Shown here: positions 1 through 39,302 of the stretch, piece after piece
Position numbering within the stretch: the first letter of the stretch is position 1
Layout of the letters: every line of letters begins with the position of its first letter
Source: Bacteroidales bacterium
GTDB lineage: Bacteria > Bacteroidota > Bacteroidia > Bacteroidales > VadinHA17
NCBI GenBank assembly: GCA_024762655.1
Contig: JANTHB010000028.1
Location: 1 to 39,302, forward strand
Reading direction: 5' to 3'
DNA length: 39,302 nucleotides
The notes under the pieces: model-generated
Database searches by the model: none
What the model saw: only the letters and a program-made list of their open reading frames with translations
Told to the model about the DNA's origin: nothing
Position numbers and translations under genes: made by a program

Positions 1-1377
1 GCCATTTCCACTCCTCCCGGCAGCGGAGCCATTGCCCTGGTGCGTGCTTCCGGAGAGAGTGTCATTGAAAAATGTGCTTCGCTCATTCGTTTTTCCCAAC
101 CGGATAAAAACCTGCTGAAACAAAAGGCCGGCACACTGCATCTGGCCTCTTTCGAATCTGACGGCCGGCAAGTTGACGAGGTAATGGTGGCTGTTTTCCG
201 GGCGCCCCACTCCTACACAGGGGAAGACATGGTGGAGATCTCCTGCCATGGTTCGGTCTATATCCAGCAACAGATCCTGCTGGCTCTTACCCACCGGGGC
301 ATTCGTCCCGCACAACCGGGAGAATTCACCATGCGGGCTTTTATGAACGGCAAGATGGATCTGGCACAGGCCGAGAGCGTAGCCGACCTGATTGCTGCCG
401 AGAGTGCCGCCGCCCACCGTATTGCATTGAACCAGTTAAGGGGGACTGTCTCTGAAAAGATAAGACAACTGCGGAGACGTTTACTGGACTTTTCTTCCCT
501 GATCGAACTGGAGCTCGACTTCGGTGAGGAGGATGTGGAGTTTGCCGACCGCCGTCAGTTGCTGGCCCTGGCCGGAGAGATACGTCAGGCACTCCGGAAT
601 CTGGCCGGTTCCTTCCGTCAGGGCCGGGCCATAAAAAACGGAATTCCCGTAGCCATTGCCGGTGACCCCAATACGGGCAAATCCACCCTGCTCAACGTGC
701 TGCTGCAGGAAGAAAAAGCCATCGTTTCAGAGATCCCCGGCACCACACGGGATTTTATTGAAGATACCATCACCCTCGACGGCTATCTGTTCCGGTTCAT
801 CGACACGGCCGGCCTGCGCTCCTCTAAGGATACCATAGAAAAAATGGGCATCGACCGTTCATGGCAAAAGATCCGCCAGGCTTCCGTCATCCTCTTGCTG
901 GCCGACTGGCAGATGCCGGCTGAAAAGATAAAAGACCGCTATGAAGAGATCAAATCGCTGCTGGACAACGAAACCCAGCACCTGATTCCGGTGATCAACA
1001 AAACCGATACAGCTACCCCGGAACAATTGCAGGAAGTTAAAAAAACGTTGCATTCTTTTGCTCCTGACCCGGTTTTTATCTCCGCATTGAAAGAGACTCA
1101 TCTGGAAGTACTGAAAGCCCGCCTGAAAGAGGTAATGCATATACAGACGCCCGGCGAACAGGAGGTAATCATCAGTAATCTGAGGCACTATGAAGCCCTG
1201 ACCCGGGCCGGAGAGGCCATCGGGCGTGTCATCAACGGCCTGCAGGAAAGTCTGCCCGGCGACCTGGTAGCCCAGGACCTTCGCGAAGCCATCCACTATA
1301 TGGGCGAGATCACCGGCGAGATCACTACTGATGAGATATTGGGGAATATCTTTAAGAATTTCTGTATCGGAAAATAA
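1..1377 (+). CDS. mnmE: tRNA-5-carboxymethylaminomethyl-2-thiouridine GTPase MnmE (5' end outside window)
   Basis: MnmE works with MnmG to modify U34 in the wobble position of certain tRNAs. The frame is open from base 1, where it already encodes the folate-binding N-terminal segment with the TPPGSGAIALVRASG block, so roughly ten residues and the start codon lie off the window. The GTG at 40 is internal. The central G domain shows a P-loop (GDPNTGKST), the switch region with PGTTRDFIED, DTAG, and the NKTD specificity motif. The protein ends in the family C-terminal motif CIGK, which carries the catalytic cysteine. About 458 residues are visible, as expected for a nearly complete protein. It converges on the DUF5723 gene downstream. 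Confidence 0.97.
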   Translation, partial: AISTPPGSGAIALVRASGESVIEKCASLIRFSQPDKNLLKQKAGTLHLASFESDGRQVDEVMVAVFRAPHSYTGEDMVEISCHGSVYIQQQILLALTHRGIRPAQPGEFTMRAFMNGKMDLAQAESVADLIAAESAAAHRIALNQLRGTVSEKIRQLRRRLLDFSSLIELELDFGEEDVEFADRRQLLALAGEIRQALRNLAGSFRQGRAIKNGIPVAIAGDPNTGKSTLLNVLLQEEKAIVSEIPGTTRDFIEDTITLDGYLFRFIDTAGLRSSKDTIEKMGIDRSWQKIRQASVILLLADWQMPAEKIKDRYEEIKSLLDNETQHLIPVINKTDTATPEQLQEVKKTLHSFAPDPVFISALKETHLEVLKARLKEVMHIQTPGEQEVIISNLRHYEALTRAGEAIGRVINGLQESLPGDLVAQDLREAIHYMGEITGEITTDEILGNIFKNFCIGK

Positions 1378-1512
1378 AGAGGCCTGAACTACGGGAACCA
1401 GAGATTTTCTATTTAGGTACTTGCCACATATTCAGGATTTTAAGCCTGATTTATAACGATAGCGCGATCCCACCAGATAGCGAAAGCATTGGAGATAGCC
1501 AGCAACAACCCC

Positions 1513-1532
1513 GGACAGGTCACGACCTGTCC
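1513..1532. repeat. 20-bp inverted repeat and start of a T/purine-rich repeat-like segment
   Basis: GGACAGGTC and GACCTGTCC face each other across two bases. Directly to the right, at about 1540-1575, is a run of short direct repeats of TTTTGCC and TTTTTAC type. The stop codon of the neighbouring minus-strand gene lies inside the inverted repeat. The composition is unlike the gene body and looks like a dispersed intergenic repeat, but a second copy is not visible in this window. Confidence 0.55.
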
Positions 1533-3052
1533 CTACTTCTGACTTTTGCCTTTTGCCTTTTTACTTTTATTTTCTTCTTATACGCTTTTTCCTTCACCGG
1601 CAGTCCGTCGTGGCATTTTACAGTACTATGAGAACCCCGTTTTGTCCTGCCGGAAGAAATAAAAATCCCGGACATGCCTCCACCGTCTCCCTTATTCCCT
1701 TTACCCCTGCACCCCAACAAAATGTTCAGACCAAACCGGATATTCAGACTCCGGGCATCCAGGGGCCTGATCCATCCTGGTATGGTGGTGGAAACAATGT
1801 AAAACTGTACCGGGTTCCTACCGATAACCAGACCGGCTCCAATATTATTCAGGCTGTTATACTGCAACGTATAGGATGCCAGCAATGAAAGATATTTGAC
1901 AGGCCGGTACCGTCCCGTTCCTGTCAGGGCCGTATTTATTTTTGACCGGTATAGATACGTTTCCGCGACGAGTCCACCAGAAACATTTTCATTCAACCGG
2001 TAGTCCGCTCCGGCCATCAGATGTAATGGTAAAGGAGTCACATAGTGTTCCTGAACATACCGGATATGCATCGAATCGGTTATCTCATTTACCAACCCGG
2101 TGAAATATTCATTCGTCCCCTGTGGTAAATCGCCGGTACCGCGAAAAACAAAAGAACCTGACCCTGCCATATTATTGAGATTAGAACGCCACCGGATAAA
2201 ACCAAAATCAATCACCGAAGCAGACAATGTCAACCGCTCATTATATGGATAAATCATCCCGGCATCCAAGCTAAACCCCGGATTTTTACTATTAAAAATC
2301 AACTGCATCAGAGAAATGTTCTCATTCAGTGTGATGTAATTCAGCTTGCCATTGGTGGAGTGGACGATCACCGGCAAGGAGGAGTTGATCCGGAAATCTC
2401 CGTCCATCTGCAGATCAAAGGTCTTGTCATCGGTTTTGAGAGTTAACCTGTCTTTTGATACGGAAAGATTCAATTTTCCGAAAAGCAGTTTGGCCCTGAC
2501 GCCAAAATAAAGACCGTTATTTGTCTGTTTCGACACTGAAACGGCATATTCACGATAATGAGTAAAATAAACTCCTGTACCGTTCAGACCAGCTTTCTGT
2601 CCTTCATACGGGCGGTTTCCGTTCCAAAGCAATTGTACCCCCTGGGCTGACAGGGTAAACGGCAGGTTGTTCTTTTCCGTAACGGTAAATATAATTGAAT
2701 AATCTCCCTTTTTATGACCCAGGGCCAGTAGTTGTACATGTGCTTCCGTGCCGATAAAATCACGCCGGTGCATCGAGGCTACCGTTTGTTCTATGGCAAT
2801 CCTCCGGGAACCTTCCGGTGATTTTCTGAAAAGTTGATTATACGTAACCAAACTGTTTCCGTAATTGGCGTACACCGAAGAGAGAACCGGCATGCCAACA
2901 TACCAGGGACAGGAAAGGGGTACAGCCGGGTTCATCAGGTTACTCTCCGGAACTTCATACATCAGAAACATAGAAGGATTTTGTTGTGCCGCCACCAGCC
3001 CGGAAAATAACAACCCCGTCAGCAGTCCTTTTATTCTCTTCCCAGAATTCAT
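1520..3052 (-). CDS. DUF5723 family outer-membrane beta-barrel-like protein
   Basis: The protein has an N-terminal signal peptide (residues 1-22, ending ...GLVAAQQ). The conserved segment NLMNPAVPL-PWYVGMPVLSS then marks the DUF5723 family of PorV/PorP-like outer-membrane proteins in Bacteroidota. Many alternating beta strands follow, with aromatic residues, to about residue 447 (LNIRFGLNILLG), where the barrel should end. The last 63 residues are low complexity, rich in Gly and then in Lys/Arg, and are encoded by repeat-like DNA (see 1513-1580), so the natural C-terminus may be earlier. Its ATG overlaps the stop of the upstream lipoprotein gene by four bases (ATGA), so the two are translationally coupled. 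The precise function is unknown. Confidence 0.8.
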   Translation of the reverse strand: MNSGKRIKGLLTGLLFSGLVAAQQNPSMFLMYEVPESNLMNPAVPLSCPWYVGMPVLSSVYANYGNSLVTYNQLFRKSPEGSRRIAIEQTVASMHRRDFIGTEAHVQLLALGHKKGDYSIIFTVTEKNNLPFTLSAQGVQLLWNGNRPYEGQKAGLNGTGVYFTHYREYAVSVSKQTNNGLYFGVRAKLLFGKLNLSVSKDRLTLKTDDKTFDLQMDGDFRINSSLPVIVHSTNGKLNYITLNENISLMQLIFNSKNPGFSLDAGMIYPYNERLTLSASVIDFGFIRWRSNLNNMAGSGSFVFRGTGDLPQGTNEYFTGLVNEITDSMHIRYVQEHYVTPLPLHLMAGADYRLNENVSGGLVAETYLYRSKINTALTGTGRYRPVKYLSLLASYTLQYNSLNNIGAGLVIGRNPVQFYIVSTTIPGWIRPLDARSLNIRFGLNILLGCRGKGNKGDGGGMSGIFISSGRTKRGSHSTVKCHDGLPVKEKAYKKKIKVKRQKAKVRSRDRS

Positions 3053-3726
3053 TGCAGTTTGATTTTAAGTCCGATCCTCACTCCCATCTGTAGCCAGACC
3101 TCCTGGTCGGCGTAAAACGGGATGGAATCTGTGGCTGAATCCGGGATGATCAACCGGGATTCGCGCATAGCAAACCGTACATTTGCCAATTGTCCGATCT
3201 GTTCCTGCGAAAAAGGAATATCTTTTTTCCACACTTCATAAGGTGTTGTAACATGACCGTCAGCTGAGGTTACCGCAGGTTTCAGTTCAAACGGACCGTC
3301 CTGAAAAATCGAATCCAGTATTACCCTGTTCCCATCGGCAAAATAGAATTGTAACAACATACGGGCAGGGACATGGTTCACGGCATTTATACGCAAACTT
3401 AAGGAAACGACCTCACTGGTATCCGTGAAAAAGGTCCCCAGGGAAAAATTCATCCAGGAGGTGTCCGACAAAGATCCCGGGGAGAAATAATACGTATTGT
3501 CGTAAAGGAACCACGAAACCGTATCTTTGTCCACGCTGTCCGGGATAGCCATTAAACCGGACGGTTTTACGAAATCCCCCGCTGTCAGGAGGGTATCGCC
3601 CAGAGGTACTGAAAATTCAGCATCATAAACGATCGAGTTGTCGATATTATCATAATCCTTATCGATACATCCGGATAGTGAAAGATTCAAAATAGCCAAT
3701 ATACCTGCAAATAACTTATATTTCAT
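3049..3726 (-). CDS. Outer-membrane lipoprotein paired with DUF5723 protein
   Basis: The 225-residue protein begins with a lipoprotein signal peptide whose lipobox is LSGC, with Cys20 as the lipidated residue. An acidic linker follows (DKDYDNIDN), typical of surface-exported Bacteroidota lipoproteins. The rest is predicted to be beta-rich, with no motif I recognise. The gene stops within the start of the DUF5723 barrel gene (four-base overlap), so the two probably form one operon and the products may form one outer-membrane complex. That pairing is inferred from context only. Confidence 0.75.
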   Translation of the reverse strand: MKYKLFAGILAILNLSLSGCIDKDYDNIDNSIVYDAEFSVPLGDTLLTAGDFVKPSGLMAIPDSVDKDTVSWFLYDNTYYFSPGSLSDTSWMNFSLGTFFTDTSEVVSLSLRINAVNHVPARMLLQFYFADGNRVILDSIFQDGPFELKPAVTSADGHVTTPYEVWKKDIPFSQEQIGQLANVRFAMRESRLIIPDSATDSIPFYADQEVWLQMGVRIGLKIKLQ

Positions 3727-3882
3727 CTCATATTACTTTTCTCTGCAAACCAGAGCTACAATATAAATAATAAATGAATTCTCTATATAATCGTTGAAAC
3801 ATGATCCATATTATAATAATTTCTATAAATTTTCCTAAAATTGTATCCTATAAAAGAAACCACGAAAGTTAAACATTAAAAA

Positions 3883-4194
3883 ATGAAAAAATTCTCCTCT
3901 GGCTGGGTCTAAGCATTCTGATGATGATTTTCTGGAAACTGCTTCCTCCGGTTTCCTCTGGGGATTTATTATCACACGGTACCTGGATATGTCTGTTATA
4001 AAAAGCCCACTGAGATCAAAAAAAATCCAATCAGAAACGGCAAGATGAATCTATTCCCGGCATTTGGGTTCCTGAATTGTTCAGTCTGCTTTTTTCAGCA
4101 GTATCGCAAATATTCTCCCGCATTATATTTCATCTTCACGGGAGACTGCGAATGCCTGTACTTATACTACGTTGGTAAAGAACACTTCGGTTAA
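3883..4194 (+). pseudogene. Possible decayed small secreted or lipocalin-like gene (frameshifted)
   Basis: This lies in the 464-bp gap between the lipoprotein gene and ldh. An ATG at 3883 is followed by six A. With one extra A the frame would read MKKILLWLGLSILMMIFWKL, a good signal or anchor segment, and continue to a GTWICL segment before a stop near 3999. A different frame is open from 3928 to the TAA at 4192-4194, 88 codons, and reads through YKKPTEIKKNPIRNGK to YYVGKEHFG. Together they look like one gene broken by two frameshifts. No homologue is recognised, and chance open frames cannot be excluded. The rest of the gap (3727-3882) is AT-rich without visible features. Confidence 0.35.
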
Positions 4195-5147
4195 GCATCC
4201 TTAACAGCCTGTTCATATTCCTCCTGGATGGATTTAATTTTTTGAGCACTGGCACGGAGGGCATTGGTTTCCTCTTCATTCAAATGCAGGGGTAAGGTAT
4301 CTACCAGTTTTGTCCCCTTTATCAGATGAGGCATAGAGAGGCATACATTCCGCACCCCGCAAATTTCTTTCAGCGGTGTGCTGATTGTCAGAATTGCCTT
4401 TTGATTATGAGTGATCGCATTGATGATATGTGCCGCGGAGGCTCCGATACCATAATAAGTAGCACCTTTGCCCCGAATAATTTTATAAGCAGCATTACGA
4501 ACCTGTTCGTCAATCTTATTTTTCGTCGCTTTATCGAAGGTGACAGAACGAAGATCAAAGAACTCGGCCAGGGGCAATCCGCCAATATCTACAATGGACC
4601 AGGTCAACACTTCCGAGTCTCCGTGTTCTCCGATTACATAACCATGGACATGCTGGGGGTCGACTTCCAGGTATTGCCCCAGCAACAGACGAAAACGAGC
4701 GGTATCCAGGGTGGTTCCCGTTCCAATTACCTGGCTTGGCGATACTCCGGCCCGGGTAGCATACCGGGCAGCTATATAGGTCATGATGTCCACAGGATTT
4801 GTGGCAATAAGCAAAATGGCTTCGGGAGCATGTTGTAAAATGTAGGGTATGATATGACTAAATATCTTGCTGTTTTTCCCAAGAAGTTCAATTCTCGTCT
4901 CCCCGGGTTTCTGATTTACTCCGGCAGCAATCACCACCACGACGGCATCGCTGAGATCAGCATAATCCCCCTGCCGTACTACGATCGGATGACTGAAGGG
5001 TATTGCATGCGAGAGATCCTCCGCCTCAGCCACGGCACGTTCCCGGTTAACATCCACCAATACAATCTCCGAAGCTGCGTTACGGAACAACAAAGCATAC
5101 GCAATCGTTGAACCGACAAAACCGGTACCTACTATTCCTATTTTCAT
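4191..5147 (-). CDS. ldh: L-lactate dehydrogenase
   Basis: This enzyme interconverts pyruvate and L-lactate with NADH, a cytosolic fermentation step. The N-terminal Rossmann nucleotide-binding loop is GTGFVGS (7-13). The substrate-specificity loop is AGVNQKPGETR, with Gln79 in the position that separates lactate from malate dehydrogenases (malate enzymes have Arg) and Arg85 for substrate binding. The substrate-binding segment GTGTTLDTARF and the catalytic IGEHGDSE, with His175, are intact. Length (318 aa) is normal. It appears monocistronic, with a TAAATTTA box upstream that matches seven of eight bases of the Bacteroidota -7 element. Confidence 0.95.
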   Translation of the reverse strand: MKIGIVGTGFVGSTIAYALLFRNAASEIVLVDVNRERAVAEAEDLSHAIPFSHPIVVRQGDYADLSDAVVVVIAAGVNQKPGETRIELLGKNSKIFSHIIPYILQHAPEAILLIATNPVDIMTYIAARYATRAGVSPSQVIGTGTTLDTARFRLLLGQYLEVDPQHVHGYVIGEHGDSEVLTWSIVDIGGLPLAEFFDLRSVTFDKATKNKIDEQVRNAAYKIIRGKGATYYGIGASAAHIINAITHNQKAILTISTPLKEICGVRNVCLSMPHLIKGTKLVDTLPLHLNEEETNALRASAQKIKSIQEEYEQAVKDA

Positions 5148-5228
5148 AATGTGTATGTTAATTTTTCATTAATAGTGTTTATCAGGTATAAATTTACAGG
5201 TTGAACCGAAGATCATCCATGTCGCGGA

Positions 5229-5636
5229 CTATCTTTTCAATTCATTTATAATTTCCAGCAACCTGTTGACATGTTCCCCTATCCACTCTTTTTCTTCTTT
5301 TTTCAGGGGACCGTACCCTTTCATTTTATCCGGATGAGAATCATTCAGTATCGTCCACAATTGGGTTACTTTTGCATTAAAGATTTGTTTCTCAGGATAG
5401 ATGGCAGGTTTGGCCTTCAGTTCCCGGAAAAGATGTCTGTTTTCTTCCAACAGAGTTTCAAGCCGGAGCATTATCTCTTTCCTTTCTTCCGGGGTAAAAG
5501 AAACCGTTGTCCGGATGATCTCCCCTTCTCTTCCGGGGTTTTCCAGCAGTTGCAACAGTTCCCATGCTTCCCGTTCAATGATCTCTGTGAGCGAAGAGAA
5601 CACGCGCTGGTAATTCGGAGGTAGTTTCACCGGCAT
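5229..5636 (-). CDS. Hypothetical 135-aa helical protein with an HPDK motif
   Basis: I do not recognise this protein. It is charged and predicted to be almost entirely alpha-helical. Near its end it has HPDK (residues 101-104), preceded by QLWTILNDS and followed 15-30 residues later by helices ending LLEIINEL. The tetrapeptide resembles the HPD of J-domain proteins, with a helix on each side, but the basic helix II surface is not obvious, so J-domain function is not claimed. It starts 15 bases after the ybjQ stop and is probably the last gene of a three-gene minus-strand operon. Codon use is like its neighbours. Confidence 0.7.
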   Translation of the reverse strand: MPVKLPPNYQRVFSSLTEIIEREAWELLQLLENPGREGEIIRTTVSFTPEERKEIMLRLETLLEENRHLFRELKAKPAIYPEKQIFNAKVTQLWTILNDSHPDKMKGYGPLKKEEKEWIGEHVNRLLEIINELKR

Positions 5637-5651
5637 AGATCAGGGACCCTT

Positions 5652-5975
5652 TCAGCCTTTTTTCATGATCTTCACAGCCGTCCCGTAAGCCAGTAACTCC
5701 GACGACCCCTGCATCACGGCCGAGGTCGTAAAACGCATAGCCACGATGGCATCGGCGCCCAGGCTTTCGGCACTGGCAACCATCCGGTCGATGGCTTGTT
5801 CGCGCGACTCGGCCAGCATTTTGGTATATTCGGTAATCTCACCTCCTACCAAATTCCGCAATCCGGCCATAATGTCTTTCCCTACATGTCTGGCCCTTAT
5901 CGTATTCCCTTTTACCAGCCCGAGGGTCTCTGTGATTTTATAATCCGCCAATTCATCCTGTGTTGTTATTATCAT
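5652..5975 (-). CDS. ybjQ: YbjQ family protein (UPF0145, DUF74)
   Basis: This 107-residue protein matches the YbjQ/UPF0145 family. It has the opening strand MIITTQDELADYKI, the GLVKGNTIRARHVGKDIMAG segment, the helix EYTKMLAESREQAIDRM, and the hallmark LGADAIVAMRF. The family forms pentameric rings. Its biological role is not settled, and it is often labelled heavy-metal-binding without strong proof. It lies 11 bases downstream of a small membrane protein and 15 bases upstream of the 135-aa gene, so the three are likely co-transcribed. Confidence 0.92.
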   Translation of the reverse strand: MIITTQDELADYKITETLGLVKGNTIRARHVGKDIMAGLRNLVGGEITEYTKMLAESREQAIDRMVASAESLGADAIVAMRFTTSAVMQGSSELLAYGTAVKIMKKG

Positions 5976-5986
5976 AGCATTGGTTA

Positions 5987-6193
5987 TTAAAGATCCACAT
6001 TTTTTGAATAATAATCGTCTTCTTTGTTGCTCAGGCGGTCTTTGACGACCTGAGCAAACAGCAAACCCAGACCGATCAGAACAAGAAAACCGATGAGTCC
6101 CCAGGGCCAGGCTTCAATCATTCCGAACAGCACAACGCCCAGCCAGCCCAGGGCTACGACACCCAGTAGAATATACCCTGCTTTTTCCATCAT
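5987..6193 (-). CDS. Small two-TM membrane protein upstream of ybjQ
   Basis: The product is about 68 residues with two hydrophobic segments (approximately 6-22 and 28-46) separated by EAWPWG, then a charged tail ending in DDYYSKNVDL. The frame is open upstream to 6286, but the added residues are basic/hydrophobic and come from AT-rich leader, so I prefer one of the paired ATGs at 6193 or 6190. It is the first gene of the ybjQ operon, with an 11-base gap. The function is unknown. Because it sits next to ybjQ it may anchor or partner that protein. Confidence 0.7.
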   Translation of the reverse strand: MMEKAGYILLGVVALGWLGVVLFGMIEAWPWGLIGFLVLIGLGLLFAQVVKDRLSNKEDDYYSKNVDL

Positions 6194-6275
6194 AATATTA
6201 TATTTTTGTATAAAGATAAGAAATTTGAATCTTATCCGGATGAAAAAATCCATTTTTAGAATTACCGGAAAATAT

Positions 6276-6283
6276 TTACTTTG
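6276..6283 (+). promoter_or_regulatory. Probable -7 box for the LhgO-like gene
   Basis: TTACTTTG matches the Bacteroidota -7 consensus TAnnTTTG at seven of eight positions and lies about 30 bases before the GTG start. No clear -33 element was seen. Confidence 0.4.
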
Positions 6284-6312
6284 CATTTCTATTATTCAAT
6301 ACATTATTTTCC

Positions 6313-7443
6313 GTGGATGCAGATGTAACCATTATTGGTGCCGGAGTCGTTGGGTTGGCAATAGCAACAGAACTATCCCGATATTACGATCAGGTTTTTG
6401 TGATTGAGAGGCATGAACATTTCGGAATGGAAACCAGCAGCCGCAACAGTGAAGTGATCCATTCGGGCATCTATTACAAACCGGGAACCCTGAAAGCACG
6501 CCTGTGCAGGGAAGGCCGGGATATGCTATACCGGTATTGCCGGGAACATGACATTGGTTACCGGAAATGCGGGAAGCTGATCGTAGCCACCCAAAAGGAG
6601 GAAACCGGACAACTGGAAGAAATCCTGTACACAGCCCGCCGGAATGATGTTGCGGATGCACGGATGATAACGGTTGCAGAAGCTGCGGAAATGGAACCCC
6701 ACATCCGGGTTGTACAGGCCCTTTTTTTTCCATCCAGCGGAATCGTGGATATACATGGCCTGATGCAATCACTGGAAAATGAATCGGCCAACCGGGAAGT
6801 GGATTTTGCTTATGGATGCGAAGCAAAAGGGATAAAGCAGGATTCCGGGAATCATGCGTATATCATCCATATTCAGGACACAGACGGTTCTTTCTTTGAT
6901 TTCACCTCCCGCTATGTGATCAACTCGGCCGGGCTGGAGGCTGAAAAAGTTGCACGTATGGCAGGAATTGATGACCCGCAGTATAAAACCTGGTTCTGGA
7001 AAGGGGAGTATTTTGCTTTGCTGAATGGGAAACACAAACTTATAAACCGGCTGGTGTATCCTGTTCCCGAGCCCAACACTACAGGGTTAGGCATCCATAC
7101 CACCCCGGATCTGGGCGGACGGCAGAAACTGGGACCCAATACCATTTTTCTGGAAGACGGCAAAACAGACTATTCCGTTGATCCTGCCCATGCGAAAGAA
7201 TTCTACCGAAAAGCCCGTCGTTTTCTCCCTTTCCTCGAACCCGGCGACCTGGCCCCTGATCAGGCAGGCATCAGACCCAAGCTGCAAAAGCCGGGCGACC
7301 CCGCCAGGGATTTTATCATCCGGGAAGAAGAGAAGAAAGGGTTTCCGGGACTGGTAAACCTTATCGGCATTGAATCTCCCGGACTCACTGCAGCACTAGG
7401 CATCGGAAGGTATGTCCGTTCCCTGTTGCAAAAGTATGACTAA
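6313..7443 (+). CDS. FAD-dependent oxidoreductase, L-2-hydroxyglutarate oxidase (LhgO)-like
   Basis: This is a 376-residue flavoprotein of the DAO/glycerol-3-phosphate dehydrogenase fold. The N-terminal dinucleotide-binding motif is DVTIIGAGVVGLAIA, followed by an acidic ribose-binding residue at VFVIERHEHFG. The signature TSSRNSEVIHSGIYYKPGTLKA is characteristic of LhgO-type enzymes, which oxidise L-2-hydroxyglutarate to 2-oxoglutarate. The C-terminal block PDQAGIRPKLQ and GIESPGLTAALGIG closes the FAD site. The start is GTG at 6313, as no in-frame ATG precedes the Rossmann motif. No partner genes adjoin it, so the exact substrate rests on family resemblance. Confidence 0.85.
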   Translation: MDADVTIIGAGVVGLAIATELSRYYDQVFVIERHEHFGMETSSRNSEVIHSGIYYKPGTLKARLCREGRDMLYRYCREHDIGYRKCGKLIVATQKEETGQLEEILYTARRNDVADARMITVAEAAEMEPHIRVVQALFFPSSGIVDIHGLMQSLENESANREVDFAYGCEAKGIKQDSGNHAYIIHIQDTDGSFFDFTSRYVINSAGLEAEKVARMAGIDDPQYKTWFWKGEYFALLNGKHKLINRLVYPVPEPNTTGLGIHTTPDLGGRQKLGPNTIFLEDGKTDYSVDPAHAKEFYRKARRFLPFLEPGDLAPDQAGIRPKLQKPGDPARDFIIREEEKKGFPGLVNLIGIESPGLTAALGIGRYVRSLLQKYD

Positions 7444-7474
7444 GTTTGGGGGTTGCGGGAAATATTCGTTTCCT

Positions 7475-7861
7475 TCAGGACCCGAGGATATTCTTTACCG
7501 CATCGAGAAATTCTCTCTTATCAAAAGGTTTCTGAAAAGCTTTTACCGCTCCGAAGTACTCGGCAGTTTTCAGGTAACTGCCGGCAGCAGAACGGCCTCC
7601 TCCTGAAATAGCCACGATCTTGCTTTCCGGTTTGAGCTGACGAATCTCCATGATGGTTTCCAAACCTTCTTTTTCAGGCATGATAATATCCGTGATCACC
7701 AAATCAAAAGCATGCTTTTCTACCATCTGTAACCCTTCGACCCCGTTTTCGGCTCTTTCGACAGCATATCCCTCCCGTTTCAGCATGAGCGACAACATTT
7801 CGCTGAAATCCTTATCATCCTCTATGAGTAGAATCTTTTCCATATCCTCAACGTCGTTCAT
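7475..7861 (-). CDS. Single-domain response regulator (CheY-like receiver)
   Basis: The 128-residue product is one receiver domain with no output domain. The acidic pocket is at EDD (14-16), the phospho-acceptor is Asp58 in DLVITDIIMP, the switch Ser86 is in AISGG, and Lys111 lies in FQKPF. All conserved positions are present, so it should be phosphorylatable. It lies 138 bases downstream of a 1383-residue histidine kinase on the same strand, and that kinase has no C-terminal receiver of its own, so the two are probably cognate. The start may be the ATG at 7861 or the one at 7843 (MEKILLIEDD), which is where most homologues begin. Confidence 0.9.
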   Translation of the reverse strand: MNDVEDMEKILLIEDDKDFSEMLSLMLKREGYAVERAENGVEGLQMVEKHAFDLVITDIIMPEKEGLETIMEIRQLKPESKIVAISGGGRSAAGSYLKTAEYFGAVKAFQKPFDKREFLDAVKNILGS

Positions 7862-7999
7862 AATAATATCCTGTAATCTCCTCTTTAAAAGTCATCATTT
7901 TCCCGTAAAATTCCAACTTTACACCCGCTGAAAACAGTTTTTTTTTATGAAAGTATTCCCACGATAGGTTAACGGCCCCCCCGGTTAGATGAATGAAAA

Positions 8000-10900
8000 C
8001 TAGGTAAGGGGCAGATATACCCAGAATGAGGTTCCCTTGCCCGGTTGACTCTCAATACGAACCGCACCGTCATGATTCTTAATGATTCCGTGAACCACCG
8101 ACAAGCCCAGCCCGGATCCTTTACCTACCGGCTTGGTAGTAAAAAAAGGTTCGAAGATTTTATCCAGCACTTCCTTCTCCATGCCTGTTCCGTTGTCCAG
8201 AAACAGGATCTGCAGATAACGTCCTGGGACAAGGTCAGGGACCTTTTGCCGAAGCTTCTGATCTGCTAAAACACTTTTAATTTCGATTTTTAACCGTCCG
8301 TCTTTTTCTTTGTTTTCCAGGGCATGCACAGCATTGCTGATAAGGTTCAGGAACACCTGACGTAGTTGCACCGGATCGGCCTGAATGTCAGGAACTTTAG
8401 GATCATGCTCAAAATCTACCGTAACCCTTCTAGGGATCTGGGGAGCCAGTAAGTCCATCGTTTCCTGCAGAATTCTGACAGGATTGGTTTTTTCTTTTTC
8501 GGGCTCAATCCCCCTGTTAAAGGTAAGAAGCTGCTGTATAATCTCCTGAGCTTTCATCCCGGAAGTTTTTATTTTTTTAAGATACATGTATTCCCGGGAA
8601 TTTTTGTCAGCTTCCTCCATCACCATATCATTGTAACCCAGCATAGTAGCAAGGATATTATTAAAGTCATGCGCCAGTCCGCCGGCGAAACGCCCAATCA
8701 TCTCAAGTTTTTGGGATCGTTGCATATATCGTTCGAGAATCATTTCCTGCGATACATCCCGCATCACCGTAACAAAATACACGACCTCCTGTTGTGCATT
8801 TCTGATAGGGGTAATATGATACTGAACAGGAATTTCCTCGTTTTCCGAGATTCTGACCGGCAGCAGCCCTGTCCAGACTTTCCCGGCCTGCACCGTATCC
8901 CAAATGTTTTGATAAACCGCAACATCCACCCCGGGATTTCTCATACTACGGGTATTTGTCCCGATCACTTCTTTTCGTTTTTTTCCTGTCATTTTAGTAA
9001 AAGCTTCATTTACATACAGGATTTTCCCGATTTTATCAGAAATGATCAGCACTTCATTCATATGTTCTATGGCTGTGTAGAGTCGCTGATTCTCATCTTC
9101 GTTCATCTTTTTCAGGATGATCGTATTGGTTTGTTCCATCAAACGGGAAATGTCAGCCAGAACATCATTCTCCAGAAAACGGTCACTAAACAGCAGGATC
9201 GCACCAAACAATATTTTGCCCTTCATGATGGGATAAGAGATCGCCGAGTGTATATTAAAAATCTTTGCGATCTCATACCCACTGATCTTATGTCCCAGAT
9301 GCTCAAAGTATTTTTCAATTCCATAATACAACATTTTCGTATCTGAAATCAAAAAAGGGGACATTTTTTTTGTTACATCCTGAAGAAACATACTGCTTTC
9401 TGTGGATAAAAACAGCTCTTCAATGCGGGTTCCGACATAGGGTTCTACACGCGATATATTATCTTCAGCAAAGGACCAGTAAACAAGTTTCACCCCTCCG
9501 TTGCCTCCATAGGAAGATTCTTTCAGGAATATTAGAACATTCTGGACAGGGAAAATCGTCTTCAACGACTCATGCATCATCTTCAGAATGTGCTGTAAGG
9601 GTTTTCCTTTGTTCAGTGCAAGATTCATCCGGTTGATCAGGTTGAGCTCTCTGCTTTGCATCAGGATTTTCTTTTCCGCTTTTTTCCGGTCCGTGATATT
9701 GACGAGGGTGGTCACAAGATGTTTCAATGTTCCATCCTTGTTCCTGATGGCAGTAATCCCGGTTTGCGTCCAGACGATGGAACCGTCTTTACGTAAATAC
9801 CTTTTTTCTCCGGTGTAATTCTCTTTCTTTCCTTCCCGCAATGGTAAAAACATCTCCCCGACCTCTTTTTTATCTTCTTCCGGAACCAATTGGGAGCAAT
9901 TTAGTTTTTTTAATTCTCTTCGGCTGTATCCGAAAAGTCGGGAACAGGACTTGTTGACATCTATGAAGTCTCCGTCTCCGGTGAGCAGCGACATCGCGAA
10001 GAAACTTTCAGAGAAAATAGTCCTGAACCTGTTTTCACTCTCCCGGAGTGCATTCTCTGCCTCTGCCAGGTCCGTGATATCCTGAATCACTCCGTGCCAA
10101 AAATAGTTTTTCCCTTTTTCCCCCTTCAGCACCCCACTGGATTTAATATATTTTGTTGAACCGTCAGGCAACAACAACCGGAATTGATCTTCGCATTTTC
10201 TGCATTTCCGGGTGGCATTCACAATTTTATGAATCACTCTTTTTCTGTCTTCGGGGTGAATATACCGGAGTAGCAGCCGCAAAGAAGGCACATCCCGGGA
10301 AGGTTCCAGTCCCAGGATATGGAAAAATTCCTCAGACCAGCGTATGGTACCGGAAGAGAGGTCCCAGCTCCAGTCACCCAAACGGGCGATGCGTTGTGCT
10401 TCCCGCAGGCTTTCTTCGCTCTCTTCCAGTTTAATCCGGTTTTTCTTTTCTTCATCAATATCCCGTATGACAGCCTGAATGTAAACCTTATCTTCCAAAG
10501 GCAAAAGATTCAGTTTTACCTGGGTATAAAAAGGTTTCCCTGCCAGGGTGCTGTGTACCCACTCAAAGGTCTGGGCTTTTCCCTTCAATACCTTCCCGAT
10601 ATATTTTTTTGCCAGTTCTGTCGAAGGGGTTCCGTCAGGTTGTAAAGGGGGAGATAAGTCCATAGGTGTTTTTCCTAACAGCTCTCTTTTCCCGGCTCCG
10701 AACATCTTCAGGGTAGCCGCATTGCATTCCACCAAAGTGTACCGGTCCATGATAATAATAGCATCCTGGGCGGTCTCAAAAAGCAAACGGATCTTTTCAG
10801 ACTGTTCTTTATACTGTCTGTCTTCCTTATCATGCCTGAGAATCATCGATATCTGGTTTGCCAGACGGTTTATCCGCTCAATCTCCTGCGTGCTGAATGG

Positions 10901-12151
10901 TACAAACCGCGATATCAACAGTATACCGAGCTTCTCTGATCGGTATCTGAGAGGAATCACCAGCACTGCCTTTACCGGGAAGTTCTCCCGGAAATCATGA
11001 ATACGCTTCTTTACCTGCTGCGGGGAACGGTTCCCCACCTCATAAATAATTTTGCGTATGTCCTCTTCTTTAGTAACATGAACGGTTTTATAACTTTTGA
11101 GGATATGATACAGAAAGCTTCTATGATCAAATCCTTTCGATAATCTCTTTATGTCCAATCCCAAAACATTCTTCACCCTGGAATAATCCCTATTCCGGAT
11201 ACCAAACCATACCTGCCTGAGCAAACGCAATTTTTCGTCATGAAGATAAATATTGCAGGTAAAAGCCCGAAACAAGTCCAGCAGATTTTCCGTGAGTGTT
11301 TTTGCAATTTGCTCGAGAAGCATCTTATCATTGCTCATCCGGTTGATAACATTCAACAGATTAATATCTTCGTTGTGCTTCCTGAGCTGTTCTTTGGCTT
11401 CTTCCTCGGCGGTAAGATCCTTTGAACTTACCACTACATAATCCGCCTCACCCGTTTCGTTCAGGTGCGGGCGGAACATTACCTCAAAGAAACGCTTGCC
11501 TTTGCCCGGAACTTCAAACCAGGCCCTGTAATGAATATCCTTTCGGGAAAAACTTTGATCGAGATAAGGTTTGATTACCTTGTTAAAGGTCTGTTGTCCC
11601 CATAGTTTTACCGGAGAACTTCCGATTAGCTGATTCTTCTTAAGATTATGGGCTTTGGAAAAAGCATCATTGATGGCCAGATAGGTATAATCCCTCCCTA
11701 TCATGGAAAGATAAGCGTCTGAAACATCCAGTAAAAACTCATATTGTTTTATCACTTCCTTTTCCGTAACCTCGGATACAGATTTCTTTTCCCATATATG
11801 GCAGATCACCTCATACAACGAATCCAATTGTGCCCTCTCAATATAGTTGACGGTTCCTGTTGTCCCTTTGATAAGAGCAATTTCATCCGGTTTTAACCGG
11901 TCCCCCACACAGATCACAGGCAGATCAGGAAAAGCATCCCGGATTTTTTTGAGAACAGGGAGCATTTCTCCCACTTTTTTTCCGGAAAAAGCAAGAAAGA
12001 CCTGTCCGGAAACATCTTCCGAATAGATTTTTTTCAACCCTTCCAGCGAACGGATATCTATCAACTGCAGCTCGGCATGCCTTTCGAAAGAACGTACAAT
12101 CCTTTCTTTATCCGGGGCGAGTACATTATAACAATAAACAATATATTCCAT
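8000..12151 (-). CDS. Large multi-PAS/GAF sensor histidine kinase
   Basis: This 1383-residue kinase appears soluble, with no transmembrane segment seen. Approximate domain order: receiver-like fold without a clear phospho-acceptor (1-125), PAS (135-250), GAF-like (260-440), PAS (452-570), PAS_3-like (580-700), PAS (705-825), GAF-like (835-1015), PAS (1020-1140), HisKA dimerisation (1145-1210) and HATPase_c (1255-1383). The H-box is GRFAGGLAHDFNNIL with His1161 as predicted phosphorylation site. The N-box is NLISNAVHAL (Asn1273), G1 is DNGTGM (Asp1319), the F-box is IFEPFFTTK and G2 is GKGSGLGL. The AHDFNNIL form of the H-box is the type often linked to hybrid or CheY-like partners. The adjacent single-domain receiver is its likely partner. 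The signal is unknown. Confidence 0.93.
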   Translation of the reverse strand: MEYIVYCYNVLAPDKERIVRSFERHAELQLIDIRSLEGLKKIYSEDVSGQVFLAFSGKKVGEMLPVLKKIRDAFPDLPVICVGDRLKPDEIALIKGTTGTVNYIERAQLDSLYEVICHIWEKKSVSEVTEKEVIKQYEFLLDVSDAYLSMIGRDYTYLAINDAFSKAHNLKKNQLIGSSPVKLWGQQTFNKVIKPYLDQSFSRKDIHYRAWFEVPGKGKRFFEVMFRPHLNETGEADYVVVSSKDLTAEEEAKEQLRKHNEDINLLNVINRMSNDKMLLEQIAKTLTENLLDLFRAFTCNIYLHDEKLRLLRQVWFGIRNRDYSRVKNVLGLDIKRLSKGFDHRSFLYHILKSYKTVHVTKEEDIRKIIYEVGNRSPQQVKKRIHDFRENFPVKAVLVIPLRYRSEKLGILLISRFVPFSTQEIERINRLANQISMILRHDKEDRQYKEQSEKIRLLFETAQDAIIIMDRYTLVECNAATLKMFGAGKRELLGKTPMDLSPPLQPDGTPSTELAKKYIGKVLKGKAQTFEWVHSTLAGKPFYTQVKLNLLPLEDKVYIQAVIRDIDEEKKNRIKLEESEESLREAQRIARLGDWSWDLSSGTIRWSEEFFHILGLEPSRDVPSLRLLLRYIHPEDRKRVIHKIVNATRKCRKCEDQFRLLLPDGSTKYIKSSGVLKGEKGKNYFWHGVIQDITDLAEAENALRESENRFRTIFSESFFAMSLLTGDGDFIDVNKSCSRLFGYSRRELKKLNCSQLVPEEDKKEVGEMFLPLREGKKENYTGEKRYLRKDGSIVWTQTGITAIRNKDGTLKHLVTTLVNITDRKKAEKKILMQSRELNLINRMNLALNKGKPLQHILKMMHESLKTIFPVQNVLIFLKESSYGGNGGVKLVYWSFAEDNISRVEPYVGTRIEELFLSTESSMFLQDVTKKMSPFLISDTKMLYYGIEKYFEHLGHKISGYEIAKIFNIHSAISYPIMKGKILFGAILLFSDRFLENDVLADISRLMEQTNTIILKKMNEDENQRLYTAIEHMNEVLIISDKIGKILYVNEAFTKMTGKKRKEVIGTNTRSMRNPGVDVAVYQNIWDTVQAGKVWTGLLPVRISENEEIPVQYHITPIRNAQQEVVYFVTVMRDVSQEMILERYMQRSQKLEMIGRFAGGLAHDFNNILATMLGYNDMVMEEADKNSREYMYLKKIKTSGMKAQEIIQQLLTFNRGIEPEKEKTNPVRILQETMDLLAPQIPRRVTVDFEHDPKVPDIQADPVQLRQVFLNLISNAVHALENKEKDGRLKIEIKSVLADQKLRQKVPDLVPGRYLQILFLDNGTGMEKEVLDKIFEPFFTTKPVGKGSGLGLSVVHGIIKNHDGAVRIESQPGKGTSFWVYLPLT

Positions 12152-12229
12152 TTGCTACGGGAAACCTGTTTCAGCTATGAAGATAAGGATTTCTTTCCGG
12201 ATAACCGTTTTTCCGTGCGTTGGAATTTA

Positions 12230-13084
12230 TTATTTTTTTTCAACATTCATTTGTCTGGAAAGGCGATCTACGTCCTTTTTCAGCCTGGCCACCATGGAAA
12301 GAAGGTGATTTTCCGGGATGGCCGGTTCGGGCAATTCGGAGCTGATATAATGCACAAATTTCCATACTTCTCTGATATCCCGTACATGAATATCATAAGG
12401 CTCATACACAGGATTAAGGGAATACAGCCGGAGTTTGTGTTCTTTTTCCAACAGATTCTCCGCAATTTTAAAGACGATCCCTCCGTCCAGGGTGAAAACG
12501 ATATAGGCCTGGCCTGTTACGATTGTTTGCCAGTCCTGAACATATTCTCCGGTCACCCACGATCCGTCCGGAATGGGCAACATGGAATCTCCCGAAATCT
12601 GAAAAGTCCGGTATTTGCGCTCAGGAGAAAGAAACGGCAGGTTAAATGCGGGAAGCCGGCTGATATACTCAGGATCCGCATAACCGGTCTGGTAACCCGC
12701 CTTGGCTTTTTCCGGAACCAACTCGATATTCTCCTCATTATTACGGTCAACCGTGGAAGCCAGTACCCGCAGGTTGCTCCCGCGTATATAAACATCCGCC
12801 CCACGCTCCAACTGTGAAAGTTGACTCTCCGACAACGCCTGTAAATCCACTTTCAGCAAAGTATCCACCGCAATCCCGTAATAATCAGAAAAAGACATCA
12901 GAATATCCATGCCGGGCTCTGCTACCCGGTTCTCATACCCGCTCAGCGTCGGTCGCTTCATCCCCAGGGCAAAAGCTACATCATCCTGCGTACGACCTTT
13001 TCGTTTTCGCAGAAACTTGATGTTCGAACTGAAATAATTTTTCATCTGTTTCATTTTTTTCTCCGGATTTTTGTTTGCATTCAA
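12230..13084 (-). CDS. XRE-family HTH repressor with S24/LexA-like C-terminal domain
   Basis: The N-terminal helix-turn-helix (about 19-75) includes RTQDDVAFALGMKRPTLSGYENRVAEPG, the XRE/Cro-C1 pattern. The C-terminal half is an S24 peptidase-like domain: the SGDSM motif with Ser167 and a Lys at 206 in IVFKIAEN are placed like the Ser/Lys dyad of LexA and UmuD. An Ala-Gly pair (129-130, AKAGYQTG) lies upstream, where LexA-type proteins self-cleave. It is divergent from dinB, and two palindromes sit in the 99-bp spacer, so autorepression and repression of dinB-dnaE are likely. Whether it self-cleaves is inferred. Starts at Met11 or Met14 are possible alternatives. Confidence 0.9.
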   Translation of the reverse strand: MNANKNPEKKMKQMKNYFSSNIKFLRKRKGRTQDDVAFALGMKRPTLSGYENRVAEPGMDILMSFSDYYGIAVDTLLKVDLQALSESQLSQLERGADVYIRGSNLRVLASTVDRNNEENIELVPEKAKAGYQTGYADPEYISRLPAFNLPFLSPERKYRTFQISGDSMLPIPDGSWVTGEYVQDWQTIVTGQAYIVFTLDGGIVFKIAENLLEKEHKLRLYSLNPVYEPYDIHVRDIREVWKFVHYISSELPEPAIPENHLLSMVARLKKDVDRLSRQMNVEKK

Positions 13085-13090
13085 TATTTT

Positions 13091-13105
13091 GATTATATTA
13101 TAATC
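13091..13105. promoter_or_regulatory. Predicted repressor operator O1
   Basis: GATTATATTATAATC is a perfect palindrome of the form GATTA-N5-TAATC in the spacer between the XRE/S24 gene and dinB. It shares its half-sites with O2, and the two centres are 23 bases apart, about two helical turns, so two repressor dimers could bind on the same DNA face. Confidence 0.7.
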
Positions 13106-13106
13106 G

Positions 13107-13114
13107 TAATTTTG
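13107..13114 (+). promoter_or_regulatory. Predicted -7 element of dinB
   Basis: TAATTTTG matches TAnnTTTG exactly, between O1 and O2, and places the transcription start near 13121, inside O2. A -33 element at the expected distance is not clear; the nearest TTTG (13088-13091) is only 15 bases upstream. Confidence 0.5.
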
Positions 13115-13128
13115 ATTAATTACTAATC
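13114..13128. promoter_or_regulatory. Predicted repressor operator O2
   Basis: GATTAATTACTAATC again has the form GATTA-N5-TAATC, and the symmetry extends to TTTT and AAAA on the flanks. Its two edges each touch a -7 element, for dinB on the left (+) and for the repressor on the right (-), so bound repressor would block both promoters. Confidence 0.7.
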
Positions 13129-13135
13129 AAAAATA
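13128..13135 (-). promoter_or_regulatory. Predicted -7 element of the XRE/S24 repressor gene
   Basis: CAAAAATA on the plus strand reads TATTTTTG on the minus strand, an exact TAnnTTTG. It gives a leader of about 37 bases to the ATG at 13084 and overlaps the right edge of O2. Confidence 0.5.
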
Positions 13136-13183
13136 AAACAGATTTATGAAAAAAACAAATTTTTAAAAAGATTTTCAGGAATA

Positions 13184-14431
13184 ATGGAATTTAACAAACG
13201 ATCTCACGAAATGAAGCAGGCACGACCGGAAGAAGGCAGGCAGATCGTTCATCTCGATCTGGACTCATTTTTTGTGTCGGTGGAGCGTCTGCGTGACAGC
13301 CGGCTGCAGAGCAAGCCGGTCATTGTAGGCGGGATGTCCGAGCGGGGGGTGGTGGCCAGTTGCAGCTACGAAGCCCGGCGCTACGGTGTCCATTCGGCCA
13401 TGCCGGTACGGATGGCCCGTCAGTTATGTCCGGAAGCTGTGGTCGTGCGGGGCGACATGGAGCTCTACAGCCGTTATTCCCACATGGTCACGGAAATCAT
13501 TGCCGAAGAGGCTCCGGTATATGAAAAAAGTTCCATCGACGAACATTACCTGGATGCGACAGGCATGGACCGTTTTTTCGGCACCCTGAAATGGAGCCGG
13601 GAGTTGAAGGAAAAAATCGTCCGGGAGACTGGCCTTCCCATCTCTTTCGGGCTCTCCGTCAACAAAACCGTCTCAAAGATCGCCACCGGCGAGGCCAAAC
13701 CCAACGGAGAACTGATGATTCCGGCCGGGCGTGTCACTCCTTTTCTGGCTCCCCTCTCCATCCGGAAAATTCCCATGATCGGCAATAAGACCTACCGGCT
13801 GCTCCGCTCTATGGGCATATCAACCATCGGCACCCTGCAGCAGATCCCTCCGGAGATGCTGGAGAAAGTGCTGGGGAAAAACGGGGTCACCCTCTGGAAA
13901 AAGGCCCGGGGCATCGACAACAGCCCGGTAATGGATGAACACCGGAAAAAATCCGTGGGCACCGAACGTACCTTCGACCACGACACCACAGATATCCGTT
14001 TTCTGCTACGGATACTGGCCGGGATGGTCGAAAAAACAGCCTGGGAACTACGGAAACAGGGAAAGATGACTTCCTGCGTCACGGTGAAGATCCGGTACTC
14101 GGACTTTGAAACACATACCCTGCAGAAACGAATCCCGTACACCTCCTTCGACCATCTCCTGCTGGATACAGCCAAAGAGCTGTTTCGTAAACTGTACCGG
14201 CGCAGGATACTCGTACGGCTTATCGGGGTACGTTTCAGCCATCTGGTACAGGGCGTCCCGCAACTGAATCTGTTTGAGGACACCTCCGAAATCATCCGCC
14301 TCTACCTGGCCATCGACCGTCTGAGGGGAAAATACGGATTCCAGGCAGTGGGAAAAACAATGGAGGCATCACTCTCTCCGCCAATCCGGGGTCGTCCCGG
14401 CCCCTCGATACCCCCTGCGGGAGGCGGGTAG
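13184..14431 (+). CDS. dinB: DNA polymerase IV (Y-family translesion polymerase DinB)
   Basis: This is an error-prone Y-family polymerase. The first catalytic motif is HLDLDSFFVSVE with Asp25, the steric-gate region follows, and the second is SSIDEHYLDATG with Asp119-Glu120 (His replaces the commoner Ala or Phe). The thumb helix-hairpin-helix is at about 190-235 and the little-finger domain at about 250-360. A beta-clamp-binding peptide, QLNLF, lies at 360-364. The last residues (about 395-415, PPIRGRPGPSIPPAGGG) are encoded by GC-rich repeat-like DNA and are not expected in the family. It is divergent from an S24 repressor and followed by a dnaE-like gene, suggesting inducible mutagenic repair. 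Confidence 0.95.
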   Translation: MEFNKRSHEMKQARPEEGRQIVHLDLDSFFVSVERLRDSRLQSKPVIVGGMSERGVVASCSYEARRYGVHSAMPVRMARQLCPEAVVVRGDMELYSRYSHMVTEIIAEEAPVYEKSSIDEHYLDATGMDRFFGTLKWSRELKEKIVRETGLPISFGLSVNKTVSKIATGEAKPNGELMIPAGRVTPFLAPLSIRKIPMIGNKTYRLLRSMGISTIGTLQQIPPEMLEKVLGKNGVTLWKKARGIDNSPVMDEHRKKSVGTERTFDHDTTDIRFLLRILAGMVEKTAWELRKQGKMTSCVTVKIRYSDFETHTLQKRIPYTSFDHLLLDTAKELFRKLYRRRILVRLIGVRFSHLVQGVPQLNLFEDTSEIIRLYLAIDRLRGKYGFQAVGKTMEASLSPPIRGRPGPSIPPAGGG

Positions 14432-14490
14432 CCGTCGCTTCGCTCCAGCCACTCGGGGACCGGGGAACGGCGGGTATGCCCCCGCATGAT
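14385..14490. repeat. GC-rich repeat-like segment at the dinB 3' end
   Basis: From the last codons of dinB to about 14490 the DNA becomes rich in CCCC and GGGG blocks that can pair: CCCGGCCCC near 14397 with CGGGGACCGGG near 14453, and GCGGG with CCCGC around 14470-14485. The composition is sharply different from dinB upstream. It supplies the odd C-terminal tail of DinB. A second full copy is not seen in this window. Confidence 0.45.
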
Positions 14491-14520
14491 TACCGAATGA
14501 CCACTGAATGACTACTGAAT

Positions 14521-14597
14521 TTCGCTGCGAGCCTGCGAGCAGCTAATTACCACATAATTTCGCGACCAGCGGGAGCTAATTACGTGAGCGCAGCGAA
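14521..14597. repeat. Inverted and direct repeats in the dinB-dnaE gap
   Basis: TTCGCTGCG at 14521-14529 is matched by CGCAGCGAA at 14589-14597. Inside, the ten bases AGCTAATTAC occur twice (14541-14550 and 14574-14583), 33 bases apart. The 204-bp gap holds no other gene. It may be a folded leader for dnaE or part of a small mobile repeat. Confidence 0.5.
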
Positions 14598-14635
14598 CTA
14601 TTTTCTAACGACAGTCCCTTTTAAGCTCACATTTC

Positions 14636-17566
14636 ATGTATCTGAACATTCACTCATACTACAGTCTCCGTTACGGCACCCTGCCGGTGGAGAAGATTGC
14701 AGAAATGGCTGCTGTCTATGGCATCCCGGTGCTACCCCTCACCGACATCAATACCACCATGGGGATTTTTGAATTTGTCAGGGCCTGCCGGAAGCATCGT
14801 ATTCAACCTGTGGCAGGAGCAGATATTTTCAATGGCGACCGTCATCTCTACACGGCTCTGGCCCGGAATATCACCGGTTTCCGCGAATTAAACGAATTCC
14901 TCACCCGTCACAATCTCTCCGGCACTCCTTTCCCCGTACATCCTCCCGAATTCAGACATGTGTTCATCATCTACCCTCCGGAAAATATCCCGGTCCGTTC
15001 TTTGGAACATCATGAATACCTGGGCATCCGTCTTTCCATGCGGCAAAAACTGTCCCTGCCCCTGGCATCTTCCAGAACCGTCCTGTTGCAGCCCGTCACC
15101 TTTGCCAACAAAGAGGAATACCTGATTCACAAGCACCTGCGGGCTATTCACCACAATGTACTGTTGTCTTCTCTCCGTCCCGGACAATGTGCCTCTCCGG
15201 ATGAGATATTCCTTCCTCCCCGGAAACTATACAAAATCATGCAGGACCATCCCCATATTCTTGCCAACACCCGGGCCCTGTTGGAAAGCTGCACTTTCGA
15301 CTTTGATTTTCATACCTCCAAAAACAAAAAAACCTTTACCGGCAACGTGCAGGATGATATGCTGCTGCTCCGCAAACTGGCATACGACGGCATGCAATAC
15401 CGTTACGGAAAAAACTGCCGGGAAGCAGAAAAAAGGATCCTTCACGAACTGGAAATCATCGGCAAAATGGGATTCGCTGCTTATTTCCTGATCACCTGGG
15501 ATATTATCCGCTACGCTATGAGCCGGGGTTTCTATCATGTGGGCCGGGGGAGCGGGGCTAATTCCGTGATAGCTTACTGCCTGAGGATTACAGATGTTGA
15601 TCCTATTGAGTTAAACCTTTACTTTGAACGGTTTATCAACCCGAAACGCACCAGTCCGCCGGATTTTGATATTGACTTTTCATGGAAGGAACGGGACGAG
15701 GTACTGGATTACATTTTCAAACGGTATGGCCGGAAGCATACGGCCTTGCTGGGAGCTGTTTCCACATTCAAAGGGAAATCAATACTGCGTGAACTGGGAA
15801 AAGTATACGGTTTGCCCAAATCAGAAACAGACCGTTTAATTCGTGATCCTGCGGCTTTCCGGGAGCGGGATGATATCACCCGGAGCATTTTTGCCGTAGG
15901 CAGCAGGATCAAGGACTTTCCCAACCTGCGTACCATCCACGCCGGCGGGGTACTGATCTCAGAAGAGCCCGTCACCTCCTATGCCGCACTGGATCTCCCC
16001 CCCAAAGGATTCCCAACCACACAATGGGACATGTACACGGCTGAAAATATCGGTTTTGAGAAACTGGACATCCTCAGCCAGCGGGGAATCGGACACATCA
16101 GGGAATGTGCAGAGATCGTTCACAGCAACCGGGGGATAACCGAAGATATTCATGCTGTCAGCCGCTTTAAGAAAGACCCGCTGGTACGGAGTTACCTGCG
16201 AAAAGGGGAAACCCTCGGATGCTTTTATATTGAGAGTCCGGCTATGCGGGGTCTGTTGAAAAAGATCCAATGCGACACCTACCCTGCCCTGGTAGCCGCC
16301 AGCTCGATCATACGTCCGGGGGTTGCCCGTTCCGGCATGATGCGGGAATACATCCGGCGTTTTCACAATCCCCACGGGTTCAAATATCTGCATCCCGTAA
16401 TGGAAGAACAACTGAAGGAGACGTATGGGATTATGGTCTATCAGGAGGATGTGCTGAAGGTATGCCATCACTTTGCCGGCCTCGACCTGGCCGATGCCGA
16501 TGTGCTGCGGCGGGCTATGAGCGGAAAGTTTCGCTCGCGCGAAGAGATGAACAAAATCGTGGACAAGTTCTTTGCCAACTGCCGGACCCGGGGGTATACG
16601 GACGATCTGACCAGAGAAGTATGGCGGCAAATCGAGTCTTTTGCCGGATATTCCTTCTCCAAAGCACACTCGGCCTCCTATGCAGTAGAAAGTTTCCAGA
16701 GCCTCTACCTGAAAGCCCATTATCCCCTGGAGTTTATGGTGGCGGTAATCAATAACTTCGGTGGGTTTTATCCCCTGTGGGTATACATCAACGAAGCCCG
16801 GCGCTATGGCGGGGACATCCAGCTTCCCTGCGTTAACCACAGCCATTACAAAACATCCGTCTCCGGCAAAACCCTCTATCTCGGCTTTATCCATATAAAA
16901 AACCTGACCTCTGAACTGGCCAGGCAGATTGCCCGGGAGCGTAAAAAAAACGGCCCTTACCAGGACCTTCCCGATTTCCATGAGCGTCTCGCCCCCGGAC
17001 CGGAACAGCTGCAGTTCCTGATCCGTAGCGGAGCATTTCGTTTTACCGGAAAATCACGAAAACAACTTCTGTGGGAAGCCTACATGCTCTCCGGGAAAAA
17101 GAAAGAGAGCATCTCTCCCGGCCGATCCCTCTTTCCCGTACTCCGGAAGGATTATCATCTGCCTGCCCTGAAAGACAGCAACCTGGAGAAAGCATATGAC
17201 GAAATGGAACTGCTGGGGTTCCCGGTATCCCTCTCCTGGTTCGATATGCTGAAAACCGGATTCCGGGGAGAGATACAGGCGCCCGAAATGCTTCGCCATG
17301 CCGGAAAGAAGGTGAGAATGGTGGGACTCCTGGTAAATATAAAATATGTACACACCCTCCGGAATGAATGGATGCACTTTGCCGCCTGGCTGGATGCACA
17401 AGGGAATTTCTTCGATACGGTACATTTTCCAAATGTGCTGAAAGCATATCCTTTCAGAGGAAACGGGATCTACCTGCTACTTGGAAAAGTTGTCGAAGAT
17501 GCCGGTTTTCCCAGCCTCGAGGTGGAAAAAATGGCCAGACTGTCGTTCAGGAAGGACGAACGATGA
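14636..17566 (+). CDS. dnaE: C-family DNA polymerase, short DnaE/ImuC-like alpha subunit
   Basis: The 976-residue protein is a DNA polymerase III alpha homologue, shorter than replicative DnaE (about 1,150). The N-terminal PHP domain starts MYLNIHSYYSLRYG, and both it and LTDINTTMG lack histidines that bind metal in the canonical LHVHS and LTDHG versions. The palm is intact: GRGSGANS (303-310), PPDFDIDF with Asp343 and Asp345, and a third aspartate in FEKLDILS (Asp478). SFSKAHSASYAVESFQSLYLKAHYP (673-697) is a conserved fingers block. A C-terminal OB-fold-like region lies at about 890-955. Paired with dinB and an S24 repressor, it is more likely a translesion polymerase than the replicase. 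Confidence 0.9.
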   Translation: MYLNIHSYYSLRYGTLPVEKIAEMAAVYGIPVLPLTDINTTMGIFEFVRACRKHRIQPVAGADIFNGDRHLYTALARNITGFRELNEFLTRHNLSGTPFPVHPPEFRHVFIIYPPENIPVRSLEHHEYLGIRLSMRQKLSLPLASSRTVLLQPVTFANKEEYLIHKHLRAIHHNVLLSSLRPGQCASPDEIFLPPRKLYKIMQDHPHILANTRALLESCTFDFDFHTSKNKKTFTGNVQDDMLLLRKLAYDGMQYRYGKNCREAEKRILHELEIIGKMGFAAYFLITWDIIRYAMSRGFYHVGRGSGANSVIAYCLRITDVDPIELNLYFERFINPKRTSPPDFDIDFSWKERDEVLDYIFKRYGRKHTALLGAVSTFKGKSILRELGKVYGLPKSETDRLIRDPAAFRERDDITRSIFAVGSRIKDFPNLRTIHAGGVLISEEPVTSYAALDLPPKGFPTTQWDMYTAENIGFEKLDILSQRGIGHIRECAEIVHSNRGITEDIHAVSRFKKDPLVRSYLRKGETLGCFYIESPAMRGLLKKIQCDTYPALVAASSIIRPGVARSGMMREYIRRFHNPHGFKYLHPVMEEQLKETYGIMVYQEDVLKVCHHFAGLDLADADVLRRAMSGKFRSREEMNKIVDKFFANCRTRGYTDDLTREVWRQIESFAGYSFSKAHSASYAVESFQSLYLKAHYPLEFMVAVINNFGGFYPLWVYINEARRYGGDIQLPCVNHSHYKTSVSGKTLYLGFIHIKNLTSELARQIARERKKNGPYQDLPDFHERLAPGPEQLQFLIRSGAFRFTGKSRKQLLWEAYMLSGKKKESISPGRSLFPVLRKDYHLPALKDSNLEKAYDEMELLGFPVSLSWFDMLKTGFRGEIQAPEMLRHAGKKVRMVGLLVNIKYVHTLRNEWMHFAAWLDAQGNFFDTVHFPNVLKAYPFRGNGIYLLLGKVVEDAGFPSLEVEKMARLSFRKDER

Positions 17567-17708
17567 ATAAATCTTTTTTTCCTATTTTTACCCCCTCTTA
17601 AAATTTTCCATCTATCTGCGTTACGATAGCGGGGAAACAAACACCGTGGAAATTATACGAAACGGGAAGAAAAAGGTATTTTGGGTAAAACCATTCGGAA
17701 AGAAATGA
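17563..17708 (+). pseudogene. Frameshifted small reading frame coupled to the dnaE stop
   Basis: The ATG at 17563 overlaps the dnaE stop (ATGA) and reads MNKSFFPIFTPS before a TAA. One base inserted in the T7 or C5 run would join it to a frame open to 17708 that reads LLKFSIYLRYDSGETNTVEI and ends WVKPFGKK. The joined product would be about 47 residues. Coupling, protein-like composition and the position of the break in a homopolymer suggest a real small gene broken, slipped, or misread. The function is unknown. Confidence 0.4.
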
Positions 17709-17753
17709 AGTTAGAATGATAAGATAAACAAAAAAAACATAAAAACCATTCCT

Positions 17754-18602
17754 ATGAAAAAAGCACTACTCTGGATTCTGGCTATTATCATTACCCTTGG
17801 CGCTGCATACTATCAGCGCAAAACAGGCCCCACCTACCCCAGGGAAGTAAAAGTAACGCTTGACGGCAAACCATATATTTTTCATTTGTTACGCAGTCAT
17901 GGCGGGGATGATGATATGCCCGTAACCCTGATAATACCGGACAAGAAGGTTACGGGATACGTGGTGTACAAACGATTCCCCACTGCAGAGCCCTGGGATA
18001 CCACCCTGATGACGCGGCGGGGAGATACCCTGACGGCCCTGTTACCGCATCAGCCTCCTGCCGGAAAACTGGCCTACCGCATCCTCCTCAAGGCCCCGGG
18101 AGAAGGTATTGCCATCCCTGACGGAGATCCTGTGGTTGCCCGCTTCAAAGGAAGCGTGCCTGCCGGGATCCTGATCCCTCACATTCTCTTTATGTTTACC
18201 GCAATGCTGTTATCCACCCTGGCAGGTCTGATGGCCATCTGGAAAATAGGAGCCTATAAAAAATATGCCTGGACCACCCTGATACTTTTGCTCATTGGCG
18301 GAGGGTTTCTGGGACCGATGGTTCAACTGCATGCGTTCGGAGCCTACTGGACGGGGATTCCTTTCGGTTGGGACCTGACCGACAATAAAACCCTGATCGC
18401 AATTGTCTTTTGGCTTTTTGCCTGCCTTGCCGTCCGGAAAAAAGACAGGTACTGGGCCGTGGTGCTTGCTGCCATCGTCCTGATCCTGGTCTATTCCGTT
18501 CCCCACAGTATGTTCGGGTCACAATACAACTACAACACGGGAGACGTCATTCAGGGAGTTGTCATGCTTCCTTTCCTGGGATGGAACATGCTCCGGAAAT
18601 GA
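17754..18602 (+). CDS. Conserved-looking membrane protein of unknown function
   Basis: I do not recognise this 282-residue protein. An N-terminal anchor (4-20) is followed by an extracytoplasmic, mostly beta segment (about 28-130) that includes YVVYKRFPTAEPWDTTLMTRRGD. Then come about five hydrophobic segments (about 138-163, 171-190, 212-227, 232-250, 264-280). The membrane part has conserved-looking QLHAFGAYWTGIPFGWDLTDNK and NYNTGDVIQG. No catalytic motif was seen. It lies downstream of the dinB-dnaE pair after 187 bases, but nothing shows that it belongs to that system. Confidence 0.75.
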   Translation: MKKALLWILAIIITLGAAYYQRKTGPTYPREVKVTLDGKPYIFHLLRSHGGDDDMPVTLIIPDKKVTGYVVYKRFPTAEPWDTTLMTRRGDTLTALLPHQPPAGKLAYRILLKAPGEGIAIPDGDPVVARFKGSVPAGILIPHILFMFTAMLLSTLAGLMAIWKIGAYKKYAWTTLILLLIGGGFLGPMVQLHAFGAYWTGIPFGWDLTDNKTLIAIVFWLFACLAVRKKDRYWAVVLAAIVLILVYSVPHSMFGSQYNYNTGDVIQGVVMLPFLGWNMLRK

Positions 18603-18603
18603 A

Positions 18604-18639
18604 AACTTTTCCTACGTAGGCGCCTACGTAGGAAAAGTT
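18604..18639. repeat. 36-bp perfect palindrome
   Basis: The arm AACTTTTCCTACGTAGGC is followed directly by its reverse complement, and each half contains the self-complementary CCTACGTAGG. It starts two bases after the stop codon of the membrane protein gene. No T run follows on either strand, so it is not a standard intrinsic terminator, though it could still stop or stabilise the transcript. Confidence 0.85.
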
Positions 18640-19016
18640 CATCAGGATCCTCTATATGCAATATCGGTAGGATCCAGTAAAAAAGATAAATGATAGAATA
18701 TTTTGTGGAATAAAGTATTTTTTATGTATTACCCCCTCCTGCCGTCCGGAAAAAAATAGCACTTGGGAAAAACTCCCTCTCCGCCAGCTGGCGGGGGAGG
18801 GTTGGGGAGGGGGTTAAACAAAAAACAGTGTACAGGGACAGGTATTCTTTAATAACCGAATATCAATATTTAAATATACAGCCCCTCTTTTTATTACATT
18901 CATCTAACACTCTGCTATATAAATGGTTATAATATTTATCCCGGACACCAGTGATACAATAAAGCAATCTCCTAAAAACGAACGATCTCCGGGGCAGTCC
19001 GGGGAATTCTTCAGAC
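18640..19016. other. Intergenic stretch without a gene
   Basis: About 375 bases between the palindrome and the ferritin terminator hold no gene that I can support. The contents are the MITE-like repeat at 18729-18816, AT-rich sequence at about 18840-18970, and a doubled CCGGGG near 18990-19005. A 70-codon minus-strand frame here overlaps the terminator and looks spurious. Confidence 0.6.
18729..18816. repeat. Possible MITE-like repeat with terminal inverted repeats
   Basis: About 88 bases start with TTACCCCCTCC and end with GGAGGGGGTTAA, which are inverted copies with one base inserted. Inside is the palindrome GCCAGCTGGC followed by GGGGGAGGG-type runs. No coding capacity. The arrangement resembles small non-autonomous repeats often found between genes, but only one copy is visible in this window. 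Confidence 0.5.
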
Positions 19017-19060
19017 TTAAAAAACAAAGGCTCTCCGGTCGGAGAGCCTTTGTTTTTTAA
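19017..19060 (-). terminator. Strong bidirectional intrinsic terminator after ferritin
   Basis: Two 21-base arms are perfect inverted copies around a GT: the GC-rich inner part is GGCTCTCCG/CGGAGAGCC and the outer parts are A6 and T6 runs. It begins 17 bases past the ferritin stop on the minus strand and could also end plus-strand transcripts. Confidence 0.9.
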
Positions 19061-19077
19061 ACAGAAACTTTGCAAAA

Positions 19078-19590
19078 TTATTCGGCGGTTCCGGAAGCTT
19101 CCTCTTTGCTTCGCATATCCATAATATCCCGGTCGAACATATAAAGATTATGGGTACCTACCAGAGACAACTTGTCCAGGATCTCCTGAACGTTGGATTC
19201 TTCTTCTATCTGTTCCGCAACAAACGACTGTATCCAATTGTTGGTGGTATGATCCTGCTCTTCAATGCAGGCCGTAACAATTTCATTAATGGAAGCACTG
19301 ATAAACTGTTCGTGTTTCAGTACCGCTTCAAACAGAGGCCGGATGCCTTCGAACTCATTCGGTGGAGTTTCCAGGCCGGGTATGACGGCTTTTCCGCCCC
19401 TGTCATTGATATAATGGATAAACTGGAGCATATGCTCCAATTCTTCATTGGACTGGGCATACAGCCAGCCGGCAATGCCGGGATATCCGGAAGTTTCGGC
19501 CCAGGAGGCCATGGAGAGGTATAACAGGGAGGAATATCCTTCCCGTTCCACCTGCCGGTTCAGTATTTTCTCAATCTTATCTTTCAACAT
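19078..19590 (-). CDS. ftnA: Ferritin (FtnA-type, non-haem)
   Basis: This 170-residue iron-storage protein keeps the ferroxidase centre of bacterial FtnA: Glu17, Glu50, His53, Glu94, Gln127 and Glu130, and also Tyr24. The four-helix bundle is evident: REGYSSLLYLSMASWAE in helix A, NEELEHMLQFIHYIND in helix B, and helices C and D in the second half. The frame is open to an upstream ATG at 19623 (11 more residues). I chose 19590 because MLKDKIEKILN aligns with family N-termini. It is followed by a strong terminator and is separated from icd by about 190 bases, so it is probably its own unit. Confidence 0.95.
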   Translation of the reverse strand: MLKDKIEKILNRQVEREGYSSLLYLSMASWAETSGYPGIAGWLYAQSNEELEHMLQFIHYINDRGGKAVIPGLETPPNEFEGIRPLFEAVLKHEQFISASINEIVTACIEEQDHTTNNWIQSFVAEQIEEESNVQEILDKLSLVGTHNLYMFDRDIMDMRSKEEASGTAE

Positions 19591-19777
19591 ATCTGTAAAT
19601 TTTAAATTATTTATTATTTCCAAATGAAAGTATACTACTTATTAAAGCGCAGGACTCATGGCTTCGTCCGGTTTTTCCGGAGGCTTTGTGATTTCAGAGG
19701 GGGATTCTCCCTCAACCCCAACATTGCAACCCTTGGCGGAGGCATTTTTGCGGAAAAGCCCTAAGGCCCGAACCCAT

Positions 19778-21049
19778 TTACATATTTTTAATGATCTCAT
19801 CGCCGAATTCGGAAGTTTTCAGTTTGGTAGCTCCGGTCATTTGTCGTTCGAAATCATAGGTAACCCGTTTTTTGGTAATGGCTTCCCTGATTCCTTTTAC
19901 GATCAATTCGCCTGCTTCGTCCCAGCCCATATATTCGAACATCAGCACCCCGGAGAGGATCAGGGATCCCGGGTTCACCTTGTCCTGGTTGGCATATTTC
20001 GGAGCCGTGCCATGGGTAGCTTCGAAGATGGCGTGACCCGTATCATAATTGATATTGGCTCCCGGAGCAATGCCAATGCCACCCACGGTAGCTGCCAGGG
20101 CATCAGAGATATAATCACCGTTCAGGTTAAGCGTCGCGATTACGGAGTATTCGGCCGGACGGGTCAGAATCTGCTGTAAAAATGCGTCGGCAATCACATC
20201 CTTGATCAGGAGCTTTCCTTCCTTCATTGCTTTGTCCTGGGCTTCGTCGGCGGCAGCGGCTCCTTTGTCTGCTTTGATCCGGTCATATTGCATCCAGGTA
20301 AAGACCCTGTCTCCGAATTCTCTTTCGGCCAGCTCATAGCCCCACAGCTTAAACTGACCTTCCGTAAATTTCATGATATTGCCTTTATGCACGATCGTTA
20401 CCGAAGGACGGTTGGTTTTCAGGGCATAATTGATGGCAGCTCTTACCAGGCGTTCGGTACCCTGTTTGGAGACCGGTTTAATCCCTATGGAGGTAGTTTC
20501 CGGAAAACGGATCTTCTTCACTCCCATCTCATTAATCAGGAAGTTGAGGATTTTATCATTCTCCGGGGTCCCGGTCAGCCATTCAATGCCGGCATAGATA
20601 TCCTCGGAGTTTTCCCGGAAAATCACCATATCTGTTTTTGTAGGATCTTTTACCGGAGAAGGAACCCCCGGGTAATATTTTACCGGACGCAGGCATACAT
20701 AAAGATCAAGGATCTGCCGGAGAGCCACGTTAAGAGAACGTATTCCTCCGCCAACAGGGGTAGTCAGGGGGCCTTTGATCGCGACCAGATATTCATGAAT
20801 GGTATCCAGGGTTTCCTGGGGAAGCCACTCCCCCACTTTATTAAACGCTTTCTCTCCGGCCAGCACTTCTTTCCAGACAATTTTTCTTTTGCCGCCATAG
20901 GCTTTCTCTACGGCTGCATCAAATACTCTTACCGAAGCTCGCCAGATGTCCGGCCCTGTACCGTCACCTTCAATAAACGGGATAACCGGTTGATCGGGGA
21001 CTTTCAACTGCCCCCCCTGAATTGTTATTTTTTCACCTTCCATAATCAA
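19778..21049 (-). CDS. icd: NADP-dependent isocitrate dehydrogenase
   Basis: This TCA-cycle enzyme converts isocitrate to 2-oxoglutarate with NADP+. Length (423 aa) and motifs match the dimeric E. coli-type Icd: [12 protein letters not shown] near the N-terminus, the substrate loop [12 protein letters not shown] with the serine phosphorylated in E. coli, [14 protein letters not shown], the Mg-binding region [20 protein letters not shown], and the cofactor loop [20 protein letters not shown]. Lys-Tyr in that loop is typical of NADP rather than NAD use. It has a good promoter of its own in the gap after dnaX. A 260-codon antisense frame over this gene is a shadow. Confidence 0.97.
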
Positions 21050-21099
21050 ATAAATTTTATAGTAAAATAATTAAGACATTCCTTATTTTATTGCGCCGA

Positions 21100-21131
21100 C
21101 AAAAATATCTAAATCGTAGAGCTTTCCCAAA
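21100..21131 (-). promoter_or_regulatory. Promoter of icd
   Basis: On the minus strand TTTG (21131-21128) is followed after 20 bases by TATTTTTG (21107-21100), an exact fit to the Bacteroidota consensus. The predicted leader is roughly 45 bases. Confidence 0.7.
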
Positions 21132-21158
21132 ATATACAGCCAATGTTTTGGGGAAGCT
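21120..21158 (-). terminator. Hairpin at the dnaX stop, overlapping the icd -33 box
   Basis: AGCTTTCCCAAAA and TTTTGGGGAAGCT pair over 13 bases with one mismatch, with a 13-base loop. The right arm includes part of the dnaX stop codon, and the left arm holds the icd -33 element. There is no adjacent T run, so termination is uncertain. Confidence 0.4.
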
Positions 21159-22980
21159 ACTCAAAATCCAGATCAAACTGCCGTTTCAGGTTCTGTAACT
21201 CCGGATTTTTCTTTGCAAGATATACAAACCGTTCTTCCGGAGTATAAGGTTTTCTGGAAGTTGTATTTCCCTCATTCTTTTCCACTTCTATCTGCAGGCG
21301 TATTCCGTAATTATTGAGTTCTTTCTTTAGAAACTCCATCAGATCCGGTTTAAGGTTTTGCTCAAAGTCTTCTTTCAGGTTTTTATTTTCCAGAATGATC
21401 CGTATGGATTTTTCATCCGTCATATCCGGCATATGGATTCGGAGGGCTGCTGCAAAACGCGGTTTTTCATGGCTCATCTTCTCGGCATACTCCATCCATT
21501 TCTGAGTCAGCTTATCAAGCGTAAACGGTTGTTCGGAGAGAGGCTCCCTGACAGCCTGTTTTTCTCTTCCGGCTTCCTCTCCGGATTCGGATTGTTTGGC
21601 AATATGCCCGTTCAGGGCATCCTTAATGGAAATGGTGGAGGGAGGATTCTGAGAGGTCTCCGTGTGGATTTCACCTACAACCTGTTGGGGATTATCCGGC
21701 ACATCCCTGCGCACGGGTTCCTTTTTATTTACAGGCTTCTTTTTTGTTTCTTTATCTCCGGAAAGAGAAACTTCCTTTTCCTCACGGGAAACAGGTTTGT
21801 GTTCCCCGGTCTTCTTTTCAGCAGGTAAAGGAGCCGGTTTCTTTTCTTCTTTAGGTTTTTTTTCTACCTCGTCAAAATGTTCAGGTTTTTTTTTTAACGC
21901 ACTTATTTTCAGCAAAGCCAACTCTACATGCAAACGCTGGTTCTTGCTTGAGCGGTAAGTTATGTCCGCCTGATAACATATATCCAGTGCTTTATAGAGG
22001 AAATCCACCGAACATTCCCTGGCTTGTTTCAGGTATTGCTCCCGGACAACGGGTCCAACCTCCAGCAAAGGTAACGTGACTTTATCATGAGCTACGAGCA
22101 AATCCCGGAAATGACGACTCAGTCCGGAGAGAAAATGCTGTGCATCAAACCCCTTGCCCAATATCTCGTCAAAGATCAGGAGGCTCTCGGTAGCATTTCC
22201 GTCCAGCAGGTTTCCGGTAATTTTGAAATAATAATCATAGTCCAGTACATTCAGGCTTTTTATTACCTTCTGATAATTCAGGTTTTTTCCTGAGAAGCTC
22301 ACCAACTGATCAAAAATGCTCAGTGCGTCCCGCAAAGCCCCGTCAGCTTTTTGGGCAATCACATTCAGTGCTTCCGGTTCGGCCTGGATTTTTTCTTTTT
22401 CAGTTACAAACTGCAGATGTTGCACTATATCTTCCACCCCGATACGATTGAAATCAAACACCTGACACCTGGACAGTATGGTAGGAATAATCTTTTGTTT
22501 TTCTGTGGTAGCCATAATAAAAATGGCATAGGAAGGCGGTTCTTCGAGGGTTTTCAGAAAAGCATTGAAAGCCTGTTGAGAGAGCATATGCACCTCATCA
22601 ATGATATAGACACTGTATTTCCCCACCTGTGGAGGGATCCTCACCTGGTCGATAAGATTACGAATGTCATCCACGGTGTTGTTGGAAGCAGCATCCAGTT
22701 CATGGATATTAAAAGAGCGATTTTCCATGAATGCCTTACATGATTCACATTCATTACAAGGTTCTCCTTCCGGTGTAGGGTGCTCACAGTTAATTGTTTT
22801 GGCCAGGATACGTGCAACGGTTGTTTTTCCGATGCCCCGCGGACCACAAAACAGATAGGATTGTGCCAGATGTTGGGATATGATAGCATTTTTCAGGGTC
22901 TGGGTAATGGTCCCCTGACCAACCACCTCCCGGAAAAGAACGGGCCGGTATTTCCTTGCTGATACAATAAAATTCTCCAT
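21157..22980 (-). CDS. dnaX: DNA polymerase III subunits gamma/tau
   Basis: DnaX is the clamp-loader ATPase of the replisome. The AAA+ core has Walker A GPRGIGKTT, a four-cysteine zinc motif (CEH to CNECESC), ELDAASNNTVDDIRNLIDQ, Walker B with DEVHMLS, and sensor 1 ATTEKQKIIPTILSRC. A charged Lys/Glu/Pro-rich linker follows, then a tau-like C-terminal domain (FTLDKLTQKWMEYAEKM to the end). The frame is open to an ATG at 23031, but a TATCTTTG promoter box at 23055-23048 puts the transcript start near 23041, and homologues begin near MENFIVSARKYRP, so I chose 22980 (607 aa). No slippery A-run frameshift site was evident. Confidence 0.95.
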   Translation of the reverse strand: MENFIVSARKYRPVLFREVVGQGTITQTLKNAIISQHLAQSYLFCGPRGIGKTTVARILAKTINCEHPTPEGEPCNECESCKAFMENRSFNIHELDAASNNTVDDIRNLIDQVRIPPQVGKYSVYIIDEVHMLSQQAFNAFLKTLEEPPSYAIFIMATTEKQKIIPTILSRCQVFDFNRIGVEDIVQHLQFVTEKEKIQAEPEALNVIAQKADGALRDALSIFDQLVSFSGKNLNYQKVIKSLNVLDYDYYFKITGNLLDGNATESLLIFDEILGKGFDAQHFLSGLSRHFRDLLVAHDKVTLPLLEVGPVVREQYLKQARECSVDFLYKALDICYQADITYRSSKNQRLHVELALLKISALKKKPEHFDEVEKKPKEEKKPAPLPAEKKTGEHKPVSREEKEVSLSGDKETKKKPVNKKEPVRRDVPDNPQQVVGEIHTETSQNPPSTISIKDALNGHIAKQSESGEEAGREKQAVREPLSEQPFTLDKLTQKWMEYAEKMSHEKPRFAAALRIHMPDMTDEKSIRIILENKNLKEDFEQNLKPDLMEFLKKELNNYGIRLQIEVEKNEGNTTSRKPYTPEERFVYLAKKNPELQNLKRQFDLDFE

Positions 22981-23047
22981 ATAATTGTGCAACAGAGTTA
23001 TACTCAAACAGGTCCGGATGATTTGTTCCATATTCCGGCTTATCCCA

Positions 23048-23055
23048 CAAAGATA
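23048..23055 (-). promoter_or_regulatory. -7 element of dnaX
   Basis: CAAAGATA on the plus strand is TATCTTTG on the minus strand, an exact match to TAnnTTTG. It implies transcription from about 23041 and supports the dnaX start at 22980. The -33 element is weak. Confidence 0.6.
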
Positions 23056-23105
23056 ACCAAACTGCCGGAATTTTTCAGGTTTTGAAAGTAAAAAGCCTGA
23101 GATAT

Positions 23106-23136
23106 TTTGCAGTAGATAAAAAATGTTCTATTTTTG
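23106..23136 (+). promoter_or_regulatory. Promoter of the rpsF-rpsR-rplI operon
   Basis: TTTG (23106-23109), a 19-base spacer and TATTTTTG (23129-23136) match the Bacteroidota housekeeping promoter exactly. The leader before rpsF is about 37 bases. Confidence 0.8.
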
Positions 23137-23179
23137 CACCCCAATAATTTTAATGATTCATTTAAAAAATTAATTAAGT

Positions 23180-23551
23180 ATGTTAAATCATTACGAAACC
23201 GTTTTCATTGCAACTCCCGTTTTGTCTGAATCACAGATGAAGGAAACGGTAAAAAAAGTAAAGTCGGTGATTACCGGGCATGGAGGAGAGATCGTCCATG
23301 AAGAGAATTGGGGCCTGCGAAAGCTGGCTTATCCGATTCAGAAAAAATCCACAGGGTTTTATTATCTTATTGAATTTCAAGGCGAAGGTAGTCTGATCGA
23401 AAAACTCGAGACCGAGTACAGACGTGATGAGCGTTTTATCCGTTTTCTGACTTTCAGGATGGATAAATATGCCATTGAATACGCTGAAAAGAAAAGAAGG
23501 CAGAAGAAAAGCAATAAAGATGAAAAAACCGAAAATAAAGTGGAGGAATAA
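23180..23551 (+). CDS. rpsF: 30S ribosomal protein S6
   Basis: The 123-residue protein has the S6 ferredoxin-like fold, with [15 protein letters not shown] at the N-terminus, the hallmark [25 protein letters not shown] in the middle, and [18 protein letters not shown] near the end. A lysine/glutamate-rich tail closes it. S6 binds 16S rRNA next to S18, which is encoded next. The operon order S6-S18-L9, with no ssb between, is usual in Bacteroidota. Confidence 0.98.
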
Positions 23552-23554
23552 AGC

Positions 23555-23824
23555 ATGGCACAGAACGATTCAGAAATCAGATATCTGACCCCACCGTCAG
23601 TTGAGATTAAAAAGAAAAAGTATTGCCGGTTCAAGAAAAACCGGATCAAATATGTGGATTACAAAGATCCTGAGTTCCTGAAAAAGTTTTTAAACGAACA
23701 GGGAAAAATTCTTCCCCGTCGTATTACGGGAACTTCATTGAAATATCAGCGGAAAGTAGCCCAGGCAGTTAAGAGAGCCAGACATCTTGCCCTGTTACCT
23801 TATGTTACGGATCTTTTAAAATAA
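23555..23824 (+). CDS. rpsR: 30S ribosomal protein S18
   Basis: The 89-residue basic protein carries the S18 core: [37 protein letters not shown] and then [27 protein letters not shown]. It pairs with S6 in the small subunit. It begins three bases after the rpsF stop, and rplI follows after 13 bases, so all three are one operon. Confidence 0.98.
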
Positions 23825-23837
23825 AGGAGGGAAAAAA

Positions 23838-24284
23838 ATGGAGATTATTTTAAAAGAAGATATGCCCAGGCTGGGTCATAAAAATGACATGGTCAAGGTA
23901 AAGGACGGCTATGCCAGAAACTATCTTATTCCGAAAGGTTATGCCATTGCGGCCACCCCTTCTGCCAGAAAAATGCATGAAGAGAACATGAGGCAGCGAG
24001 CCCACAAGGAGGAGAAAATCAGAAATGAAGCCCAGGAGCTGGCAAAAAAACTGGAAGGACTCTCTCTTACGATCGGCGCCAAGACAAGTTCTACCGGAAA
24101 AATATTTGGATCGGTAAATACCATACAGATTGCTGAAGCACTTGCAGAAAAAGGCTTTGAAATTGACCGGAAGAATATTTCCATCAAAGGAGATGTCGTA
24201 AAAGAGGTCGGAAAATACAAGGCTACCCTTCACCTTCATCGTGAAGTTACGGTTGAGATAGACTTTGAAGTTATCTCAGAATAA
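23838..24284 (+). CDS. rplI: 50S ribosomal protein L9
   Basis: L9 is a two-domain 23S-binding protein of the large subunit. The N-terminal motif MEIILKEDMPRLGHKNDMVKVKDGYARNYLIPKGYA is diagnostic. The long connecting helix (about 45-80) is rich in charged residues, and the C-terminal domain begins at LSLTIGAKTSSTGKIFGSVN. Length (148 aa) is normal. AGGAGG lies upstream of the ATG, a rare visible Shine-Dalgarno in this window. A hairpin follows the gene. Confidence 0.98.
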   Translation: MEIILKEDMPRLGHKNDMVKVKDGYARNYLIPKGYAIAATPSARKMHEENMRQRAHKEEKIRNEAQELAKKLEGLSLTIGAKTSSTGKIFGSVNTIQIAEALAEKGFEIDRKNISIKGDVVKEVGKYKATLHLHREVTVEIDFEVISE

Positions 24285-24309
24285 GCATTTTATATTATTA
24301 TCAATAAGG

Positions 24310-24335
24310 GAAAGCTGTTCTTCGGGACGGCTTTC
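24310..24335 (+). terminator. Hairpin terminator after rplI
   Basis: GAAAGCTGTTC, loop TTCG and GGACGGCTTTC form an 11-base stem with two G-U pairs and a stable UUCG-type loop, followed by TGTCATTTTAT. It lies between convergent rplI and ridA and could serve both. Confidence 0.65.
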
Positions 24336-24347
24336 TGTCATTTTATA

Positions 24348-24725
24348 TCATCTGACAGCTATTGTGTCTATCTCGATCAAGGCATCCTTGGGCAGCCTGA
24401 CTACCTGTACGGCAGCCCGGGCAGGGTGTTTTTCTTCATAGAAAGAGGCATATACTTCATTCATTTCCGGGAAATCATCCATATCTTTCAGATAAACGGT
24501 TGATTTTACCACATCATTTCTGGTATATCCGGCAGACATCAGTATGATTTCAATATTTCGCAGTACGCGGAGGGTCTGCTCCCTGATACCTCCGGGGACA
24601 AATTCTCCCGTCCCGGGATCCACTCCGATCTGACCGGAGACGTATAAAATTCCGTTAACTTCTACGGCCTGACTGTAAGGTCCGATAGCCTGTGGAGCTT
24701 TCAACGTATGTATGATTTTCTTCAT
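24348..24725 (-). CDS. ridA: RidA family 2-iminobutanoate/2-iminopropanoate deaminase
   Basis: RidA hydrolyses reactive enamine/imine intermediates from PLP enzymes to ketoacids. The 125-residue protein shows APQAIGPYSQAVEVNGILYVSGQIGVDP at the N-terminus, TYSxx-type central strands, and PARAAVQVVRLPKDALIEIDTIAV, where the Arg of PARAA binds the substrate carboxylate. The frame stays open upstream to 24851, but MKKIIHTLKAPQAIGPYSQ at 24725 aligns with the family start, and the extra codons are AT-rich leader. It converges on the ribosomal operon. Confidence 0.95.
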   Translation of the reverse strand: MKKIIHTLKAPQAIGPYSQAVEVNGILYVSGQIGVDPGTGEFVPGGIREQTLRVLRNIEIILMSAGYTRNDVVKSTVYLKDMDDFPEMNEVYASFYEEKHPARAAVQVVRLPKDALIEIDTIAVR

Positions 24726-24908
24726 GACTAGGAGTATTATTACGGTTAAGTACCCAAAGGTATTTATTTTTTGAATATGATTTGCCCTGCCATAATTATT
24801 GGTCACTGCGTAATGAAATTTTTTGTGATTATTATACGCACTCGAAAACAATTCATTCCCATGAATTTCGCAGCTCCAAGGAATTCTTTTGATTAAATTT
24901 CACGTGCT

Positions 24909-27629
24909 TTACCGGTCATACCAGCTCTTTCTCTTCTCATATTTCAGATCTCTGAGAATAGAGGATTTCACGTTGATCGTAAAACTGTAACTTTGATGAA
25001 AACCGATGGGGATCCAGGAGAAGCTCATTTCCCAGCAATGCAGATCGCGGTGAATATTGACAGAGGTATAAGTAAGCTTGTTCATTTTAAAGTCCCAACC
25101 CGTGTTCCCGCTTATTTTCCATTTGGGAGTCAGACTGAAACTACCGGAAACATTAAGGGTCTGAACAACAGTGGGAGTAAAAGCCTGCTTGGTGTAATTC
25201 ACATTGTAGCGGATACGAAGATCCCAGGGGATATTAAAATAATCGTAATCCAATACTTCCTGATTTTGTTGTGCGGGATTTGTTTCAGGTGGACCGGTGG
25301 CCTGTTCCATACCTATCATCTCCCCGGGACCTCCCGGAGGTTTCTGAGAAACCCCACCCGCTGATTTTGAATTACCTCCCTTAAGCTGAAGGTTCAGGGA
25401 AAAGTTGAGACTGGTCATCCGGAAAAGAGAGTTGGAAACGGCAATATTGGGGGTATTGATAACATGGCCTTTATCATTCAGGGCATAAGGATTAAACACT
25501 CCCCCGAAAGTCAACTGTATATTGTTTTTCCACAGGCTGGTACGTCCGTTGAAGGTCAGCGGGGCCCAGCGAAGAGAATCCTTGAAGACATTATAATTGG
25601 TCGAAAAATTCAGACTTTCAAGTAATTTTACTTTTTTCGTATCGGCCGTTGAATCACTATTGGTTCTCACTTTCATTTCAAGGTTGTTGTTCAGGGAAAA
25701 ATTCACCGCCCCTGATCTCCCCGGCAAAGAGGGCGTACCATAGATTTCCTTTTCATAAATAGAATATTGGGTAACCCTGTTTTCCTGGGTGGTATCTACG
25801 ATTTCCCTGTAATAATTGGGCATGATTCCGCCCAGGTCCGGCACAAAGGAAAAGCTAACCGACGGTGTGATTACGTGACGGATTGCTTCCACCCTGGCAT
25901 CCGGATTCTTAAAGATAAACATACCATATATCTTCGGGTTAAACGACATGCTGATACTGGGGTTCACCGATTGTGCATAGGTAACCCGGTGAATGGTATC
26001 CGTCACCAATTGGGACACATAGCCCGCGCTGGTTGAATCGTAAAAGTAATTAAAATGCTTTTCTATGTATTTGGTATAGAGCATTCCTGAATACTGAATT
26101 CGCGGAGAGATGTTAAAATGATTGAAAGGCTTGAAATTCACACCTAATGGAATGGTATGCCTAAAGCCGTTGGACATATTGTTGAACACTTCCCTGGTAA
26201 ACAGAAGGGTATCCACCGTACGGATCCTGTTCTCCAGTAACGCATTGTATGTCAAATCTATATTATCATACCAGTGGCGGCCGGGAGCGTTTTTTCTTTT
26301 AAAAGGATAGATTCTGTTCATGGTAAAAGCCAGTTTAGGCAGGTTAAGATCCACTGCTTTGGTCTGGGAATTCTGGGAATGAGACAGGCTGCCTGAAAAG
26401 TTGAAGGGGGATCCTGGCCACATTTTGGAAAAGGAAATACTTGATTGTTTGGTATTGGTCAGATAATCTGATGCGTCATAGCTGTGATTTTTATCGTAAG
26501 AGCTGGAGCTGAGATTGACCGAGGCTCGGAAAGTACTGGTAGGATTTGCTTTGGGATCCTGGTTATGGGACCATTTGACGGAATAATCATTGCGGGCTAC
26601 ATAATTGCCCAGATCCAGACTCCCTGTTACGTTTTTATAATAATTGACTCCGAAATTGCCCCCATACTTGTATCTTTTTTTATAATTGGAGCCAACCCGG
26701 ACCCCCCAGGTTCCGTTGGTAAAAATATCTCCGGTTATACTCAGATCGAAATAATCATTCAGGGCTAAATAATACCCTCCGTTCCTAAGATAAAAGCCTC
26801 TGTTTCGTTCTTCTCCGTAAGAAGGAATTAATATGCCGGAAGCATGGGTTTGTTTTATCGGGAAAAAGCCAAACGGAACGGCGACGGGCAACGGAATGTC
26901 AGCAATAACCATATAGGCCGGGCCGGAGACAATCTCTTTGCCGGGAACCACCTTGGCTTTTGTCAGAGCAATATAATAATGAGGGTGCGGAGCATCACAG
27001 GTGGTATACTTCCCGTTTTTAATATCAAAGATTCCACTCTTCTGTTTTTTCGTAATACCGCTATGCAGAAAGCCCCCTTCCTGCTTGGTTACCACACCCC
27101 GAATATACCCTTTTCCCGACTTGAAATTATATCGTAACGTATTTGCATCAAAACTTTCCGATCCTTGTTTAAAATTAGGTTTTCCGGCGATCTGGCCGGT
27201 GCTGTCGGGCAAACCTTTGGCGAAAATCTCGTTCGTACTGAAATCGATCTCAATGTAATCGGCTTTCAACTCAATATCCTTATAGGTAACATCTGCCTTC
27301 CCAAAAAGATATGTCTTGCGTGTCACCAGGTCAATGATCATTGAATCCGTAGCCTGATACGTGATTCTGGAATCAATACGCTCGGAGGAGACCCTGTTTG
27401 CCGTATCTGTCCTATAATTCAGCGAATCGGGGATAAGGGTGGAACCCTGCTGCATAACGATGGAATCCGGCATGGAAATAATACCGGTATCAGGTCTTAT
27501 CGATTGTGGAACAGGTATTTCTTTCTGAGAAAATGCGATGGAAGTTGAAATTACAGAAAGACAAAAAAGAAAAATCTTTTTATGCCAAAGGAATATACTA
27601 TTTTTGTATGTCGGATGTTTAAATGACAA
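24909..27629 (-). CDS. lptD: LPS-assembly protein LptD, Bacteroidota type
   Basis: LptD inserts lipopolysaccharide or lipooligosaccharide into the outer leaflet of the outer membrane with LptE. The signal segment is at about 15-34 (KKIFLFCLSVISTSIAFS). An OstA/LptA-like N-terminal domain follows (about 85-230), with YLFGKADVTYKDIELKADYIEIDF. The large C-terminal part is a beta-barrel with the conserved PFGFFPIKQTHASGILIPSYGEERNRGFYLRNGGYYLALNDY block and many aromatic strand ends. Length (906 aa) fits the family. It is divergent from an N-acetylmuramoyl-L-alanine amidase; the small divergent region holds the amidase promoter box within the 5' part of lptD. Confidence 0.9.
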   Translation of the reverse strand: MSFKHPTYKNSIFLWHKKIFLFCLSVISTSIAFSQKEIPVPQSIRPDTGIISMPDSIVMQQGSTLIPDSLNYRTDTANRVSSERIDSRITYQATDSMIIDLVTRKTYLFGKADVTYKDIELKADYIEIDFSTNEIFAKGLPDSTGQIAGKPNFKQGSESFDANTLRYNFKSGKGYIRGVVTKQEGGFLHSGITKKQKSGIFDIKNGKYTTCDAPHPHYYIALTKAKVVPGKEIVSGPAYMVIADIPLPVAVPFGFFPIKQTHASGILIPSYGEERNRGFYLRNGGYYLALNDYFDLSITGDIFTNGTWGVRVGSNYKKRYKYGGNFGVNYYKNVTGSLDLGNYVARNDYSVKWSHNQDPKANPTSTFRASVNLSSSSYDKNHSYDASDYLTNTKQSSISFSKMWPGSPFNFSGSLSHSQNSQTKAVDLNLPKLAFTMNRIYPFKRKNAPGRHWYDNIDLTYNALLENRIRTVDTLLFTREVFNNMSNGFRHTIPLGVNFKPFNHFNISPRIQYSGMLYTKYIEKHFNYFYDSTSAGYVSQLVTDTIHRVTYAQSVNPSISMSFNPKIYGMFIFKNPDARVEAIRHVITPSVSFSFVPDLGGIMPNYYREIVDTTQENRVTQYSIYEKEIYGTPSLPGRSGAVNFSLNNNLEMKVRTNSDSTADTKKVKLLESLNFSTNYNVFKDSLRWAPLTFNGRTSLWKNNIQLTFGGVFNPYALNDKGHVINTPNIAVSNSLFRMTSLNFSLNLQLKGGNSKSAGGVSQKPPGGPGEMIGMEQATGPPETNPAQQNQEVLDYDYFNIPWDLRIRYNVNYTKQAFTPTVVQTLNVSGSFSLTPKWKISGNTGWDFKMNKLTYTSVNIHRDLHCWEMSFSWIPIGFHQSYSFTINVKSSILRDLKYEKRKSWYDR
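27577..27606 (+). promoter_or_regulatory. Probable promoter of the amidase gene
   Basis: TTTT (27577-27580), 18 bases and TATTTTTG (27599-27606). The -7 box is exact. It lies inside the divergent lptD coding start on the other strand, giving a leader of about 70 bases. Confidence 0.5.
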
Positions 27630-27680
27630 GGCGTTTATGATAATTTTACAACCACGGCAAAACTAACGAAATTCATTGAG

Positions 27681-28796
27681 ATGAAGGTGTCCGCTTCAAA
27701 GATTCTGTACAGGTATCCCCTCAGACAACGCAAAATATTTTCACTTGTTTTGGTATTTTTATTTTTTTTCGCGCCGGTTATGGCACAAAACAGCAATTCT
27801 CATCACTACAAGATAAGAAAAGTTGTTATTGATGCCGGTCACGGAGGCAAAGACCCGGGAACCCTGGGAAGACATTCACAGGAGAAAGATATCGCCCTGA
27901 GCATTGCGTTGAAGCTGGGGAAATATATAGAGGACCATGTCAAGGATGTTCAGGTAATCTATACAAGAAAAACGGATGTTTTTATTGAACTTCACGAACG
28001 TGGAAACATTGCCAACACAAACCATGCGGATCTTTTCATTTCTATCCACTGTAATTCCAGTCCGAATAAAAAGATATACGGTGCGGAAACCTATGTTATG
28101 GGTTTAAACGTGGGGGAAAGAAATATGGAAGTAGCACGTAAGGAAAACGCCGTAATCACTTTGGAAAATGATTATTCGCAACATTATGAGGGATTTGACC
28201 CCAACTCGCCTGAGTCCTACATTGTTTTTAACCTGATGCAGAATACCTATCTGGAACAAAGCCTTAAATTCGCCACCCTGGTTCAGAAACAGTTCAAGGA
28301 GAGGGCCGGTCGCCGTGATCATGGCGTGCGACAGGCTGGTTTTCTTGTACTCTGGAAGACCTCCATGCCCAGTGTGCTGGTAGAGACAGGTTATCTTTCC
28401 AACCCGAATGAAGAAAAGTTCCTGATGTCAGACGATGGCCAGTCTATTATCGCTTCGGCGATCTACAGGGCTTTTAAAAACTACAAAACCATGATAGAGA
28501 GCCAGAGTAATTTTACCATGGCACCTGAAACCACTGATCAGGCTTTCTTTAGCGTTCAGGTACTTACTTCTCGGAAAAAGATCCCGCCGGATGATAAAAT
28601 CTTTAAAAAATATAAGCTGGTTCTGGAATTTCAGGAAGGAAACAGCTACAAATACACGGTAGGACGTTCCACTTCCTATGAAGAAATCAAGAACCTCCGT
28701 AAACAAATCCTGTCTGATTTTCCGGATGCCTTTGTTGTGGGGGTAAGAAACCATAAAATCATCCCTCTGCAGGCAGTGTTAAAAAAGAAAGAATAA
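27681..28796 (+). CDS. N-acetylmuramoyl-L-alanine amidase (Amidase_3 family)
   Basis: This zinc enzyme cuts the amide bond between muramic acid and the peptide stem of peptidoglycan. A signal peptide ends near residue 35 (VFLFFFAPVMAQ). The catalytic domain (about 45-270) has zinc ligands in VVIDAGHGGKDPG (His54), QEKD (Glu68) and SIHCNSS (His123), plus the catalytic glutamate in VLVETGYLSNPNEE. The C-terminal 85 residues (FFSVQVLTSRKKI onward) look like a SPOR-type domain that binds denuded glycan at division sites, though this call is less certain. It is in the periplasm and divergent from lptD. Confidence 0.93.
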   Translation: MKVSASKILYRYPLRQRKIFSLVLVFLFFFAPVMAQNSNSHHYKIRKVVIDAGHGGKDPGTLGRHSQEKDIALSIALKLGKYIEDHVKDVQVIYTRKTDVFIELHERGNIANTNHADLFISIHCNSSPNKKIYGAETYVMGLNVGERNMEVARKENAVITLENDYSQHYEGFDPNSPESYIVFNLMQNTYLEQSLKFATLVQKQFKERAGRRDHGVRQAGFLVLWKTSMPSVLVETGYLSNPNEEKFLMSDDGQSIIASAIYRAFKNYKTMIESQSNFTMAPETTDQAFFSVQVLTSRKKIPPDDKIFKKYKLVLEFQEGNSYKYTVGRSTSYEEIKNLRKQILSDFPDAFVVGVRNHKIIPLQAVLKKKE

Positions 28797-28905
28797 CTCT
28801 TCTGAACACAGATAAACCTGATATTTTATAACTTTTGCCGGCAAATCGTTACCTTTAGATTTTTGATATGAGCATAAAAAAACCCGTTACCAAAAGTCAT
28901 AAGCC

Positions 28906-29853
28906 ATGAAACACTCAACAGAACTCAAAGTCGGGATCATTATGACCGTAAGCATCGCTCTTTTTATCTGGTTATATAACTACATGAAGGGCCTGAACCT
29001 GCTCAAACCTATCAGTACCTACTATGTCGTTTATAATCAAATAAACGGATTACATGAATCCAATCCTGTATATATCAACGGATACAAAGTCGGATTGGTG
29101 GATGATATCGGTTTTGCTCCTGATGAATCGGGGCGCATTGTAGTGAAATTCACCATGGAACAACCTTTCAACCTACCCGAAGGATCGGTTGCCCAGATTT
29201 ACAGTTCAGACATTATGGGCTCTCAGGCTCTGCGTATATTGCTGGGAAAATCCAGTGAATATCTGCATTCGGGCGATACCCTGCCCGGGAGTGTTGAAGG
29301 AAGCCTTCAGGACCAGGTCAGTGCCCAGGTATTACCGATCAAAGCCAAAGCAGAAGAGTTAATGGCTTCTTTTGATTCGGTGCTGGCTGTGATTCAGGTT
29401 ACTTTTAATGAGAACTTCAGAGACAACTTTAATAATAGTTTCGAAGATATCCGTCTATCCGTGAAACACCTGAAAAACACATCATACACAGTAGATACCT
29501 TACTGACAAATGAAAACGGACAGTTCTCAACAACCATGAATAATATGGAACAGATCTCATTCCTGTTAAAAAAAGATCTGATCAAGCTGAACTATGTGCT
29601 GGATAACCTCTCGGAAATTTCGGATTCACTCACACGTTCGGATATCAAATCAACCATAACCCATCTAAATGAAACCCTGGCCGGAACGTCGGCGCTTATG
29701 GCTAAAATAAACAAGGGGGAAGGTTCTCTGGGGAAACTGACTACCAATGACAGCCTGTATCAGGGGATCCTACACCTGACCCACCGGTTGGATACCCTGG
29801 TCAATAAAATTACAGAAAATCCAAAGAAATACATCCGGATCAAAGTTTTCTGA
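28906..29853 (+). CDS. mlaD: MlaD/MCE-family lipid transport protein
   Basis: The N-terminal KVGIIMTVSIALFIWLYNYMKG is a membrane anchor followed by the MCE domain (about 35-120): YYVVYNQINGLHESNPVYINGYKVGLVDDIGF and AQIYSSDIMGSQALRILLG. MCE proteins form hexameric rings that carry phospholipids between the two membranes. The rest (about 140-310) is a long helical region with repeated Leu/Asn/Thr heptads, ending in KINKGEGSLGKLTTND, a motif common to these proteins. The mlaE and mlaF partners are not adjacent. Following lptD and the amidase, it completes an envelope block. Confidence 0.88.
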   Translation: MKHSTELKVGIIMTVSIALFIWLYNYMKGLNLLKPISTYYVVYNQINGLHESNPVYINGYKVGLVDDIGFAPDESGRIVVKFTMEQPFNLPEGSVAQIYSSDIMGSQALRILLGKSSEYLHSGDTLPGSVEGSLQDQVSAQVLPIKAKAEELMASFDSVLAVIQVTFNENFRDNFNNSFEDIRLSVKHLKNTSYTVDTLLTNENGQFSTTMNNMEQISFLLKKDLIKLNYVLDNLSEISDSLTRSDIKSTITHLNETLAGTSALMAKINKGEGSLGKLTTNDSLYQGILHLTHRLDTLVNKITENPKKYIRIKVF

Positions 29854-30191
29854 CGGTTTTGTGTCAATTCCGGAAAAATGGATTTGATTAAAAGTGCTAA
29901 TTTTTTGACGAAAACTAATTTTTCCCGGACCCGGAGCGACGTGGTGGCTTTAATTGATTCATAATAAAGCTTTAATTAACATTAATTTAAACCACGCAAC
30001 ATCCAATTTACTGTTTTTCAACATATTGTATTTTTTAATATTTTTTTTCAGAGCAAATTGGCTGTTAGTAAAGACAATATATTTTTTTTCAAAAAATCAA
30101 TTGAAATTTGATTTTTTTTTTACATTTTTTTTAACAAAATTGCTATCCCTTTTTATGAACCGGTATAAATATCTTAACCCGCCAAAAAACC
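29854..30191. other. AT-rich leader of dnaA
   Basis: The 338-bp gap upstream of dnaA is very A/T-rich, with several runs of T. An inverted repeat, AAAAAATCAA and TTGATTTTTT, lies at 30091-30117. I looked for DnaA boxes of the TTATCCACA type and found none convincing, so I do not call an origin here. A small 85-codon frame in it is compositionally biased and probably not a gene. Confidence 0.5.
30091..30120 (+). terminator. AT-rich hairpin with T run upstream of dnaA
   Basis: A 10-base perfect stem, AAAAAATCAA with TTGATTTTTT, seven-base loop, followed by a further T run. It could be a weak terminator after mlaD or a dnaA regulatory site. Confidence 0.4.
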
Positions 30192-31640
30192 ATGTTCAAA
30201 ACCATGAATAAAGAAACCAAAGATCATGAAATTATTTGGAATAAATGTTTGCAGATTATCAAAGACAATGTACCTTCCGTTAGTTTCAGGACATGGTTTG
30301 AACCCATAATACCGGTAAAGCTCAAAGATAACGTCTTGACCATTCAGGTACCCAGCCCTTTTTTCTATGAATACCTTGAGGAACAATATATTGATCTGCT
30401 GAAGAAGATACTTAGAAAAGAACTGGGGCAGGATGCCAAGCTGGAATACAACGTGGTTATTGAAAATAATGCATTTTCAAGCCAACCCTACACGGTACGT
30501 TTTCCTACGCGCAGTAAAACGGATCTGAAGAATAAGCCCCTTGCCGTGCCTATGGAGAGGAATGAAATATCCATACGGAATCCGTTTATCATACCGGGAT
30601 TAAAAAAGATGCATGTCGACCCTCAGTTGAATTCCGAATATTCTTTTGCAAATTTTATAGAAGGAAACTGTAACCGTCTGGCCCGCTCGGCAGGCTATGC
30701 TGTCAGTCAGAAACCAGGAAAAACAGCATTCAACCCTTTGTTTGTTTATGGAGACTCAGGACTGGGGAAAACCCATCTCGCACAGGCCATTGGCATCGAG
30801 GTAAAGGAAAGATTCCCGGACCTGACGGTACTTTATGTTACAGCCAATCGTTTTCAGACACAGTTTATCGAATCGATCCGGAACAATACGAGAAATGACT
30901 TTCTTCATTTCTATCAGATGATCGATGTGCTTATTGTAGATGACGTCCATGAATTTGCCGGAAAAGAAAAGACCCAGGATATTTTTTTTCACATCTTCAA
31001 TCATTTGCATCAAAGCGGAAAACAACTGATTCTGACGTCTGACAAGGCACCCGTTGAGTTACAGGGGTTGGAGCAGCGGCTGTTATCTCGTTTTAAATGG
31101 GGTCTGTCAACAGACCTCCAATCCCCCGACTTTGAAACCAGGATGGCCATTCTTAAAAAGAAAATTTACAATGACGGCATCGAGATGAGCGATGAGATCC
31201 TGGAATATATCGCGACTTACATCACCACCAATATCCGTGAGCTGGAAGGAGCTTTGATCTCTTTGCTGGCCCAGTCAACGCTAAACAAGAAAGAGATCAC
31301 ACTGGATCTGGCCCGCAAAATGATCGACAAGCTCATTAAAAACACCCATAAGGAACTTTCCATCGATTACATCCAGAAAGTTGTATGTGATTATTTCGGG
31401 ATTCCTATTGATCTGGTATTGTCCAAAACCCGAAAACGGGAAATCGTGCAGGCCCGGCAGGTGGCCATGTTCTTCTCTAAAAGCCTCACTAAATCATCCC
31501 TCACCACGATCGGCTCCCGCATCGGAGGGAAAGACCACGCCACCGTTCTACATGCCTGCAAAACCGTCAATAACCTGATTGAAACGGACAAGCAGTTCAG
31601 ACTGCAGATCGAAGAAATAGAAAAAAAGCTTAAGTCCTGA
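30192..31640 (+). CDS. dnaA: Chromosomal replication initiator DnaA
   Basis: DnaA opens the replication origin. Domain I (about 10-90) includes KDNVPSVSFRTWFEPI. The AAA+ domain III has Walker A GDSGLGKTH (187-195), Walker B VLIVDDVHEF (246-255), and the arginine finger in LLSRFKWG. The C-terminal DNA-binding domain IV has ARQVAMFFSKSLTKSSLTTIGSRIGGKDHATVLHACKT, the DnaA signature. Length (482 aa) is normal. A second in-frame ATG at 30204 (MNKETKDHEIIW) is the more family-like start. The long AT-rich leader may be regulatory. Confidence 0.97.
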   Translation: MFKTMNKETKDHEIIWNKCLQIIKDNVPSVSFRTWFEPIIPVKLKDNVLTIQVPSPFFYEYLEEQYIDLLKKILRKELGQDAKLEYNVVIENNAFSSQPYTVRFPTRSKTDLKNKPLAVPMERNEISIRNPFIIPGLKKMHVDPQLNSEYSFANFIEGNCNRLARSAGYAVSQKPGKTAFNPLFVYGDSGLGKTHLAQAIGIEVKERFPDLTVLYVTANRFQTQFIESIRNNTRNDFLHFYQMIDVLIVDDVHEFAGKEKTQDIFFHIFNHLHQSGKQLILTSDKAPVELQGLEQRLLSRFKWGLSTDLQSPDFETRMAILKKKIYNDGIEMSDEILEYIATYITTNIRELEGALISLLAQSTLNKKEITLDLARKMIDKLIKNTHKELSIDYIQKVVCDYFGIPIDLVLSKTRKREIVQARQVAMFFSKSLTKSSLTTIGSRIGGKDHATVLHACKTVNNLIETDKQFRLQIEEIEKKLKS

Positions 31641-31660
31641 TTTTATCCGGCGGTTTTATC

Positions 31661-31690
31661 TTTCATAATCAAATCTTTCCCTTATTTTTG
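31661..31690 (+). promoter_or_regulatory. Promoter of the miaB-mtaB unit
   Basis: TTTC (31661-31664), an 18-base spacer and TATTTTTG (31683-31690), an exact -7 box. The leader before the ATG is about 130 bases. Confidence 0.6.
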
Positions 31691-31828
31691 CAGAAAATTA
31701 AGGCCGGCTTTATCTGCATTTTCCAAGACCTATAAATGGGTTATGGAATATTGGATTTATATTTTCACCCCTTAAAGGCCTTGTTTTGATAAAAAGTAAA
31801 AACAAATTGTATTTGAATTAGATATATA

Positions 31829-33265
31829 ATGAAATATTTCCTGCTTACATTGGGTTGTCAGATGAATAAATCGGACAGCGAAAGGATCAGCACGGTACTG
31901 GAAAACATGGGGTATCTCCCTGGCGGCGAAGAAGAGGCTGATCTGATTGGTGTGGTGGCCTGTTCGGTACGTCAGAAAGCCATAGACAAGGTATACACCA
32001 AAATATACAGATGGAACCGGATGAAAACAAGCCGCAACCTGATCACCTTTTTAACCGGCTGCGTACTCCCGGCTGACAAAAAGAAATTCGAGAAACTCTT
32101 TGATCTGATTTTTACCACCAATGAATTACCGGGTCTGCCTGATATGCTCCGGCAATACGGGGTGGTCACCTCTTTTGCCTCCTCCCCCTGGTCGGGAAGT
32201 AAGAAAAATACGAATCATGCGGCTTTCCTTCCTCTGACAGAGATTGCCCGTGATAAACAAACTCCCGGAAACCTGCAGGACGGCCGGACCATCATGGATC
32301 GTTTATGGGAAATCCACCCTACCTACCACTCCGAATTTGAAGCTTTTGTGCCCATACAGAACGGGTGTGACAAATTCTGTACTTTTTGTGCCGTACCCTA
32401 TACCCGCGGTCGTGAAGTGTCCAGAGCTTCAGGCGAGATCCTGGATGAGGTACGTGCGCTTATGAAGCAAGGATACAAATCGATTACCCTGTTGGGACAA
32501 AATGTAAATTCTTACGGGAAAGACAAGCCGGAAACAGAGCTTTCCTTTGCCGGATTGCTGGAAGAAATTGGCAGGCTTGGAGAGGTTTATGGGAATAAGT
32601 GCTGGGTCTATTTTACTTCTCCGCATCCGCGGGATATGAAACCCGAGGTAATAGATGTGATCAGCCGGTACCGTTGTCTGGCCAAACAGATACACCTGCC
32701 ACTCCAGTCGGGGGATAATGAAGTATTGCGGAGGATGAACCGGAAACACACGGTGGAAGATTATTATGAGATTGTAAGGTATATTCGACAAAAACTCCCG
32801 GCAGCTACGCTGTTTACCGACATTATTGTCGGCTTTCCCGGAGAAACGGACGTGCAGTTTGAGCATACAAGGAAAGCCCTGGCAGCCGTACAATTCAATA
32901 TGGCTTATATCGCAGTTTATTCTCCCAGACCGGGTACCGTCAGTGCCCGCTGGAAGGATAACGTCCCTATGTCTGTAAAAAAAGAACGTCTGCATACGCT
33001 GACCGGAGACCTGGAAGAAAGCGCTTTACGATGGACAAAAAAAATGCTGGACCGAGAAGTGACAATCCTTGTCACAGGAAAAGACAGAAAGGCAGAATAT
33101 CTGTCAGGGCATACCGAAGGAAGGATCAACGTACGTTTTCAATCCCCTAATGTGTCTTTGATCGGGCAGTTTGTCCGGATCATGATCACATCCGTCACCC
33201 CGTTTTCGATAGAAGGTAAACTCATTGAGGTAGAGGAGAAAGCATGGACAGATCCCTTAAAATAG
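31829..33265 (+). CDS. miaB: MiaB-type tRNA methylthiotransferase (radical SAM)
   Basis: MiaB adds a methylthio group to isopentenyl-A37 of tRNA. The N-terminal MTTase domain keeps its three cluster cysteines (Cys10, Cys45 and Cys78), with the motif CSVRQKA. The radical-SAM CxxxCxxC is CDKFCTFC (Cys180, 184, 187), and AVPYTRGREVSR follows. A C-terminal TRAM domain ends near residue 470. The N-terminal text (TLGCQMNKSDSERI and ACSVRQKA) differs from the Bacteroidota MiaB pattern I know (TYGCQMN-ADSE and CSVRE), so it may be a divergent or transferred copy. It overlaps mtaB by 22 bases, so one transcript is expected. Confidence 0.87.
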   Translation: MKYFLLTLGCQMNKSDSERISTVLENMGYLPGGEEEADLIGVVACSVRQKAIDKVYTKIYRWNRMKTSRNLITFLTGCVLPADKKKFEKLFDLIFTTNELPGLPDMLRQYGVVTSFASSPWSGSKKNTNHAAFLPLTEIARDKQTPGNLQDGRTIMDRLWEIHPTYHSEFEAFVPIQNGCDKFCTFCAVPYTRGREVSRASGEILDEVRALMKQGYKSITLLGQNVNSYGKDKPETELSFAGLLEEIGRLGEVYGNKCWVYFTSPHPRDMKPEVIDVISRYRCLAKQIHLPLQSGDNEVLRRMNRKHTVEDYYEIVRYIRQKLPAATLFTDIIVGFPGETDVQFEHTRKALAAVQFNMAYIAVYSPRPGTVSARWKDNVPMSVKKERLHTLTGDLEESALRWTKKMLDREVTILVTGKDRKAEYLSGHTEGRINVRFQSPNVSLIGQFVRIMITSVTPFSIEGKLIEVEEKAWTDPLK

Positions 33266-34533
33266 CTTTTAAGACGCTGGGATGCCGGTTGAATCAGTAC
33301 GAAACAGATGCATTGGTCTCGGCGTTCCGCCACAAAGGATACGAAGTGGTCCCGTTCAATCAGCCGGCGGATGTATATGTAGTGAATACCTGCACGGTTA
33401 CAAACCAGAGCGACCATAAATCCAGAAATATGATCAGCCAGGCTATCCGGCGCACCGGAAATTCTGTCGTGATCGCTACGGGCTGCATGGTCAACCATTA
33501 CAAAGAGAGCCTGGAGCAGCAGCCCGGGATAACCTATGCTGTGCAGAACGATAGAAAAAGTTCTATCACAGACCTGGTAGAAGCTCATTTCAAAGGAGAG
33601 ATAACTTCTCCGGATCTGTTTCCGGAAGATAAGTTCCACTTCCCGGTAACAGACAAATCATTGCATACCCGGAGCCTGATCAAAATACAGGATGGCTGTG
33701 ACAATTACTGCTCCTACTGTATCATACCGAAAGTACGCGGAAGAGCGGTGAGCCGGCCTGCAGGGGAAATCCTTGAAAACATACTCCGGGTAACCGACGC
33801 GGGTTTTAAAGAAGTGGTTCTGACCGGTGTAAACATCGGACGGTATCAATATGAAAACGAAAACTTTGAAGACCTGGTTGAAAAAATTATCGGGTTACCC
33901 GGAGATTTCCGCTTGCGTATTTCTTCCATTGAACCGGAAGGCTTCGGAGAAAAACTGTTTGATCTCTTTGCACATCCCAAGCTTACCCCTCACCTGCATC
34001 TTTGCCTGCAATCAGGATCAGACCATATTCTGAAGAAGATGCACCGGAAATATGATGTAAAAACATTTATGGGGATGATGGAAAACATCCGGAAGCGCTA
34101 TCCCGATTTTAATTTCACGACCGATATCATTGTCGGTTTTCCCGGAGAAACGGAAGAAGATTTTTTGCAATCCGCCGGGATCGCACGTGAGGCCCGTTTC
34201 AGTCATATCCATACCTTCAAGTTCTCAAAAAGGGACGGAACCCTTGCCGCCCGTATGGAGAATCAGATTTCCGATGCTGTCAAGACCGAACGCAGCAGGA
34301 TCATCAGGGAAATCTCACTGGAAAATAAGCTAAAATATTACCAGTCCATGCTGGGCAAAAAACAGAAGGTTCTTATTGAAAAAGAAGGGAAAAACTTCTC
34401 TCTGGGGTATGGACAACATTATCTGCCTGTAACCATCCGGGAACGTGTCGGGAACAACAGCCTGGCGAACGTTTTACTGACAGATATTCTGGAAGGGAAA
34501 AAAGAACCGGTGCTGGCGGGCAGAATTATTTAA
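33244..34533 (+). CDS. mtaB: tRNA t6A37 methylthiotransferase MtaB
   Basis: MtaB thiomethylates threonylcarbamoyl-A37 of tRNAs that read ANN codons. The three N-terminal cysteines are in TLGCRLNQYETD (Cys14), NTCTVTNQSDHKSR (Cys50) and ATGCMV (Cys81); CRLNQYE is the MtaB/YqeV signature rather than MiaB. The radical-SAM motif is CDNYCSYC (152-159), followed by IIPKVRGRAVSR, and later LHLCLQSGSDHILKKMHRKY. A TRAM-like tail ends in LADVLL-type sequence. The start overlaps the end of the MiaB-like gene, so two paralogous tRNA position-37 modifiers are coupled. Confidence 0.93.
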   Translation: MDRSLKIAFKTLGCRLNQYETDALVSAFRHKGYEVVPFNQPADVYVVNTCTVTNQSDHKSRNMISQAIRRTGNSVVIATGCMVNHYKESLEQQPGITYAVQNDRKSSITDLVEAHFKGEITSPDLFPEDKFHFPVTDKSLHTRSLIKIQDGCDNYCSYCIIPKVRGRAVSRPAGEILENILRVTDAGFKEVVLTGVNIGRYQYENENFEDLVEKIIGLPGDFRLRISSIEPEGFGEKLFDLFAHPKLTPHLHLCLQSGSDHILKKMHRKYDVKTFMGMMENIRKRYPDFNFTTDIIVGFPGETEEDFLQSAGIAREARFSHIHTFKFSKRDGTLAARMENQISDAVKTERSRIIREISLENKLKYYQSMLGKKQKVLIEKEGKNFSLGYGQHYLPVTIRERVGNNSLANVLLTDILEGKKEPVLAGRII

Positions 34534-34574
34534 TTCCTATCTTTACTGACAGGAAAACATTACTTCTTTGTGCC

Positions 34575-35729
34575 ATGAAAATATTAATTGCACCTGACTC
34601 GTTCAAGGGAAGTTTATCTTCAGTCAAAGTATCAAAGATCATGGCCAAAGGGGTCCAACAAATCTTTCCAGAAAGTACAACGATCCAGGTTCCGTTATCC
34701 GATGGTGGCGAAGGCCTCACTGAGGCAATCCTGCATGCAGCGGGAGGACGCAAAATAAAAGTACGTGTCCATGATCCTTTGATGCGTCCCATCACTTCAT
34801 TTTTTGGTTTAACCGAAGATGGCAAAACGGCTGTAATAGAAATGTCTGCGGCCTCAGGCATAGAGCTTCTGCAAAAGGACGAGCTGAACCCTCTGATAAC
34901 CTCAACCTATGGGACGGGCGAGCTGATCAAAGCGGCGCTGGATCAACACTGCCGGAAGATCATTATCGGAGCGGGAGGAAGCGCCACGGTAGATGGAGGT
35001 TTGGGTGCAGTACAGGCTTTGGGGGGACGTTTTCTGGATGAAAAAGGGTATGAATTACTGCCGGGCGGTGGCCAGTTGAACCGTCTGGCCCGGATAGACC
35101 TGAAATGGCTGGACAAAAGACTTGGCAAAGTAAAAATTTTAGTGGCCTGTGATGTTACCAATCCCTTGACCGGTGAGGAGGGAGCCGCACGCGTCTATGC
35201 TCCGCAGAAGGGAGCCTCTGCTGAAATGACAGCCGTTCTGGAAAACAATCTTCAACATCTGGCACATATCATCCGTACCCAGTTCCATATGGATGTGTCT
35301 GACATAGCCTATGGGGGCGCTGCCGGCGGCCTGGTCACAGGCCTGGTCTCTTTCCTGGGTGCCAAGGCAATGGGAGGATTCGACCTGGTTAAAAAGATCA
35401 CAGGTCTGGAAGCAAAGATTAAGAATGCAGACCTGGCGCTGACCGGCGAGGGAAAAACAGACCGGCAAACCCTCTTTGGGAAAGCTCCCTGGTCTCTGGC
35501 CCGGCTGGGAACCCGGCATCATGTGCCGGTGATTGATTTCACGGGTTGGTATGATCTCTCAGGAAAAAAAGCATTGGAAAAGGCTTTCACGGCCATCATA
35601 CCCATACACCCTCGTCCCCTGACCCTGGATGATGCGATCCGACAAACGGAAGAACACCTCCTGACATCCGTTACTTCCGTGATGAAACTGATAAAAACAG
35701 GAGCATTTATATCATGTAAGAAAAGCTGA
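34575..35729 (+). CDS. glxK: Glycerate kinase (GlxK/GarK, type-1 family)
   Basis: This enzyme phosphorylates D-glycerate with ATP. The family opening MKILIAPDSFKGSLSS and PLSDGGEGLTEA are both present. GTGELIKAALDQ, GAGGSATVDGGLGAVQALG and ACDVTNPLTGEEGAARVYAPQKGA are further signatures. The C-terminal LALTGEGKTDRQTLFGKAP is diagnostic. Length (384 aa) is normal. It starts 41 bases after mtaB on the same strand but may have its own weak TATCTTTA box. Confidence 0.96.
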   Translation: MKILIAPDSFKGSLSSVKVSKIMAKGVQQIFPESTTIQVPLSDGGEGLTEAILHAAGGRKIKVRVHDPLMRPITSFFGLTEDGKTAVIEMSAASGIELLQKDELNPLITSTYGTGELIKAALDQHCRKIIIGAGGSATVDGGLGAVQALGGRFLDEKGYELLPGGGQLNRLARIDLKWLDKRLGKVKILVACDVTNPLTGEEGAARVYAPQKGASAEMTAVLENNLQHLAHIIRTQFHMDVSDIAYGGAAGGLVTGLVSFLGAKAMGGFDLVKKITGLEAKIKNADLALTGEGKTDRQTLFGKAPWSLARLGTRHHVPVIDFTGWYDLSGKKALEKAFTAIIPIHPRPLTLDDAIRQTEEHLLTSVTSVMKLIKTGAFISCKKS

Positions 35730-35772
35730 CTGCAACCTGACAGCTCCTTTTCCGATATCTGCCATTTTAGGG

Positions 35773-35802
35773 TTTCTTCCTGTCATTTTTACATTATCTT
35801 TG
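35773..35802 (+). promoter_or_regulatory. Promoter of the thioredoxin-like/glutaredoxin gene
   Basis: TTTC (35773-35776), 18 bases and TATCTTTG (35795-35802), exact for the -7 consensus. The predicted leader is about 70 bases. Confidence 0.65.
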
Positions 35803-35880
35803 TGCCACTTTTCAGGAACATGTGTTTGGCATAAAATGTGATAAAAACGAAAACAAAACTTAATTGGTAAAGGACAGAAT

Positions 35881-36483
35881 ATGGATACTATGCTAAAAGA
35901 AGTAGAAGTTAAATCTCACAAGGACTTGCTGGAGAAAATTGCAGAAGAAGAAAAAGCCTATGTATTGCTTTACAAAGAAGGATCGGAGTTGAGCGAATGT
36001 GCGCGAAAGAATATAAAAACCGCAGCCAATGATAAGGACGACATTGTCCTGCACATGGTAAATGTTGCACACGTACGGGATGTTCATCCTGCCTACGGGA
36101 TCACCTCCGTTCCTACCCTGCTTACTTTTGAAAAAGGATCATTTAAAAATACGTTTAAAGGATGTAATGATGCCAAATACTACAAAACCCTTTTTGAAAA
36201 CATGATTTATGCAGCTCCTGCTGCAGGAGAAGAGGGAAAACCCCGGAAGTATGTGGTAGTATATTCTACGCCATCGTGTCCTTGGTGTAATACGCTCAAA
36301 AATTATCTTCGTTCCCATCATATCCCCTTTCGTGATGTGGATGTCTCCCGGGATCAGCACGCTGCAGAAGAGCTGGTGAGGAAAACCGGCCAGCAAGGTG
36401 TCCCCCAGACGGAGATCAACGGACAATGGATTGTGGGATTCGACCAGAAAAAAATTGATCAATTATTAGACATACAAAATTAA
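35881..36483 (+). CDS. Thioredoxin-like plus glutaredoxin fusion protein
   Basis: This 200-residue protein has two redox folds. The first (about 5-112) is thioredoxin-like, with YVLLYKEGSELSEC and the cis-proline ITSVPTLLTF (Val77-Pro78), but it has only one cysteine (Cys40) where a CxxC would be, so it is probably non-reducing. The second (about 122-200) is a glutaredoxin with the redox motif CPWC (133-136), the cis-proline GVP (173-175), and GQWIVGFDQKKIDQLL. The two may act as a disulfide reductase with a substrate-binding arm. It precedes a GroES-like gene by 24 bases in the same direction. Confidence 0.85.
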   Translation: MDTMLKEVEVKSHKDLLEKIAEEEKAYVLLYKEGSELSECARKNIKTAANDKDDIVLHMVNVAHVRDVHPAYGITSVPTLLTFEKGSFKNTFKGCNDAKYYKTLFENMIYAAPAAGEEGKPRKYVVVYSTPSCPWCNTLKNYLRSHHIPFRDVDVSRDQHAAEELVRKTGQQGVPQTEINGQWIVGFDQKKIDQLLDIQN

Positions 36484-36507
36484 AACAACTTTAAAATTCT
36501 GAAACAA

Positions 36508-36795
36508 ATGAAAGAGTTATTACCTGTTAATCAAAACGTTATTCTGGAAATCCAGGAAACCGAAGCAGAACAGAAGACTGCCAGCGGAATCATCATCCCC
36601 GATTCTGCAAAAGAGAAACCGAAATTTGCCAGGGTAGTGGCACTCAGCAATATTGAAAATGTCGAAATCGCAGTTGGCGACACGGTTTATTATAAGGAGT
36701 TTTCCGGAACAGAAACGGAGTTCGAAGGAAAAAAGTACCTGGTGATTCCTTATACCGACATCCTGGCAAAAGTTGTGGAAACGGAAGAAATTTAG
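36508..36795 (+). CDS. groES: Co-chaperonin GroES-like protein (no groEL adjacent)
   Basis: The 95-residue protein has the Cpn10 barrel pattern: a first strand LPVNQNVILEIQE, a mobile loop TASGIIIPDSAKEKPK with the hydrophobic III anchor, VAVGDTVYYKEFSG-type middle strands and the closing YLVIPYTDILAKVVE. It is more divergent than typical GroES (NQNVILEIQE for RVLV) and lies in an operon with a thioredoxin/glutaredoxin fusion rather than groEL. It may be a second, specialised GroES. A terminator follows. Confidence 0.85.
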   Translation: MKELLPVNQNVILEIQETEAEQKTASGIIIPDSAKEKPKFARVVALSNIENVEIAVGDTVYYKEFSGTETEFEGKKYLVIPYTDILAKVVETEEI

Positions 36796-36816
36796 CAGAC
36801 TTATTCCCTAAATATC

Positions 36817-36844
36817 AAAAAGCAGGCAATACCTGCTTTTTTTT
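36817..36844 (+). terminator. Intrinsic terminator after groES
   Basis: AGCAGG, loop CAATA and CCTGCT are flanked by A4 and followed by T7. It is a standard plus-strand terminator. Confidence 0.9.
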
Positions 36845-36880
36845 GTCCGTTTGCGGACACAAAAAAAGGCCCGAAGGCCT
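36845..36880 (-). terminator. Terminator for the minus-strand small gene
   Basis: The stem AGGCC-CGAA-GGCCT (36867-36880) is preceded on the plus strand by A7 (36861-36867), so it is followed by T7 on the minus strand. A separate GTCCG/CGGAC hairpin lies between the two terminators. Confidence 0.8.
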
Positions 36881-36910
36881 CTTGAACACTATGCTTCGTA
36901 TCTGCTATTT

Positions 36911-37132
36911 CTAAATACCTGCCAGACGGTACTTGAAAGGAGAGATATTATTGATCACTTTCCCTTCATTCTTCAATTCCAGAAGGTTGTTGAGGCCTTC
37001 CGTATAGGACAGGGACAGGTTCATGACAATCTCACCCAGAGAAGAATTTTCATGACTTCTCAGGTATTTCAGGATCGCTTCTTTGGTCGTTACCTTTCTC
37101 TTGTTCTTTCTGCTTGCAAATAAGATCTTCAT
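36911..37132 (-). CDS. Small winged-helix-like protein
   Basis: The 73-residue product starts MKILFASRKNKRKVTTKEAILKYLR and has a helix-turn-helix-like stretch HENSSLGEIVMNLSLSYTEGLNNLLELKNEGKV, then a strand VINNISPFKYRLAGI. The pattern of three helices and a hairpin resembles the small winged-helix fold (MarR/DeoR-like half). No family name is assigned. It has its own terminator and lies alone between groES and a transporter gene. Confidence 0.65.
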   Translation of the reverse strand: MKILFASRKNKRKVTTKEAILKYLRSHENSSLGEIVMNLSLSYTEGLNNLLELKNEGKVINNISPFKYRLAGI

Positions 37133-37332
37133 GATATATGGTTTTTATTGTTTTCCGGTTACCTGCATAAACTTCTATGGAACTTTAAAAAAGTTATCAT
37201 AGTTGTTTAACAGATAGATGATTAAAACGGTAAAAAGGTTGCTCCGGAAAGAAGATATTTCGGGCAATACCGGAAAACTATTGATAAGTGGTAAGAATCC
37301 TTTGATGAAAAGATTCGTTTACCTGAAAGGGA

Positions 37333-38607
37333 TCAGGTATTATTGATCAATCCTTCTCCTTTGGCGACGATCGAAGCCACGGTAGAGTCTCCGGTAACAT
37401 TCACTGCCGTACGGAGCATATCCAGAGGCCGGTCAACACCCAGGATCAAGGCAATCCCTTCGGGGGGTAGTCCTACCGAAGTAAGGACGATAATCAGCAT
37501 AACAATACTGCCTCCGGGCACTCCAGGTGAACCGATAGACGCAAGCAATGCCGTAAGTAAGATAATAAGCATCTGTCCCAGTGTCAGATCAATTCCGAAA
37601 ACTTCTGCAATAAAAATGGCCGCTATGGCCTGATAACAACTGGTACCATCCATATTGATCGTAACTCCGATAGGAAGGACAAAATTTGAGATCTCCGGAT
37701 GAACATGCAACTCATTTTCCACCTGTTTTTTTGTAACCGGAAGGGTCGCTGCACTGGAGCTGGTAGAAAAAGCGACCAATTGTGCAGGCAATATTGCTTT
37801 CAAAAATTTTCCGGGTTTTACACCAACAAAGATCCTTATCAGCGTGGGATAAAAGAAGAGAATCAGGAAGAACAGCCCGATTACCACGGTAAGGAAATAC
37901 AGGCCCAATGCTTTGAACAAAGCAATATCAGCACTAAAATCCACGATCAATGCTGCCAACAGGGCGAAAACACCATAGGGAGCAAACCCCATAAAAATGT
38001 CTATAATTTTCAGGATGATCTCATTCAGACCATCTATGAAATGCTTTACCGTAGAAACTTTTTCATTAGGTAGCAGAACCATGGCTATGCCAAAGACAAT
38101 AGCAAAAAAGATCACTTGCAGCATTTTGGAGTTATCCGAAGAAGCTTTAACGATATTTTCAGGTACCATATCTACCAAAAAATGCAAAATCGATTGTTGT
38201 TTTTGTTGTTCGGCAACAGATTTCTTGTTTGCCAGAGAATCGGAAAATTTCTGCTGGTATTCGATTTTCTTCTCTTCAGGGAAGGTATTTCCGGGCTTTA
38301 CAATATTGACCAGAACCAGGCCTACCGTTATGGCAAAAACAGTAGTAAGAATATAAATTACGAGTGTTTTTATTCCAATTTTAGAGAGTTTTGAGATATC
38401 GGTCAGGCTGGCAATCCCGCTGACCAGAGAAACAAAGATCAGCGGAACGGCGATCAGCTTCAGCATATTCAGAAATATCACTCCCCAGGGTTTGATCCAG
38501 TCGGTAGTAAACTTATCCCATCCTGCGGCATGTGCAAAAATGCCCCATACCATTCCTAATAACATTCCTATAAGGATCTTCCAAATGAGAGGTAGATTTT
38601 TCCACAT
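37333..38607 (-). CDS. Dicarboxylate/amino acid:cation symporter (DAACS)
   Basis: This 424-residue membrane carrier belongs to the glutamate/aspartate/C4-dicarboxylate:Na+ or H+ symporter family (GltP/DctA/GltPh). The family signatures are the serine-rich hairpin AFSTSSSAATLPVT, the conserved NMDGTSCYQAIAAIFIAEVFG of TM7, and GVPGGSIVMLIIVLTSVGLP with VDRPLDMLRTAVNVTGD in TM8, which bind substrate and cation. A charged insert (about 105-145, EEKKIEYQQKFSDSLANKK) separates TM3 and TM4. It probably takes up acidic amino acids or dicarboxylates; the exact substrate is not decided here. Confidence 0.93.
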   Translation of the reverse strand: MWKNLPLIWKILIGMLLGMVWGIFAHAAGWDKFTTDWIKPWGVIFLNMLKLIAVPLIFVSLVSGIASLTDISKLSKIGIKTLVIYILTTVFAITVGLVLVNIVKPGNTFPEEKKIEYQQKFSDSLANKKSVAEQQKQQSILHFLVDMVPENIVKASSDNSKMLQVIFFAIVFGIAMVLLPNEKVSTVKHFIDGLNEIILKIIDIFMGFAPYGVFALLAALIVDFSADIALFKALGLYFLTVVIGLFFLILFFYPTLIRIFVGVKPGKFLKAILPAQLVAFSTSSSAATLPVTKKQVENELHVHPEISNFVLPIGVTINMDGTSCYQAIAAIFIAEVFGIDLTLGQMLIILLTALLASIGSPGVPGGSIVMLIIVLTSVGLPPEGIALILGVDRPLDMLRTAVNVTGDSTVASIVAKGEGLINNT

Positions 38608-38652
38608 AGTAGTTTGTTTTTATAATATTCCCGGCCCGTTAAGGTTCCCAAA

Positions 38653-38695
38653 ATAAAAAAAACCTGCTTTTGTGCAAAAAATGCTCAAAAACAGG
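38653..38695 (-). terminator. Terminator after slyD
   Basis: On the minus strand CCTG, TTTTG and GC pair in three blocks around a loop, separated by single mismatches, with a following T run (A run 38653-38662 on the plus strand). It lies between the SlyD-type gene and the symporter gene. Confidence 0.7.
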
Positions 38696-38728
38696 CTTAT
38701 TTTCTCGTCATCCGCAAGAATGGTTCAT

Positions 38729-39223
38729 TTATTCATGATCATGTACATGTCCGTGTTCGAGTTCACCCGGAGTCGCATCCCGGACCTCAACGACTTCACC
38801 TTTAAAATAAAGGTTCATACCTGCCAGCGGGTGGTTAAAGTCCATCACCACCTGGTTGTCCTGCACAGAGGTGATCACTCCGGTAAGTTTATTCCCCTGC
38901 TCGTCCATCATCGGGATGCTATTTCCTTCATAAAGCATCTCTTCCTGAAGTTTCCCATCCACGACAAAGGTTTCTTTCGGTACTGTAATCACTGCATTAT
39001 CGTTATATTCACCATATGCCTGTTCCGAAGTAAGCGTAAAATTAAAATTCTCCCCTACGTCCAATCCGCCGAGGTTTTCCTCAAAGGCGGGAAGCAGGTT
39101 CCCTATGCCAAAGATCACCGTCAAAGGATTCTCACTGGTAACGGTTTCGAGGACTTCTCCCTCACCATTATTCTGCCTAAGCTCATAAGTGATGGAAACA
39201 ACTTTTTTCTGTTCTACTTTCAT
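38729..39223 (-). CDS. slyD: FKBP-type peptidyl-prolyl isomerase, SlyD-like
   Basis: The 164-residue protein combines an FKBP domain (about 1-70 and 120-150) with an insert-in-flap (about 70-120), the SlyD plan. The signatures are FGIGNLLPAFEENLGGLDVGE, AYGEYNDNAVITVPKETF and DFNHPLAGMNLYFKGEVVEVRDAT. The short His-rich end (HGHVHDHE) fits SlyD, which binds nickel through a longer His tail. It catalyses prolyl cis/trans isomerisation and acts as a chaperone in the cytosol. It has its own terminator. Confidence 0.94.
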   Translation of the reverse strand: MKVEQKKVVSITYELRQNNGEGEVLETVTSENPLTVIFGIGNLLPAFEENLGGLDVGENFNFTLTSEQAYGEYNDNAVITVPKETFVVDGKLQEEMLYEGNSIPMMDEQGNKLTGVITSVQDNQVVMDFNHPLAGMNLYFKGEVVEVRDATPGELEHGHVHDHE

Positions 39224-39302
39224 ACGTTAATTTGTTTTTCACGTAAATTTAATATAAAATTTACATGTTTGTTTTAGAAGATATAAATTATTAAAAATAA
39301 GA

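Follow-up and report, generated by a model that had tools for sequence, protein, structure and literature searches.

Organization of the Locus

As summarized in Table 1, the window (the whole stretch of 39,302 nucleotides of Bacteroidales DNA analyzed here) contains a leftward gene for an XRE/S24 repressor and a rightward dinB gene. The intergenic stretch between them measures 138 bp when counted from the likely start of the leftward gene, for which ATG 13054 and TTG 13084 are alternative in-frame starts. We would guess that the dnaE-like gene found beyond dinB is co-transcribed with it. Its product is possibly a polymerase of the error-prone type; the protein scored 485.9 bits against the error-prone model PRK05672 of NCBIfam, under the cut-off of 939 for that model. 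On the 3' side of dnaE lies a 282-aa reading frame (17754–18602, plus strand) for which neither Pfam nor NCBIfam gave a match, while the stretch downstream of the repressor gene (8000–12151, minus strand) encodes a histidine kinase of 1383 aa that carries several PAS domains as well as a single GAF domain.

Table 1. Coordinates of genes, operator sites, and promoter elements at the dinB–repressor locus
Feature	Position	Strand	Remarks
XRE (HTH_3) + S24 peptidase repressor gene	12230–13045	-	stop included; ATG 13045 is the likeliest start
Proposed dinB -33, TTTG	13070–13073	+	20 nt upstream of the proposed -7
O1, GATTA-TATTA-TAATC	13091–13105	.	exact match; core contains the proposed dinB -7
Proposed dinB -7, TATATTAT (TAnnTTRT)	13094–13101	+	within O1; register from TTG spacing
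TAnnTTTG, dinB box of the initial annotation	13107–13114	+	exact in 11/71 loci; probably no promoter element
O2, GATTA-ATTAC-TAATC	13114–13128	.	exact match; last base common to the repressor -7 box
Repressor promoter -7, TATTTTTG	13128–13135	-	CAAAnnTA exact in 62/71 loci
Repressor promoter -33, TTTG	13156–13159	-	from sequence; 20 nt from the -7
dinB, Y-family DNA polymerase IV	13184–14431	+	Pfam IMS, 155.6 bits
dnaE-like DNA polymerase III alpha, 976 aa	14636–17566	+	Pfam DNA_pol3_alpha; NCBIfam polc over cut-off

The initial annotation of this DNA had pointed to two copies of the palindrome GATTA-N5-TAATC with centers 23 bases apart, and a pattern search recovered exactly these two sites (O1 and O2) and no third one in the window. 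In 100 shuffles of the window the pattern occurred 0.08 times on average, and no shuffle contained two sites. The genome as a whole contains four exact copies (O1, O2, and two unpaired single sites), roughly what chance would give in 3.4 Mb for a pattern with 10 fixed bases. One of the latter (L001) falls within an OmpA-like reading frame and the other (L004) upstream of a TetR-like gene (both labels were assigned by eye from the translations), and we took both as chance occurrences. Upstream of the dnaE-like gene of the window we found no operator pair, the best single sites there matching 8 of the 10 bases.

The repressor combines an HTH_3 domain (Pfam, 48.1 bits) with a Peptidase_S24 domain (30.7 bits), both above cut-off. 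The canonical LexA winged helix-turn-helix (PF01726) gave no Pfam match at E 0.001, HTH_3 standing in its place. An Ala-Gly pair (in KAKAG), a serine (in GDSM), and a lysine (in VFK) occupy invariant columns in alignments of 16 and 21 sequences. The top NCBIfam match was a phage RstR repressor, which scored 35.9 bits where the cut-off is 80. When solved structures were searched with a profile, the HTH region alone was matched (E 0.01). A structure model of the protein was weak (pLDDT 62, pTM 0.37); in it the S24 domain is followed by a long helix at the C-terminus, which, speculatively, could serve dimer contacts.

Conservation of the Operator Pair

A search for the repressor in 40 genomes, the window's own included, gave 30 matches at E ≤1e-3, of which 26 were long (E ≤1e-63) and the last four were short HTH matches. 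A scan of named genomes returned at least 578 relatives. The best 80 of these were kept; judging from their titles they come from metagenome assemblies, and by our count by eye 50 of the 80 are titled 'Bacteroidales bacterium'. At least 100 nt of upstream sequence was available for 75 of the 80, and these constitute the set of loci chosen by protein.

The initial annotation had proposed aligning the same spacer in related genomes as a check. Of the 75 loci, 68 contained the pair with a spacing of 23 or 24 bp (at a cut of at least 17 of 20 bases; the loci are near relatives and not independent), as opposed to none in 20 rounds of dinucleotide shuffling. With a stricter cut of 18/20, 57 pairs stood at 23 bp and 8 at 24 bp, while no other distance between 15 and 60 accounted for more than two. 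When the best pair of each of the 75 loci was counted instead, 59 fell at 23 bp, 8 at 24 bp, and four at 44, 51, 52, and 60 bp; L067, L108, L142, and L144 had no passing pair. At the cut of 17/20, seven of the 75 loci lack a pair at 23 or 24 bp. The divergent partner of the repressor gene was dinB in 67 of the 74 loci for which 250 nt or more were available.

The suggestion that the palindromes serve as operator for an XRE/S24 regulator thus gains support from their conservation in related spacers. Also supported is the idea that, from these positions, a single repressor could close both genes and regulate itself.

Genes Preceded by the Pair Elsewhere

We also searched 393 genomes of the order for the pattern only, as a double GATTA-N5-TAATC with a free spacing of 0–30. 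This yielded 51 places in 49 genomes, 46 of them at 23 bp, three at 24, and one each at 20 and 21, while the control, the same pattern reversed, gave a match in a single genome of the 393 (G049). A repressor, dinB, dnaE, or SRAP (SOS response associated peptidase) gene was present within the fetched stretch at 48 of the 49 places with a spacing of 23 or 24 bp, L053 being the sole exception. None of these four genes was found near the places at spacing 20 and 21, and the corresponding genomes had no repressor at 1e-20. Of the 49 genomes with a pattern match, 43 contain the repressor itself (E 1e-40), versus 125 of the 344 without (Fisher p 4e-12, a value uncorrected for relatedness). When three mismatches were allowed, 47 of the 59 genomes of the window's family contained a match, versus five of 59 for the control pattern; some of the places with three mismatches are probably due to chance.

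Thirteen places were examined at which O2 has no repressor gene beside it and the pair precedes dnaE, dinB, or a small gene. Twelve of them, from 11 genomes, have no repressor anywhere in the fetched stretch. A repressor was nonetheless found in eight of the 11 genomes (in one case as a fragment at a contig end), whereas G272, G269, and G403 carry a remote pair and no repressor that we could find. The eight repressor genes have a pair of their own in four cases, a single site in one, and none in three. In three genomes of one genus (L057–L059), the gene opposite the repressor is SRAP, in place of dinB, with the same pair in between. Upstream of recA, no site matching at least 9 of 10 bases was found within 400 nt in 29 genomes, the window's own included; the best matched 8 of 10. 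With dnaE, dinB, and SRAP as targets and no site at recA, the regulon seen here is therefore small and centered on mutagenesis.

Some small genes also adjoin exact pairs. At L050 and L051, 86-aa genes (1237–1497, minus strand) that precede dnaE start a few bases after O2, and so does the 101-aa gene at L053 (1192–1497, minus strand). The L050 and L053 proteins had no Pfam match. We regard the small genes of the three loci as candidates for members of the mutagenesis regulon that have so far escaped notice.

Promoter Register

Bacteroidetes promoters are described in PMC7366714 as having a -7 element TAnnTTTG and a TTTG near -33. In the window, TAnnTTTG occurs at chance frequency (31 found versus 28.3 expected), so the boxes at this locus carry weight only through conservation. 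The initial annotation had noted an exact TAnnTTTG on each side of O2 and assigned one to each gene. Both boxes are indeed there, and the leftward one, belonging to the repressor, is well conserved: CAAAnnTA follows O2 directly in 62 of 71 loci, with a TTG separated from it by 20 nt in 41 loci, 19 in 12, and 18 in 5.

The assignment of the rightward box (13107) to dinB did not hold up. It is exact in only 11 of the 71 loci, and a further 26 have it with one mismatch. In 36 of the 71 a TTG lies 15 nt upstream of it, and at 17–23 nt a TTG is found in isolated cases only; that 15-nt TTG is part of the T-rich flank of O1 and lies nearer than the 18–20 nt of the repressor promoter. We therefore rejected the 13107 box as a general dinB -7.

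A better fit is offered by the sequence TATATTRT inside O1, which differs from TAnnTTTG in the last two bases and is near-invariant in 59 aligned loci. Among the 33 loci in which the O1 flank is non-coding, 28 have a TTG 19–21 nt upstream of TATATTRT, while three-base windows not overlapping this peak contain at most 12. Where the stretch encodes the start of the repressor, a TTG occurs at this distance in 22 of 64 loci. The dinB promoter is thus likely to read TTG-N19–21-TAnnTTRT, with its -7 within O1, which would place O1, and not O2, on the likely dinB promoter. A -7 element inside O1 would also explain why the O1 center is nearly invariant despite the tolerance to change of the operator spacer reported for relatives of the repressor (PMC8565304).

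The 13 promoters without a repressor gene beside O2 were read in the same way, towards the gene. The O1 core was TAnnTTRT in 12 and TATATTTT in one; the search pattern itself dictates TA and the final T here, which leaves TTR alone as informative. A TTG was present at 19–21 nt in eight, and the other five had none there. The repressor-type -7 was exact in just two of the 13, and one of these two (L064) has a repressor gene 2.2 kb further on.

Proposed Mechanism and Alternatives

Our preferred reading, to which we assign a probability of roughly 80%, is that O1 and O2 form a single operator module for the neighboring XRE/S24 repressor, which represents a branch that has diverged within the non-canonical LexA family of Bacteroidetes, and that together they would constitute an autoregulated and probably RecA-inducible switch for mutagenic polymerases. 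In the undamaged cell, repressor dimers would occupy O1 and O2 side by side. The dimers would probably touch each other, since the centers of the two sites almost invariably lie 23 or 24 bp apart, a spacing kept also where no repressor promoter is seen. Occupancy of O1 would cover the -33 and -7 elements of dinB, and occupancy of O2 those of the repressor gene (Table 1), so that RNA polymerase would be blocked at both promoters. Upon DNA damage, RecA filaments would lead the repressor to cleave itself at the Ala-Gly bond by means of the Ser-Lys pair, and both promoters would be freed. For this branch, binding, cooperativity, RecA-dependent cleavage, and induction are inferred; relatives of the repressor were shown to bind their operators and to be inducible by mitomycin C (PMC8565304).

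Alternatively, O1 and O2 could be independent operators, one for each of the divergent promoters, their spacing being set by the distance between the promoters. In the divergent loci the arrangement is as this would require, O1 overlying the probable promoter of dinB and O2 that of the repressor gene. However, 11 of the 13 places that lack a repressor gene beside O2 also lack an exact repressor-type -7, and the 23/24-bp pair is kept there; we thus consider independent operators unlikely. The same repressor-less promoters set back the idea that the pair is merely the product of two promoters meeting. An origin of the palindromes as RNA or DNA structures (a hairpin or a terminator), or by chance in a region that is admittedly AT-rich, is scarcely credible in view of their absence from shuffled sequences, the one preferred spacing, and a context tied to a single protein family and its targets.

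It is also conceivable, though rather improbable, that the protein is a phage-type XRE/S24 repressor which responds to a signal other than DNA damage and merely happens to control polymerases. Its HTH of the HTH_3 type, the RstR repressor as best NCBIfam match, and the lack of a site before recA would all agree with such an origin. On the other hand, the repressor–dinB order is kept in 67 of 74 loci, dnaE and SRAP are the other targets, and the Ala-Gly, Ser, and Lys residues stand in invariant columns; moreover, PMC8565304 describes relatives that mitomycin C induces.

Comparison with Known Systems

By title and abstract, PMC8565304 was the only publication we found to treat the non-canonical LexA family in Bacteroidetes. 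It describes two groups, with operators CTAA-N5-TTAG and GGA-N5-TCC, and reports both as absent from Bacteroidales on the basis of complete genomes. The order as defined for our genomes may be broader than the Bacteroidales of that study, which may explain part of the disagreement. In the main text of PMC8565304 the word stem 'cooperativ' does not occur.

The window repressor shares with that family the HTH_3 N-terminus and S24 C-terminus, the Ala-Gly bond and Ser-Lys dyad, operator sites upstream of both its own gene and error-prone polymerase genes, and homology to proteins whose genes bear CTAA-N5-TTAG (homologues found in this work; the reference proteins of PMC8565304 were not in the alignment). 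Pfam found no canonical LexA DNA-binding domain in it. It has neither the CTAA-N5-TTAG nor the GGA-N5-TCC operator, GATTA-N5-TAATC being in their place, and the full SOS regulon with a recA operator was not seen in the 29 genomes.

At 1e-20, the repressor profile matched in 63 of 296 genomes of the phylum, the window's own included. CTAA-N5-TTAG was present upstream of 14 of the 29 homologues examined from other orders, and profile matches with this upstream motif reached 2.4e-82. CTAA-N5-TTAG sites can also be paired in another order, 23 bp apart at L174 and 22 bp at L173. In a quick tree of 83 proteins, one branch (SH-aLRT 93) separated GATTA from CTAA rows, with unassigned rows on both sides. 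The recognition-helix stretch reads KR[SP]TLSGYEN in most GATTA rows, versus KRSLxGAYEE or NRAxIGSYEE in most CTAA rows.

Both types occur in the window's own order. Among 19 lower-scoring homologues from this order, seven had CTAA-N5-TTAG (the paralogues L271–L275, L277, and L278), three a GATTA-type pair, and nine neither. An rSAM_link_UDG DNA repair gene lies opposite the repressor at the two CTAA loci that we checked, L272 and L274. We take this gene to be of the COG4277 kind named in PMC8565304.

Seven further repressor copies came from five genomes, four of which had more than one match listed or were chosen as genomes of that kind. Two copies (in G237 and G278) had a GATTA-type pair and five had none; G237 is the only genome shown to hold both the CTAA and the GATTA operator types. 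G087 and G411 contribute three higher-scoring copies, two of them adjoining dinB, that lack the GATTA pair, which suggests that in that family the motif may have undergone another shift. The repressor genes L291 and L296, which stand beside dinB without a GATTA pair, have in common the word GTTTATATTATCAAC some 65 nt upstream, in the usual place; this is perhaps a further shifted operator.

On the preferred reading, an SOS-type system is present in an order from which such regulators were reported to be absent, and an exact, testable operator is at hand for the control of mutagenic polymerases. With roughly even odds, much of Bacteroidales could have a damage switch centered on mutagenesis, with its own LexA-like repressor and a further operator class whose two sites, at a fixed distance, act cooperatively. 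Some genomes would have, besides this switch, a CTAA-type paralogue opposite a different DNA repair gene (rSAM_link_UDG at the two loci checked), so that mutagenesis and repair would be under separate S24 repressors and operators. The CTAA and GATTA motifs, the accompanying change in the recognition helix, and the presence of paralogues in one genome make up a natural series for studying how the motif of an SOS repressor changes, and the preferred spacing of 23/24 bp makes cooperativity directly testable.

Among individual systems, lambda CI at OR and OL resembles the window repressor in having a CI-type HTH with an S24 domain and adjacent operators. The lambda operators lie about 23–24 bp apart, center to center, a distance equal to the spacing of the GATTA pair. 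Adjacent CI dimers interact pairwise (PMC5880393). The window system differs from that of lambda in having two sites rather than three and in its chromosomal DNA-repair targets. HdiR and UmuDAb, as described in PMC8565304, are likewise S24 regulators distinct from LexA, and their minimal regulons consist mostly of error-prone polymerases; they belong to other bacterial families.

Two parallels are found within Bacteroidetes. The TTAC-N5-GTAA regulator of Elizabethkingia anophelis, according to the account given in PMC8565304, also has a diverged dyad-N5 palindrome, and its gene stands opposite that of an error-prone polymerase, both being induced by mitomycin C; it differs in its half-site, in belonging to Weeksellaceae, and in that one site is named. 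The other is the Pontibacter actiniarum type of the CTAA group (PMC8565304), a homologous XRE + S24 protein with Ala-Gly and Ser-Lys, whose dyad with N5 is found before its own gene and whose targets include error-prone polymerases. The branch of the window is set apart from it by its side of the tree, its recognition helix, the GATTA-N5-TAATC motif, the pair at 23/24 bp, the absence of a recA site among the genomes searched, and its occurrence in an order from which PMC8565304 reports both groups missing. Taken together, the homology, the tree, and the difference in operator suggest that the window repressor works like the non-canonical LexA family and appears to descend with it, while its operator places it in neither of the two named groups.
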